A DNA stretch of 50,504 bases from Chloroflexota bacterium (GTDB lineage: Bacteria > Chloroflexota > Dehalococcoidia > Dehalococcoidales > RBG-16-60-22): assembly GCA_018829775.1 (NCBI GenBank), contig JAHJTL010000053.1, forward strand, positions 1 through 50,504, given 5' to 3'. The notes beneath the pieces were generated by a model. That model was given only the letters and a program-made list of their open reading frames with translations. It had not been told where the DNA came from and did not search any database. The position numbers were made by a program, and so were the translations under genes. Within the stretch, counting starts at the first letter, position 1, and each line of letters opens with the position of its first letter. Positions 1 through 50,504 of this stretch are shown piece by piece.

Positions 1-58
1 ATGTTATTGGAAAGTGTCAAACTCCGGGTTGAAGACTACATAACATTTACCTACAAGG

Positions 59-784
59 TTATTTGAAAAGCGACAAGTTTTCCAATTCTAACCTTTTATT
101 GTAGTAATCTATGATTTCTTCGTAGCTTTGATATTTGTAACGACTGTCAATTCTAATAAATGGTTCCTTTGTAATTCTACCTTTGAATTTCTCCTCGTTT
201 TCTTTACTTCCGATAATGTGGAAATCCAAATTAAATTCTACTAATTGATAGGTTCTGGCTAGTGCATCTCCTAGTGTCCCAATGCTGTCAACGATTTCAA
301 ATGCTCTTTTAGGAAACTTAAAACCCTTTTTGTTGAACCATATTACATCAATTCTTTTCACAGTCTCTATAATTTCTTGATAAGTAAATGGTGGCAATGA
401 ATTCATTGTTCTTAAACTACTCAACAAGATATTGTCTTTAAAGGTTGCTGTGGGGTCAGGTGTATAGGTATCAAATTGCTCGAAATTTCCAAGCTCTAAA
501 CAAATACCTTCTATAAAAGAATGCATCCTAACAGGACTCTTTTCGGTAATCGCTTTTATCTTTTCTTCTTCATACTCTTTTAATGCAAATATCCCAAAAC
601 CGATTTTCTTAAAATTACGATTATTTTTTATCTCACGATATAGCACTCCCCTAATTCCAGCCTGCCATTCTTTCATTTCTTTTGCGGCAGGGTAATACTT
701 TTCGATATTGCTGTATATAATATCCCAGGTGGCAGTACCACCATTATCTTCCATTAACTTTATTATCGCTTCAACTTTAGTCAT
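59..784 (-). CDS. Winged-helix plus nuclease-like protein (possible restriction-related)
   Basis: This 241-residue protein is not assigned to a named family with certainty. Residues 1-70 look like a winged-helix/HARE-type DNA-reading domain, as found at the N-terminus of some restriction enzymes (helical start, then GIRGVLYREI and a short beta wing ending IGFGIFAL). The C-terminal half has an IDVIWF strand, a RAFEIVDS strand, an ALARTYQL helix and a LDFHIIGS strand. That order resembles the PD-(D/E)XK-like folds in which a central Glu follows an ID strand, but the canonical Lys is not seen. It starts 2 bases after the stop of the upstream 57-residue gene, so the two are probably cotranscribed. 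The region is AT-rich compared with the rest of the window, which suggests transfer. A DNA-binding regulator is an alternative role. Confidence 0.6.
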   Translation of the reverse strand: MTKVEAIIKLMEDNGGTATWDIIYSNIEKYYPAAKEMKEWQAGIRGVLYREIKNNRNFKKIGFGIFALKEYEEEKIKAITEKSPVRMHSFIEGICLELGNFEQFDTYTPDPTATFKDNILLSSLRTMNSLPPFTYQEIIETVKRIDVIWFNKKGFKFPKRAFEIVDSIGTLGDALARTYQLVEFNLDFHIIGSKENEEKFKGRITKEPFIRIDSRYKYQSYEEIIDYYNKRLELENLSLFK

Positions 785-786
785 CT

Positions 787-960
787 TTACTTCTGCAGAC
801 TTTCTAACAATTCGTATTTCTCATATGAAAGCTCTTGTAATCCTTCATCATCTATATTCAATACTTGACGAATGGCATCAAATAATAAACCCTGCTCTCT
901 AAGCTTATTAAGAAGACGATATTTAGGATCACATTTAATCTCAATGATTATGCTGTCCAT
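787..960 (-). CDS. Small hypothetical protein, 57 residues
   Basis: This is a short open reading frame from ATG at 960 to TAA at 787-789, preceded by a GGAGGG ribosome site at good spacing on the minus strand. The protein begins MDSIIIEIKCDP and is charged and largely helical, ending in KYELLESLQK. It has no membrane segment or signal. It lies between the nuclease-like gene that ends at 983 and the gene that starts at 784, with gaps of 22 and 2 bases, so the three probably form one transcript. I do not recognise the family. It is not a frame-shifted C-terminus of the upstream endonuclease in any way I can see. Confidence 0.55.
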   Translation of the reverse strand: MDSIIIEIKCDPKYRLLNKLREQGLLFDAIRQVLNIDDEGLQELSYEKYELLESLQK

Positions 961-982
961 GAAACACCCTCCTTTGCATAAT

Positions 983-1525
983 TCAGACCAGAAACTGCTC
1001 TAGGACAGCCTCTTTTTCAGACCGAGCCTTCTTGTTATCCAAATCCCCACCAATTTTAAGCTCAATAAGATAGTGGTTATTGGTTTCCTTATCAATCAAG
1101 TAATAATCGCTATCGTGCCTTGTTATTGGCGATACGCCTTCTTTATTCATATCTCGCAAGCATTGATAATCGGCAATGCTAGGTCTTCTCTCATGTCGCT
1201 TGTATTTCTCAAGCATTTCAGCAATTTTGCTTGTTTGGGTTGGGTTTAGTGGGCCCTCAACGTTGTGCTTCACCTCATAGTTTAAACTAGCGATGTTAAT
1301 AGCTAAACCTTCAAGCATATTGCCAAGAGAGCTATCAAGAGAACGAGCTAAAGCGGAATAATATTGTATTTCTTTACCGAGAGCTTCAATAAACACATTG
1401 TGTATTTTCATGTTTATCGTGCCTTCGGGATTATCCACTTCACCCTCGTGTCGTCCCTTGAAGCCAGTCGCAAAGGCTTGCACTGAGGCTTTTACCATAA
1501 CTTTGATAGTGTCTAGTTTACCCAT
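983..1525 (-). CDS. TdeIII-like type II restriction endonuclease, C-terminally short
   Basis: This 180-residue protein probably belongs to the TdeIII/MjaII-like restriction endonucleases. The support is a SLDSSLGNMLE helix in the middle and a nuclease core with DSDYYLID followed about 13 residues later by YLIELKIGGDLDNKKARSEKEA. This fits a PD-(D/E)XK centre with Asp, then Glu-Leu-Lys. As I recall, family members run about 60-100 residues past this motif, whereas this one stops at LEQFLV. The other two frames downstream show no continuation, so a C-terminal deletion is likely and activity is doubtful. No methyltransferase gene is visible, but the cluster runs toward the left window edge and one could lie beyond it. 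The DNA is AT-rich, unlike its neighbours to the right. Confidence 0.6.
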   Translation of the reverse strand: MGKLDTIKVMVKASVQAFATGFKGRHEGEVDNPEGTINMKIHNVFIEALGKEIQYYSALARSLDSSLGNMLEGLAINIASLNYEVKHNVEGPLNPTQTSKIAEMLEKYKRHERRPSIADYQCLRDMNKEGVSPITRHDSDYYLIDKETNNHYLIELKIGGDLDNKKARSEKEAVLEQFLV

Positions 1526-2058
1526 TTGCCCTATTTTACCACATCATCAAACCAGTTTTACTATTTCTTCAACAGTCCTTGACACGTCGTGTTATAATAT
1601 ATTCAGAAATCTACAATTAAATATCAAGCGATACTTACCTTTCGTCTGTATATAGCTATAAGGAAATTTTAAGCACTCAGCGAAAGGAGTAAAACGTAAG
1701 GGAAAAGATAAAGATTGCCCAAATAATCGCCTGATATCCCCCAGAACTCAAACTGGCGGATGGCATAAAACGGCCAGCCAAACGAAAATGGCCTTCTGCC
1801 AGTGAAGAGTCCAAAGCCAACGGTAAACGTCCACCTCCAGCAACCAGTATTCTGAGCAATCGGGTAATCTGTATCTCCCAAACAGCAGGTTTAATTACAA
1901 CCTTTTTATCTTTTGTATTCCGTGCATATAAACTAGTATGAACTATTTACTTTGATAAAATCAGAATTCAGGGTGATACCCAGAAGAAAAAAGGAGGTGA
2001 TCAATTTCAAACAATCAATCGAGGAATCGCTGGATTAAAATTCTCTGAGGAGGAGTAA
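1526..2058. other. Gene-poor 533-base stretch
   Basis: I see no convincing gene here. Two overlapping minus-strand frames between about 1670 and 1880 begin only at TTG and lack a ribosome site. One of them ends in a hydrophobic stretch and may be a decayed membrane-protein fragment. The right end serves as leader for the TRAP operon and contains a full-length Shine-Dalgarno sequence at 1991-2002. No clear sigma70 promoter with both boxes was found for the TRAP operon. Confidence 0.5.
1991..2002 (+). promoter_or_regulatory. Extended Shine-Dalgarno without a canonical start codon
   Basis: The 12 bases AAGGAGGTGATC match the full anti-Shine-Dalgarno complement. No ATG, GTG or TTG follows at normal distance. 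The only frame in register starts at ATT (2004) and runs 14 codons to TGA at 2046-2048, which overlaps the ribosome site of the TRAP binding-protein gene. It could be a leader peptide, a ribosome standby site or chance. Confidence 0.3.
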
Positions 2059-3249
2059 ATGAAGAAAGGAAGAATAATTGCTGTAGTTATGGTTCTGGCA
2101 CTAATCAGCAGCGTTATTGCTGCCGGTTGTGCGGCACCAGCTCCCACACCAGCTCCCGCTCCGGCACCAGCTCCCGCTCCAGCACCAGCACCAGCTCCGG
2201 CTCCAGCACCAGCTCCGGCTCCCACTCCAGCACCATCACCAGCTCCAGCCGCACCGGCGGAAGTAATCACCTTGATAGGACAGTCATCCCTGCCCGCCGG
2301 AATGCCGGTAACCTGGGGCATGGAGAATTTAGCCAAGCGAATTGAAATCGCCACTCAGGGACGCCTTATCATGAAAGCTTACCCCGCCGGCGCCATCTGC
2401 CCGGCAACTGAAGAGCACAAGGCTCTTCAGACCGGCGTGCTTGACTGGGCCGGCAGCGGCGGCGGCTATATGAGAGGCGACATGCCGTGGGCCGGCTATC
2501 TCATTCAACCGGTAGCCGGCATGCCTCCGGAACCGCTCCAGATCTGGCTTGACAACGAGGGTTGTGATATAGCCAACAGGTGGTTCGAGACACTGGGGTG
2601 GGATTTATATTTTCCTAATGGTACTGGTTTCGCCGGGCCACCCGAGATATTCGGCCACTTCGACAAGGAGCTGAATACCGTCGCCGACCTGAAGGGGATA
2701 AAGATGCGATGCTCCGGTGACGGTGGCACCGTCCTCGGCCGCATGGGCGTCGGCCCGCTCTTCATGCCCCTGGGCGAAGTCTTCGAAGCCATGCAACGCG
2801 GCCTCATTGACGCCTACGAATGCAGTTCCCCGCGCTTTGACTGGGAAATGGGCCTGAATGAAGTGGGCAAGTACATCTACATGTCCCCGATACGGGCGCC
2901 CACCGAGGTCTACATGTTTCTGCTGAAGAAGAGCGTGTTTATGGCGCTGCCCGACGACCTCAAGGTAATCATTGAGGACATGGGCGTGGCGGAGACATGG
3001 GACTACCATAACCAGCTCATCGCCGGCGACGTCGAAGCGCTCCAGAACTTCAGAGACTACGGGAACATCGTGCTGCCTCTGCCCTCGGCAATAGAGGAGG
3101 CGTTCGGTCAAGAGGCCATAAAATACATCGATGAAGAGATGGCCAAGGACGCCGGATTTATGGAGGTGGCGCAGTCCCAGCGTGATTTTGCCAAGAACTG
3201 GAACGATTTGTACGGGCTTCCTTCCTGGGCCAAATGGTCATTCAAGTAA
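2059..3249 (+). CDS. dctP: TRAP transporter substrate-binding lipoprotein (DctP family)
   Basis: This is the extracytoplasmic binding protein of a tripartite ATP-independent transporter. It captures an organic acid outside the membrane and delivers it to the DctQM permease. Residues 1-23 form a signal peptide, and Cys24 in IAAGC is the probable lipidation site. Residues 25-67 are an almost pure Pro-Ala linker that would tether the domain to the membrane. The DctP fold starts near residue 70, and the family motif with a substrate-binding arginine is seen as ADLKGIKMR (Arg217). A GAGGAGGAG ribosome site precedes the ATG. The permease genes follow in the same direction after an intergenic hairpin. 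The ligand cannot be read from sequence; a carboxylate is expected from the arginine. Confidence 0.92.
   Translation: MKKGRIIAVVMVLALISSVIAAGCAAPAPTPAPAPAPAPAPAPAPAPAPAPAPAPTPAPSPAPAAPAEVITLIGQSSLPAGMPVTWGMENLAKRIEIATQGRLIMKAYPAGAICPATEEHKALQTGVLDWAGSGGGYMRGDMPWAGYLIQPVAGMPPEPLQIWLDNEGCDIANRWFETLGWDLYFPNGTGFAGPPEIFGHFDKELNTVADLKGIKMRCSGDGGTVLGRMGVGPLFMPLGEVFEAMQRGLIDAYECSSPRFDWEMGLNEVGKYIYMSPIRAPTEVYMFLLKKSVFMALPDDLKVIIEDMGVAETWDYHNQLIAGDVEALQNFRDYGNIVLPLPSAIEEAFGQEAIKYIDEEMAKDAGFMEVAQSQRDFAKNWNDLYGLPSWAKWSFK
2131..2250 (+). repeat. Pro-Ala codon repeat (six-base units)
   Basis: This is an imperfect tandem array of six-base units such as GCTCCA, GCTCCC and GCACCA that encodes the Pro-Ala linker of the TRAP binding protein. 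Units are whole codon pairs, so slippage would change linker length without shifting the frame. Confidence 0.85.
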
Positions 3250-3285
3250 AGCCCGGTTAGCTAACGACAGCCAAATCTAGTTTGT

Positions 3286-3314
3286 CCCCGCTCCGGGGAT
3301 AACCCGGAGCGGGG
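3286..3314 (+). terminator. Perfect 12-bp hairpin between TRAP binding-protein and permease genes
   Basis: The arms at 3286-3297 and 3303-3314 (CCCCGCTCCGGG and its complement) pair perfectly around a five-base GATAA loop. No T-run follows, so this looks more like an mRNA-stabilising or attenuating stem than a full terminator. Such a stem would let the binding protein be made in excess over the permeases. Confidence 0.65.
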
Positions 3315-3352
3315 CATGGTAAAGGATAAAATTTGAAAGATTAAAGCAGAAA

Positions 3353-3859
3353 ATGAGAAAAATAGTTAAAGCGATAGACCGTCTTAATGATAGGGTGGGC
3401 ATGGCGGTGAGATGGCTTTCCGTCCTCTGTCTCGGTGTCATCTGCGTTGAGGTGTTCATGCGGTATGTGCTTAACCACCCGACGACAACACTGCCGATAA
3501 CGGCCGTCATGACCGCGTCCACCATGTATGCCTGTTCCTTTGGCTATGTCCACCTCAACCGCCGCCACATCAGGGTGGATGTTATTTACACCCACTTTCC
3601 AGTGTGGGCCAAGCTTGTTGTCGACGTTTTTTGCGCTCTGCTCTTTCTCCTGCCGCTTATCGGTCTGCTTGCCTACGCCGGCTGGAACTGGATGTGGTTT
3701 GCCTGGGCAACCAATGAGAAGAACCTGTTTAGCTGGTGGTATCCCATAATGGGTCCGGTAAGAACCACCGTCTTTATTGGTTTTGTTTTGTTTGCCCTCC
3801 AGGGTATTGCCACGCTCTACCGTGACATCTATTTTCTGGTGAGGAATGAAGAGCTATGA
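3353..3859 (+). CDS. dctQ: TRAP transporter small permease (DctQ family)
   Basis: This is the small membrane subunit of the TRAP carrier, which pairs with DctM. The 168 residues hold four hydrophobic segments (about 15-38, 48-70, 85-112 and 128-150), the usual number. The first segment contains the VEVFMRYVL pattern typical of DctQ proteins (Glu followed by Met-Arg-Tyr), and a HLNRRHIRVD loop follows the second. The stop overlaps the start of the large permease gene by 4 bases (ATGA), indicating translational coupling. The gene lies 103 bases after the binding protein, beyond the hairpin at 3286-3314. Confidence 0.9.
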   Translation: MRKIVKAIDRLNDRVGMAVRWLSVLCLGVICVEVFMRYVLNHPTTTLPITAVMTASTMYACSFGYVHLNRRHIRVDVIYTHFPVWAKLVVDVFCALLFLLPLIGLLAYAGWNWMWFAWATNEKNLFSWWYPIMGPVRTTVFIGFVLFALQGIATLYRDIYFLVRNEEL

Positions 3860-5202
3860 TTAATATTAGCCCAGAGTTAGTCACCATAGCCATGCTCGGT
3901 GGCATCCTGCTTTTCGTCCTGCTTGGCTACCCCCTGGCCATTGTCGTCGGTGGTATGGGCATCGTCATGGGAATCGCCATGTTCGGGCCAAATATCGCAC
4001 TGGAAGTCATCTACCACCGTGTTTTCGAGTTGCTGAATAACTATATCATTATGGCGGCGCCGGGTTTTATCTTCATGGGCATCATGCTGGGGTACTCGGG
4101 AATAACCGAAAAAATGTTCTCCGCCATGTACCTGTGGCTCGCCGGTTTCCGTGGTGGGCTGGCCATAGTCACCGTACTAATCGGCACCATCCTGGCCGCC
4201 TGCGTCGGCATCATCGGCGCCTCGGTCACGGCGCTGACCATTATCGCCCTGCCCGCCATGATAAATCGAGGGTACAATAAAGCCTTGGCCTGCGGTGCGG
4301 TATGTGCCGGCGGCACCCTGGGCATCCTGATTCCTCCCAGCATCATGCTGGTAATCTACGGGCCAATGGCGGCAATCTCGGTAGGCAAGCTGTTTTTTGC
4401 CGCCTTCATCCCCGGGTTCCTCCTTTCCGGGTTATACTGTAGCTACCTCGCCATACGCTGTTTCTTCCAGAAAGAACTGGCGCCCCCCGTGCCGGTTGAG
4501 GAGAGGGCCGTCCCCTGGGGGAAGAAAACCTGGGACCTGCTCACCTCCATGGTGCCACCACTGGTACTTATTCTGTCCGTGCTGGGGAGTATTTTCATGG
4601 GTATCGCTACCCCCACCGAGGCTGCCTCCGTCGGTGCCCTTGCCGCCACGCTTATGGCGGTCGCTTACCGTCGTTTTAACTTCAATATCCTTAAAAATAC
4701 CATGACCGAGACGATAAAAGTCACCGGCATGGTGCTCCTGGTCGGTGCCACCGCTTATGCCTTCGTCGGCGTATTTATGCGCGGCGGCGGCGGCGATGTC
4801 GTGAAAGAGATGATTCTGGGCGCTCCCGGTGGCAAGTGGGGCTGCTTTGCCATTATCATGTTCATCGTTTTCCTCCTGGGCTATTTCATTGACTGGCTGG
4901 GAATTCTGTTCATTGTCGTTCCCATAATAACGCCGGTTGGCGCGGAGCTCGGTTTCGACAAGCTCTGGTTTGCCATGATGATCTGCGTTAACCTGCAGAC
5001 GTCTTTCCTGACCCCTCCCTTCGCCTATGCCATATTCTACCTCCGCGGTGCCGCCGACCCATCTCTGGGGGTAACCACGGGTGACATCATCCGTGGGGTA
5101 TGGCCTTTTATTATTCTCATCTTGATTGCGCTTGGGCTGTGCATCATCTTTCCCCAGATAATCCTCTGGCTTCCAGGGCAGATGATAACCGGCTTCAAGT
5201 AG
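3856..5202 (+). CDS. dctM: TRAP transporter large permease (DctM family)
   Basis: This is the large channel-forming subunit that drives substrate uptake with a sodium or proton gradient. The 448-residue length is normal for DctM. About 12 hydrophobic segments are visible. Family features include PGFIFMGIMLGYSG near residue 68, GTLGILIPPSIMLVIYG near 155, GIATPTEAASVGALAA near 250, and PVGAELGFDKLWFAMMI with NLQTSFLTPPFAYAIFYL near the C-terminus. It overlaps the DctQ stop by 4 bases. A strong intrinsic terminator lies 38 bases after its stop and closes the operon. Confidence 0.93.
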   Translation: MINISPELVTIAMLGGILLFVLLGYPLAIVVGGMGIVMGIAMFGPNIALEVIYHRVFELLNNYIIMAAPGFIFMGIMLGYSGITEKMFSAMYLWLAGFRGGLAIVTVLIGTILAACVGIIGASVTALTIIALPAMINRGYNKALACGAVCAGGTLGILIPPSIMLVIYGPMAAISVGKLFFAAFIPGFLLSGLYCSYLAIRCFFQKELAPPVPVEERAVPWGKKTWDLLTSMVPPLVLILSVLGSIFMGIATPTEAASVGALAATLMAVAYRRFNFNILKNTMTETIKVTGMVLLVGATAYAFVGVFMRGGGGDVVKEMILGAPGGKWGCFAIIMFIVFLLGYFIDWLGILFIVVPIITPVGAELGFDKLWFAMMICVNLQTSFLTPPFAYAIFYLRGAADPSLGVTTGDIIRGVWPFIILILIALGLCIIFPQIILWLPGQMITGFK

Positions 5203-5239
5203 TAAGAGAGTTGTTCTGAATCAGATAACTTTTTCTGAC

Positions 5240-5273
5240 AACCGCCTCGACAAAATCGAGGCGGTTGCTTTTT
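5240..5273 (+). terminator. Rho-independent terminator of the TRAP operon
   Basis: An 11-bp perfect stem (AACCGCCTCGA with its complement) encloses a CAAAA loop and is followed by GCTTTTT. Its place just after the large permease stop fits the end of the dctPQM transcript. Confidence 0.9.
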
Positions 5274-5288
5274 AGAATCGTATATTAT

Positions 5289-5317
5289 TTGTCATTTCAC
5301 ATGTCTGTCATTATAAT
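5289..5317 (+). promoter_or_regulatory. Sigma70-type promoter of the aminotransferase gene
   Basis: TTGTCA at 5289-5294, a 17-base spacer, then a perfect TATAAT at 5312-5317. Transcription would begin near 5324, leaving a leader of about 90 bases that contains a short reading frame (5333-5434). Confidence 0.75.
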
Positions 5318-5332
5318 CTTAAAGGTACAGGT

Positions 5333-5434
5333 ATGTTTCACACATCCATAAATATGCCTGACTTGGTTTCCGATATAGTGCGCCAGATAATTACCGCCGG
5401 AAGGAACATAGAACGATGCCTGAGGAACGGGTAA
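5333..5434 (+). CDS. Possible 33-residue upstream reading frame
   Basis: ATG at 5333 opens a 33-codon frame ending TAA at 5432-5434, inside the first codons of the aminotransferase in another frame. An AAAGGTACAGG stretch lies before it but is a weak ribosome site. If translated it would couple to the aminotransferase start. It could equally be chance coding in a leader; I do not recognise the peptide. Confidence 0.25.
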   Translation: MFHTSINMPDLVSDIVRQIITAGRNIERCLRNG

Positions 5435-6609
5435 CAGGGATGAAAAAAAGGACTGCCGAGCGCGTTGCTAAAGTATCCGACGTCGGCTTTGCCAAATTTT
5501 TAAGCCTGTTCCATTCTCTGGAAGGTGGCATTTCACTGAGCGTTGGGGAGCCTGATTTCCCCACACCCTGGCACATCTGTGAGGCCAGCGTTGAAGCCAT
5601 GAAGAAGGGCATCACCACCTATACCCCCACAGCTGGGTTCCCCGAACTGCGAGAAGCCGTTGCCCGGCATCTGGAAAAACTCTACGGCATAAAATATGAC
5701 CCGAAGACTGAAATCGTCATTACCGTTGGCGCCAGCCAGGCGATGGACCTTGCTTTCAGAACGATTCTGGACCCGGGCGATGAGGTTATCATGCCCGACC
5801 CTTACTACGTGTGCTATCCTTCCTGCATCGTCCTGTCGCACGGTGTGCCTGTTACCGTACCGACCAGACCGGATAATGACTTCAAACTGGAGGCGGACCG
5901 GATTGAAGCTAAAATTACGCCAAAGACGAAGGTCATCCTCTTCGGCTATCCGGCCAACCCGACGGGTACCGAACTCACCCGCGAGGAATATGCCGAGATT
6001 GCCAGAGTGGCAGAAAAGCACGACCTGCTGGTCATCTCGGATGAAATTTACAGTCGCCTGACCTACGACGTAGAGCACACCTGTTTCCCCACACTGCCCG
6101 GAATGAAGGAGCGCACCATTCTCCTGGACGGTTTCTCCAAAGCATACGCCATGACCGGCTGGCGCCTGGGCTATGCCGCCGGGCCGGCGGAAATCATGGC
6201 CGCCATCAGCAAGGTGCACCAGCACACCATGCTCAGCCCGTCCAGCATGGCACAGCTGGCCGCCCTGGAAGCCCTGAAAAGCGGCGAAGAAGATGTCCAG
6301 CGGATGCTGGCCGAGTATAGCCGTCGTCGCAAGGTAATTGTACGCGGCCTTAATGACATAGGGCTCAAATGCCACGAGCCGAAAGGGGCCTTCTATGCCT
6401 TCCCTTCGGTTCAGGTTACCGGTATGACGTCAGATGAGTTCACCGAGAATCTCCTCAAAGAAGAAAAGGTAATCGTCATGCCGGGCAGTCTTTTCGGCCG
6501 GCAGGGCGAGGGATACGTGCGCTGCTGCTATGCCACCTCTCTATCCGATATTGAAGAAGCGCTGCGCCGCATGGCCCGCTTCGTCGAGCGCCATCGCGCT
6601 CATCCCTGA
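5416..6609 (+). CDS. PLP-dependent class I/II aminotransferase
   Basis: This cytosolic enzyme moves an amino group between an amino acid and a 2-oxo acid. The 397 residues carry the fold-type I marks: YPANPTG (Asn181), VISDEIY (Asp209), the pyridoxal-phosphate lysine in DGFSKAYAMTGWRLGY (Lys242, Arg250), and a C-terminal carboxylate-binding arginine in GEGYVRCCYA. It resembles the aspartate/aromatic aminotransferase subgroup Igamma, so substrate range cannot be fixed from sequence. It is transcribed alone, from the promoter at 5289-5317. A GGAAGGA site 10-11 bases upstream supports the 5416 start; ATG at 5440 (MKKRTAERV) is an alternative that would trim eight residues. Confidence 0.92.
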   Translation: MPEERVTGMKKRTAERVAKVSDVGFAKFLSLFHSLEGGISLSVGEPDFPTPWHICEASVEAMKKGITTYTPTAGFPELREAVARHLEKLYGIKYDPKTEIVITVGASQAMDLAFRTILDPGDEVIMPDPYYVCYPSCIVLSHGVPVTVPTRPDNDFKLEADRIEAKITPKTKVILFGYPANPTGTELTREEYAEIARVAEKHDLLVISDEIYSRLTYDVEHTCFPTLPGMKERTILLDGFSKAYAMTGWRLGYAAGPAEIMAAISKVHQHTMLSPSSMAQLAALEALKSGEEDVQRMLAEYSRRRKVIVRGLNDIGLKCHEPKGAFYAFPSVQVTGMTSDEFTENLLKEEKVIVMPGSLFGRQGEGYVRCCYATSLSDIEEALRRMARFVERHRAHP

Positions 6610-6695
6610 CCAGTATAAAATATCGGTCTGAACACCAAATGAAGCTGACCCCTCACATTATCCAGATTAACGCTTAAAAATAATTCGACGTACTC

Positions 6696-6724
6696 TTTAC
6701 TACTGATGAAAATGGAGTTATTAT
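6696..6724 (+). promoter_or_regulatory. Candidate sigma70 promoter for the response-regulator cluster
   Basis: TTTACT at 6696-6701, a 17-base spacer, then TATTAT at 6719-6724. A start near 6731 would leave a short leader before the ATG at 6750. Confidence 0.5.
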
Positions 6725-6749
6725 ATGAAAAAGGTTTTCGGGGTGCCAA

Positions 6750-7379
6750 ATGGCAGACGAGAAAATAAAGATTCTGGTAGTCGATGACGAGGAAACAGTA
6801 CGGTTACTGTTTCAGCGAGTATTGCAGGCCGCCGGTTATGATGCGGTCATTGCGGCTGACGGTGAAGAAGCCCTGTCGGTTATTGCCAATGGTGATATTG
6901 GTGTGGTGCTGCTGGATATCAAAATGCCCGGACTTTCTGGTATCGACGTGCTGGGCAGAATAAGCACCGATTGGCCGAATCTCTGCGTCATCATGGCAAC
7001 CGCGGTTGCCGACATTGAGACCGGAGTTGAGGCTATGAAGTTGGGTGCCTACGACTATATCACCAAGCCATTTGACCAAGATGAAGCGCTGCTTAAAATC
7101 CGTCGGGCTATTCAGAAATGGCAGGAACGACTTCAGGATAAGCAGCACTTACTCCAGCTCGAGCAAAACATCACCGAACAGACCAGACGATTGCAGGGGC
7201 AGTTCACCGAGCTAGTTAGCAGCCTGGCCAGAGAGCACCAGCTACTTCTGCAACTGGCGGCAAAGCAGGAAGCCGGTAAAAAGTCCCCGCTCTCCGGTCT
7301 TCCCCCGGAACTGCAGGGGCCGATTTCCACGGTCAAAGAATTCAGAGATGCTCTGCTCAAGATTCTGCACAGATCCTAG
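6750..7379 (+). CDS. Response regulator with receiver domain and coiled-coil tail
   Basis: Residues 1-122 form a CheY-like receiver. The acidic pair is Asp12/Asp13, the phosphorylation site is Asp56 in LLDIKMPG, Thr84 sits in the switch strand and Lys106 in YITKPFD. The remaining 85 residues hold no DNA-binding or enzymatic domain that I can identify. They form a predicted coiled coil rich in Gln, Glu and Leu, then a short tail with PPELQGPISTVKEF. Such proteins act through protein contacts, in a phosphorelay or on a partner regulator. The next gene, an OmpR-type regulator, begins 42 bases later in the same direction. No kinase gene adjoins it. Confidence 0.88.
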   Translation: MADEKIKILVVDDEETVRLLFQRVLQAAGYDAVIAADGEEALSVIANGDIGVVLLDIKMPGLSGIDVLGRISTDWPNLCVIMATAVADIETGVEAMKLGAYDYITKPFDQDEALLKIRRAIQKWQERLQDKQHLLQLEQNITEQTRRLQGQFTELVSSLAREHQLLLQLAAKQEAGKKSPLSGLPPELQGPISTVKEFRDALLKILHRS

Positions 7380-7421
7380 TTTATCTCTTAATCGATTTTG
7401 CTGATAAAGGGTTATTAGCTG

Positions 7422-8114
7422 ATGAAGAAACGCATTCTCATCGTCGATGATGAAGTGAGCATCCTGAAATTTCTCCGCTCTAATCTGGAAGATAGAGGTT
7501 ACGCGGTCATTAGCGCATCCAATGGTGAAGAAGCACTCAACACCATAGAAATGGAACTGCCTGACCTCATTGTTCTGGACGTCATGATGCCCAAAATGGA
7601 CGGCTTTGAGGTATGCCGCCGGCTGCGTGAATGGTCACAGATTCCCATAATTATGCTCAGCGCCCGGGGCGATGAAAAGGATAAGGTGAAGTGCCTTGAC
7701 CTCGGAGCCGATGACTATATCGTCAAGCCTTTCGGGGCCAATGAACTCATGGCACGGGTCAGTGCTGTCCTCCGGCGCACCAAAACGGCTGACATGTCTC
7801 CCGTTAGGTCTTCCATCGCCAGCGGGGACCTCGCCATCAATTTTGCCAAAAGACAGATAACTCGCGCTGGCACAGAAGTGAAACTGACCCCCACTGAATA
7901 TGCCCTCCTTCAGGAACTGGCGGTGAATTCAGGTAAAGTACTCACCCATACCCACCTGTTAAACAAGGTCTGGGGCCCTGAATACCGTGATGAAAGGGAA
8001 TATCTGCATGTCTTTGTCCGCCGGCTGCGTTCCAAACTGGAGCCAAACCCTGACAACCCCACATACATCCTCACCGTTTCCGGCGTTGGCTACCAGTTCA
8101 TAGATACCGGGTAA
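7422..8114 (+). CDS. OmpR/PhoB-family response regulator
   Basis: This two-domain transcription factor has a receiver at residues 1-120, with acidic residues Asp9/Asp10, phosphorylation site Asp53 in VLDVMMP, Ser80 and Lys102 in IVKPFG. A winged-helix effector spans about 133-228, with LTPTEYALLQEL, the recognition-helix region LLNKVWGPEYRDEREYLHVFVRRLRSKLE and the closing hairpin VSGVGYQF. The 230-residue length is standard. It follows another receiver protein by 42 bases and is closed by a terminator at 8150. The cognate kinase is not adjacent, since the nearest kinase on this strand begins at 12345. Confidence 0.93.
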   Translation: MKKRILIVDDEVSILKFLRSNLEDRGYAVISASNGEEALNTIEMELPDLIVLDVMMPKMDGFEVCRRLREWSQIPIIMLSARGDEKDKVKCLDLGADDYIVKPFGANELMARVSAVLRRTKTADMSPVRSSIASGDLAINFAKRQITRAGTEVKLTPTEYALLQELAVNSGKVLTHTHLLNKVWGPEYRDEREYLHVFVRRLRSKLEPNPDNPTYILTVSGVGYQFIDTG

Positions 8115-8149
8115 GAAGCACTCCGTAAACCGCTTAACAAACCGCTCTA

Positions 8150-8176
8150 AAGGCACCTGTTTCGGGTGCTTTTTTT
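8150..8176 (+). terminator. Rho-independent terminator after the OmpR-type regulator
   Basis: A short GGCACC/GGTGCT stem (GCACC with GGTGC as core, extended by A-T and G-U pairs) is followed directly by seven T residues. It ends the transcript of the two upstream regulators. Confidence 0.75.
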
Positions 8177-8288
8177 ATTGCCTTTGGAATATTAAGGAAA
8201 TCTTTAGGACTGTGAGGTAGATATTTAGGCTTTGTTTCGCATTCCGGCTCTATCCTGAAATCACTGAATAACAACGAAGGAGATAGCT

Positions 8289-8822
8289 GTGAAGCGAAAC
8301 ATGTGGATTAAGCGGTTCTTTCCCTATATCGCCCTTCTTCTCTTTATTCCGTGGCCGGTAGCTTATGCCACCAGCACCGATGTTATTGCCGGTGAGGACG
8401 CAGTCAGGATAGAAATTGCTGAACCCTCGGCAAGGCCAAGCTATACCGCTTTCGGCAGGGCAATCGGCGGTGTCAGCAACCCGGGCGCTCTCTTTTATGT
8501 TGATGCCACCAATAGTCCGTCCGATATCCAGGTAACGCTTTATCTCACCAATGCTCAACAACTGATCAGGTACTACCGGTACCTGATTCTTGACGTAGGC
8601 ATCTACATTGAAAACGGTGAAGGTGAGTGGGAACGGGCGGTAACAAGCAATGGCGAGCCTGTGCCAAAGACCATTATTTCAATGCGCAATGGCCAGGTGA
8701 GCTTCCTGCTGCCGGGTTCTTCAAGATACAGGGTTACTATCGATGGTGGCTGTTTTTACTGCACCAGAGCGGCTGCGGACAGCTACTCGCTATCCCCACA
8801 GTTCTGCCTGGAAGCGAATTAA
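8289..8822 (+). CDS. Secreted hypothetical protein
   Basis: This 177-residue protein starts with GTG, chosen because AAGGAG lies 6 bases upstream. Residues 1-28 form a signal peptide (KRFFPYIALLLFIPWPVAYA, cut probably after AYA). The mature part looks beta-rich, with alternating hydrophobic strands such as DIQVTLYLTN and QVSFLLPGSSRYRVTIDG. Near the C-terminus it has three Cys residues (GGCFYCTR and QFCLEAN), which could form a disulfide outside the cell. I do not recognise the family. It sits between response regulators and is probably the first gene of a transcript continuing through the genes at 8861, 9155 and 9586. Confidence 0.7.
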   Translation: MKRNMWIKRFFPYIALLLFIPWPVAYATSTDVIAGEDAVRIEIAEPSARPSYTAFGRAIGGVSNPGALFYVDATNSPSDIQVTLYLTNAQQLIRYYRYLILDVGIYIENGEGEWERAVTSNGEPVPKTIISMRNGQVSFLLPGSSRYRVTIDGGCFYCTRAAADSYSLSPQFCLEAN

Positions 8823-8860
8823 CTGGAAAGGACCCGATGGCGAAAGGAGGAAAGGTCAAG

Positions 8861-9124
8861 ATGTTGGAAGTACAGCAATACAATAGAACTTCGTTCCCGA
8901 TGCACAATGAAATGATGAGGCAGTTCCGCAGGTTACATGGCAGGGCGGCCATGGTCAATCCGACCGGAGTTGCCGAACATGACGTCATCGCCATAACCGC
9001 CCCCCTGGCTATCAGATGTGTCAATGCGGATAGCGGAGGTTCAAATTTACCAGAACAGAACGCAAACTGGTCTGCTTCTCTTTCATTACCCAAGGTAGCG
9101 AACTACAAGCTATCGTCAAATTAA
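8861..9124 (+). CDS. Small hypothetical protein, 87 residues
   Basis: The start at 8861 is chosen because AAAGGAGGAAAGG lies just upstream; an in-frame ATG at 8837 would add eight residues. The reading frame also runs back into the secreted-protein gene, but that part is a shadow. The protein begins MLEVQQYNRTSF and has no membrane segment or family motif that I recognise. It is soluble-looking, with an Arg-rich MRQFRRLHGRAAM section. It lies 39 bases after the secreted protein and 30 bases before a receiver-domain protein, so it is likely part of that operon. Confidence 0.45.
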   Translation: MLEVQQYNRTSFPMHNEMMRQFRRLHGRAAMVNPTGVAEHDVIAITAPLAIRCVNADSGGSNLPEQNANWSASLSLPKVANYKLSSN

Positions 9125-9154
9125 TGCCGAAAAAGTAAGAAAAGAGGGGAACCG

Positions 9155-9583
9155 ATGAAAAAACGTGCCTGCATAATGGCCATTGACGATGAAGTGGAGG
9201 TACTTCGACTGCTCAAGAAGATATTCGAAGAGGAGGGGTATGATTTCATTGGCGCCACCAGTGGCGATGCAGCATTTTCCTTATTACACAATCACCAGCC
9301 GGACCTTATTATCCTTGATATTATGATGCCCGGTCTTGATGGTTTCCAGGTGCTGGAACTTATACGCCGGAATTCCGACGTACCCGTAATTATCCTGACG
9401 GGCAGGGGTGAGGTGACCGCTTTACGCGATTCCGTGGAAATTGGCGCCGATGATTACGTCAAAAAGCCGTTCTACAGGCTGGAGTTGGTAGCACGTGTAC
9501 GCGCAAAACTGAGGCGGGCGGCTCAGAGCCAACCGGCCTTCAATCGAGGCGAGGAAACAGCTAATGAGAAAGTGGGTAAATAA
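9155..9583 (+). CDS. Single-domain response regulator (receiver only)
   Basis: The 142 residues make one CheY-like receiver closest to the OmpR type: acidic pair Asp11/Asp12, phosphorylation site Asp55 in ILDIMMPG, Thr82 in ILTGRG and Lys104 in YVKKPF. It stops shortly after ARVRAKLRRAAQ, where OmpR-type proteins would go on into a linker and winged helix. It may descend from a full regulator that lost its effector, or act as a phosphate shuttle. The next gene begins 2 bases after its stop. AAGAAAAGAGGGG lies upstream as ribosome site. Confidence 0.88.
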   Translation: MKKRACIMAIDDEVEVLRLLKKIFEEEGYDFIGATSGDAAFSLLHNHQPDLIILDIMMPGLDGFQVLELIRRNSDVPVIILTGRGEVTALRDSVEIGADDYVKKPFYRLELVARVRAKLRRAAQSQPAFNRGEETANEKVGK

Positions 9584-9585
9584 AA

Positions 9586-9960
9586 ATGAATAATATAGCT
9601 TATCAATCATATAGACAACCATCTGTTGAGGAATTATTTCTGAGTGTTGAGGCTGGCTCTAACGAACAAGCTATTGAGTTGGCTGTACCACCATCTACCC
9701 ACTCTTCAAGACTATATAAGTTTTACCACAGGTTAGAAGAGAAGCTCAATGATCTAGGCAGCAACGGATTCATAAGCCATGTCCAACATTCGCGCAGTCG
9801 CGGAACTACATTTACCGTAAAGCTGGTCCCTACAAAGGATAGCGAGTTCCTGGAAGCGCTGAACAACATGCCGGAGGTTGAAGAGGTAACGGAAGAGTCA
9901 AAAGGCGGCTATGCCTATCCTGGCCTTTCTCATAAATTTAACGTTCTGTTAGCGCAGTAA
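9586..9960 (+). CDS. Hypothetical protein, 124 residues, coupled to a receiver gene
   Basis: I do not recognise this protein. Its start is 2 bases after the receiver gene stop, suggesting translational coupling and a shared task. The N-terminal 60 residues are polar. The second half has a strand/helix/strand order (TTFTVKLVPT, DSEFLEALNNM, VEEVTEES) like a ferredoxin-like or ACT-type small domain. There is no signal peptide, membrane segment or metal motif. Base use is more AT-rich than the flanking genes, which may mark a recent arrival. A partner or output module of the receiver is a guess from position only. Confidence 0.6.
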   Translation: MNNIAYQSYRQPSVEELFLSVEAGSNEQAIELAVPPSTHSSRLYKFYHRLEEKLNDLGSNGFISHVQHSRSRGTTFTVKLVPTKDSEFLEALNNMPEVEEVTEESKGGYAYPGLSHKFNVLLAQ

Positions 9961-10048
9961 ATTATACTGAGGCCTTTATCGAATACTTTTACCAGGTCAA
10001 GACTTCTAGGTTTTCAATCTCAGTCAATTTTTGTCTGAGGAGCTTACA

Positions 10049-10207
10049 GTGGCCAGGAGCAAAGGAATACACGTTACCTGGTGCCCCATCGGGCAGGAGT
10101 ACTGCTATCTTTCCTGCTACTTCCGCATGGGAGATCGTTGTTACTTTAGAAGCACCCGCGGCCGACGAATAAAGAAACTAAAGAAGGGGAAAAGTACTCC
10201 ACGTTGA
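10049..10207 (+). CDS. Small four-cysteine protein, 52 residues
   Basis: A GTG start at 10049 follows GAGGAG with 6 bases between, and the frame ends TGA at 10205-10207. The protein is very basic, with a C-terminal tail RRIKKLKKGK. It holds Cys12, Cys19, Cys23 and Cys31 (spacing CX6CX3CX7C) amid aromatic residues. This could be a metal-binding knot or a disulfide-stabilised peptide; there is no signal peptide. It lies 88 bases after the preceding gene and 32 bases before the convergent end of the 622-residue membrane protein. Family unknown. Confidence 0.5.
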   Translation: MARSKGIHVTWCPIGQEYCYLSCYFRMGDRCYFRSTRGRRIKKLKKGKSTPR

Positions 10208-10239
10208 TGTAAAATCCCTTCTTCCATCCTGCTACTGCT

Positions 10240-12108
10240 CTATTGATTACTCAAATCAGCATCTTTCCTGCGGATTTTATCCCAGTTGTACCAGACCACC
10301 CCTGCCCCAATCAGCAGCACCGATGCGATTAGTATGCCCAGCGACTGGTTCCTGAGACCGCTGACAAAGCTGTCAATGGCGTTTTGCGCCAGAGTAACGC
10401 CCTTTTCCGCAATCGACGGCGTTATACCTTCAACCTGACTTACTTCCATCAGCGTTTGGTCAATAACCGGCTGTGCGGCGGCGGAAAATACCGGACCGAA
10501 ACTGATAAAGGCGATAACCGACATTACTGCCAGCAGCGCTGCCGCCCAGATAAGTTTGCTGCTCCACTGTCGGCCACCCAGCGCACCAATCGCTATCATC
10601 AGTAAAAATGGCACTATCCATATAAAGTTAATCCACTTCTTCGCCGTTCCAAGGCCGGAACGCACCTCCTCAAAGGTTTCCATCTGCCCGCCAGCGCTAT
10701 CGCCCATCAAGCCCCTGAGGTCCTGCTCGGCAAGTATCAGGCCATCGCCTATCCACTGCCGGATGTCTTCCAGAGCCTCGGCATCGGTGCCCATGGCCTT
10801 TTTCAGGTCCTCTTCGGTGAAGATGAGGCCTTCCTGTATCAGTTCCCGAGCCTGGCTGAAAATATTTTCTTCCTCTTCACCGCCCAACAACTGGCTTATG
10901 TCCGCTTCAGTTAAAATCCATTCATCGGGCAGTCCCAGTTCAATAAGAGGTTGCACGAGGCTTCCCACATCTATGCCCACCAGTTCCTTGAATTCCTGAT
11001 ATGATATATCCGCCGGCCGGCATAGGATGTTTTCCAGTGATGGATTCGATAGCAGTTCCAGCAGATGTGCCCCCGTGCATACCGGGAGGGAATCGAAAGC
11101 GCTCTCCACTTTTTCGTCGGCCAGCTGACCGAGTGTGTCTGCTATTTCCGACTTGCGGTCGGCCAGAGGTATCGTTAACTCCAGCTCATCCTGCGTGCCG
11201 CGCAGATAGGCGAATATCTGGGCAACAAGGTCGTTTACCAGCGTCCGATACCATTCCAGGGACAACATATCCTTGGCAGTAGCAATGATTTCATCATCGG
11301 TCAGTTCCATGCCAAGCGGGAGCTCGGTTACCTCTCCGAGGTTCTGCTGCAATGCCGGCGCCAGCATCCCCGTGAACAAGCTATCGTAAGTCTCCTTTCT
11401 CGACAGGAAATCGACCAGCACTTCCTCCAGTTCATCGAGCGGCCTGGCTATATCTATCTCAAGGGTGAAATGCGCCTGCTCTTTGGTGAGGTAGGGCATA
11501 GCTTCATCGACGGCGCGGTCTATCTTCTCTAGCAGCCAATCCTCGGGCAATACCTGGCGCAGCATTATCCCCATCTCCTCCTCGGATATGGCCAGCACAG
11601 ACAGCATTCCATCTTCAGACGATGTTACCTCACTGGTAGCTAACTGGATGAGCTGCTCATATAGCACCGGGAAAATCTCTTCGCGGTGCAGAAGGTTCTT
11701 TATCGCCTCCGCTCCAGCCTCGGCTCTGTCTTTTAACTGAATATCGATGCGGAAGGTGTCCGTTTCACCCCAGACATAGGGCACCACCTCATTGATACCA
11801 TGCTCAACTTTTGCCTGAAGCCATTCTGGGGGCAGTGTTTGCCTGACCACGTCAACGAGATGGGTCTTGAGCGGCGAGAGGATAGCACCGGCCCCTCCGG
11901 TATCCTCACCTATTCCGGATTCTTCCAGTGCTGCCGGGAGCACATCGTCGTAAATGAAATGGTACACATCCGCCTGTTGTAACTGTTCCGTGTAGAAATC
12001 GGGATTGCCGATGGTGGCGTTAACGCGGAAGGCGACCAGCACCAGCAGCGACAGAATGACAAATATAATGGCCAGAGGTATGGCAATGGTCCTACGCAAC
12101 CAGAGCAT
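10240..12108 (-). CDS. Large membrane protein with three internal repeats, function unknown
   Basis: This 622-residue protein has an N-terminal membrane segment (about 7-29), a long acidic region expected to lie outside the membrane, and three C-terminal membrane segments (about 495-515, 520-548 and 590-610). The outer region contains three related units of about 50 residues at 90-140, 184-234 and 279-330, each with a pattern like LPxxWLxxK, then PYL, then a DIxLxDR-type strand. Further on are repeated LIQEGLIFTEEDL and WIGDGLILAEQDL units. The repeats suggest internal duplication. I do not recognise a named family or an enzyme motif. It is transcribed alone, against its neighbours on both sides. 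Confidence 0.75.
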   Translation of the reverse strand: MLWLRRTIAIPLAIIFVILSLLVLVAFRVNATIGNPDFYTEQLQQADVYHFIYDDVLPAALEESGIGEDTGGAGAILSPLKTHLVDVVRQTLPPEWLQAKVEHGINEVVPYVWGETDTFRIDIQLKDRAEAGAEAIKNLLHREEIFPVLYEQLIQLATSEVTSSEDGMLSVLAISEEEMGIMLRQVLPEDWLLEKIDRAVDEAMPYLTKEQAHFTLEIDIARPLDELEEVLVDFLSRKETYDSLFTGMLAPALQQNLGEVTELPLGMELTDDEIIATAKDMLSLEWYRTLVNDLVAQIFAYLRGTQDELELTIPLADRKSEIADTLGQLADEKVESAFDSLPVCTGAHLLELLSNPSLENILCRPADISYQEFKELVGIDVGSLVQPLIELGLPDEWILTEADISQLLGGEEEENIFSQARELIQEGLIFTEEDLKKAMGTDAEALEDIRQWIGDGLILAEQDLRGLMGDSAGGQMETFEEVRSGLGTAKKWINFIWIVPFLLMIAIGALGGRQWSSKLIWAAALLAVMSVIAFISFGPVFSAAAQPVIDQTLMEVSQVEGITPSIAEKGVTLAQNAIDSFVSGLRNQSLGILIASVLLIGAGVVWYNWDKIRRKDADLSNQ

Positions 12109-12140
12109 ACGTTTTTATAATCCCCCCATTATGATGAGAT

Positions 12141-12170
12141 AGTCTACCTGCCGAGCAGACCATCGGTCAA
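12141..12170 (-). promoter_or_regulatory. Weak candidate promoter for the repeat membrane protein
   Basis: On the minus strand TTGACC (12165-12170) is followed after 18 bases by TAGACT (12141-12146), about 33 bases before the ATG at 12108. A GGGGGG stretch between them could serve as ribosome site. Confidence 0.35.
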
Positions 12171-12294
12171 CCATTACTCATTCTTGTCTGAGAACAACGA
12201 TATAACCTTCAAGAATGTATCCACCGACTGAAATCACTTCCGCGCTTATATTTATACGCTGTACGCCCTTTTGGCTAACAGTCGAGTTGCCGCC

Positions 12295-12323
12295 TTGATA
12301 GCCTTAGTTCCCAGTGATAGAAT
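12295..12323 (+). promoter_or_regulatory. Sigma70-type promoter of the CHASE4 kinase gene
   Basis: TTGATA at 12295-12300, a 17-base spacer, then TAGAAT at 12318-12323. Transcription would begin near 12330, just before the AGGGG ribosome site and the ATG at 12345. Confidence 0.6.
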
Positions 12324-12344
12324 GCTTAGCAGGGGCAATAAGAT

Positions 12345-14165
12345 ATGACACTGCGCAAAAAAACGCTGCTTATCATTGCCGGTACTTTCTACGGCGTCAT
12401 CATACTGCTCTTCTTTATCTCTCGCACCATCCTGCTGGAAAGCTATTCAGACCTGGAAAGACAGAGTACACATCGGGATGTCGAACGGGTACTGACGGCT
12501 TACTCACAGGTACTATCCAGCCTGGATACCACAACCGCGGATCGGGCTGCCTGGGATGACACCTATGCCTTCATCGCTGGCCCCGGCGAAGGGTACATCA
12601 GGTCGAACCTCACCGATAGCACGTTTGCTGAACTTGGGCTGAACCTGATGCTGTATAAAGACCCCTCAGGGCAAACCGTTTTCGGCAAAGCATTTGACCT
12701 TGAAGATGAAGAGGAAATACCTCTCCCGCCCAGCGTTTCAGCGTATTTGGCTGAAAATGATTTCTTGGTTACCCATCAGGATACGGAAAGCAGTTATACC
12801 GGCACCATTGTCCTTCCCGAAGGCCCCATGATGATTAGCTCCCACCCCATCCTCACCAGTGAAGATGAAGGACCCATTCGAGGGACACTGATAATGGGGC
12901 GATACCTCGATGCGGCCAGGATTAACGAACTGGCTGAAATCACGCTCCTCTCCATAACCATTCACAAATTCAACGACCCTCAGGCTCCCCCCGACTTCTC
13001 AGCCGCCCGGACCTCTATCTCAGCCGCGTCTCCCGTTTTCGTACAGCCTCTCAGTGAACAATCTATCGCTGGCTACACACTTATCGGAGACATCAGTGGG
13101 CGCCCTGCTTTGATGCTCAGGGTAGATGCGCCCAGAGATATCTATCAGCAGGGCCAGTCCGCTATCTCATATCTTATTCTGACCATTGTCGGTGTCAGTC
13201 TGGCATTTGGCCTGGTGACCCTCCTGCTCCTGGAAAAACAGGTTCTTTCCCGACTGTCTTACCTGAGCAGGAGCGTTAGTGACATCGGCATGGGCGGTAA
13301 ACTTACCGCGCGGGTGTCAGTGCCCGGCTCTGATGAATTGTCCAGGCTCGGCGCCACCATTAACGGCATGCTGGCCGCCCTGGAACAATCGGAAACGGAG
13401 CTGCGGGAATTATTTGAAGAAGAGAAGCAACTTAGGCAGGATTTGGAGGCGGAAATCAATAAAAGAGTGGAGTTCACCCATACCCTCGTACACGAGCTCA
13501 AAACACCGATTACCCCGGTGCTGGCCTCCAGCGAGCTGTTGCTTGAAGAAGTCGAGAGGGGCGGACCTATATGGGAGCTGGCGCAGAATATCAGCCAGGG
13601 TGCTTACAATTTGAACCAGCGTATCGATGAACTGCTTGACCTGGCTCGCGGTGAAGTGGGGATGCTCCACCTCAATCCTGAATCGGTTGATTCCGGTCGA
13701 TTGCTCCGCAGCATTGTGGACAGCGTGAAACCACTGGCCCGGAAAAACAGGCATATATTGAATGCCGAGCTGCCCTCTTCACTGCCGGTCATTCAGGCCG
13801 ATAAAGACCGCCTGCGGCAGGTGGTGCTCAACTTGCTCAATAACGCCTTTAAATTTACGCCTGCTGGAGGCAGTATCACGGTGAAGGCCAGAGAAGATAA
13901 AGCTTACCTCGTTGTGGAAGTGCAGGATACCGGCAGCGGCATTAGTGAGGAAGAGCAGAAGAGGCTCTTCGAGCCCTATCAGCAGCTGGAAAGAGAAAGG
14001 GCCCGCCTCAGCGGACTGGGGCTGGGATTAAGCCTGTCCAAGAAACTGGTCGAGCTGCACGGAGGCCAGATATGGGTGCAGAGTGAGAAGGGCAAGGGGA
14101 GTATTTTTGGCTTTTCCCTGCCACTGGAAATTAGTGAACAGCCGGAAAGCTCGGCAAAAAGATGA
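12345..14165 (+). CDS. CHASE4-HAMP sensor histidine kinase
   Basis: This membrane sensor autophosphorylates a histidine in response to an external signal. In order: membrane segment 1 at about 8-28; an outer CHASE4-type domain at about 45-265, marked by AAWDDTYAFI and NLMLYKDPSGQTVFGKAFD; membrane segment 2 at about 274-297; HAMP at about 298-350; a short coiled coil; HisKA with His383 in HTLVHELKTPI; and a HATPase domain with the N box LNLLNNAFKFTP, the G1 box VQDTGSGI and the G2 box LGLGLSLSKKL. All key residues are present and the 606-residue length is normal. No regulator gene adjoins it; orphan response regulators lie upstream beyond the minus-strand membrane-protein gene and may be its partners. 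Confidence 0.92.
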   Translation: MTLRKKTLLIIAGTFYGVIILLFFISRTILLESYSDLERQSTHRDVERVLTAYSQVLSSLDTTTADRAAWDDTYAFIAGPGEGYIRSNLTDSTFAELGLNLMLYKDPSGQTVFGKAFDLEDEEEIPLPPSVSAYLAENDFLVTHQDTESSYTGTIVLPEGPMMISSHPILTSEDEGPIRGTLIMGRYLDAARINELAEITLLSITIHKFNDPQAPPDFSAARTSISAASPVFVQPLSEQSIAGYTLIGDISGRPALMLRVDAPRDIYQQGQSAISYLILTIVGVSLAFGLVTLLLLEKQVLSRLSYLSRSVSDIGMGGKLTARVSVPGSDELSRLGATINGMLAALEQSETELRELFEEEKQLRQDLEAEINKRVEFTHTLVHELKTPITPVLASSELLLEEVERGGPIWELAQNISQGAYNLNQRIDELLDLARGEVGMLHLNPESVDSGRLLRSIVDSVKPLARKNRHILNAELPSSLPVIQADKDRLRQVVLNLLNNAFKFTPAGGSITVKAREDKAYLVVEVQDTGSGISEEEQKRLFEPYQQLERERARLSGLGLGLSLSKKLVELHGGQIWVQSEKGKGSIFGFSLPLEISEQPESSAKR

Positions 14166-14230
14166 AGGTTTTTTTCCCATACAAGCCTGTGGTAATATTA
14201 ATTCAATTATCCCGATGAAAGGGGCCTGAC

Positions 14231-15586
14231 ATGACAAAGCAACCGTATTCACTGACCGTTACCGAGGCAGCTTCTGCTATATCTTCCGGCAAGCTGACAC
14301 CATCGCAACTGGTTAACTCCTGCCTGGAAAGAATTGACGCCATCGAGGATAAGATAAAAGCGTGGGTGCTGGTTGACCGGGAGGGTGCCCTTGCCACGGC
14401 ACGGCAGCTGGACAATGAGCTGGCACGAGGCCAAAGCCGCGGTGCGCTTCATGGCATTCCGATAGGCATCAAGGACATCTTCTACACCGCTGGTCTGCCA
14501 ACTGAAGCCGGTTCCAGGTCCTGGGCTGGTTTTATTCCCGAATACGACGCCACCACGGTCGCCCGCCTCAAAACAGCAGGGGCAATTGTACTGGGCAAGA
14601 CGCATACCACGGAGTTCGCTGTCATGGACCCCGCCCCCACCCACAACCCCTGGAACATCGAGCACACGCCCGGTGGTTCAAGCAGCGGGTCAGGTGCCGG
14701 CGTTGCCACCGGAATGTGTTCAGCGGCTCTGGGCAGCCAGACACTCGGCTCAGTACTGCGACCCGCCGCCTATAACGGTATCGTTGGCTTCAAGCCCCAG
14801 CATGGCCGGATAAGCATCTACGGCGTAGTGCCGGTGAGTCCGACCCTTGACCACGTGGGCGTACTGGCACGCACGGTGAAAGACGCGGCCCTCGTTTTTC
14901 AGGCCATTGCCGGCCACGACCCCAAAGACGCGCTTTCACTTGATGAGCCTGTCCCCGACTGCCTGTCATCTCTGGAAGAGCAGTCACCGCCCCGGCTGGG
15001 ACTGGTGCGTCCCTTTTTCTATGACCACGCCGACGAAGAAATGCGCCAGCATACTGACGAAATCGCTGCCCGCCTGAGGCAGGCCGGTGCTACCATTGAG
15101 GAAGTGATTCCACCCCCCAGCTTTACCACCATCGTTGACAATGCCCGTATTATCATGGCGGTAGAGGCGGCCGCCTACCATCGGGACCACTTTGCCAAAC
15201 ACAAGGACAAATACCGTGCCGGCATACGGCAAATGATTGAGAATGGCCTAGCCACAGATGCTGCGGAGTATGAAAGAGCGCTTAAGGTACGCCTTCAGCA
15301 GTGTTCCGATATGGAGCCGCTGCTACACCGGGTAGATGCCATGCTTACGCCGACTATAACTGGTCCGGCGCCCCACGGTCTTTCCTCAACGGGAAATCCG
15401 GTGATGCAGGGCCCCTGGACCATAATGGGGGTACCATCCATAAGCCTGCCTTCCGGACTGAGCCAGGGCGGTCTCCCGCTTGCCGTTCAGCTGGCCGGGC
15501 CTCCCAAAGCCGAAGCCCGTCTCCTGGCGATAGCGAGGTGGTGCGAGTCCGTCCTGAAGGTAGACCTCCGTCCACCGTTGGATTAA
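14231..15586 (+). CDS. Amidase-signature family enzyme
   Basis: This 451-residue enzyme hydrolyses a carboxamide or transfers its amide nitrogen. The Ser-cisSer-Lys triad can be placed as Lys81 (PIGIKDIF), Ser150 at the start of the GGSSSGSGAG signature, and Ser174 in LGSVLRPAAY. The strand before the nucleophile reads SQTLGSVLRP, where most relatives have a TDTGGSIRxP-like sequence. The nucleophile is kept but its usual Asp and second Gly are replaced. It is not flanked by gatB or gatC, so a tRNA amidotransferase role is unlikely; a stand-alone amidase is more probable. Length is normal. It converges with the dehydrogenase gene 45 bases downstream. Confidence 0.88.
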   Translation: MTKQPYSLTVTEAASAISSGKLTPSQLVNSCLERIDAIEDKIKAWVLVDREGALATARQLDNELARGQSRGALHGIPIGIKDIFYTAGLPTEAGSRSWAGFIPEYDATTVARLKTAGAIVLGKTHTTEFAVMDPAPTHNPWNIEHTPGGSSSGSGAGVATGMCSAALGSQTLGSVLRPAAYNGIVGFKPQHGRISIYGVVPVSPTLDHVGVLARTVKDAALVFQAIAGHDPKDALSLDEPVPDCLSSLEEQSPPRLGLVRPFFYDHADEEMRQHTDEIAARLRQAGATIEEVIPPPSFTTIVDNARIIMAVEAAAYHRDHFAKHKDKYRAGIRQMIENGLATDAAEYERALKVRLQQCSDMEPLLHRVDAMLTPTITGPAPHGLSSTGNPVMQGPWTIMGVPSISLPSGLSQGGLPLAVQLAGPPKAEARLLAIARWCESVLKVDLRPPLD

Positions 15587-15631
15587 GGCACCACTCTTCA
15601 GATGTAAAATCGGAATAAGGACGTAATCAGC

Positions 15632-16660
15632 TTAGTCTTCTTTCACCAGGTCGACCTTGGGCTTGACGTCCTTGTTCACCCAGTGGCGCGGCCATTTCCC
15701 GGTAAGTACTCTGGCTGCTTCCTGCGCCACGCTTAATTTGAGCCGCTTCAGCGAGGTGCTGGAGTTCGCCGCGCAGTGAGGAGTAAGCACTACGTCGTCC
15801 ATCTTGAGCAGCGGGTTGTCCGGCTCAATCGGTTCCACCTCAAAGACATCCAGGCCGGCACCGGCTATCCACTTCTCCCGCAGGGCTTTAATCAACGCCG
15901 CCTCATCAACCACTCCTCCTCGCGAGGTATTGATGAGGTAGGCGGTTGGCTTCATCTGCTTTAATTCCTTCTCACCAATCAGCTTACGGGTCTCCTGGTA
16001 CAGAGGTGTGTGAAGGGAGACGTAATCCGATTCTTTCAACAGTTCGGGAAGACCGACCAGAGTTATCCCGTGCTTCTCTGCGACCGATTTATCCAGATAG
16101 GGGTCGTACCCGATTGTTTTCAAACCGAAGCACTGTGCTTTCTGAGCCGTCAGGCGTCCGATATTCCCGCAGCCAACCAGCCCCAGCGTTTGTTGATATA
16201 GACCTGGTGTTTCGGTTGTCTCTGTCTGGAACTCACCCCAGCGTCCCTGCTTCAACCCTTCCGTCGAAGATACCAAAAGTCGGGCACAGGCAAGCAGCAA
16301 GGCCATGGCATGGTCGGAGACTTCTTTAATGCAGAAATCAGGGATGTTGACCACAATTACGTTATTATCGGTGGCAGCGTCTACGTCAATCGTGTCGTAG
16401 CCAATGCCATAGCGCACTGCCACTTTCAATTTGGGCAGTGATGACAGAACCCGGCGCGTTATCCGGGCAAAGACTATCAGCAGCGCATCCGCGTCTTTGG
16501 CCGCTTCAATTATTTCGTCTTCCGTCTTGCAGTCCGCTTCCACCAGGTCGGCGTTGACCCTGGCGAGCTCCTCGGTTTCCACTTCAATAGTTGCCACTAC
16601 CGGTGGGAGATGGAGCTTATCCTCCACTCGTATCACTTTGAATCGCGTTTCCGGCATCAT
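15632..16660 (-). CDS. D-isomer-specific 2-hydroxyacid dehydrogenase (CtBP-like)
   Basis: This NAD(P)-dependent enzyme interconverts a 2-hydroxy acid and a 2-oxo acid. The 342 residues show the Rossmann motif GLVGCGNIGRLTAQ with acidic YDP after the second strand, the substrate arginine in INTSRGGVVDE, the catalytic Glu in FEVEPIEPDNPL and the catalytic His in VLTPHCAANSS. Overall it most resembles the C-terminal-binding-protein/phosphoglycerate-dehydrogenase branch, so the physiological substrate is open. GAAGGAGG precedes a double ATG; the first is taken. A strong promoter lies at 16704-16732. It diverges from the membrane spermidine-synthase-like gene. Confidence 0.92.
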   Translation of the reverse strand: MMPETRFKVIRVEDKLHLPPVVATIEVETEELARVNADLVEADCKTEDEIIEAAKDADALLIVFARITRRVLSSLPKLKVAVRYGIGYDTIDVDAATDNNVIVVNIPDFCIKEVSDHAMALLLACARLLVSSTEGLKQGRWGEFQTETTETPGLYQQTLGLVGCGNIGRLTAQKAQCFGLKTIGYDPYLDKSVAEKHGITLVGLPELLKESDYVSLHTPLYQETRKLIGEKELKQMKPTAYLINTSRGGVVDEAALIKALREKWIAGAGLDVFEVEPIEPDNPLLKMDDVVLTPHCAANSSTSLKRLKLSVAQEAARVLTGKWPRHWVNKDVKPKVDLVKED

Positions 16661-16703
16661 TTCCTCCTTCAGACTCTATAGTAAAAGTTACAGGCTATTG
16701 CCT

Positions 16704-16732
16704 ATTATAAAGCATGGCCACCGTCATGTCAG
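16704..16732 (-). promoter_or_regulatory. Strong sigma70 promoter of the 2-hydroxyacid dehydrogenase
   Basis: On the minus strand CTGACA (16727-16732), a 17-base spacer, then a perfect TATAAT (16704-16709). The leader to the ATG at 16660 is about 35 bases. Confidence 0.75.
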
Positions 16733-16793
16733 CTATTTGCCCTGTTTCACTTCTAACGGGATGGCCGAAACCACGCCTATTCAATGAGCAGTA

Positions 16794-16802
16794 TGCTATA
16801 AT
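16794..16802 (+). promoter_or_regulatory. Extended -10 promoter element
   Basis: TGCTATAAT, an extended -10 element with a perfect hexamer, lies 19 bases before the ATG at 16821. No good -35 box is seen at 17 bases, which is common for extended -10 promoters. Confidence 0.55.
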
Positions 16803-16820
16803 CGTTTCAAGCCAGGAAAA

Positions 16821-19289
16821 ATGAAGCGAAGTAATGATATGGCACCAGCCACCATCACCACCTCTGAAGACAAGGGCCTGACCCGGGGTACACTGTGGAT
16901 TTTATTAATCGGGGTTTTCCTCACCTCATTCAGCATGCTGGCTTATGAAATCACCCTCGCCAGACTGCTCTCCGTACTTATCCTCTACCATTACGTCTTC
17001 GCCATCGTTTCTCTGGCCCTGCTGGGACTCGGGCTTGGCGGTATATTTGTCTATCTATTCAGGCGGCAGACGCTCAGTTCCGATAAAAGATTCGGCGCAC
17101 TGGCACTATTTGCCAGCTTGATCTCGCTGGCAATTCCGATTTCCGCCATACTGATGATTCGGATTGGCTATCTGGATAGCGCGACGAGTAGTATCCTGTT
17201 TTACTGTGTCCTGCTGTTCTTCCCGTTCTTCTTCACCGGCATTTTGCTGGCCGAGGTATTCCGTACATTCCCGGAAATCAGCGCCCGGGTCTATGGTGCT
17301 GACTTGGTTGGTGCAGCCCTCGGCTCGCTGGGCATCATTTTCTTCCTCGATGTCTTCGGTGCCATTAATACCAGCTTTTTCCTGGGTATTACGGCTGCCG
17401 TTGCCGCACTCCTGTTCGCCAGCAGGATATTTAAAAGCAGCATCCGGCGGGCGGCACTGCCGATAGCCAGCTTTGTCATCGCGGCCATCCTTTTAATCAC
17501 CAATTTGCCTGGCGCCTATCTGAGCGATATACCGATTATCGGCAAGAACCCCAACAAGGATATTCACCGCGCACTATATGAGAAATCTTCTCCGGCGCAG
17601 ATAATCGAAACACGGTGGAGCGCCTTCGGCCGGACGGACCTGGTTGAGTATACCCGGTATCCAGCACAGATGGAGATTTATCTGGACGGCACCGCTACGG
17701 CACCGATGTACCAGTTCAATGGCGACCTGGAAAATCCGGACCAGACCGTGCAGGACCTCAAGGCCACATTTTCCGGCTACTTCCCTTTTTATTTTCTCTC
17801 CGAAGATGAAAAAGACAACGCGCTTATCATCGGGCCCGGCGGCGGCAGGGACGTGCTGCTGGCTCTGATGGGCGACGTTGGCGAGATTATCGCGGTTGAG
17901 GTGAATCCCGACCTCGTGGATATGGTGCAGGAATACGCTCGGTACAATGGCGGCATTTTCACCGATTTTCCCAATGTAAAGGTCGTCGTTGATGAAGGCC
18001 GAAATTTCCTCAAACGCCAGAAGGATAAGTACGACATTATAATGCTCAGCCTTCCGGTTACCCAGACCAGCCGCAGCCTTGAAGGCTATTCCCTGACGGA
18101 AAATTTCCTGTTCACCACGGAGTCCATCCATGATTACCTGGACCACCTGACCGAGGAAGGCCGACTTATGGTGGTGACCCACGACGATTTCACTGCCTGG
18201 CGGCTGCTGTCCATCTCGCTGGTATCACTTGAGCAGAGAGGTATCCAGAACGCTGACGCACTTCAGCAGATTTACATGTTTGGCCTTAGCTCGGGTGAAA
18301 CCGTATATCCGTGCTTTGTCCTGAAAAAGACGCCGTTTGCACCCGAAGAGGCGCTCGTCAGACATGAGAAAATGGTCGAATTGGGCTATGAGCCGATGCT
18401 GTCTTATTTCCCGTTCGTTGAGGATGAGGGAACCGTTAATCCGACACTTCGGGACCTCGCCAGTGGAAAGCTGAGTTTCCGTCAGATTGCCGAAGTCGCC
18501 AGAGGGATGGGCATGGACTTCAGTACGGTTACCGATAACAGCCCGTTCTTCTACAAGATTGACGTGGGGCTGCCGCAACCGGTGTCGCTGGTTTTCTGGT
18601 TTTCCTTTGTTCTGATGATACTCGTGCTTGTGGGGCCGCAGACGTACTGGTATCTTCGTTCTTCCCGCAGCCGCGGCCAGGCCAGGGGTCGCCAGAGCAA
18701 GAAGAAGGGGCTAACCCGCTCCGTGTTCCTGTTTGCACTGATCGGCATCGGCTTTATGCTCATTGAAATTTCATTAATCCAGAGATTCATCCTCTACCTC
18801 GGCCAGCCGGTGCTGTCAATGGCCGTCCTTCTGTTTTCGCTGCTGGTTGGTGCCGGCCTGGGCAGCCTGTACAGCGGCCGCCTGCCCCGCGAAAATATAC
18901 TCAAGGGTATTACGACGGCTGCCATCTCCGTTGCTTTACTGTCAGTCGTTTACATCTTCCTCATCCCCCTTGTTTTCAACCAGCTGCTGGGGCTGGCTCT
19001 GGCGCTGCGTTTGCTGGTCATGGTGGTCATGCTGGTGCCCCTGGGGTTCTTAATGGGCTTCCCGTTTCCACTTGGCATCAGGGCGCTGAAAGAAGTTGAA
19101 TTGGACAGATATATTCCCTGGATGTGGGGCATAAACGGCGTGGGGTCAGTATTGGGTTCGACATTTACCATTGTCCTTGCTATCAGCCTCGGTTTCGCCC
19201 AGGCATTGCTGGTCGGCGCCATCTGCTATCTGCTCGTTTTCCTTGTTTTTGCCAGATATGGGATAGTAAATATAATGAGTCGGCATTAA
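16821..19289 (+). CDS. Membrane-embedded spermidine-synthase-like protein
   Basis: This 822-residue protein has three parts. The N-terminal 230 residues hold about six hydrophobic segments. The middle (about 255-560) has a spermidine-synthase/methyltransferase-like Rossmann domain with ALIIGPGGGRDVLLAL, IAVEVNPDLVDMV and YDIIMLSLPV. The C-terminal 240 residues hold about seven further membrane segments. Fusions of membrane parts with a spermidine synthase domain are widespread, but most have no proven polyamine product. The aspartate-rich catalytic strand of true spermidine synthases is replaced here by MLSLPV, so aminopropyl transfer is doubtful. A metallo-beta-lactamase-fold gene begins 9 bases after its stop, indicating one transcript. 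Confidence 0.8.
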   Translation: MKRSNDMAPATITTSEDKGLTRGTLWILLIGVFLTSFSMLAYEITLARLLSVLILYHYVFAIVSLALLGLGLGGIFVYLFRRQTLSSDKRFGALALFASLISLAIPISAILMIRIGYLDSATSSILFYCVLLFFPFFFTGILLAEVFRTFPEISARVYGADLVGAALGSLGIIFFLDVFGAINTSFFLGITAAVAALLFASRIFKSSIRRAALPIASFVIAAILLITNLPGAYLSDIPIIGKNPNKDIHRALYEKSSPAQIIETRWSAFGRTDLVEYTRYPAQMEIYLDGTATAPMYQFNGDLENPDQTVQDLKATFSGYFPFYFLSEDEKDNALIIGPGGGRDVLLALMGDVGEIIAVEVNPDLVDMVQEYARYNGGIFTDFPNVKVVVDEGRNFLKRQKDKYDIIMLSLPVTQTSRSLEGYSLTENFLFTTESIHDYLDHLTEEGRLMVVTHDDFTAWRLLSISLVSLEQRGIQNADALQQIYMFGLSSGETVYPCFVLKKTPFAPEEALVRHEKMVELGYEPMLSYFPFVEDEGTVNPTLRDLASGKLSFRQIAEVARGMGMDFSTVTDNSPFFYKIDVGLPQPVSLVFWFSFVLMILVLVGPQTYWYLRSSRSRGQARGRQSKKKGLTRSVFLFALIGIGFMLIEISLIQRFILYLGQPVLSMAVLLFSLLVGAGLGSLYSGRLPRENILKGITTAAISVALLSVVYIFLIPLVFNQLLGLALALRLLVMVVMLVPLGFLMGFPFPLGIRALKEVELDRYIPWMWGINGVGSVLGSTFTIVLAISLGFAQALLVGAICYLLVFLVFARYGIVNIMSRH

Positions 19290-19298
19290 AGAGATACA

Positions 19299-19997
19299 GT
19301 GCTTAAGCTGATTTTTCTCGGTACCAAGGGCGAAATTGAGGAATCGAATGAGAAACACCGGTATAACTCCTCATTGTTGCTCGTTTCGGAAGGCGATAGA
19401 TTGCTTGTTGATTACGGAATGCTTCACCAGTATAATCTGGAAGAGCTTGCGCCGGGTGCCCTGCTCATTACGCACGCTCACCCGGACCACTATGTATGGC
19501 TGGAACAGGATATACAGGCCGATATCCCTGTTTATCTGACGGAAGAGACGCTCGCCTATGGCAAATTCAAGCCGTCAAACATCAATGTTATTGAACCGGG
19601 GGAATATATAACGGAGGGGAGTTTTCAATTTCTTGCCTACCGCGTGCTTCATTCCATAAGATGCCCGGCAGTCGGATACAAGGTGAAAACGCAGAATAAG
19701 ACGCTGGTCTATAATCCTGACCTGGTGGATATCGTAAACAAGGCAGAGGTGCTGGCTGATGTTGATTACTATATTGGAGATGGTTCCTCGATAAAGTCCA
19801 ATCTGGTGAGAAGGAGAGGCGATATCCTTTTCGGACACACCCAGATGACAACGCAGATAAACTGGTGCAAGAAGTATGGCATCGACCATATCCTCTTCAC
19901 CCACCTCGGCAGGGAGACCACCGCCGCTGAAGATGAATTCGGTCGCGACCATCCGGAAGCGATTTTTGCTTATGACGGCATGGAGGTTATAATTTAG
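19299..19997 (+). CDS. Metallo-beta-lactamase-fold hydrolase
   Basis: This is a 232-residue protein with a GTG start, 9 bases after the upstream stop. The metal-binding signature THAHPDH occupies residues 58-64 (His59, His61, Asp63, His64). Later His and Asp residues that could complete a two-metal site are in HSIRCPAVGYK, YIGDGSS, FGHTQM and FTHLGRET. The family includes RNase Z-like, PhnP-like and other phosphoesterases; nothing fixes the substrate. The predicted protein is soluble. Coupling to the membrane spermidine-synthase-like gene suggests a joint function, but this is inference from position. Confidence 0.82.
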   Translation: MLKLIFLGTKGEIEESNEKHRYNSSLLLVSEGDRLLVDYGMLHQYNLEELAPGALLITHAHPDHYVWLEQDIQADIPVYLTEETLAYGKFKPSNINVIEPGEYITEGSFQFLAYRVLHSIRCPAVGYKVKTQNKTLVYNPDLVDIVNKAEVLADVDYYIGDGSSIKSNLVRRRGDILFGHTQMTTQINWCKKYGIDHILFTHLGRETTAAEDEFGRDHPEAIFAYDGMEVII

Positions 19998-20027
19998 GGG
20001 ATAGCATCCTGAGCAAGGAGGAGGCCA

Positions 20028-21119
20028 ATGGAAAAGCTGAAAGAAGTCCAGAGACTGGGCCAGTCCATATGGCTCGATTTCATTCAGCGGGGGCTGATTA
20101 CCAGCGGTCAGCTGAAGCAACTGGTGGATGACGGCATAAGCGGTATGACCAGCAATCCTACCATTTTCCACAAGGCGGTTACCCAGGGGCAGGACTACGA
20201 TGAAGCGATAAAGTCCATCCTGAAGTCCACCCCTGACGCCGGCATTATGGATATCTATGACCGCCTTACGGTAGAGGATATCCAGATGGCGACCGATGTG
20301 TTTCGCCCTGTTTATGATGCCAGCGACGGCGTTAACGGGCTGGTCAGCCTTGAGCCAGCACCCAAACTGGCCTATGACACGGAGGGGACACTTGCTGAAG
20401 TACGTCGTCTGTGGCAGCTGGTCGACCGGCCCAACCTGATGATAAAAGTGCCTTCCACCCCACCCGCTATCCCGGCCATTGAACAGCTCATTGCCGAAGG
20501 CATCAATATCAATATCACCCTTATGTTCTCCATGGCGCACTATGAAGCGGTCTCCCGGGCGTACCTTCAGGGAATCGCCCGCTGTTCCAACCCGGGGCAG
20601 ATAACTTCGGTGGCCTCTTTCTTCGTCAGCCGCGTGGACACATACGTTGACCGTGAACTGGAAAAGATAGGCACCGGAGAGGCGCTATCACTGCGTGGCA
20701 AAGCCGCGGTGGCCAACTCCAAACTGGTCTACCATCGCTTCAAGGAACTCTTCTCAGGAAAGGAATTTGCCAGGCAGAAGCAACGTGGTGCCCGCGTTCA
20801 GAGGGTGCTCTGGGGAAGCACCAGCGCCAAAAACCCCGACTACTCCGATGTGAAATACGTCGATGAACTGATGGGACCGGACACGATTAACACTCTGCCG
20901 ATGGAAACCATTGATTTGTTCCTTGACCACGGCGAAGTCAGAGACACATTGAATGAAGGTGTAGCCGACGCGGAGCAGGTTTTAAATGACCTGAAGAAGG
21001 TCGGCATTGACCTGGATGCGATTACCGAGCAACTGCAGGTGGATGGCGTGAAGGCATTCAGCGACTCTTTTGACCAGTTGCTTCGTGCCCTGGAAGAGAA
21101 ATGCCGTCAATTCGGGTAG
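20028..21119 (+). CDS. tal: Transaldolase
   Basis: This enzyme of the non-oxidative pentose phosphate pathway moves a dihydroxyacetone unit between sugar phosphates. The 363 residues fit the longer transaldolase class. Family marks are SIWLDFIQRG, GISGMTSNPTIF, VSLEPAP, the Schiff-base Lys140 in NLMIKVPSTP, GININITLMFS, VASFFVSRVDTYVD and RVLWGSTSAKNPDY. AAGGAGGAGG lies before the ATG. It is followed after 41 bases by a trehalose-synthase-like glycosyltransferase, so carbohydrate metabolism may link the two. Confidence 0.94.
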   Translation: MEKLKEVQRLGQSIWLDFIQRGLITSGQLKQLVDDGISGMTSNPTIFHKAVTQGQDYDEAIKSILKSTPDAGIMDIYDRLTVEDIQMATDVFRPVYDASDGVNGLVSLEPAPKLAYDTEGTLAEVRRLWQLVDRPNLMIKVPSTPPAIPAIEQLIAEGININITLMFSMAHYEAVSRAYLQGIARCSNPGQITSVASFFVSRVDTYVDRELEKIGTGEALSLRGKAAVANSKLVYHRFKELFSGKEFARQKQRGARVQRVLWGSTSAKNPDYSDVKYVDELMGPDTINTLPMETIDLFLDHGEVRDTLNEGVADAEQVLNDLKKVGIDLDAITEQLQVDGVKAFSDSFDQLLRALEEKCRQFG

Positions 21120-21160
21120 ACGGTAGCGCTAGATAAAATAATATAGGAGAATATGCGGAT

Positions 21161-22414
21161 ATGACCGAATTTCACATTGCCAGGCCAAAATTTCATATTA
21201 CCAGTCTTGACGACTATGAACCGCTTGTGGGAAAGGAGACAGTCGAACGCATTCGGGAAAAAGCCAGGCCTCTCCACGGGCTGCATATCGCCAATGTTAA
21301 TTCAACCTACTACGGTGGCGGCGTATCCCAGCTGCTCTCATCACTGACGCTTCTGATGGACAGCGTCGGCATCGAGACGGGCTGGCGGGTTATCGTAGGC
21401 TCACCGGACTTCTTCAGCATCACCAAAAAGATGCACAACGCCCTGCAGGGTGGGTCCATAAATCTCACCGACCGTAAAATGGAGTTGTATGAAGCCACTA
21501 TCTACGAGAACTCAATTCGCAACCACCTGTATCACGACATAGTCATTGTCCACGACCCCCAACCCCTCCCCATTATCAACTACTACCGGCGTAGAGGACC
21601 CTGGATATGGCGCTGCCATATCGACCTCTCCCACCCCAACCAAGAGCTATGGGATTACCTGTCACCGTTCGTGGAAAAATATGACGCCGTCATTCTCAGC
21701 TCCGAAGATTACGCTCAGAAACTGTCGACACCGCAGCTTTTCTTCATGCCGGCCATCGACCCCTTTTCCATTACCAATCGTGAAATGAATCCAGAAGATA
21801 CCGAAGAGCGACTGCGCCACTACGGTATTCCCACCGACCTGCCTCTTATAGTCCAGATATCACGTTTCGACCGCTGGAAAGACCCGGAAGGCGTCATCAA
21901 GGCTTTTCGTCTGGCCCGAAAGGAAGTGCCCTGTACCCTGGTATTGCTGGGCAATGTGGCCACCGACGACCCCGAAGGTGAAACGGTATACAATTCATTG
22001 CTTGACCAGCGCGAGGAACGCATTATTATTCTCAGCCGACAGGACGGTGCGCTGGTCAATGCCCTGCAACGCCGGGCAGCGGTGGTTCTGCAGAAATCAA
22101 TTCGCGAGGGGTTCGGTCTCACCGTTTCCGAGGCGATGTGGAAAGGGACGCCGGTGATTGGCGGGAACGTGGGCGGCATTCGCTACCAGATTGAGGACGG
22201 CGTGAGCGGCTTCCTGGTCGATACCATCGAGGAAGCCGCCGACAGAATCGTCCGGCTGTTGAAAGACAGGAGTCTGCGCGACCATATGGGAAAACAGGCC
22301 AGAGAAACGGTGAGAGAGCAATTTCTCCTCACCCGCTACCTCGAGCAATACATTGACCTGTTCAATTCCTTTGAGCCGTCGTTTCGGCTGGTCGGTAAAT
22401 TGAAAAACAGGTAG
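21161..22414 (+). CDS. Glycosyltransferase family 4, TreT-like trehalose synthase
   Basis: This 417-residue GT-B enzyme is most like TreT, the glycosyltransferring trehalose synthase that joins an NDP-glucose and glucose. The N-terminal half has the TreT-type NSTYYGGGVSQLLSSL loop near residue 48 and an IWRCHIDLSHPN segment. The C-terminal half has VQISRFDRWKDPEGVI, LLGNVATDDPEGE and the nucleotide-sugar motif SIREGFGLTVSEAMWKGTPV with the paired glutamates. These are the family features known to me. Other GT4 substrates cannot be excluded. It could make trehalose as a compatible solute. Confidence 0.82.
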   Translation: MTEFHIARPKFHITSLDDYEPLVGKETVERIREKARPLHGLHIANVNSTYYGGGVSQLLSSLTLLMDSVGIETGWRVIVGSPDFFSITKKMHNALQGGSINLTDRKMELYEATIYENSIRNHLYHDIVIVHDPQPLPIINYYRRRGPWIWRCHIDLSHPNQELWDYLSPFVEKYDAVILSSEDYAQKLSTPQLFFMPAIDPFSITNREMNPEDTEERLRHYGIPTDLPLIVQISRFDRWKDPEGVIKAFRLARKEVPCTLVLLGNVATDDPEGETVYNSLLDQREERIIILSRQDGALVNALQRRAAVVLQKSIREGFGLTVSEAMWKGTPVIGGNVGGIRYQIEDGVSGFLVDTIEEAADRIVRLLKDRSLRDHMGKQARETVREQFLLTRYLEQYIDLFNSFEPSFRLVGKLKNR

Positions 22415-22452
22415 TTAAAGCGCATAATTTTGCTGTTCTGGAGGATTGAAGC

Positions 22453-23604
22453 ATGAAGATCACCAAGGTAACACCCATTTTCTGCGACGCGGCGTGGCGG
22501 GCTTTTACCTTCGTCAAGGTGGAAACTGACGAGGGTCTGGTTGGCTATGGTGAATGCACCGACAACAGCAGCGCGTTTGGCGTCGCTGGCTGTGTCAGGG
22601 ACCTGGAACCGCGCCTTATCGGCAAAGACCCACGAGCCGTGGAGAGGCTCTACCGCGAGATGAGCCATCGCTTCCAGCATAACCCCGGGGGCATCGCCCA
22701 GAAAGCCATCGCCGGCATAGAAATCGCCCTCTGGGACATAAAGGCCAAGGCACTCAACGTTCCGCTCTATGAACTGTTTGGCGGGCCTGTTAACGATAAG
22801 ATACGTATATACTGGTCTCATTGCGGCACCTACCGTGTCCGCAACCCCGAACTGTACCCGGACAAGCCAGCCCTGAAAACGTATGACGATATCGCCGCTC
22901 TGGGTGAAGAGGTAGCAGCCAATGGTTATACGGCGCTTAAAACCAATATTCTCACGCCCGGGGAGCCACCCCGTATGCTTTGGTCTTTGGAGCAGAATAT
23001 AGATACTGGCATACTGAAAACCATTGACCGACTGATGAGCACCTTCCGCAAGGCGGTGGGCGATGATATTGACCTCTGCCTCGACCTGAATTTCAATTTC
23101 AAGACGGAGGGCTTCATTCAGGTCGCCAGGGTTGTTGAGCCGTATAACCTGATGTGGCTGGAAATGGATATCTACGACCCGGAGGCGCTCCTCCAGGTCA
23201 AGGAATCAACCAGAGTGCCCATCTGCTCCGGGGAAAGTATATACAACATGAAAGGCTACCTCCCCTATCTGGAAAAGCACGCCATGGACGTCTGCATGAT
23301 AGACCTGCCCTGGAACGGATACATAGAATCGCGCCGCGTGGCTGCCCTGGCCGACATGTATGAGATGGTGACGGCGCCCCACAACTACTACAGCCACCTT
23401 TCAACCTTCATGAACGCTCATTTCTGTGCCTCCATACCCAACTTCAAGATTATGGAGACGGATGTCGACAGCGTGCCCTGGCGTGATGACATCACCACCG
23501 AGCTGCCGGATATAAGAGAGGGTTACATCTACCTGCCCAAAAAGCCGGGGATTGGGGTGGAACTCAACGAGAAGGAAATCGCCAGGCACCCGTGGCCTAA
23601 GTAA
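22453..23604 (+). CDS. Enolase-superfamily enzyme (mandelate racemase/muconate lactonizing type)
   Basis: This 383-residue enzyme would abstract a proton next to a carboxylate, most likely as an acid-sugar dehydratase or racemase. Metal ligands can be placed at Asp211 (CLDLNFNF), Glu237 (WLEMD) and Glu261 (ICSGES). Lys163 in TALKTN and His310 in APHNYYSHL, with Asp284 in IDLPWNG, fit the two opposing acid/base sides. The capping domain spans residues 1-125. GGAGG lies before the ATG. Its substrate is not predictable. It is the last plus-strand gene before a convergent small membrane protein. Confidence 0.9.
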   Translation: MKITKVTPIFCDAAWRAFTFVKVETDEGLVGYGECTDNSSAFGVAGCVRDLEPRLIGKDPRAVERLYREMSHRFQHNPGGIAQKAIAGIEIALWDIKAKALNVPLYELFGGPVNDKIRIYWSHCGTYRVRNPELYPDKPALKTYDDIAALGEEVAANGYTALKTNILTPGEPPRMLWSLEQNIDTGILKTIDRLMSTFRKAVGDDIDLCLDLNFNFKTEGFIQVARVVEPYNLMWLEMDIYDPEALLQVKESTRVPICSGESIYNMKGYLPYLEKHAMDVCMIDLPWNGYIESRRVAALADMYEMVTAPHNYYSHLSTFMNAHFCASIPNFKIMETDVDSVPWRDDITTELPDIREGYIYLPKKPGIGVELNEKEIARHPWPK

Positions 23605-23633
23605 GTACCACGAACCATGTCTTGTTCAGGTTG

Positions 23634-24044
23634 TTACTTAAATTCCCCCTTTGAGAGAACGATTAGGACGATAAGTGTTATTGGAAATAATAGAGACAAT
23701 GCATAGTAGGCTGCAATAATACCTGAGTTGCCCACATCGAAGCCGCCAAATGCTATTGGTGCTAACCAAATAATTGGAATTGTGGCGGCTGCGCCCGCAA
23801 ATGCTAATCCCCATCTTCTGCAGAGTAAGGCACAGATACCTCCAACCATAGACACTATACCGGAAAAACCAGCGATGAAGGGTATCAGCCACTGCCATCC
23901 GAACGCAATTAGCTCCCACGTTTCCAATTGCCGTGGTGCCTCTAGATATAACAACGTGAAGATGTAAAAGGCAGAGGTAACCCCCCCAAACCCAGCCAGT
24001 ATTTCAAATACCCCCGCTACTATTGGCATCCACTTCCTGCTCAT
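23634..24044 (-). CDS. Small four-helix membrane protein, hypothetical
   Basis: This 136-residue protein has four hydrophobic segments (about 8-30, 48-68, 76-97 and 105-130) separated by short loops. It starts MSRKWMPIVAGVFEILAGFGG and contains MVGGICALLCRRWGLAFAGAAATI. This pattern is seen in uncharacterised membrane proteins with no assigned role. It lies 31 bases downstream of the Lrp-type regulator on the same strand and could be cotranscribed with it. Base use is more AT-rich than the enolase-type gene it converges on. Confidence 0.7.
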   Translation of the reverse strand: MSRKWMPIVAGVFEILAGFGGVTSAFYIFTLLYLEAPRQLETWELIAFGWQWLIPFIAGFSGIVSMVGGICALLCRRWGLAFAGAAATIPIIWLAPIAFGGFDVGNSGIIAAYYALSLLFPITLIVLIVLSKGEFK

Positions 24045-24075
24045 GATACGCTCCCAGGTTTTTGGCTAGAATCGC

Positions 24076-24543
24076 TTACTTAGAGCTGCCTGACTGCTCC
24101 AGGCTCCTCAGCCAGCCCACCTCGTCCTTTTTTACGTCCAGAATTAGGAAGGTCTCGCTTTTCCTGATTCCCGGCACGCCGGCCAGGTAGTCCTTGACGA
24201 ATTGGGTCAGCTCGCTGGAGGAGTGAAACCACGCACCGATAAACAGATCGTGGTTGCCGGTGCAGAGAGATACGTAGCGAACATTCGGGCAATTGGCCAG
24301 TGACTCGGAAATCTTATCGATTTGACCCAGTTCCACCTCAAGGGCAATGATGGCGATGATATTGTAGCCCAGTTTTGACGGATTCACGATTGCGGTGAAG
24401 GTGATGATGCCCTGTTCCTCGAGGTGCTGAATCCGCCGCCGGATCGTCGTTTCGCTTACGTTCAGTTTGCGGGATAGCTCCGCGCTGCTCTGCCGGGCAT
24501 CCTTGGTCAGTTCCGCAATCAAACGAAGGTCCAGGTCATCCAT
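24076..24543 (-). CDS. Lrp/AsnC-family transcriptional regulator
   Basis: This 155-residue regulator has an N-terminal helix-turn-helix (DLDLRLIAELTKDARQSSAE, then SETTIRRRIQHLEEQGII) and a C-terminal RAM/ACT-like ligand domain (IIAIIALEVELG to FLILDVKKDE). The ATG at 24543 is chosen because Lrp proteins normally begin just before DDLDLRLI; an upstream TTG at 24582 would add 13 residues. Family members sense amino acids, often leucine or other branched-chain types, and control their metabolism. It diverges from the 2-oxoacid oxidoreductase/mutase operon, with 303 bases between the starts, and is the natural candidate to control it. Confidence 0.92.
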   Translation of the reverse strand: MDDLDLRLIAELTKDARQSSAELSRKLNVSETTIRRRIQHLEEQGIITFTAIVNPSKLGYNIIAIIALEVELGQIDKISESLANCPNVRYVSLCTGNHDLFIGAWFHSSSELTQFVKDYLAGVPGIRKSETFLILDVKKDEVGWLRSLEQSGSSK

Positions 24544-24846
24544 GGCAGAAAATAGTATGGCACGAGATATCCCCGCTGTCAATTCATAAAATCAATAATA
24601 TTTTCTACTTTTGAGCTTGGAAAAAGATATGAAATTGATGGTTCGCTGCTTTTAAACGACTTTGTTTCCCGTTTTGCCGAATTTATATATTTATATATTC
24701 AATTATGCTAATATTGGTCATATATTACGCGGCATATGCCCTTTTCCGCCACATCTTAGCCCTTGACCATAGAAATCACAGGGTTGATAATTATAGGCAG
24801 ATAGCCTATTCCTTTTCAGAATGGCCGGTGAAAGGGGGGTGAAAAT
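24544..24846. promoter_or_regulatory. AT-rich divergent control region
   Basis: The region between the Lrp-type regulator and the ferredoxin gene is AT-rich around 24600-24730, with runs such as TTTATATATTTATATATTC and TAATATTGGTCATATATTA that would suit Lrp-type binding and bending. The promoter at 24763-24791 lies at its right. No B12 riboswitch could be recognised despite the mutase downstream. Confidence 0.45.
24763..24791 (+). promoter_or_regulatory. Promoter of the oxidoreductase/mutase operon
   Basis: TTGACC at 24763-24768, a 17-base spacer, then GATAAT at 24786-24791. Transcription would begin near 24798, about 49 bases before the ferredoxin ATG, which has an AAAGGGGGG ribosome site. 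Confidence 0.65.
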
Positions 24847-25092
24847 ATGGTCACCTCTACTCAACTCAAGTCAAGCTATGTCGTCATTGATACGGAAAGG
24901 TGTAAAGGCTGCCAACTCTGCATTGCCTTCTGCCCCAAGGGAGTTTTAAAGCCCGCATCCCGCATCAACCGCATGGGTTATACGCCGGCCGAGGTCAACG
25001 AAGAGACCGCTCACGAATGCACCGGCTGCGGCATCTGCGCCCTGATGTGCCCGGACGTCGCCATTACCGTACATCGCCTCAATAAGGTGTGA
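24847..25092 (+). CDS. 2[4Fe-4S] ferredoxin, delta subunit of 2-oxoacid oxidoreductase
   Basis: This 81-residue iron-sulfur protein has two cluster motifs: Cys19-Cys22-Cys25-Cys29 (CKGCQLCIAFC) and Cys58-Cys61-Cys64-Cys68 (CTGCGICALMC). It would carry electrons from the ThDP site of the oxidoreductase encoded by the next three genes to free ferredoxin. Order and size fit the delta subunit of the four-subunit KOR/VOR/POR class. It is the first gene of the operon after the promoter at 24763-24791. Confidence 0.92.
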   Translation: MVTSTQLKSSYVVIDTERCKGCQLCIAFCPKGVLKPASRINRMGYTPAEVNEETAHECTGCGICALMCPDVAITVHRLNKV

Positions 25093-25134
25093 GATTAAGT
25101 TGCCGTTTGACTTCTTTCGCTTTGGGGGTTTCCA

Positions 25135-26184
25135 ATGTCTGAAAAGACTCTGATGGCAGGTAATATCGCCATTGCTGAAGGTGCCATTTTAGCCGGCTGC
25201 CAGGCTTATTTCGGCTACCCGATTACCCCCCAGAACGAGCTCCTCGAGCACATGTCAAAACGGATGCCTGAGGAGGGAAGGATTTTCCTGCAGACGGAAA
25301 GCGAGCTGGCCGCTATTAACATGGTATATGGCGCTGCGGCGTCCGGCTGTCGCGCCATGACTTCCACCTCCAGCCCCGGATTCAGCCTGCAGCAGGAAGG
25401 TATCTCCTACATGGCCGGCGCCGAAATCCCGGCGGTAGTGGTGAACGTGATGCGCGGTGGTCCCGGTTTGGGCACCATCGGCGGGGCACAGGGCGACTAT
25501 TTTCAGGCCACCAAAGGTGGAGGCCACGGCGATTACCACGTGATTACTCTGGCACCGGCCTCGGTACAGGAGATGATGGACCTCACCATGCTCGCTTTTG
25601 AACTCGCCGATAAATACCGCAATCCGGTGGTTATGCTGCCGGACGGCTTCCTCGGCCAGGCCATCGAGCCGGTAACTATGCGCGAACCGGTCACGGAGGT
25701 GCCCGAGAAACCCTGGGCCATCACCGGCGCGGTTGGTCGGCCCAAGAACATAATCAATTCCTTTGCCATGGACCCGGTTAATTACCGCCCCCGGGTCGAG
25801 CTTTTACGCCATAAGTTCGAGAGAATAAGACAGGGCGAAGTCCGCTACGAAGGTATCCACCTCGACGATGCGGAACTGGTCATCGTCGCCTACGGCAGTG
25901 CTTTTCGTTCGGCAATGACGGCCATGAAAATGGCCCGCGAGGAAGGATTAAAAGTCGGCATATTCCGCCCCATCACCCTTTTCCCCTTCCCCGTTAAACC
26001 CCTGTCCGATTTATCACAGAATGGCAATCGTTTCCTGGTGGCGGAGCTGAGCCTCGGCCAGCTCATCGAAGATGTCAGGCTTTCGGTTAGTGCGGATTCC
26101 CAGGTGGCACTGGCCAATCAGTTCGGCGGCGTGCCCATCTCCCCCGACGAGATACTGGAAGCCGTTGAAAGAATCATGAAGTAA
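25135..26184 (+). CDS. 2-oxoacid:ferredoxin oxidoreductase alpha subunit (VorB/KorA-like)
   Basis: This 349-residue subunit provides the pyrimidine-binding side of the ThDP site. Family features are LMAGNIAIAEGAILAGCQAYFGYPITPQNE at the start, a TESELAAINMVYGAAASG segment with the cofactor-activating Glu, TSSPGFSLQQEGISYMAGAE, and a C-terminal transketolase-like domain with VAYGSAFRSAMTAM and GIFRPITLFPFP. Both VOR (2-oxoisovalerate) and KOR (2-oxoglutarate) share these. The neighbouring isobutyryl-CoA-mutase-like genes favour the branched-chain VOR reaction: 2-oxoisovalerate plus CoA to isobutyryl-CoA, CO2 and reduced ferredoxin. Confidence 0.92.
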   Translation: MSEKTLMAGNIAIAEGAILAGCQAYFGYPITPQNELLEHMSKRMPEEGRIFLQTESELAAINMVYGAAASGCRAMTSTSSPGFSLQQEGISYMAGAEIPAVVVNVMRGGPGLGTIGGAQGDYFQATKGGGHGDYHVITLAPASVQEMMDLTMLAFELADKYRNPVVMLPDGFLGQAIEPVTMREPVTEVPEKPWAITGAVGRPKNIINSFAMDPVNYRPRVELLRHKFERIRQGEVRYEGIHLDDAELVIVAYGSAFRSAMTAMKMAREEGLKVGIFRPITLFPFPVKPLSDLSQNGNRFLVAELSLGQLIEDVRLSVSADSQVALANQFGGVPISPDEILEAVERIMK

Positions 26185-26199
26185 CAGGTTAAGGTTGAA

Positions 26200-27000
26200 A
26201 TGGCCCGGTTAGACGATAAAGAATTAGAGACAATACGATATCAGCGGCCGGAATCAATGGAGGAACATCCCTTCCATTTCTGCCCCGGCTGCGGTCACGG
26301 TATTGTTTTCCGTCTTGTCGCCGAGGTAATTGATGAGCTGAAAATCAGAGAAAGGGCGATATGCGTGGCCTCAATCGGCTGCTCGGTCAACTCTTACGAA
26401 TTTTTCAAATTCGACGGCCTTGAGTCGGCCCACGGGCGTGCTCCCGCCGTGGCCACCGCCATCAAACGATGCCATCCCCACCTCATCCCCTTCACCTACC
26501 AGGGCGACGGCGACCTGGCCGCAATCGGCACCGCCGAAATCGTACACGCCTGCGCCCGCGGTGAAAACATCACCACTATCTTCGTCAATAACGCTATCTA
26601 CGGCATGACCGGAGGCCAGATGGCCCCCACCACGCTCCTCGGTATGTACTCGACCTCAACACCAGACGGGCGAAAATCACCCCTTGCCGGCTACCCCATC
26701 CGCGTCTGTGAGATGCTGTCGACACTGGAAGGCACGGCATATATAGCCCGCGTTGCCGTGCACAGTCCGGCTGCGGTCAGAAAAGCCAAGCAGGCGATAA
26801 AGCTCGCTTTCCGTACTCAGCTTGCCGGCTTGGGAATGTCACTGGTCGAGGTGCTGTCTCCCTGCCCGACCAACTGGCGGGTGGAGCCCGTTAAGGCCAT
26901 GGACTGGCTTGCGGAAAACATGCTTCCCCACTACCCGCTTGGAGAATATAAGGTGATTGAAGCCGTTGCGGCATTGAAAAAAGAGGTCGGCCATGCATGA
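26200..27000 (+). CDS. 2-oxoacid:ferredoxin oxidoreductase beta subunit (VorA/KorB-like)
   Basis: This 266-residue subunit binds the ThDP diphosphate through GDGDLAAIGTAEIVHA and, further on, FVNNAIYGMTGGQMAPTT. An early FCPGCGHGIVFR with a later ASIGCSVNS resembles the cysteine pattern of this subunit class. It lies 16 bases after the alpha gene. The gamma gene overlaps its end by 8 bases, so the subunits are made together. The substrate call follows the alpha subunit entry. Confidence 0.92.
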   Translation: MARLDDKELETIRYQRPESMEEHPFHFCPGCGHGIVFRLVAEVIDELKIRERAICVASIGCSVNSYEFFKFDGLESAHGRAPAVATAIKRCHPHLIPFTYQGDGDLAAIGTAEIVHACARGENITTIFVNNAIYGMTGGQMAPTTLLGMYSTSTPDGRKSPLAGYPIRVCEMLSTLEGTAYIARVAVHSPAAVRKAKQAIKLAFRTQLAGLGMSLVEVLSPCPTNWRVEPVKAMDWLAENMLPHYPLGEYKVIEAVAALKKEVGHA

Positions 27001-27592
27001 GGAAATTTCCATAGGCGGTTTTGGTGGACAGGGGGTGCTGTTCATCGGGCGGCTGCTCACCGAGGCCGCTTTCAGAGAAGCGCGCGAAGTGGTATACATG
27101 CCCGCGTACGGGGCTGAGAAAAGGGGAGGCACCGTCTGGTGCAACGTTACCATCTCAGATGAACGCATCGGCGCTCTGTTTATTTCCCGGCCCACCGTCG
27201 CCGTGGCCATGAGTTCGGCTTCCCTGGCCAGGTTCGAACAGACCACCAAGTCGGGCGGACTGCTCGTGGTTAACCAGACACTGGTACCGGAAACAGTTGG
27301 GCGGAACGATATCGCTGTAGTCTACGTTCCAGCAAACGACCTGGCGGCAGAGGCCGGGGACAGCGGCATTGGCAATCTGGTGGTCCTCGGCGCGCTGCTT
27401 GCTTATCGTCCGGTCGTCTCTCTGAATAGCATTCACAAGATTATGGAGGAGACGCTTGCCAAGAAACAGAAGTTATTGAATATGAATCGGAAAGCACTGG
27501 AGAGCGGCTACAGCTGGACACAGACGGAATACGCGGGCCAGATACCGGGCCTGAAGAGCGGTGGATTACCATGTTCGATGAGAAGACACTGA
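26993..27592 (+). CDS. 2-oxoacid:ferredoxin oxidoreductase gamma subunit (VorC/KorC-like)
   Basis: This 199-residue subunit has the family opening [22 protein letters not shown], then [25 protein letters not shown] and [11 protein letters not shown]. It completes the heterotetramer and probably contributes to CoA binding. It overlaps the beta gene by 8 bases and the mutase gene by 22 bases. This tight double overlap ties the oxidoreductase and the B12 mutase into one translational unit. Confidence 0.9.
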
Positions 27593-29247
27593 CCGATGCC
27601 CGCCAGGGGATGAAAAAATGGGAGGCTGAGGTTATTAAATCAGCCCCTGACCTGGCGGCAAAAAAACGGCTCTCCACCATTTCCGACCTGCTGGTAAACC
27701 CGATATACACTCCGGAAGATATTCGTAACCTGGGCTTCGAGCGTGATATCGGCTATCCCGGATTTTTTCCGTTCACCCGCGGCTGTCAGGCCACCGGCTA
27801 CCGTGGTCGGGTCTGGACATTCCGCATGTTCTCCGGACTGGGCAACGCCGAGGATACTAACCGGAGATGGCACCAGCTCCTAAAAGAGGGCGAGACCGGC
27901 CTGAGCACCGCCTTCGATTTCCCCACCCTGATGGGCTACGATTCCGATTCTCCAAAGGCCAGAGCCGAGGTCGGCAAGTGCGGGGTGGCCATCGATACCC
28001 TGACCGATTTTGAAATTCTAACCAGGGATATCCCGTTGGGTGAAGTGACCACCTCCATGACCATCAACCCGCCCGCCAGTGCGCTCTGGGCAATGTACCT
28101 GGTAGCCGCCGAGAAGCAGGGGGTGAGCTGGGACAGGGTGGGCGGTACCATTCAAAACGACATGCTCAAAGAGTTCATCGCCCAGAAAACTTTTATGTGT
28201 CCGCCGGAACCGTCGATAAGGCTTATCAGCGACACCATCGAGTTCGGCACCAAATATGTGCCCCGCTGGAACACCATCAGCATCAGCGGCTACCATATCC
28301 GCGAGGCCGGTGCCACCGCCGTGCAGGAATTAGCCTTTACTCTGGCGGATGGGATTGCCTATGTTCAGGATGTCATCGAGCGTAAGAAACTTGACGTTGA
28401 CGCTTTTGCGCCGAGGTTGTCTTTCTTTTTCGACTCTCACATGGACTTTTTTGAGGAAATCGCCAAGTTCCGGGCGGCGCGGCGGATGTGGGCCCAAATC
28501 ATGAAGGACAGGTTCAAGGCCAAAAACTCCCGATCCTGGTGGCTGAGGTTCCACACCCAGACGGCCGGCTGCTCGCTGACGCACCAGCAACCACATAATA
28601 ACATCATCCGCACCACCACCGAGGCGCTGGCGGCTGTCCTGGGCGGAACGCAGTCGCTGCATACCAATTCCTTCGACGAAGAATATGCCCTGCCCACGGA
28701 ATTCGCCGCCACCATTGCCCTCCGCACCCAGCAGATACTGGCCGAGGAGACCGGCGTGGTCAATACCATCGACCCTCTGGCCGGTTCCTATTATATGGAG
28801 GCACTGACCCGCCAGATAGAAGATGAAGCCTGGAAATACATCAAACGAATCGATGATATGGGCGGTATGCTGGCGGCAATTGACCGTGGATTTCCACAGC
28901 GGGAGATTGCCAATGCCGCCTACAGGTTTAAACAGCAGGTGGATGCTCAGGAAAAGCTAATCGTGGGCGTTAATAAATACCTGGCCGAAGAGGAAACCCC
29001 GATTGAGATACTGAAGATTGACGAAAAGGTTGAAGCAGAACAGGTCAAAAGGCTGAAGAAAATAAAGAGAAGCCGGGACAGCCGGGCGGTGGCGCAAACC
29101 CTCAATGACCTCCGTGCCTCCTGCCGGAGCGATAAAAACGTCATGCCCTGTGTTATCGAAGCGGTCAGGGCTTATGCCACCGAGCAGGAAATCTGTGATG
29201 TCTACCGCGAGGTCTTCGGTGAGTACCACGATCCCGGTTTCTTCTAA
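27571..29247 (+). CDS. B12-dependent acyl-CoA mutase large subunit, isobutyryl-CoA-mutase-like
   Basis: This 558-residue TIM-barrel subunit belongs to the methylmalonyl-CoA mutase family, with [35 protein letters not shown] and [13 protein letters not shown]. Numbering here runs two below that of the P. shermanii enzyme. Gln195 and His242 match Gln197 and His244. Phe87 (FRMF) replaces Tyr89, and Gln205 (FIAQK) replaces Arg207, the residue that holds the methylmalonyl carboxylate. Phe/Gln is the isobutyryl-CoA mutase pair, so isobutyryl-CoA to butyryl-CoA is the likely reaction. [12 protein letters not shown] also fits IcmA. The cobalamin domain is absent and is encoded by the next gene. Pivalyl-CoA mutase is an alternative. 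Confidence 0.88.
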
Positions 29248-29260
29248 TTTGGAAAGGACA

Positions 29261-29680
29261 ATGGAAAGAAAATTACGGGTGCTGGTTGCCAAGCCCGGCC
29301 TTGATGGCCATGACCGCGGCGCCAGGATTATCGCCCGCGGCTTCCGTGACGCGGGATTTGAAGTCATCTACACCGGCGTGCACCAGACCCCGGAGCAGAT
29401 TGCAAGCGCCGCGATTCAGGAGGATGTTGACCTGGTCGGTTTAAGCTGCCTTTCCGGGGCGCACCTGTACCTGTTTTCCGAGGTAGTCAGACAGCTGAAG
29501 GCCAGCGGTGCCGGCGATATCACCGTCATCGGCGGCGGTATCATTCCGGAGGAAGATATTCCCAGATTAAAGGAAGCCGGCATCAGGCGCGTATTCCTGC
29601 CGGGTACCCCGATTGCTGAAATCGTCGACTGGACACGGAAAAACATACGGCCGGAAAGCCGTTCCCATACCTCATCCTGA
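29261..29680 (+). CDS. Cobalamin-binding small subunit of acyl-CoA mutase
   Basis: The start at 29261 (GGAAAGGA just before it, 13 bases after the large-subunit stop) gives a 139-residue stand-alone B12 domain; a longer in-frame extension to 29105 is only overlap with the upstream gene. The motif DGHDRG (Asp15, His17, Gly20) supplies the lower axial histidine. GLSCLSG and VIGGGII are the SxL and GG motifs of the same fold. With the gene upstream it forms the two-subunit IcmA/IcmB arrangement. No MeaB/MeaI-type GTPase chaperone gene is visible in the window. Confidence 0.92.
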
Positions 29681-29890
29681 AAGGCGGTGAAACCGTAAAG
29701 GCCAGGCCATCTATCCTCCCCGAATGCCTCTGCTGCTGTCATTCGCCGTCCAAGACCAGTTTATGGTATAACTATTCTGAAATCATTTTTTCAGACTTTA
29801 CCGCTGCCAAATTTTCGATTGCTTGTCTTTAAAAAGTTACCGAACCCGCCACAGGTCTATTAATATGCCGGTAAAAGGGGGAAACAAACA

Positions 29891-31561
29891 ATGAACGCAT
29901 GGGAAGCAATGGTCAATATGCTTAAGGCTGAGGGAATCGAATATATCTTCGGTATAGGAGATTCCGGCTTGCAGCTCTATGCGGAGAAGATTGAAGGCAT
30001 AAGAAACGTAAACCTGCGCTATGAGGGGTCGGCGCCGTTCATGGCCATGGCCTATGCCAGGCTGAGCGGGAGGCCTGGCGTTTGCACTGCCAGCATTGGA
30101 CCCGGAACGGCAAACCTGCTTCCCGGCGTCTTAGAGGCATATTCCGGCTGCTCACCCCTGGTGATAATCAATGCCGCCAGCTCGCAGAAAACGTATGGCA
30201 TGGGGGAGTTCCAGGAATCCGACCAGCTAGCCCAGATGAAGCCCATAACCAAATGGAGCGCCCGCATCCCTTACACCGAGAGAATACCGTGGTTTGTGCG
30301 CCGGGCTTTTTCCATAGCTGTCAACGGGCAGCCAGGGCCTGTTTTCCTGGAGATGCCTTATGATGTTAGCGGGAAAACGCGCTGGGAACTGCACGATATA
30401 GGAAATCCCCAGTATGTGCCGGCAAAGAAGATTCGCACCGGAGGTGACCTCGAGCTAATAAATGAAGCGGTTAAGCTTCTTACAAAGGCGGAAAGACCGG
30501 TGGCGATTTCCGGAAACGGAACAGTGCTGGCAGAAGCAGCCGAGGAATTCAAGCAGTTTATCGAGTCGCTGGGCATACCTTTTCTTACTACGCCAGGCGG
30601 AAGAGGTATTCTGCCTGAAACCCACCCGCTGGCCCTCGGCTTATGCGGTTACTACCGTACCAAAGTTGGGAAAGAAGTCTATTCCGATGCCGACCTGGTA
30701 TTCACGGTTGGCACAAGAAATGAAAGTTACGAGACCCACCAGTGGCGCGACTTTCCCGAGGGAGCCAAGTTCATTCAGGTTGATATTTCACCAGAGGAGA
30801 TAGGGAAGAACTGGATGCCTGATGTCGGCATTGTTGGCGACGCCAAACTTGTCTTGAGACAGCTTACCTACGCCGTTCAAGACGGTAGTCCGACAGGCAA
30901 AGGTTTCCGTGAAATGCCCAGGGTGAAGGAAGTTCTTAAAGCAAAAGAGGAGTTCAGGAAAGAGGTCGAGGCGGAGTGCATGGTAGATGAGACCCCAATA
31001 CCGGCAAAGCGCGCCGTATATGAATTGAGCCGCGTCTTTGGCCGGAACACCGTCCTGGTCAGTGAGAACGGTTCGCAGGACTGCTGGTCATATTGCTGGC
31101 CGTATTACGAGGTACAGGACGGCTCGGAATGCGTGCCGGTTGCCGAGCAGACCTGCATGGGCATGGGCGTTGTCGGTGCCATTGCTGCCAAATTGACCAA
31201 ACCGGAGAAAAATGTGGTCTGTGTCACCGGCGATGGCGCCTTCCAGATGTACATGAAAGAGTTGCCAACGGCAGCTCAGTATAAGGCAGGGTGTACATGG
31301 CTGGTTTTGAACAACTCCGCGCTTGGCTGGGTCAAGCATCATCAAATGACTGCGGCAGGCTGGAATACCAGCACCTTCCAGGTGCAGCCCGATTTCGTCA
31401 AATGGGCGGAGGCATGCCAGTGCTTGGGCAGGAGAGTGGAGAAAGCATCTGAGATTAAACCAGCCCTGGAAGAGGCCCTGAAGGCGAATAAAGACGGAAA
31501 GCCCGCGGTCATTGATGTGGCAGTTGGGCTTGATATGTCTCACTTCCAGCGAGCCGCGTGA
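29891..31561 (+). CDS. ThDP-dependent enzyme of the acetolactate synthase/decarboxylase family
   Basis: The 556 residues have the three domains of this family: pyrimidine-binding (1-170, catalytic Glu45 in LRYEGSAPFMA), a middle domain (about 185-330), and diphosphate-binding (about 375-540, GDGAFQ from about residue 446, then LNNSALGW). GPGTANLLPGV and GEFQESDQL are typical. The family covers acetolactate synthase, oxalyl-CoA and benzoylformate decarboxylases and carboligases. It lacks an adjacent ilvN, so a catabolic decarboxylase or lyase is more likely than biosynthetic acetolactate synthase. It opens a series with an NAD-dependent dehydrogenase, an MFS carrier and a split UxaA lyase. Confidence 0.88.
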   Translation: MNAWEAMVNMLKAEGIEYIFGIGDSGLQLYAEKIEGIRNVNLRYEGSAPFMAMAYARLSGRPGVCTASIGPGTANLLPGVLEAYSGCSPLVIINAASSQKTYGMGEFQESDQLAQMKPITKWSARIPYTERIPWFVRRAFSIAVNGQPGPVFLEMPYDVSGKTRWELHDIGNPQYVPAKKIRTGGDLELINEAVKLLTKAERPVAISGNGTVLAEAAEEFKQFIESLGIPFLTTPGGRGILPETHPLALGLCGYYRTKVGKEVYSDADLVFTVGTRNESYETHQWRDFPEGAKFIQVDISPEEIGKNWMPDVGIVGDAKLVLRQLTYAVQDGSPTGKGFREMPRVKEVLKAKEEFRKEVEAECMVDETPIPAKRAVYELSRVFGRNTVLVSENGSQDCWSYCWPYYEVQDGSECVPVAEQTCMGMGVVGAIAAKLTKPEKNVVCVTGDGAFQMYMKELPTAAQYKAGCTWLVLNNSALGWVKHHQMTAAGWNTSTFQVQPDFVKWAEACQCLGRRVEKASEIKPALEEALKANKDGKPAVIDVAVGLDMSHFQRAA

Positions 31562-31612
31562 AACGCTCGCAGAGCAAGGTAAAATATCCAGCTGAAAGAA
31601 GGGGGAGGGGAT

Positions 31613-32482
31613 ATGACCACAATCGCACTTATGGGGGCCGGCGGGCAGATGGGAATGCGGATTGCCTGTAAACTGAAAGGCCGCTCTGACTACAATACGC
31701 TCTACGTGGAAATCGGCGAGGAGGGAAAGAAAAATCTTGCCGGTCTGGGCCTTTCTGTAATTCCTCAAGATAAGGCAATCGAACAGGCCGATGTGGTCAT
31801 ACTGGCCGTACCCGACCGCCTGATTGGCCCGATTTGCAGCGACATCGTCCCCAAAATAAAAAGCGGCACCATGATTATGGGGCTCGACCCGGCGGCGGGG
31901 TATGCCGGAATGCTCCCCGACCGTAAGGATATCACTTACTTCATCACACACCCCTGCCATGCCCCCATGTTCGGTGACGAGACCGACCCTGAAGCCCAGC
32001 AGGACTTCTTCGGCGGCGACAAGGCAAAGCAGAGCATCGTTTGCGCCTTACACCAGGGACCGGAGGAAGACTATGCCAAGGGAGAGGCGATTGCCCGGGT
32101 GATTTATGCTCCCGTACTTCATTCTTACCGGGTCACCACGGAGCAGATGGCGATTCTCGAGCCGGCACTCGTTGAGACCCTAGGGCTTACCTGCGTTTAC
32201 GTCATGAAAGAGGCCATGGATGAAGCGGTCAGGATGGGTGTGCCAGAGACAGTGGCGCGCGATTTTCTGTTTAGCCACCTCCGCTGTATGATGGGTGAGG
32301 TCTTTCTCTTGGAGGGTTCCACGCTCTCTGAAGGCGCCAAACTCGCTGTAGCCGAGGCGAAAAAACAAATATTCCAGCCCGGCTGGATGAATATCATGAA
32401 AATCGAGAGCATCAAGGAGAGTGTGCGGAAGATCACTCATGCTTCCGGCCCCTATACGACGCGTTTTCAGCACTCGGAGTAG
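31613..32482 (+). CDS. NAD-dependent dehydrogenase, D-apionate oxidoisomerase/PGDH-C type
   Basis: This 289-residue enzyme has an N-terminal Rossmann fold (ALMGAGGQMGMRIACKL, then YVEIGEEG and DVVILAVPDRLIGPI) and an all-helical second half that matches the phosphogluconate dehydrogenase C-terminal type, as in the D-apionate oxidoisomerase ApnO. THPCHAPMFGDE in the middle and EPALVETLGLT with AMDEAVRMGVP later are family features as I recall them. Such enzymes oxidise a hydroxy acid, sometimes with rearrangement or loss of CO2. GGGGGAGGGG before the ATG is a strong ribosome site. It lies 51 bases after the ThDP gene, in the same operon. Confidence 0.78.
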   Translation: MTTIALMGAGGQMGMRIACKLKGRSDYNTLYVEIGEEGKKNLAGLGLSVIPQDKAIEQADVVILAVPDRLIGPICSDIVPKIKSGTMIMGLDPAAGYAGMLPDRKDITYFITHPCHAPMFGDETDPEAQQDFFGGDKAKQSIVCALHQGPEEDYAKGEAIARVIYAPVLHSYRVTTEQMAILEPALVETLGLTCVYVMKEAMDEAVRMGVPETVARDFLFSHLRCMMGEVFLLEGSTLSEGAKLAVAEAKKQIFQPGWMNIMKIESIKESVRKITHASGPYTTRFQHSE

Positions 32483-32508
32483 AAATTTGATGATACAATT
32501 ATTCAGCC

Positions 32509-33783
32509 ATGCTTTTTAACCGGAAATCCACCAGGATATTCTACGGGTGGTGGATAGTCGGGGCTGCCTTCCTCATCGCGATGTACTGCGGTGGCGTCGT
32601 CTTCTACGGTTTTACCGCTATCTTTGAACCAATCGCCAATGACATGGGCTGGAGCTATGCGCAGATTTCCCTGGCGGCTTCATTGCGCGGCCTTGAGCTC
32701 GGCCTGCTGGCACCGCTCACCGGCATATTGACCGACCGACTGGGCCCACGCCGCCTCATTTTCGCTGGGGCGATTATTACGGCCCTGGGGCTTTTCCTTC
32801 TCAGCCGGACCACATCGCTGGCCACGTTTTACGGTGCCTTCGCCCTCATCGCCATAGGCATGAGCGCCACCACTCTCACCGTGCTGATGACCGCCGTCGC
32901 CAGCTGGTTCCGCTTAAAGGTGGGCATCGCCTGCGGTATCGCCATGTCCGGTTTTGGCTTCAGCGGCCTGCTTGTGCCCCTGATTGTTAAACTCATTGAC
33001 ATCTTTGATTGGCGGATGACCATATCCATTCTGGCCGCTGGTGTGCTGGCCATAGTCCTTCCGCTCTCCTTTGTTTTTCGGCACCGACCCGAACAGTACG
33101 GTTACCAGCCCGATGGCCTTGAAGAAGCTTCTTCACCGTTATCCAACACCTCCACTGCTACACAGTCCCCCAAATCGAACTTCAGAGTAACGCAGGTGCT
33201 TAGAAGCGTCACGTTCTGGCGCATTGCCATGACCTTCATGGTCCACGTTATACTGATAAGCAGCGTTATCACCCACATTATGCCGTACCTGAGCAGCATT
33301 GGTATGGACAGGACCAGGGCTGGCTTCGTGGCCATGATATTACCGATATTGAGCGTCGGGGGGCGTCTGGGCTTCGGCTGGCTGGCGGACAGGTCGGACC
33401 GGCGACGGGTGGCGTCCATTGCCTTTGGCCTGATTACCATCGGTTTGTTCTGTTTCGGTTCCGCCCCCAGTGCCGGTCTTTGGCTGCTGGTTCCCTTTCT
33501 CTTCCTTTTCGGTGTCGGCTACGGCGGCTCTACCGGTATAAGGCCTTCCTTAGTAGTCGAGTACTTCGGCCGTGCTAATTTTGGGAGTATCTTTGGCTTT
33601 ATCGTCGGTATCAACGCCCTGGGCGGTATCGTCGGGCCGTTCCTGGCGGGATGGGTATTCGATACCTGGGGCAGCTACCAGGGAGTCTGGCTCGCCTCTT
33701 CTGGACTCGCGGTTGCCGCGGTATTGCTGATTTACAATGTTTCACCGGTTAAAATAATCCCTGAATCTGATACCAGAGATTGA
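32509..33783 (+). CDS. Major facilitator superfamily transporter (monocarboxylate/oxalate-type)
   Basis: This 424-residue carrier has 12 predicted membrane segments in two halves with a central loop near 195-225. The family signature after segment 2 is seen as GILTDRLGPRRLIF, and the second-half equivalent as GWLADRSDRRRVAS. It is most like the oxalate/formate and monocarboxylate group, matching an organic-acid substrate. It lies 26 bases after the dehydrogenase gene. A UxaA-type small-subunit gene begins 14 bases after its stop, so it probably imports the substrate of this operon. Confidence 0.88.
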   Translation: MLFNRKSTRIFYGWWIVGAAFLIAMYCGGVVFYGFTAIFEPIANDMGWSYAQISLAASLRGLELGLLAPLTGILTDRLGPRRLIFAGAIITALGLFLLSRTTSLATFYGAFALIAIGMSATTLTVLMTAVASWFRLKVGIACGIAMSGFGFSGLLVPLIVKLIDIFDWRMTISILAAGVLAIVLPLSFVFRHRPEQYGYQPDGLEEASSPLSNTSTATQSPKSNFRVTQVLRSVTFWRIAMTFMVHVILISSVITHIMPYLSSIGMDRTRAGFVAMILPILSVGGRLGFGWLADRSDRRRVASIAFGLITIGLFCFGSAPSAGLWLLVPFLFLFGVGYGGSTGIRPSLVVEYFGRANFGSIFGFIVGINALGGIVGPFLAGWVFDTWGSYQGVWLASSGLAVAAVLLIYNVSPVKIIPESDTRD

Positions 33784-33797
33784 GAAGGAGGTATTCA

Positions 33798-34106
33798 ATG
33801 ACAGCAAGAGGGGCATTGAGACTTTCGGAAAAGGACAACGTGGCCACGCTTCTTGAGGATGCAGCGCCCGGAACCGGGGTGCTGATTCACCTCGGCAAAG
33901 AGACCGGTACCGTTAACGCCAGAGAAAGCATACCTTTCGGTTTCAAAATCGCCGTGACTGACATTGCCAGAGGCGCCGCTATCATCAAGTACGGCGAACC
34001 TATCGGCATCGCCTCGCGCGACATCAAAAAGGGAGAGATGGTCCATATCCACAACCTGGAAGGCGCACGGGGCAGAGGAGACTTAACAAAAGGAGACGTC
34101 AAATGA
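33798..34106 (+). CDS. UxaA-family SAF-domain small subunit (split lyase)
   Basis: The 102-residue protein matches the N-terminal SAF domain of altronate/galactarate dehydratases. It includes SEKDNVATLLEDAAPGT, IPFGFKIAVTDIARGAAIIKYGEPIG and the closing KGEMVHIHNLEGARGRGD. The start at 33798 is chosen because GAAGGAGG is 6 bases upstream; a TTG at 33780 is inside that site. Separate small subunits are known in sulfolactate sulfo-lyase (SuyA) and some sugar-acid dehydratases. The stop overlaps the large-subunit start by 4 bases. Confidence 0.87.
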   Translation: MTARGALRLSEKDNVATLLEDAAPGTGVLIHLGKETGTVNARESIPFGFKIAVTDIARGAAIIKYGEPIGIASRDIKKGEMVHIHNLEGARGRGDLTKGDVK

Positions 34107-35290
34107 ATTTCTCAGGATATGCAAGGCCGGATGGCTCGGCTGGGACCCGCAATTATGTCCTTATAATCCCCTGGGGATTCCTGCCCGCCAAAATATGCGA
34201 CATCGTTGACGGAACGAAAACAATTCTGAGCCCGGATTACGGCGGCGGCCGTACCAGCCGCGACCGTGAGACCATCGCGCGCACCCTGATAGGACTGGGG
34301 CGGAATCCAAATGTTGCCTCAGTTATTATCCATACGCTAAGCCCGGGTGCGGGATACCCGGAACTAAAGCCGGCTCGCCTCGCTGAGGAGATAGCCAAGT
34401 CGGGGAAGCGTGTGGAGATACTCGATGTGGCCAAAGAAGGGAGCACGTTCCGAGCTCTGGAGAAAGGAGTCCAGCTGGCAAGGGAGATGGTACTGGAGGC
34501 CTCCCGCCTCAGACGGCAGCCCTTCGATTTGAGCAATCTGGCCGTTGGTGTGAAATGCGGTCACTCGGATACGACCTCCGGCATTGCCGGCAACCCGGTC
34601 ATTGGCAACCTCTTCGACCGCATTATCGATGGCGGTGGTACCGCCTTCTTCGGTGAGACCACGGAAATTATCGGCGCGGAACACATACTGGCCAAACGCG
34701 GCGTTAACGAAAACGTCTCCCGGCGCATCCTCGATGCCGCTGCCGAGACCGAGGCCATCGCCAAATCCACCGGCGAGGACATTCGCACCGTTAACCCGGT
34801 GCCTTCCAACATCGCCGGAGGCATATCCTCACTGGAAGAGAAGTCGCTGGGCGCCATCCACAAGTCGGGGTCAGCACCGATACAGGGTGTGCTCAAGTAC
34901 GGAGAAAGGCCGGAAGGAAAGGGCCTGTACTTTGTGGACAACTGGATGAGCATGGGCTCCATCTTCGCCGGCTACGCTGCCTCCGGGGCGCAGCTGGTCA
35001 TCTTTCAACTGGGAGGCGGGGGAGTGGTGGGCAATGACCTGCTGCATACTTCAACTGCCGTCATCGCCCCGCTCCTGTGGACGACGGCCAATCCCAAGAC
35101 GCTGGCCATGGCACCAACCAGCATTGACTTCTACTCCGGCACGGTCATCGAAGGCGAGGATACGATTGAAGAAGCTGGTAAAAAGCTCCTGCAGGTAGTG
35201 CTGGACATCGCCTCCGGCACCATGACCAAAGTGGAGACCCTGCGCCACACCGACCCGACCCAGATTTATCTGAGGGACCCGTGTTTTTAA
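34103..35290 (+). CDS. UxaA-family catalytic large subunit (split lyase)
   Basis: This 395-residue protein matches the altronate/galactarate dehydratase catalytic region or SuyB. It begins with FSGYARPDGSAGTRNYVLIIP. VGVKCGHSDTTSGIAGNPVIGNLFD follows near residue 150, then AFFGETTEIIGAEHILAKR and MTKVETLRHTDPTQIYL at the end. Members eliminate water or sulfite from 2-hydroxy acids using iron. Altronate, galactarate, sulfolactate or a related acid are all possible; no diagnostic neighbour fixes it. It is translationally coupled to the small subunit. Confidence 0.88.
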   Translation: MNFSGYARPDGSAGTRNYVLIIPWGFLPAKICDIVDGTKTILSPDYGGGRTSRDRETIARTLIGLGRNPNVASVIIHTLSPGAGYPELKPARLAEEIAKSGKRVEILDVAKEGSTFRALEKGVQLAREMVLEASRLRRQPFDLSNLAVGVKCGHSDTTSGIAGNPVIGNLFDRIIDGGGTAFFGETTEIIGAEHILAKRGVNENVSRRILDAAAETEAIAKSTGEDIRTVNPVPSNIAGGISSLEEKSLGAIHKSGSAPIQGVLKYGERPEGKGLYFVDNWMSMGSIFAGYAASGAQLVIFQLGGGGVVGNDLLHTSTAVIAPLLWTTANPKTLAMAPTSIDFYSGTVIEGEDTIEEAGKKLLQVVLDIASGTMTKVETLRHTDPTQIYLRDPCF

Positions 35291-35370
35291 TACCTGTCGC
35301 TTTTTCCTGACTTTATATCCCTGCCAACATCCTGTAAACTAGGAAGCAAAATCGATGGAGGACGGATTAA

Positions 35371-37233
35371 ATGAGTGACCAACAGGTCGGCGGCTATGCC
35401 GGCAAGATTTTAAGAGTCAATTTGTCTGATAACAGTACCGCTGTGGAAACACCCGATGCCCCATTCCTTCGAAAATACCTCGGCGGTGCCAGCTTGGGCA
35501 CCTATTTTCTGTGGAAGGAACTGGAGCCGGGGGTCGATGCCCTCGGGCCGGATAACAAGTTGATCTTCGCTGCAGGACCACTGACCGGGATACCGCTACC
35601 CGGCAGCGGTCGCAACTGCATCGTCGCCAAATCGCCACTGACCGGCGGCATCGCCAAGTCGGAAGTCGGTGAATTCTGGGGCGCGGAAATGAAACGCGCC
35701 GGCTATGATGCCATTATCGTCGAAGGAAAAGCAGAGAAACCGGTCTACCTCTGTGTCAATGATGGCGAGGTATCCATCAGAGACGCGGGACATCTCTGGG
35801 GCAAAAATACCAAAGAAGCGCAGCAGATGGTCAGAGCCAAGCTTGGTGACGACAAGATACGATTGGCCCTCATCGGTCCGGCGGGAGAAAACCTGGTGCG
35901 CTATGCCTGTGTTATGAACGGGCTCTACGACGCCGCGGGGCGGGGTGGCACCGGGGCCGTGATGGGCTCGAAGAACCTCAAGGCAATTGCCGTCAGGGGA
36001 CATCAGTCACCGGCAATGGTAAGCTCCAGACCGATACCGGAACTGAGAAAATGGTTGAAAGAAAACTGGGAAACGTTACGGGGTTTCTGGGAATACGGCA
36101 CTGGCATCGGCATGGATGGTTTTGAAGCCGTCGGCAACCTGCCGGTGAGAAATTTTCGGGATGGTCTATTCCCTTCGGTAAAGAAGATTGACGCACCCGC
36201 CGTTATGAATAACATCGGTATCAAAATGGACGCCTGCTTTGCCTGCACCGTCCGCTGCAAGAAGGTGGTCCAGGTAAAGAAACCTTACGTTGTCGACCCC
36301 GCCTACGGAGGGCCGGAGTATGAGACCCTGGCTTCAATCGGTTCCAACTGCGGCATCGATAACCTCGAGGCCATTGCCAAGGGCAACGAACTCTGCAATG
36401 CTTACTCCCTGGACACCATTTCCATCGGTGAAGTCATCGCCTTTGCCATGGAATGCTTTGAGAACGGCCTGCTCAGCACGGCAGATACCGGCGGTATTGA
36501 ACTGAGGTTTGGCAGCACGGAGGCGATGTTGAAGCTTATCGAGATGATTGCTCGACGCGAGGGCATTGGCGATTTGCTGGCCGAGGGCGTTGCCCGTGCC
36601 GCGCAGAGAATCGGCAAAGGGGCGGAAGCTTATGCCATTCATGTAAAAGGGCTGGAGGCCGGCATGCACGAGCCGAGGGTCAAGCTCGGCCTCGGCCTTG
36701 GCTTCATGGTCAATCCTCATGGTGCCGACCACTGCTGCAACCTGCACGATACTATGTATACCAATGTCGCCGACTGGCGAGGCAAAGAGATGGCGCATTT
36801 GGGTATGCCCGGCCCGTTTCCGGCCGACGATATCGGCCCACGCAAGGTAGCACTATTCCGTTTTGTACAGTCAAAACTCATCGTCTTCGACTCACTGGTG
36901 GTCTGTCAGTTTTTGCCCTATTCTTATGAGCAAATAAACGGCCTTCTATCGGCGGTGACCGGATGGGATACCAGCGTCAATGAGTTGATGCGTATCGCGG
37001 AAAGGACGCTTACCATGGCCAGGCTGTTCAACCTTCGTGAGGGACTTACCGCCGCCGACGATAAGTTACCGCAGCGCTTCTTCCAGCCGAAAACTGATGG
37101 CGTGCTGGCCGATAAAGCGCTGGACCCGGAGAAAATGGAACTGGCCAGGAGATATTACTATACTTTGATGGGCTGGGACGAAGAAACCGGCGTTCCCAGG
37201 CCGGAAAAAGTGGAGGAGCTGGAAATCTCTTAA
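35371..37233 (+). CDS. Aldehyde:ferredoxin oxidoreductase family enzyme
   Basis: This 620-residue enzyme is of the tungstopterin AOR family, which oxidises aldehydes to acids with ferredoxin. The N-terminal domain shows GGYAGKILRVNLS, KYLGGASLGTYFLW, AAGPLTGIPLPGSGRNCIVAKSP and NGLYDAAGRGGTGAVMGSKNLKAI. The [4Fe-4S] cysteines are Cys289, Cys292 and Cys296 (CFACTVRC), with a fourth at Cys512 (VVCQFLPY). MHEPRVKLGLGLGFMVNPHGADHC resembles the cofactor-binding region. Length is normal. It follows the UxaA genes by 80 bases and may be in the same transcript. The true substrate may not be an aldehyde, since several AOR subfamilies act on CoA esters or rings. Confidence 0.9.
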   Translation: MSDQQVGGYAGKILRVNLSDNSTAVETPDAPFLRKYLGGASLGTYFLWKELEPGVDALGPDNKLIFAAGPLTGIPLPGSGRNCIVAKSPLTGGIAKSEVGEFWGAEMKRAGYDAIIVEGKAEKPVYLCVNDGEVSIRDAGHLWGKNTKEAQQMVRAKLGDDKIRLALIGPAGENLVRYACVMNGLYDAAGRGGTGAVMGSKNLKAIAVRGHQSPAMVSSRPIPELRKWLKENWETLRGFWEYGTGIGMDGFEAVGNLPVRNFRDGLFPSVKKIDAPAVMNNIGIKMDACFACTVRCKKVVQVKKPYVVDPAYGGPEYETLASIGSNCGIDNLEAIAKGNELCNAYSLDTISIGEVIAFAMECFENGLLSTADTGGIELRFGSTEAMLKLIEMIARREGIGDLLAEGVARAAQRIGKGAEAYAIHVKGLEAGMHEPRVKLGLGLGFMVNPHGADHCCNLHDTMYTNVADWRGKEMAHLGMPGPFPADDIGPRKVALFRFVQSKLIVFDSLVVCQFLPYSYEQINGLLSAVTGWDTSVNELMRIAERTLTMARLFNLREGLTAADDKLPQRFFQPKTDGVLADKALDPEKMELARRYYYTLMGWDEETGVPRPEKVEELEIS

Positions 37234-37259
37234 TCGGTTACTGATAGCGGCCACCGGTG

Positions 37260-38351
37260 TCAGCCGCTGAGCAGGATTTCGTGCACCTTACCGGCGAAGT
37301 CCTCGCTTTCAGCGTCGTCGGTAATAATCTGAATCTGTTCCGGGGAGCTTACTCCCAACCCCAGCTCCACTGCCCGGGCAATCTGGTCCTGCCCGAAGAT
37401 AGGGCCTTTACTGACCTCCGGCGTCGTGCCGAAAAATCGCAGGATGGCCACACCCACCGCGTCTATAGCCACCCGGTCGCTGCCGGCCAGTATTACATCA
37501 GCATTCACCCGTGTACCCTTATCGGGTCCACCATCTACGAAGGCCTCCACCCCATCCAGCACGACCAGGTCCGGATTATAGGCGGTATTTATTTCGGCTA
37601 TCATCTGCCGCTGGTAGCGCGAGCTGTGCAGCTCGCCCATATAGGGATATCCGGTACGGGGCACCAGCCCCACAGAATTCTTCAGCGACAGGGTAAAGTG
37701 GCCGCCATAGGCATGTGTTTTGAGACAGCAGGTCTGGACAATCGTTTCCGCTTCCAGATAGGCCCGGGCAAAGAGGAAACCGTCCTGCCAGTGGCTGTCA
37801 CTCGGCTTAACATGAACCCACCCCTCGGGCCCGAGTTCCTGAAGGTTGACCACCTCAATTCCCAGTTCCTTGGCCAGCGGGAAGATACCTTTCTTCTCCA
37901 TCACATCACGGGTATTGGGCGGGCCGCTGCGTTCGGCCAGAGTTATGCTGCTGGCCCCCATTTCCTGCAGGTCCAGGACCAGAGCGCGCAGGGTATCGTT
38001 GTGCGTTGAGCCTGGAGCAGGGTCGGCGGTGTTGAAGTTCGGTTTGAGGGTTACTGCCTTGCCCTTCACCGGATTGGTCTCAAGCAGCGCAATTCCTCTC
38101 CGTACTCCTTCCACTCGGTTTTGAGTGCGCACCAGGCTTACTCTGGTTAAACTATCTGTATTGGTCATTGTCGACTCCTTTGCTGCCGCCGGAACGGTCG
38201 TCTTTTTTGTCGGCTCCGCCTTTCTCAAGCAGGCCGGAAGAAACGATGCTATCAGTGCCAGCCCACCCATCAAGGCCAGCTCTTTTAAAAACTCTCTTCT
38301 GCCCAGTTTTTTGAGCCGTGCCTGACCTTTGGATTCGTGATACGATAACAT
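37260..38351 (-). CDS. Tat-exported DUF362 protein, probable lipoprotein
   Basis: This 363-residue protein begins with a twin-arginine signal (LGRREFLKEL, Arg18-Arg19, then a hydrophobic stretch) ending FLPAC with Cys41 as possible lipidation site. The rest is a DUF362 domain with QTCCLKTHAYGGHFTLSLKNSVGL, DLVVLDGVEAFVDGGPDKG and DRVAIDAVGVAILRFFG. Relatives are common in anaerobes and often sit with iron-sulfur proteins; a redox or cofactor role is suspected but not proven. Tat export implies folding with a cofactor before transport. It converges on the AOR gene with 26 bases between. Confidence 0.87.
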   Translation of the reverse strand: MLSYHESKGQARLKKLGRREFLKELALMGGLALIASFLPACLRKAEPTKKTTVPAAAKESTMTNTDSLTRVSLVRTQNRVEGVRRGIALLETNPVKGKAVTLKPNFNTADPAPGSTHNDTLRALVLDLQEMGASSITLAERSGPPNTRDVMEKKGIFPLAKELGIEVVNLQELGPEGWVHVKPSDSHWQDGFLFARAYLEAETIVQTCCLKTHAYGGHFTLSLKNSVGLVPRTGYPYMGELHSSRYQRQMIAEINTAYNPDLVVLDGVEAFVDGGPDKGTRVNADVILAGSDRVAIDAVGVAILRFFGTTPEVSKGPIFGQDQIARAVELGLGVSSPEQIQIITDDAESEDFAGKVHEILLSG

Positions 38352-38613
38352 CTCGCCTCCCGTTGGTCATCCCATGTTTTCCAGGTCAAACACAGCACAC
38401 CGGTATCATTTTCATATTAAGTGCCGCCTAATCTGCCTGTCAAGGACGCTTTGAATTTTTTGTTATCCGAGGGTAAACTGGTAGCGAGATTCGTGACATT
38501 CACTTTTTCAAGCATCGGCGAATATAATAACATGTCGATTTCTTAATTATGAAGTGAAATCATCTTGACCTGGTAACAGATTTTTCAAAACGCGGAGCAA
38601 AGGAGAATATGAA

Positions 38614-39825
38614 ATGGCGAGAGCTCTGGAAGGTATACGCATCATTGATTTAACCCACGTTTTGGCCGGAGCCATGGCGACCATGATACTTGCCGACCTC
38701 GGTGCCGAGGTTATCCACGTTGAGCCACCGTATGGTGACGATGCCCGAGAATTCGGTCCTTTCGCCGGCGAGGCCGGCAAGAACCGCAGCGCCTATTTCG
38801 TCAGCCTTAACCGAAACAAAAAAAGCATGGTCCTGAACTTGAAGCACGAAAAGGGAAAACAAATCCTCCGTAAGCTTATCAAGATTTCCGATGTTATCAT
38901 TGAAAACTATCGCCCCACCACCCTGCCGGAACTGGGATTCGGCTGGGCAGAGATTCAAAAAATAAACCCGGCCATCATCTATGCTTCCATATCCGGGTTC
39001 GGCCACGATACGCCGCCGGAATACCGTTCCCGTCCGGCCTATGACATTATCGCGCAGGCGTACAGCGGGTTCATGAGCATCACCGGCCCCGAAGACGGCG
39101 CCCCGTGCCGGGCTGGTGCATCGATAGGAGACATTTTCTCCGGCCACCAGGCAGCCATCGGCATACTCGCCGCCCTGATGCACCGTGAAAAAACCGGCCG
39201 GGGCCAGCGCTATGACGGCTCAATGCTGGATGGTCTGTTCTTCGTTCTGGAAAACGCCGTTGCCCAGTACACGGTTGGCCACCAGATTCCCAAGCCGCTC
39301 GGTTCCGCCCACCCCAGTATCGCTCCCTTTCAGACCGTATCCACCAGAGATGGCTGGATGGTCATTGCCATCGGCAACGATAATATCTGGAAACGGTTCT
39401 GTACGGCGATTGGTCGGGAGGATTTGAGCACGCAACCCGAATTCGAGACCAATTCGCTGCGCTCCAAGAACAGAAAAGCACTGATTGAAATCGTGGAAAG
39501 GGAAATGAGGAAAAAAACCACCCGTGCCTGGAGCAAGATTCTGGAAAGGGAATCAATTCCCCACTCCCCCATAAACAATATCAGGCAGGTCTGCGAGGAC
39601 CCCTGTATTCAATACCGGAATATGCTGGTGGAAATAGAACAGCCTCAGATAGGCAGGGTAAAGATCGCCGGTTCACCGTTTCATCTTTCAGAAACGCCGG
39701 GAGAGGTTTATGCACCGGCCCCTCTGCTGGGAGAGCACACCGGGGAAATCCTGAAAAACCTTCTCGACTATTCCGACGAGGACATCGCCCATTTGAAGGA
39801 TGATGGCGTGATTAATCACGGGTGA
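38614..39825 (+). CDS. Family III CoA-transferase (CaiB/BaiF)
   Basis: This 403-residue enzyme moves CoA between carboxylic acids through an aspartyl-CoA intermediate. Family marks are GIRIIDLTHVLAGAMATMILADLGAEVIHVE at the start, RNKKSMVLNLKHEKGKQIL, the catalytic aspartate near residue 201 in RYDGSMLDGLF, and GEHTGEILKNLL at the end. AAAGGAGA before the ATG is a good ribosome site. It appears to be a single-gene transcript between the DUF362 gene and the export operon. The acid it activates is not known. Confidence 0.92.
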   Translation: MARALEGIRIIDLTHVLAGAMATMILADLGAEVIHVEPPYGDDAREFGPFAGEAGKNRSAYFVSLNRNKKSMVLNLKHEKGKQILRKLIKISDVIIENYRPTTLPELGFGWAEIQKINPAIIYASISGFGHDTPPEYRSRPAYDIIAQAYSGFMSITGPEDGAPCRAGASIGDIFSGHQAAIGILAALMHREKTGRGQRYDGSMLDGLFFVLENAVAQYTVGHQIPKPLGSAHPSIAPFQTVSTRDGWMVIAIGNDNIWKRFCTAIGREDLSTQPEFETNSLRSKNRKALIEIVEREMRKKTTRAWSKILERESIPHSPINNIRQVCEDPCIQYRNMLVEIEQPQIGRVKIAGSPFHLSETPGEVYAPAPLLGEHTGEILKNLLDYSDEDIAHLKDDGVINHG

Positions 39826-39850
39826 GTCCTGACCCGAGCTTATCCCCCCG

Positions 39851-39879
39851 ATGACAATGTCAAGTGTTATCATTATAAT
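39851..39879 (+). promoter_or_regulatory. Sigma70 promoter of the export operon
   Basis: ATGACA at 39851-39856, a 17-base spacer, then a perfect TATAAT at 39874-39879. The predicted start near 39886 falls inside an inverted repeat. Confidence 0.75.
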
Positions 39880-39881
39880 AT

Positions 39882-39907
39882 TGTAATAAATATATAAAAT
39901 TATTACA
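39882..39907. promoter_or_regulatory. Inverted-repeat operator candidate
   Basis: TGTAATAA at 39882-39889 and TTATTACA at 39900-39907 are perfect inverted copies separated by 10 AT bases. The repeat covers the expected transcription start. This position suits a dimeric repressor of the TetR or MarR type that controls the efflux genes. No such repressor gene is adjacent. Confidence 0.6.
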
Positions 39908-39932
39908 TTAATTTTATTAAATGGAGGGCAAA

Positions 39933-41183
39933 ATGAAACGGAAAAAGATTAGGCTGCTGGTTGTCCTGCTTATAATCGTGGCCACTGGTGTGGGACTCTG
40001 GTGGGGTTTTGGCCGTTCTGCGGCAGAATCTCCCGGTGAAATTCTGACTTCAGGTTTTATCGAAGCCAGAGACGTTTCCATTGCCGCCGAGACCGGCGGT
40101 CGCATTGCCGAAATCACGGTCGACGAAGGCGACCAAATCGCGTCCGGCGCCACCCTTGTCATACTGGACGATTCACTGCTTACCGCCCAGAAAAGACAGG
40201 CGGAAGCCAACGTAAATCTGGCCCGTGCCTATCTGCAACAGGCCTTAATAGCACGGGACGGCGCGGAAAAGGCCTGGGAAAACGCCCTCGAGGTGCAGCG
40301 CAATCCCATGGAGCTGGAATCAAGAATTATTACCGCGGAAGGTGAGCTGGCGCTGGCCGAACTGAACCTGGCAAAAGCCGAGGAACTTGAAACGGAGTGG
40401 AACCTGGCCGTGGCTGAAATCCAGCTCGATACTGCTCAGAAGCTTCTGGAAAATTTCGAGAAGGCAGAACATACCGTGGGCATGGGCTCCCAGTATGACC
40501 GCATGGCAAAAACCATTCCCGCGGCCGGTGAACTGGCTATCGCTGAGCTCAATCTTGACTATCAGACGGAATTAATCGATTACTTCATCATTCCAGCGGC
40601 TGAACTCCGCGTGGCAACCGCACAGAAAGCGCTCCAGAACCTGCTGGCCATCAGGGATAACCCCCAGGAACTCAACACGGCGGTGGACAATACCTATACT
40701 GCCTACCAGGCGGCTGTGGCCGCCACGGAAGCCGCCGAGCTACAGGTCGAGCAGGTTGAAGCTTCCCTCAACGTAATCAATGTACAGCTTGACAAGCTTA
40801 CCGTGGCCTCGCCTGTATCCGGTGTGGTCGTCTCACGCCATGCGGAAGCAGGAGAAATCGCCCAGCCGGGCTTTCCGATACTGACCGTAACCGGACTGGA
40901 CGAAGTAACGCTGACCGCCTATGTTCCAGAACGCAAAATCGGTCTGGTCAAGCTGGGACAGGAAGTGCAGGTATCCGTTGACTCCTATCCCGACGAGTAT
41001 TTTCCCGGCACCATTGTCTACATATCCCCGAATGCGCTGTTTACCCCCAAGAATATCCAGTTGAAAGAAGAACGTGAGAAGATGGTCTTTGCCGTCAAAA
41101 TCAGCCTGGCCAATCCAGAACAGAAACTGAAGTCGGGTATGCCCGCAGATGCGCGAATACTGACCGATGCTGAAGGTAAATAA
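39933..41183 (+). CDS. HlyD-family membrane fusion/adaptor protein (YbhG-like)
   Basis: This adaptor links an ABC exporter to the cell surface. The start at 39933 is chosen because GGAGGG lies 4 bases upstream; the ATG at 39921 has no ribosome site. One membrane anchor (about 5-23) is followed by a lipoyl half (FIEARDVSIAAETGGRIAEITVDEGDQI), a long alpha-helical hairpin (about 75-245) rich in Ala, Glu and Leu, a second lipoyl half (LDKLTVASPVSGVVVSRHAEAGE) and a beta-barrel domain (EVTLTAYVPERKIGLVKLGQEV). It is followed 2 bases later by the double ATPase gene. Confidence 0.9.
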   Translation: MKRKKIRLLVVLLIIVATGVGLWWGFGRSAAESPGEILTSGFIEARDVSIAAETGGRIAEITVDEGDQIASGATLVILDDSLLTAQKRQAEANVNLARAYLQQALIARDGAEKAWENALEVQRNPMELESRIITAEGELALAELNLAKAEELETEWNLAVAEIQLDTAQKLLENFEKAEHTVGMGSQYDRMAKTIPAAGELAIAELNLDYQTELIDYFIIPAAELRVATAQKALQNLLAIRDNPQELNTAVDNTYTAYQAAVAATEAAELQVEQVEASLNVINVQLDKLTVASPVSGVVVSRHAEAGEIAQPGFPILTVTGLDEVTLTAYVPERKIGLVKLGQEVQVSVDSYPDEYFPGTIVYISPNALFTPKNIQLKEEREKMVFAVKISLANPEQKLKSGMPADARILTDAEGK

Positions 41184-41185
41184 AC

Positions 41186-43138
41186 ATGAATACCCCGGCT
41201 ATTGAGGCCCGCGGGCTTCAGAAGAAATATGATAACGTTCTCGCCGTTAGCGGCCTTGACCTGCGCATCGAGCGCGGGGAGATGTTCGGCCTCGTGGGCG
41301 CCGATGGCGCCGGCAAGACAACGACCATCCGCATGCTCTGCACTCTTGTTTTGCCCTCCGCCGGTGAAGCCCGGGTCCTCGGTATGGACACGGTGAGGGA
41401 TACGGCCGGCATCAAGGAAAAAATCGGCTATGTCGCAGAACGTTTCAACCTTTACCCTACCCTGACGGTAGAGGAAAACCTGTCTTTTTTCGCCAGGCTG
41501 CGTAATATACCTGCTGAAGTGAGCGAAGAACGGATGAAAGAGCTGCTTCATTTCTGCCGTCTGGAACCGTTCCGCAAAAGGCATGCCGAGCACCTTTCCG
41601 GCGGAATGCAGAAGAAGCTGGCGCTGGCCTGCAGCCTGATCCATGAGCCCGAGGTCATTTTCCTCGATGAGCCCACCACCGGTGTTGACCCGGTCTCCCG
41701 GCGCGACTTCTGGCGTATTATCGCCAGCTTCCTGGCCAGGGGCATTACCGTGCTGGTATCGACCCCCTATCTGGATGAAGCGGAACGTTTTAACCGCATC
41801 GCCTTCATGCACAAAGGTCAGATAACCGCCTGCGATACACCGCAGAACCTGAAAGCCCGGTTTCCCGGTGAGTTGCTGGAGATAAGGACCTCACAGGTCA
41901 ACAAGGTCGTCACCGTTTTGCCACAGGCACCGTTCGTGCAATCGGCACAGATATTTGGCGACACCGTCCATGTCATGGTCGACCGAGCGGAAGAACGCCG
42001 CGCCGAAATCAACCGTTTGCTGAAGGAACAATCCATTCCGGTTACTGACCTGCGACTTATTTCCGCGGGACTTGAAGACATCTTTGTCACCCAGCTTGCC
42101 GGGCTTGAGGACAGGTTGACAAGCTGGAGCGCCGCGGAAAATTCGGTGGATTTTGTGGCCAAAGAAAGCAGCCCGAGCGAAGACGCTATCCAGGTAAATG
42201 ACCTTAGCAAAAACTTCGGTGATTTTACCGCCGTCGACCGTGTGAGCTTTAACGTCAGGAGCGGCGAAATCTTCGGCCTCCTCGGCCCCAATGGTTCCGG
42301 AAAGACCACCACCATCCGCATGATTACCGGCCTTCTGGCACCGACAGCAGGTAATACCTACGTCATGGGTGAAGATATGTCGGTAATGGCGGATATTGTA
42401 CAGGCAAGAATCGGTTATATGTCGCAGAAGTTCTCGCTCTTTAACGACCTCACCGTGGAGGAGAACATTAATTTTTACGGTAATCTGTATTCGTTGCCGG
42501 CGTCTTTGCTCAAAGAAAGGAAAGAATGGGTGCTCAACATGGCCGGACTTCGCGGCAAGGAGAAGGCAATGGCCGCCGAGCTCGCCGGCGGCTGGAAACA
42601 GCGTCTTGCCCTGGGCTGCACCATCATCCACAGCCCCGAGGTGGTTTTCCTGGACGAACCGACGGCCGGGGTCGACCCGCTATCCCGCCGTGCGTTCTGG
42701 GAACTGATTCAGGAACTATCCACACGCGGCACGACCATATTCATCACCACCCATTACATGGATGAGGCCGAGCACTGTCACCGGCTGGGCCTGATGTATC
42801 AGGGCAGTCTCATCGCCTTGGGCAGTCCCCACCAGCTGAAAACGGAGCAGGTAAAAGGCGAACTTCTTGAGGTCGCCAGCTCAGACTACGCCCGGTCGCT
42901 GGCGCTGCTTTCGGCAGACCCCCGCTATCATCAGGTAAGCCTGTTCGGCAGCGCCATACACGTTGTTGTTGACGAGGCCAGAATAGCCTCACCGAAAATC
43001 AAACGGCTTCTGGAGTCCGGCGGGGTTACCTTACACGGTATCAACCGCATTCCATTCTCGATGGAGGATTTGTTTATCTCACTGATGGAAGCACAGGAAA
43101 TGAACCACTCCGCTTCGTTGGCGCAGAAAGGAGACTGA
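41186..43138 (+). CDS. ABC exporter ATPase with two fused ATP-binding domains (YbhF-like)
   Basis: The 650 residues hold two complete ATPase domains. The first has Walker A GADGAGKTTT (Lys44), signature HLSGGMQKKLALA and Walker B VIFLDEPTTGVDP. The second has Walker A GPNGSGKTT (Lys373) and Walker B VVFLDEPTAGVDP, but its signature reads ELAGGWKQRLALG, so the usual Ser is replaced by Ala. Each is followed by a DrrA-type C-terminal section. Fused domains with a HlyD adaptor and an ABC-2 permease match the YbhFGSR-type drug or toxin exporters. It overlaps neither neighbour but the spacing is 2 and 1 bases. Confidence 0.92.
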   Translation: MNTPAIEARGLQKKYDNVLAVSGLDLRIERGEMFGLVGADGAGKTTTIRMLCTLVLPSAGEARVLGMDTVRDTAGIKEKIGYVAERFNLYPTLTVEENLSFFARLRNIPAEVSEERMKELLHFCRLEPFRKRHAEHLSGGMQKKLALACSLIHEPEVIFLDEPTTGVDPVSRRDFWRIIASFLARGITVLVSTPYLDEAERFNRIAFMHKGQITACDTPQNLKARFPGELLEIRTSQVNKVVTVLPQAPFVQSAQIFGDTVHVMVDRAEERRAEINRLLKEQSIPVTDLRLISAGLEDIFVTQLAGLEDRLTSWSAAENSVDFVAKESSPSEDAIQVNDLSKNFGDFTAVDRVSFNVRSGEIFGLLGPNGSGKTTTIRMITGLLAPTAGNTYVMGEDMSVMADIVQARIGYMSQKFSLFNDLTVEENINFYGNLYSLPASLLKERKEWVLNMAGLRGKEKAMAAELAGGWKQRLALGCTIIHSPEVVFLDEPTAGVDPLSRRAFWELIQELSTRGTTIFITTHYMDEAEHCHRLGLMYQGSLIALGSPHQLKTEQVKGELLEVASSDYARSLALLSADPRYHQVSLFGSAIHVVVDEARIASPKIKRLLESGGVTLHGINRIPFSMEDLFISLMEAQEMNHSASLAQKGD

Positions 43139-43139
43139 T

Positions 43140-44255
43140 ATGTGGCAGCGAATGATAAGCATCATAGTCAAGGAATTTATCCAGCTCAGGCGTGACCGGC
43201 GCTCCATGGCCATGGTGTTTGCCCTGCCCATAATACAGATGTGCATCCTGGGCTATGTGGTGAGGACCGATATCAAAGATGTTTCGCTGGCGGTCTGGGA
43301 CGCCAGCAACACGGTGGAAAGCCGTGAACTGATTGAGAGCTTTGACCAGACGGAGTTTTTCAACGTGAACTACTACGCCTTCGACTATGAAGAAATCACC
43401 ATGCGCATCGAATCGGGAGATGCCAGGGGCGCGCTGGTGATTCCGCCCGAATACGCAAGGAATATCAATCGCGGAGAACCCGCTCCGGTACAATTTTTCA
43501 CGGATGGGTCGGAGCCTGGAGCCGGTATCCAGTCGCTGGCCAACGCCAACCTTATCGCGGCGGCCAAGGGCGCCGAACTGATGAGCAAAAAACAGCTGAG
43601 CGAAGTGCAGTTGCCTATCTCGCTCCAGCCGCGAATCTGGTACAACCCGGCCATGCAGAGCTCCGTGTTTTACCTGCCGGGGTTTGTGGGGATACTTATG
43701 CAGAACATCACCATCATCCTTACCTCCCTGGCCCTTGTCCGCGAGCGTGAACATGGCACCATGGAGCAGCTCAATATATCGCCGCTGCGCCGGGGTGAGC
43801 TTATCATCGGCAAGCTGATACCATATGTTATCATCGGCTATGCACAGCTACTTCTGGTGATTAGCACCGCCATCGTCGTCTTCAGTATGCCCATGCGCGG
43901 TAACTTCCTGCTTCTTTTAGCCCTGTCCTCTTTGTTCCTCATGTTCTCGCTGGCCCTCGGCCTTTTGATTTCCACTATTTCACAGAACCAGTTCCAGGCC
44001 ATGCAGGCCAGCTTCATGGTGCTGGTACCCACCATCTTTCTCAGCGGCTTCATCTTCCCCGTCGAGTCCATGCCCAGAGTGGCGCAATGGATTGCCTCGG
44101 TCATCCCCCTCACCTATTACCTGCGTATTCTGCGCGGCATCGTGGTGAAGGGTGTGGGCATCGAATACCTTTGGCAGGAGGCAGCGATTCTCGCCGCCAT
44201 GACCGCGGTCACCCTCATCATTGCCACCGTCAGGGTACGTAAAAGCCTCGACTAG
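43140..44255 (+). CDS. ABC-2 type permease (YbhS-like)
   Basis: This 371-residue permease has one membrane segment at about 22-42, a large outer domain to about 175, then five membrane segments to the C-terminus, the standard ABC-2 export fold. EFIQLRRDRRSMAMVFALPIIQM and LVREREHGTMEQLNISPLRRGELIIGKLIPY are typical. In the Escherichia coli relative two different permeases (YbhS and YbhR) are made; here only one gene follows, so it likely works as a homodimer. It begins 1 base after the ATPase stop. Confidence 0.9.
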   Translation: MWQRMISIIVKEFIQLRRDRRSMAMVFALPIIQMCILGYVVRTDIKDVSLAVWDASNTVESRELIESFDQTEFFNVNYYAFDYEEITMRIESGDARGALVIPPEYARNINRGEPAPVQFFTDGSEPGAGIQSLANANLIAAAKGAELMSKKQLSEVQLPISLQPRIWYNPAMQSSVFYLPGFVGILMQNITIILTSLALVREREHGTMEQLNISPLRRGELIIGKLIPYVIIGYAQLLLVISTAIVVFSMPMRGNFLLLLALSSLFLMFSLALGLLISTISQNQFQAMQASFMVLVPTIFLSGFIFPVESMPRVAQWIASVIPLTYYLRILRGIVVKGVGIEYLWQEAAILAAMTAVTLIIATVRVRKSLD

Positions 44256-44273
44256 GCTAGAAGTGCACATATT

Positions 44274-44292
44274 ATGCCTCTTGGCATTTCTT
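44274..44292 (+). terminator. Weak candidate terminator after the export operon
   Basis: A 5-bp stem ATGCC/GGCAT with a TCTT loop is followed by TTTCTT. Pairing is short, so the assignment is tentative. Confidence 0.3.
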
Positions 44293-44296
44293 AAGC

Positions 44297-44315
44297 TTGA
44301 CACGCCTGCTATAAT
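44297..44315 (+). promoter_or_regulatory. Promoter-like elements before the PAS kinase gene
   Basis: A perfect TTGACA (44297-44302) and an extended -10 TGCTATAAT (44307-44315) lie too close to act as a pair. The extended -10 alone could drive transcription, or the TTGACA could pair with a poor box near 44320. The ATG is at 44469, leaving a leader of about 150 AT-rich bases with no recognised element. Confidence 0.4.
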
Positions 44316-44468
44316 ATAGTACTGTGAATGTAGCTAACATTATGTTAGATTTTTTATGGCCATTTAATGTGCTAATTGGCATTTATATTGACATTTTTTA
44401 GTGACATATCGCACTTTCCCTTTCCTCGCCGTGCCGCGTTTAATTCCTGAGGCCGTGAGGTAAAAAAG

Positions 44469-46016
44469 ATGAACGAGGAAACCTCAAAGAAGCACCTTCA
44501 AGTTGAGCTGAAAGAACTGCGCCAGCGCGTCGCCGACCTTGAAGCCCAAGAAAGCAAGCTCAGTCGGGCGGAGGATGAATTAAAGCAAAACAAAGAGTAT
44601 CTGGAGAACCTTAACAATTCACTGCCAGATGCAATAATTACTGTAGATGTTCCAGTTAACATTGATGATAGGATTATTAGATACGCTAATAAATCAATAG
44701 AAAAAATATTTGGCTACAAACAAAAGGAATTGCTGGGCAAGAGTCCGGTAGTGCAATATGCCAGCAAAGAAGATTTTATTAATTCGGGTAAAGTCTTAAA
44801 GTCCGCCATCAGCCGCAGGACGAAAGTAATACATCGAGAGGAGCTGCTGCTGAAAAGAAAAAACGGAGAAACGTTCCCGGCTGAACTCACCACCACCTTT
44901 ATACGAACGGGAGGGAAAGTTACACAAATCACCTCAATCATCAGGGATATTACCGAGCGCAGGCAGGCAGAAGAGGCCTTACACCTGAGGGCACACCTCC
45001 TGAATGAAGCCACCGATTCCATAATCGCTACCGACCTGGATGGCAATCTCATCTACATGAACGAGGCGACCTGCCGTACCTACGGCTACTCCAAAGAACA
45101 ATTGCTCAATATGAACTTGCGACAGCTGGTGTCACCGGACATTACCAGACTAGTTGATGAGAAGCTCAGGCGCGTGAAAGAGGAGGGAGCTATCACTTTT
45201 GAATCAGAACACAGGCACAGGGACGGTAGTGTCTTCCCCGTGGAAGTAACAGCCCGTACTGTAAACCTTGGCGACAGGACAATCATCCTGTCCGCAATTC
45301 GAGACATCACCGAGCGCAAGAAAATGGAGGAGCAACTCATCGTTACTGACAGATTAGCTTCCATTGGTGAGCTGGCTTCAGGGGTTGCCCACGAACTCAA
45401 CAACCCGTTGACCGGGATTATTGGCTTCTCAGAACTGCTGCTGAATAAAGACGTTCCGGAAGACGTAAAGGGAGACCTGAAAATCATCCACCGGGAAGCA
45501 CAGCGAACGGCGCAGGTAGTGAAAAATCTGCTCACTTTTGCCCGCAAGCAGGACACAACTAAAAAGCCCGCAGATATCAACAAGGCCATAAAATCGGTTC
45601 TTGACCTGCGCGCCTACGACCAGAAAGTGCACAATATCGACGTAGTTACCGATTTTGCACCCGACCTGCCCGAATTCAAGGCCGACATTTTCCGCCTGCA
45701 ACAGGTCTTTGTCAATATCATCATCAACGCGGAATACTTCATATTGCAGGCACATGGGAAAGGTACAATCACCATCACGACGAAAGTCAAAGGAGACACC
45801 GTCCTGGCTTCATTTGCCGATGATGGCCCGGGTATAAAAGAGGAACATTTGAGACGTCTGTTTGACCCGTTCTTCACCACTAAAGAAGTGGGCCAGGGCA
45901 CCGGGCTTGGTTTGAGTATCTGCCACGGCATAGTCACCGAACATGGCGGCCATATCTACGCAGAAAGCGAGCCGGGTCAAGGGGCAACATTTATCGTGGA
46001 ACTGCCCATAAGATGA
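44469..46016 (+). CDS. PAS-PAS sensor histidine kinase (soluble)
   Basis: This 515-residue kinase has no membrane segment, so it senses a signal inside the cell. In order: an N-terminal coiled coil (1-45); a first PAS domain (about 46-165, ending in the PAC-type ITSIIRDITERRQAE); a second PAS domain (about 170-290, DSIIATDLDGNLIYMNEA, ending ILSAIRDITERKKME); HisKA with His308 in GVAHELNNPLTGI; and a HATPase domain with DDGPGI and GTGLGLSICHGIV. The first PAS section is more AT-rich than the rest. A receiver protein begins 23 bases after its stop and a receiver/HD-GYP protein follows, forming one signalling operon. Confidence 0.93.
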   Translation: MNEETSKKHLQVELKELRQRVADLEAQESKLSRAEDELKQNKEYLENLNNSLPDAIITVDVPVNIDDRIIRYANKSIEKIFGYKQKELLGKSPVVQYASKEDFINSGKVLKSAISRRTKVIHREELLLKRKNGETFPAELTTTFIRTGGKVTQITSIIRDITERRQAEEALHLRAHLLNEATDSIIATDLDGNLIYMNEATCRTYGYSKEQLLNMNLRQLVSPDITRLVDEKLRRVKEEGAITFESEHRHRDGSVFPVEVTARTVNLGDRTIILSAIRDITERKKMEEQLIVTDRLASIGELASGVAHELNNPLTGIIGFSELLLNKDVPEDVKGDLKIIHREAQRTAQVVKNLLTFARKQDTTKKPADINKAIKSVLDLRAYDQKVHNIDVVTDFAPDLPEFKADIFRLQQVFVNIIINAEYFILQAHGKGTITITTKVKGDTVLASFADDGPGIKEEHLRRLFDPFFTTKEVGQGTGLGLSICHGIVTEHGGHIYAESEPGQGATFIVELPIR

Positions 46017-46038
46017 AGGCAGAGACAGGGGCGTCATC

Positions 46039-46461
46039 ATGGCTGACACTGCCCGCAGTAAAAAGAGAATACTGGTCGTAGAGGATGAGGCAGTCATTCG
46101 CAACGTCTGTCGTGCAGGACTTGGAGCTGAAGGTTTTGATGTGCATGTCACCCCCGATTGCCGTACCGCCCAAGAAATGATTAACAAATATCATTATGAC
46201 CTCTTCCTTGTCGACATTTTAATACCGGAAATGAGCGGAATGCAGTTGTACCAATGGCTTCTGGAGAAACACCCTCAACTGGCAAAGAAGGTTGTTTTCT
46301 GTACTGGATTGGCAATAGAAGGAAATATCAAAAAATTCCTGGAGCAAAGTGGCCGCCCAGTACTGCCTAAACCTTTCTCGCTCGCTGAACTGGTCAACGT
46401 AATTCAAGATACGCTGCGGCGAAAAAATGGCAAAAAAATTAGAAAGAATACTTATCGTTGA
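46039..46461 (+). CDS. Single-domain response regulator
   Basis: The 140 residues form one receiver: acidic residues near Glu15-Asp16 (VVEDEA), phosphorylation site Asp59 in FLVDILIPEM, Thr in FCTGLA and a Lys in LPKPFS. The start is marked by its position 23 bases after the kinase stop. Its C-terminus overlaps the next gene by 35 bases, so both must be translated together. It probably receives phosphate from the kinase upstream and may relay it. No output domain is present. Confidence 0.9.
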   Translation: MADTARSKKRILVVEDEAVIRNVCRAGLGAEGFDVHVTPDCRTAQEMINKYHYDLFLVDILIPEMSGMQLYQWLLEKHPQLAKKVVFCTGLAIEGNIKKFLEQSGRPVLPKPFSLAELVNVIQDTLRRKNGKKIRKNTYR

Positions 46462-47482
46462 TGATGAGGAGTCAGTAAGGAAGCTCCTCAATAACAAGCT
46501 GACCATAGATGGATACCGGTGCCATGAAGCGTCCAGTGCCAGGCAGGCGCTGTATGAGCTGCACCATAACAAGGTTGACCTGGTCATGCTGGATATCAAG
46601 ATGCCGGCGAAATCGGGTATTGAGCTGCTGCCCGAAATAAAACTTGGTTATCCTGATACTTCAGTTATCATGGTCACCGCGCTCGCCGATATGCAGACTG
46701 CCATTCGATGCATGAAGCAGGGCGCCTACGACTACGTAATCAAGCCTTTTGAACTCGATGAAATAACCATCAGCGTGGCGCGGGCACTGGAGAAGAGAAG
46801 GCTGGAACTGGAGAACAAGGAGTATCAGCAGCACCTGGAGAAGAAGGTCGCCGAGCAGGCGAATAAAATCCGGGCATCGTTCCTTAACGCCATTACGGCC
46901 CTGGTTTACGCCCTTGAAGCCAAGGATGCCTATACCAGCGGGCATTCCCAGAGGGTTGCCCAGTTATCCGCGGCCATTGCCCGACAGTTGAATCTTCCCC
47001 GGAGTCAGATTAATCAACTGAAACTTGCCGGACTGCTTCATGATGTCGGTAAGATAGGTGTTCAGGAATCAGTGTTGAACAAGCCCGGCCGCCTGACGGA
47101 GGAACAATTCGAGCTGGTAAAGCTTCATCCTGAGATTGGTGAGCATATCCTGAGCCCGATAGTTAATAGCACGGAGATTCTGGACGCAGTCCGCAGCCAT
47201 CATGAGCATTACAACGGCAAGGGTTACCCGGATGGATTGAAAAACGGCGAGATATCGCTTGGCGCCCGCATTCTGGCGATATCGGATGCATACGAAGCAA
47301 TGACATCCGAGCGCCCCTATCGGGCGTCAATGAGTGCTGACGCAGCTCTCAATGAAATAGAGCATAACAAAGGGACTCAGTTTGACCCGGAAATCGCCGA
47401 TACCTTTACCAGGATTGAGGAATCCCGTATCTCCAATTTAAACAAACAGAAGCAGGGTAATAAATCGCCTCGAAAAAGCTGA
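46427..47482 (+). CDS. Response regulator with HD-GYP domain (cyclic-di-GMP phosphodiesterase type)
   Basis: This 351-residue protein has a receiver at 1-120 (Asp12/Asp13, phosphorylation site Asp56, Lys in YVIKPFE), a coiled coil at about 125-155, and an HD-GYP domain to about 335. The metal motif is His205-Asp206 in LLHDVGKIGV and the GYP loop is Gly266-Tyr267-Pro268 in HYNGKGYPDGL, with HEH in SHHEHY. The domain breaks down cyclic di-GMP in proven members. Phosphorylation by the kinase upstream would control this activity. It overlaps the preceding gene by 35 bases. Confidence 0.93.
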   Translation: MAKKLERILIVDDEESVRKLLNNKLTIDGYRCHEASSARQALYELHHNKVDLVMLDIKMPAKSGIELLPEIKLGYPDTSVIMVTALADMQTAIRCMKQGAYDYVIKPFELDEITISVARALEKRRLELENKEYQQHLEKKVAEQANKIRASFLNAITALVYALEAKDAYTSGHSQRVAQLSAAIARQLNLPRSQINQLKLAGLLHDVGKIGVQESVLNKPGRLTEEQFELVKLHPEIGEHILSPIVNSTEILDAVRSHHEHYNGKGYPDGLKNGEISLGARILAISDAYEAMTSERPYRASMSADAALNEIEHNKGTQFDPEIADTFTRIEESRISNLNKQKQGNKSPRKS

Positions 47483-47861
47483 CTCCTCTCCCCACCCCAT
47501 ATAGAATACCTTCTCCACGTAATGTTTCACCATACTATTCTCAAATCAATAGTCTTCTGTGATTTCTCCCAGTAACATAACCGCGCCCATATACCAGATT
47601 TTTCATATTTGCGGAACTGAAATTCCCAACGGCTTATGGTATCGCTTCAGGGCAGGCCTTTTTAATCTACCCTCCTTTCACCTTTACCATATCTTTTCTG
47701 CTGGCCGGATATTTTACAGAGAGTTTACACAGCGGTAAAACCGGGATAACAATGCCCCTCTATACTCATTAGTAGACTGAAGTTGGTGGGAATGATTGAC
47801 CAAGGGGCCCCGGTCATGAGTGACTACCAACCCCAGTCAGAAAAAAAAGGGGGTTAGGAAA
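47483..47861. other. 379-base upstream region of the repeat protein
   Basis: No gene was found here. The right part holds a TTTACA direct repeat (47713-47729) and a TATACT (47761-47766) with no matching -35 box, which suggests an activator-dependent promoter for the secreted repeat protein. The left part (47483-47690) shows no element that I recognise. Confidence 0.5.
47713..47729 (+). promoter_or_regulatory. TTTACA-N5-TTTACA direct repeat, possible regulator box
   Basis: Two copies of TTTACA lie 11 bases apart, on the same face of the helix, about 30-50 bases before the TATACT at 47761. This layout matches the binding sites of OmpR/PhoB-type regulators, such as the Bacillus PhoP box. Several such regulators are encoded in the window. 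Confidence 0.45.
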
Positions 47862-49139
47862 ATGAAAAAGTTAACCATAATCATTTCTGTCCTGATGGCC
47901 CTGCTCATCCTGGTGGCAGGCCCGATGACCGCACTGGCACAGGACGATGAGGAAACAGAGGCTGACTCTCCCAAATCATTCTGGGAGGGGTCTCTGGCAA
48001 TCGTCGCGCCGCGGATAGCCCCGGTTGGTGAGGAAATATCGATGACCGTGTTCCTCAGGGCAAACCAGGAACCGTTCCCTGATGCCGGAGTCTGGGCGCT
48101 CACCAGGGAGAGAGCCGAGGTACTGAAGGAGGAGCTGGCGGCACTCAGAGAACAGAACAGCCTGTCCTCTGCCGATACCGACCTTGAGGGCATCATCAGC
48201 ATCCATGGCACCTTCCTCGGCAGAACCGATGAAAACGGTAAGCTCTACCACGCGTTTGACGAGTCCGGCCATTATATGCTGGCCGCGGTCAAGAAGCATT
48301 ACTTCCCCGGCTTCACCGACATCAACATCGGAACGCTGCCCCGAGCCCTCGGCATCGAGGCGCCACGGCGTGCGCTTGTCGGTCAGGATGTGACCATCAC
48401 CGCCTTCCAGAGAAGGACTGAGGAACCGGTTGAAGGTGCCGGCATCTGGGCCCTTTCCCGTGAAGAAGCCGAGGTCCTGAGGGAAGAGGTGAAGGCTCTC
48501 CACGAGGACACCAGCATTGCCGCCGAGGAGAAAGACTACGAGTCTCTGGTAGACATCCACGGCGATTTCCTTGGCAGGACTGATGAAGACGGCCAGCTAA
48601 CCCATGCTTTTGCCGAAGCCGGCGGCTATCTTCTGGTCGCGGTGAAAAGAGGCTACGTACCCGGATTCTCTCCCATCGGTGTCGGAATCGAGCCCAAAGC
48701 TCTTGGACTCCATGCACCGTGGCGTGCGCTTGTCGGTCAGGATGTGACCATCACCGCCTTCCAGAGGGGGACTCAGGAACCGGTTGAAGACACCGGTATC
48801 TGGGCCCTCTCCCGGGAGGAAGCCGAGGTCTTGAGGGAAGAGATGAAGGCTCTCCACGAGGACACCAGCGTTGCCGCCGAGGAGAAAGACTACGAGTCTC
48901 TGGTGGACATCCACGGCGACTTCCTCGGCAGGACCGATGAGGATGGTGAGCTGAGCGTTGCTTTCTCTTCAGGTGGAATCTACCTGCTGGTAGGCGTCAA
49001 GAAGGGATATTTCCCAGGCGTGACCATTATCGGCGTCCACGAAATGCCTGCACCAACGCCCGCACCGCCACAACCTGTACCGGAACCGTCAGCGCCAGCA
49101 CCAGAGCCCGAACCGGAACCGGAAGAAGTGACCGAGTAA
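47862..49139 (+). CDS. Secreted protein with three 118-residue repeats
   Basis: The start at 47862 (MKKLTIIISV) is chosen because a signal peptide begins there; an in-frame GTG start at 47820 would add 14 residues. The signal runs to about residue 26 (GPMTALA). Three repeats of 118 residues follow. Each opens with a beta strand (IVAPRIAPVGEE or HAPWRALVGQDVTI), contains WALTRERAEVLKEE or WALSREEAEVLREE and an IHGDFLGRTDEDGxL turn, and ends with YLLVAVKRGYVPGF. The tail is Pro-Glu rich. The family is unknown. The repeat turn DxxG and Tyr-rich ends recall surface carbohydrate-binding or Ig-like units, but this is only a resemblance. Confidence 0.85.
   Translation: MKKLTIIISVLMALLILVAGPMTALAQDDEETEADSPKSFWEGSLAIVAPRIAPVGEEISMTVFLRANQEPFPDAGVWALTRERAEVLKEELAALREQNSLSSADTDLEGIISIHGTFLGRTDENGKLYHAFDESGHYMLAAVKKHYFPGFTDINIGTLPRALGIEAPRRALVGQDVTITAFQRRTEEPVEGAGIWALSREEAEVLREEVKALHEDTSIAAEEKDYESLVDIHGDFLGRTDEDGQLTHAFAEAGGYLLVAVKRGYVPGFSPIGVGIEPKALGLHAPWRALVGQDVTITAFQRGTQEPVEDTGIWALSREEAEVLREEMKALHEDTSVAAEEKDYESLVDIHGDFLGRTDEDGELSVAFSSGGIYLLVGVKKGYFPGVTIIGVHEMPAPTPAPPQPVPEPSAPAPEPEPEPEEVTE
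48003..49064 (+). repeat. Three tandem 354-base repeats
   Basis: Units begin near 48003, 48357 and 48711, each 354 bases (118 codons). Matching points, such as the GTGCGCTTGTCGG sequence at 48370 and 48724, are exactly 354 bases apart. Units two and three are nearly the same over more than 200 bases, while the first has diverged. This suggests a recent duplication or gene conversion. Confidence 0.85.
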
Positions 49140-49175
49140 TGTACCCGTATTGATGCAGACGGAAAACTAAATATG

Positions 49176-49202
49176 GGGGCCAGCCCTGTTAGGGCTGGCC
49201 CC
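49176..49202 (+). terminator. Strong 12-bp hairpin after the repeat protein
   Basis: GGGGCCAGCCCT and its exact complement enclose a GTT loop. No long T-run follows, so it may act as a terminator with help, or to protect the mRNA end. It separates the repeat-protein gene from the regulator gene. Confidence 0.65.
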
Positions 49203-49267
49203 ACTTTCAGTACTAACTTAATTCGTGGAATTGCGTGGCATACATATTCAGGGTACCCACTTTGGAG

Positions 49268-49273
49268 TATAAT
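49268..49273 (+). promoter_or_regulatory. -10 element before the OmpR-type regulator
   Basis: A perfect TATAAT at 49268-49273 would start transcription near 49280, after the in-frame ATG at 49272 and 25 bases before the ATG at 49305. This supports 49305 as the real start. The -35 region (TATTCA at 17 bases) is poor. Confidence 0.45.
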
Positions 49274-49304
49274 GAAACAAAAATTCGATAGTGCACGGAT
49301 AAAT

Positions 49305-49985
49305 ATGCCGAAACTGCTGGTCGTTGATGACGAACCCAACATCGTTGAGCTGACCAAGCTCTACCTCGAGCGCGAAGGCTATCAGGTCGAGGCGGTATCT
49401 ACCGGTCAGGAAGCCCTCTCCAGGCAGAGCGCCGGCAACTTCGACCTTATCGTCCTCGACTTGATGCTGCCTGATATAGACGGCTTCGAGGTCTGCCGCC
49501 AGATAAGGTCGAAAAGCGATGTTCCTATCCTGATGCTGACGGCGCGCAAAGAGGACGTCGACAAGATAGTTGGCCTGGAGATAGGTGCCGACGACTATTT
49601 CACCAAACCGTTCAATCCGAGGGAGCTGGTGGCCCGGGTGAAGGCAATATTGCGCCGCTATCAGGCGGGGCTTAAACCGCACGACAGCATTGAAATCGGC
49701 AACCTGCACATCGACCTCTCCCGACATGAAGTTACCGCGGCCGGTACTCCGGTTAAGCTCAGGACCAAGGAATTTGCCCTGCTGTCTGCTCTGGCCCAGA
49801 ATCCCGGCATCGTATTCAGCCGGGAGAAACTGCTGGACGTGGTGTGGGGATATGACTACTACGGTGAAACGCGCACCGTTGATGTTCACATCAACCACCT
49901 GCGGGAAAAAATCGCCGGCGCCGGCGTCGCCATAGAGACGCTCCGAGGTACCGGATATAAAATGGTGGTGAGCGAGGAGTCATAG
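49305..49985 (+). CDS. OmpR/PhoB-family response regulator
   Basis: The ATG at 49305 gives the standard 226 residues beginning MPKLLVVDDEPN; longer in-frame extensions to 49272 or 49173 would add non-family sequence. The receiver has Asp8/Asp9, phosphorylation site Asp52 in VLDLMLPD, Thr in LMLTAR and Lys in YFTKPFN. The winged helix spans about 130-225 with LRTKEFALLSALAQNPG, LLDVVWGYDYYGETRTVDVHINHLREKI and LRGTGYKM. It is followed at once by a sensor kinase gene (ATG at 49986 directly after the stop), so the two form a normal two-component pair. Confidence 0.93.
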   Translation: MPKLLVVDDEPNIVELTKLYLEREGYQVEAVSTGQEALSRQSAGNFDLIVLDLMLPDIDGFEVCRQIRSKSDVPILMLTARKEDVDKIVGLEIGADDYFTKPFNPRELVARVKAILRRYQAGLKPHDSIEIGNLHIDLSRHEVTAAGTPVKLRTKEFALLSALAQNPGIVFSREKLLDVVWGYDYYGETRTVDVHINHLREKIAGAGVAIETLRGTGYKMVVSEES

Positions 49986-50504
49986 ATGAGCCTGCGCACG
50001 CGTCTTTTCGCCACCTATTCTCTGGTCGTCATTCTCTGCCTGGGGCTGGTTGCCCTGTCAGTTACGGTTATCCTGCAGAGCTCTCGTGACCGCCTGACCA
50101 TGGAACGGCTGGATACCATCGCCCGACCCATTTCCATACAGGTTACCACCATGATGCGCCGTCAAATACCAATGGCCGAGATACTGGACAACCTGGTAGA
50201 ACAGGCGGAGAAGAACAAGGTCAATATTTTACTGGTGGATGGCGAGGGCAATATTCTGCGGCAGTTCTCGCCGGGGCAGACCAGTTCCCGGCCAACTATC
50301 GAAGTATTGCCAGTCGATGTGCCTCATGTTATTTCGGAGCCGGTACAGGGAAAATTCGTCACCGAAAACGGCCAGACTTACATTTACGCCGCCTATCCCC
50401 TTGTCCGCCCTTCCGGTGCATCTGACCCCCAGCGCATAGAGACCCTGGTTCTTTCCGTACTGCGTACCAAGGCCGCCGCCATCATGGCAGGCCTGTTCAG
50501 CCCC
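49986..50504 (+). CDS. Sensor histidine kinase, N-terminal part (cut by window end)
   Basis: The frame is open to the right edge, giving 173 residues. A membrane segment lies at about 8-30 (LFATYSLVVILCLGLVALSV), followed by an outer sensor domain with VNILLVDGEGNILRQFSP and YIYAAYPLVRPSG. The second membrane segment, HAMP and kinase domains are expected beyond the window. Its start follows the regulator stop directly (TAG then ATG), the usual arrangement of a two-component operon. The kinase call rests on position and on this sensor layout, since no catalytic box is visible yet. Confidence 0.75.
   Translation, partial: MSLRTRLFATYSLVVILCLGLVALSVTVILQSSRDRLTMERLDTIARPISIQVTTMMRRQIPMAEILDNLVEQAEKNKVNILLVDGEGNILRQFSPGQTSSRPTIEVLPVDVPHVISEPVQGKFVTENGQTYIYAAYPLVRPSGASDPQRIETLVLSVLRTKAAAIMAGLFSP

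Follow-up and report, generated by a model that had tools for sequence, protein, structure and literature searches.

DpnI and DpnII occupy one locus. A pneumococcus has either one or the other (PMC3573125), and in these Streptococcus pneumoniae systems DpnI, a protein with a nuclease domain first and a winged helix last, takes the place of an adenine-methylating restriction-modification system (PMC3573125, PMC4117772). The same two building blocks recur in the winged-helix fusion endonucleases, m6A-dependent type IV enzymes with a PD-(D/E)XK-like domain, which are reported mostly to have no methyltransferase neighbour and sometimes to occur beside a methyltransferase inactivated by frameshift (PMC11037411). 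HARE-HTH fused restriction endonucleases, in which a HARE-like winged helix accompanies a restriction-nuclease domain, have been proposed to tell modified from unmodified DNA (PMC10853773).

Here we describe a locus that recalls each of these systems. It lies at the left edge of the window, by which we mean the whole 50,504-bp stretch that was analysed (contig C53 of genome G000, which comprises 118 contigs), and centres on a 241-residue protein combining a winged-helix-like region with a restriction-nuclease-like domain. Its setting resembles the DpnI/DpnII exchange, with the domain order reversed; unlike DpnI/DpnII, remains of the old system are still present at the locus. The family shares with the winged-helix fusion endonucleases its domain composition and its general want of methyltransferase neighbours, occasionally relieved by an inactivated one; unlike those enzymes, it carries an E-x-E or E-x-x-D motif, and its nuclease domain has no Pfam match. 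The likeness to the HARE-HTH fused enzymes is likewise qualified, the HARE match of the window protein falling below the Pfam cut-off. A further relative is the plasmid-borne 420-aa 'type II restriction endonuclease' (L083-L089; PADLOC PDLC03534), which has a homologous C-terminal domain and a different N-terminal half in which no Pfam winged helix is matched. Finally, TdeIII-type systems (L092, G024, G078) agree with the window in gene order and in the family of their nuclease, which in L092 and G024 is 60-69% identical to the window's, and L092 and G078 also have the same methyltransferase (61-76% identity); unlike in L092 and G078, the window genes are broken at their facing ends, with another nuclease gene between them. 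We did not find this arrangement described in the literature searched (HARE-HTH, DpnI/DpnII, insertion/homing, modification-dependent winged-helix nucleases and single-locus replacement), insofar as the sources were available, and a search on TdeIII returned nothing.

Results

An AT-rich insert with an empty site in a sibling genome

As an earlier note on this DNA had observed, the left edge of the window is distinctly AT-rich: GC is 0.362 over positions 1-1525 versus 0.535 over 1578-50504, which makes it the second-lowest of 490 sliding 1525-bp windows, the lowest outside the AT-rich region being 0.469. The note had bounded this feature at 1-1525, which is too short; the insert ends near 1577 and runs about 470 bp to the left onto contig C78, for a span of 2,049 bp (window -471 to 1577; GC 0.36 over 1-1577 and 0.377 over the full insert). 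The tight series of three genes that it described was borne out as minus-strand ORFs of 180, 57 and 241 aa, separated by 22 and 2 bp (Table 1). When positions 1-1577 were resampled 300 times under a Markov model, the longest ORF obtained was 173 aa, so that no resample reached 180 aa.

Table 1. Features of the insert and its right-hand neighbour, in window coordinates.
Feature	Position	Strand	Remarks
Methyltransferase (N6/N4 DNA) remnant, start	1..62	-	continues on C78 (L003:19454-19879)
Junction, 3' end (gene direction) of the replaced stretch	58..63		methyltransferase homology directly adjoins the 241-aa stop codon; common 4-bp ATAA
241-aa protein	59..784	-	HARE/forkhead-like winged helix ~1-70, restriction-nuclease-like domain ~85-235
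57-aa ORF	787..960	-	strong ribosome site (AAGGAGG); stop 2 bp before the 241-aa gene
TdeIII-family restriction endonuclease fragment, 180 aa	983..1525	-	PF09520; N-terminal 178 residues of ~272
Other junction	986..992		TdeIII homology to G078 ends
Acquired insert, part inside the window	1..1577		remaining ~471 bp on contig G000:C78; 2,049 bp in total
Upstream region of the neighbouring transporter gene	1578..2058	+	homology to sibling G004 restarts at 1578

C78 ends in 141 bp that match window 1-141 without a difference, and it continues the window leftwards. At the opposite end, window 50364-50504 is identical over 141 bp to C105:1-141. Since both ends share exactly 141 bp with other contigs, these overlaps look like assembly-graph joins of fixed length; C105 probably extends the window to the right on the strength of that identity.

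The insert is flanked by a glycosyltransferase-like gene on one side and a transporter operon on the other, both identified by reading of the sequence. Close to its beginning, at window 2127-2270, the binding-protein gene of the transporter encodes a long low-complexity linker rich in proline and alanine, and G004 has a similar one. Eight stretches from relatives, located via the glycosyltransferase-like gene, were compared with it. In the sibling G004 (85% identity), homology to the window sets in again ~50 bp past the glycosyltransferase-like gene, at the counterpart of position 1578, and leads on to the same transporter start. The adjacency of the flanking genes in G004 supports the C78-C53 join, and the empty site between the same two neighbours, together with the AT-richness of the 2,049-bp insert, agrees with the earlier note's description of the island as acquired, for which it had proposed such a comparison. 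As G004 is the only direct comparison, loss in G004 may be the alternative to gain in the window: the transporter start is not seen in the seven other stretches, one of which stops immediately behind the glycosyltransferase-like gene, and the methyltransferase fragment, the 241-aa protein and TdeIII have no match in any of the eight. The distribution of the two proteins is patchy. Among 61 genomes in each case, the TdeIII fragment has matches in its own genome and G024 only, and the 241-aa protein in its own genome and G058 only; TdeIII is present in 16 of 400 genomes of the phylum.

Remains of a restriction-modification pair on either side of the new gene

The 180-aa protein, taken in the earlier note for a TdeIII-like nuclease, does match RE_TdeIII (PF09520; E 3e-17, 63.5 bits, cut-off 27.2), with coverage of positions 31-170 of 242 only. 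The C-terminal third of the gene is missing, and the 178 residues that are left include, by reading, an E-x-K motif (ELK). G024 encodes a 272-aa protein with 68-69% identity to the fragment, and the IMG/VR contig L092 a 282-aa protein with 60%. A frameshifted yet complete TdeIII running into the 57-aa ORF was rejected: DNA homology to G078 stops at 992, and none of the frames read beyond residue 178 looks like a TdeIII C-terminus.

The next gene to the left, on C78, is a 141-aa minus-strand ORF that matches an N6/N4 DNA methyltransferase (PF01555, E 1e-26, positions 73-221). Its N-terminal part is gone, the catalytic PPY motif is lacking, and it is frameshifted near the junction with the 241-aa gene. 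DNA homology to the intact enzyme of G078 runs from window position 62 leftwards (75% over 353 bp), and the remnant is 76% identical to the G078 methyltransferase and 61% identical to the fused methyltransferase of L092. Between the two junctions, 929 bp in the window replace 536 bp of G078 in which the nuclease ends and the methyltransferase starts. Lost with that stretch are the final third of the one gene and the initial third of the other, and the replacement encodes the 57-aa ORF and the intact 241-aa protein.

Three further loci give the layout of such pairs. On L092 (positions 4807-7546), a full-length TdeIII-type nuclease gene overlaps a gene for a fused N6/N4-D12 methyltransferase. 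The two genes adjoin in G078, where the nuclease contains a TAG. In G024 the nuclease is followed by what read as D12-like and N6/N4-like methyltransferases, both of which match PADLOC methyltransferases. All three thus have the order nuclease, methyltransferase, with no gene between.

Because both genes are truncated and the methyltransferase is without its PPY motif, a working restriction-modification system is absent at the locus. The earlier note had supposed that the island might be the end of such a system, with the methyltransferase beyond base 1. Inspection to the left indeed turned up an N6/N4 methyltransferase on C78, as a C-terminal part only, so that the partner was rightly anticipated and a functional system is rejected. 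It is very probable that the locus is the carcass of a TdeIII-type restriction-modification pair whose inner parts have been replaced. The 241-aa protein, which the note could not place as a standard partner, is a member of another nuclease family and occupies the gap in the broken pair.

Domains of the 241-residue protein

The note had also called this protein winged-helix/nuclease-like, with a HARE-type N-terminus. The nuclease half of that description finds support in profile homology, the C-terminal domain being homologous to that of the plasmid-borne 'type II restriction endonucleases' (hhalign 99.2%, E 1.3e-19). The winged helix is fainter: taken singly, every protein has only a weak resemblance to HARE/forkhead winged helices over its first 70 residues, with the window protein alone reaching E 0.028 for Forkhead and 0.084 for HARE-HTH, both under the cut-off, and with HARE-HTH found at E <= 0.1 in 5 of 15 family members, the window's included (best 1.1e-6). 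The PADLOC REase_II model PDLC03534 is matched by 8 of the 15 members at E <= 0.01, a threshold that the window protein itself does not reach, and no Pfam or NCBIfam model exceeds its cut-off for the nuclease domain. Pfam homing-endonuclease families gave no match either, at E <= 1 for the window protein and at E <= 0.1 for the 15 members, which leaves room for a divergent fold.

Nine residues are invariant in the 15-member family alignment (H88, G93, G99, T106, L121, D146, W149, P158 and E163). The nuclease domain has E-x-E or E-x-x-D rather than E-x-K: 10 of 14 aligned members carry E-x-E, and the remaining four, the window protein and its three closest relatives, carry E-x-x-D with one extra residue instead. 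Three members of this clade come from the window's order and one from a Saganbacteria genome. The change from E-x-E to E-x-x-D could signify a loss of cleavage in the clade.

A structure model of the full protein was poor (pLDDT 44). In the low-confidence model of the nuclease domain (pLDDT 55), strands and helices follow one another as in a PD-(D/E)XK core, and D146 and E163 fall on two consecutive strands. Foldseek found nothing for the model at E <= 0.001 (best 0.11). VIA-align ranked nine RNA-polymerase chains first (Z 6.6-5.1), one of them titled RPB5; Nt.BspD6I, PaqCI, EcoT38I and Shedu nucleases came next (Z 5.0-4.7), a range attainable by a common arrangement alone. In sequence searches of the PDB, the 241-aa protein hit designed tetratricopeptide chains (E 1.4e-6, the sum over eight copies of one 23-residue match of ~7.5 bits, none of which passes alone), the TdeIII fragment the interferon-gamma receptor (E 0.005), the family profile a forkhead (E 0.17) and the plasmid profile coiled coils of viral spikes (E 6.8e-7 at best, in a region other than the shared domain). 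We set these four sets of matches aside as having no bearing on function.

The family profile matches 38 of 393 genomes of the class at E <= 0.001, ten of them near full length (E <= 1e-60), and most of the other matches are to the nuclease domain only. Relatives of the 241-aa protein were not found in phages, and one lies on a Halobacterium plasmid. Scans of viral contigs gave no match with queries A1, A7, A6 and A8; queries A4, A5 and A2 gave L082, L091 and L092.

The 57-residue ORF and other small companions

ORFs of this length are common by chance: 200 Markov resamples of positions 1-1577 averaged 2.2 that were 57 aa or longer, so that the call of the 57-aa ORF depends on its ribosome site (AAGGAGG) and tight coupling. 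We rejected it as a conserved partner, since no relative occurs in the family loci examined, 17 of which were searched again, and the small ORFs of other clades of the family are unrelated to it. Small ORFs as such are nevertheless frequent beside the nuclease genes: tightly placed ones (same strand, within 5 bp) accompany 9 of 16 nuclease genes versus 16 of 86 other ORFs of at least 200 aa at the same loci (Fisher p 0.003), an excess that is only suggestive, as upstream and downstream small ORFs are mixed in the count. Left out of it were the window (which has one), L026, L027, L028, L082 and L091 (none within 5 bp), and L140.

Neighbourhoods of the nuclease family

We classed the neighbours of the nuclease at 24 loci (the window, L009, L011, L102 with two genes, L103, L104, L105, L020-L028, L082, L091 and L138-L142) by reading ORF lists over ~2.5-6 kb around the gene, or less at contig ends (e.g., L103). 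Intact DNA methyltransferases lie beside it at three loci, namely L082 and L091 from IMG/VR, each with N6/N4 and D12 enzymes, and L023, with one. Broken restriction-modification genes lie beside it at seven (the window, L009, L104, L105, L020, L024 and L140). At the other 14, restriction-modification genes were not seen near the nuclease in the ORF lists; one of these, L026, has a large ORF ~2 kb away that reads as HsdR-like. Uncounted were the weaker loci L143-L147, for which a scan with TdeIII and methyltransferase models gave no match at E <= 0.1, along with unfetched profile matches, the plasmids L083-L089, L090 (the same place as L082), L106 (the same place as L011) and the mirror copy of L140. 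The PPY motif is absent from all five methyltransferase fragments and present in all ten complete enzymes, a contrast that is partly by construction because the fragments were called broken for shortness.

TdeIII pieces occur at four of the 24 loci. In the Saganbacteria locus L009, the nuclease gene is 80% identical to the window's and also ends LFK-stop; upstream of it lies an N-terminal TdeIII remnant of ~50 codons, 39% identical to L092 over 51 aa (E 7e-7) and 77% identical to the window over 62 bp, which our own TdeIII model did not flag at E <= 1. A 293-aa protein with no Pfam match (L009:4711-5592) comes just before this remnant and may belong to that insert. L104 holds a differently built family member between a methyltransferase scrap upstream (PF01555 E 0.021, under the cut-off; 68% over 22 aa to the G399 enzyme) and a TdeIII C-terminal end downstream, and its sister L105 keeps the TdeIII end and has no methyltransferase scrap (PF09520 positions 205-242; E 3e-15 in L104, 1e-14 in L105). 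In G399, which has a complete pair of the L104 type, the methyltransferase is directly 5' of the nuclease; given that order, both the window and L104 keep the outer parts of the genes, with the inner parts gone. The TdeIII genes are broken at codon ~178 in the window, at ~50 in L009 and near model position 200 in L104 and L105, which have that point in common. Remains of the old genes start at the nuclease stop codon in the window and within ~25 bp of the stop in L104 and L105. A match of L142 to the TdeIII model (E 0.055, 24 positions) was taken as chance.

L024 and L140 carry the same methyltransferase (71% identical over 90 aa) cut differently, as ORFs of 193 and 108 aa, which looks like gradual loss beside a kept nuclease and not like a single replacement. 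The L140 contig (G675:C48) seems to be palindromic, its halves mirroring each other and the nuclease locus being present twice, and may be an assembly artefact.

Selection on the nuclease

The ratio dN/dS is 0.03-0.04 between the window and L009, a pair in which synonymous sites are saturated and one of three methods gave no value, and 0.09-0.13 between L104 and L105. For the window and L009, the purifying selection could for the most part have acted before the partner genes were lost. Between L011 and L102 (G058 and G466), where the neighbours are the same in both and no restriction genes were seen nearby, it is 0.13-0.25, and we regard this comparison as the best evidence suggesting that the protein can act without a partner. 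The TdeIII scrap of L104 and L105 has changes of 12, 3 and 36 by codon position, a coding pattern, and its third positions differ at 36 of 54 versus 90 of 309 in the nuclease gene. This greater divergence of the scrap, along with its coding pattern, indicates a history that was not one clean event.

Discussion

By analogy with DpnI and DpnII, and with the winged-helix fusion nucleases that occur next to inactivated methyltransferases, we favour, at somewhat less than even chances, a reading in which the 241-aa protein is a solitary, modification-dependent nuclease that displaced the restriction-modification pair. The protein would work alone, with no protecting methyltransferase; its winged helix would read DNA, and its nuclease domain would cut foreign DNA bearing a modification absent from the host, in the manner of type IV enzymes. 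The exchange would be in the style of DpnI for DpnII, the new enzyme being viable only because the old methyltransferase was destroyed, and the 57-aa ORF may, at a guess, be an accessory or control protein. What speaks for a solitary enzyme is that no intact methyltransferase lies beside the window gene, that selection keeps the nuclease without a partner, and that the situation recurs, with broken restriction-modification genes at 7 of the 24 family loci and none in the ORF lists at 14. If so, the locus records the turning of a restriction-modification system into its opposite logic, and its break points can be read to the base; a similar course seems to have been followed independently in another branch of the family (L104/L105). 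No D12 (Dam-type) methyltransferase exceeds the cut-off in genome G000 (one place lies under it, E 3.3e-4), and five other places have N6/N4 methyltransferase-like ORFs, which might conflict with the enzyme or protect from it.

The intact methyltransferases at L082, L091 and L023 suggest that at least some relatives are ordinary type II enzymes. The window protein could then be the former cutter of a dying type II system, its own methyltransferase lost, persisting inactive (with the altered E-x-E) or unexpressed. We consider this unlikely, if still a serious contender: it fits the match of the C-terminal domain to type II enzymes, the motif change in the window clade and the broken state of both the TdeIII and the methyltransferase genes here, but neutral decay would not keep E-x-x-D conserved in four members, nor a dN/dS well below 1 in a partnerless pair. 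That the protein is an active type II enzyme, with a protecting methyltransferase whose gene lies at some other place in the genome, has a slim chance of being correct; the five N6/N4 methyltransferase-like places would offer candidates, but none is linked to the 241-aa gene. Slimmer still is the prospect that the C78-C53 join, and hence the methyltransferase remnant, is an assembly or binning artefact from another organism or strain. The contig does break exactly at the locus, where the assembly graph probably branched; against this, the 141-bp overlap contains both the 3' end of the 241-aa gene and the methyltransferase junction, an overlap of the same length occurs at the window's other end, and the sibling G004 has both flanking genes adjacent.

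The junctions bear on whether the nuclease gene moves by itself. A mobile or homing-like cassette of a small ORF and a nuclease gene, landing in TdeIII-type operons or selectively breaking them, would account for old-gene remains that begin at or near the nuclease stop, for the several copies that stand alone between other genes, for a TdeIII piece in L104/L105 more diverged than the nuclease gene, and for TdeIII pieces at 4 of 24 loci in at least two lineages when TdeIII occurs in 16 of 400 phylum genomes. That clustering would equally be produced by a defence-island hot spot, however; the TdeIII break points vary, the small ORFs of different clades are unrelated, the L009 piece escaped our TdeIII model, and no Pfam homing-endonuclease family is matched, so we judge such a cassette quite improbable. 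A related proposal, rather unlikely though less so, is that a two-gene cassette of a small ORF and a winged-helix or related nuclease has recurrently been substituted, both in Saganbacteria and in the phylum of the window, for the inner halves of TdeIII-type operons, either as repeated conversion to a solitary modification-dependent system or as a selfish operon-breaking nuclease. Each such event would remove the methyltransferase-facing end of the old cutter and the catalytic part of the methyltransferase.

Related domain architectures

The nuclease domain also occurs in other company. At L027 (positions 5308-6426) it is preceded by a region that resembles EVE, with E 0.0075 for PF01878 and 2.7e-8 for PRK00809, neither of which attains the curated cut-off; such a region would suit a reader of modified bases. 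The plasmid family of ~420-aa 'type II restriction endonucleases' (L083-L089) has the domain in common with the 241-aa protein. No gene named DNA methyltransferase lies beside any of these seven, a generic 'methyltransferase' is found within 5 kb in three, and several lie near metal or efflux genes.
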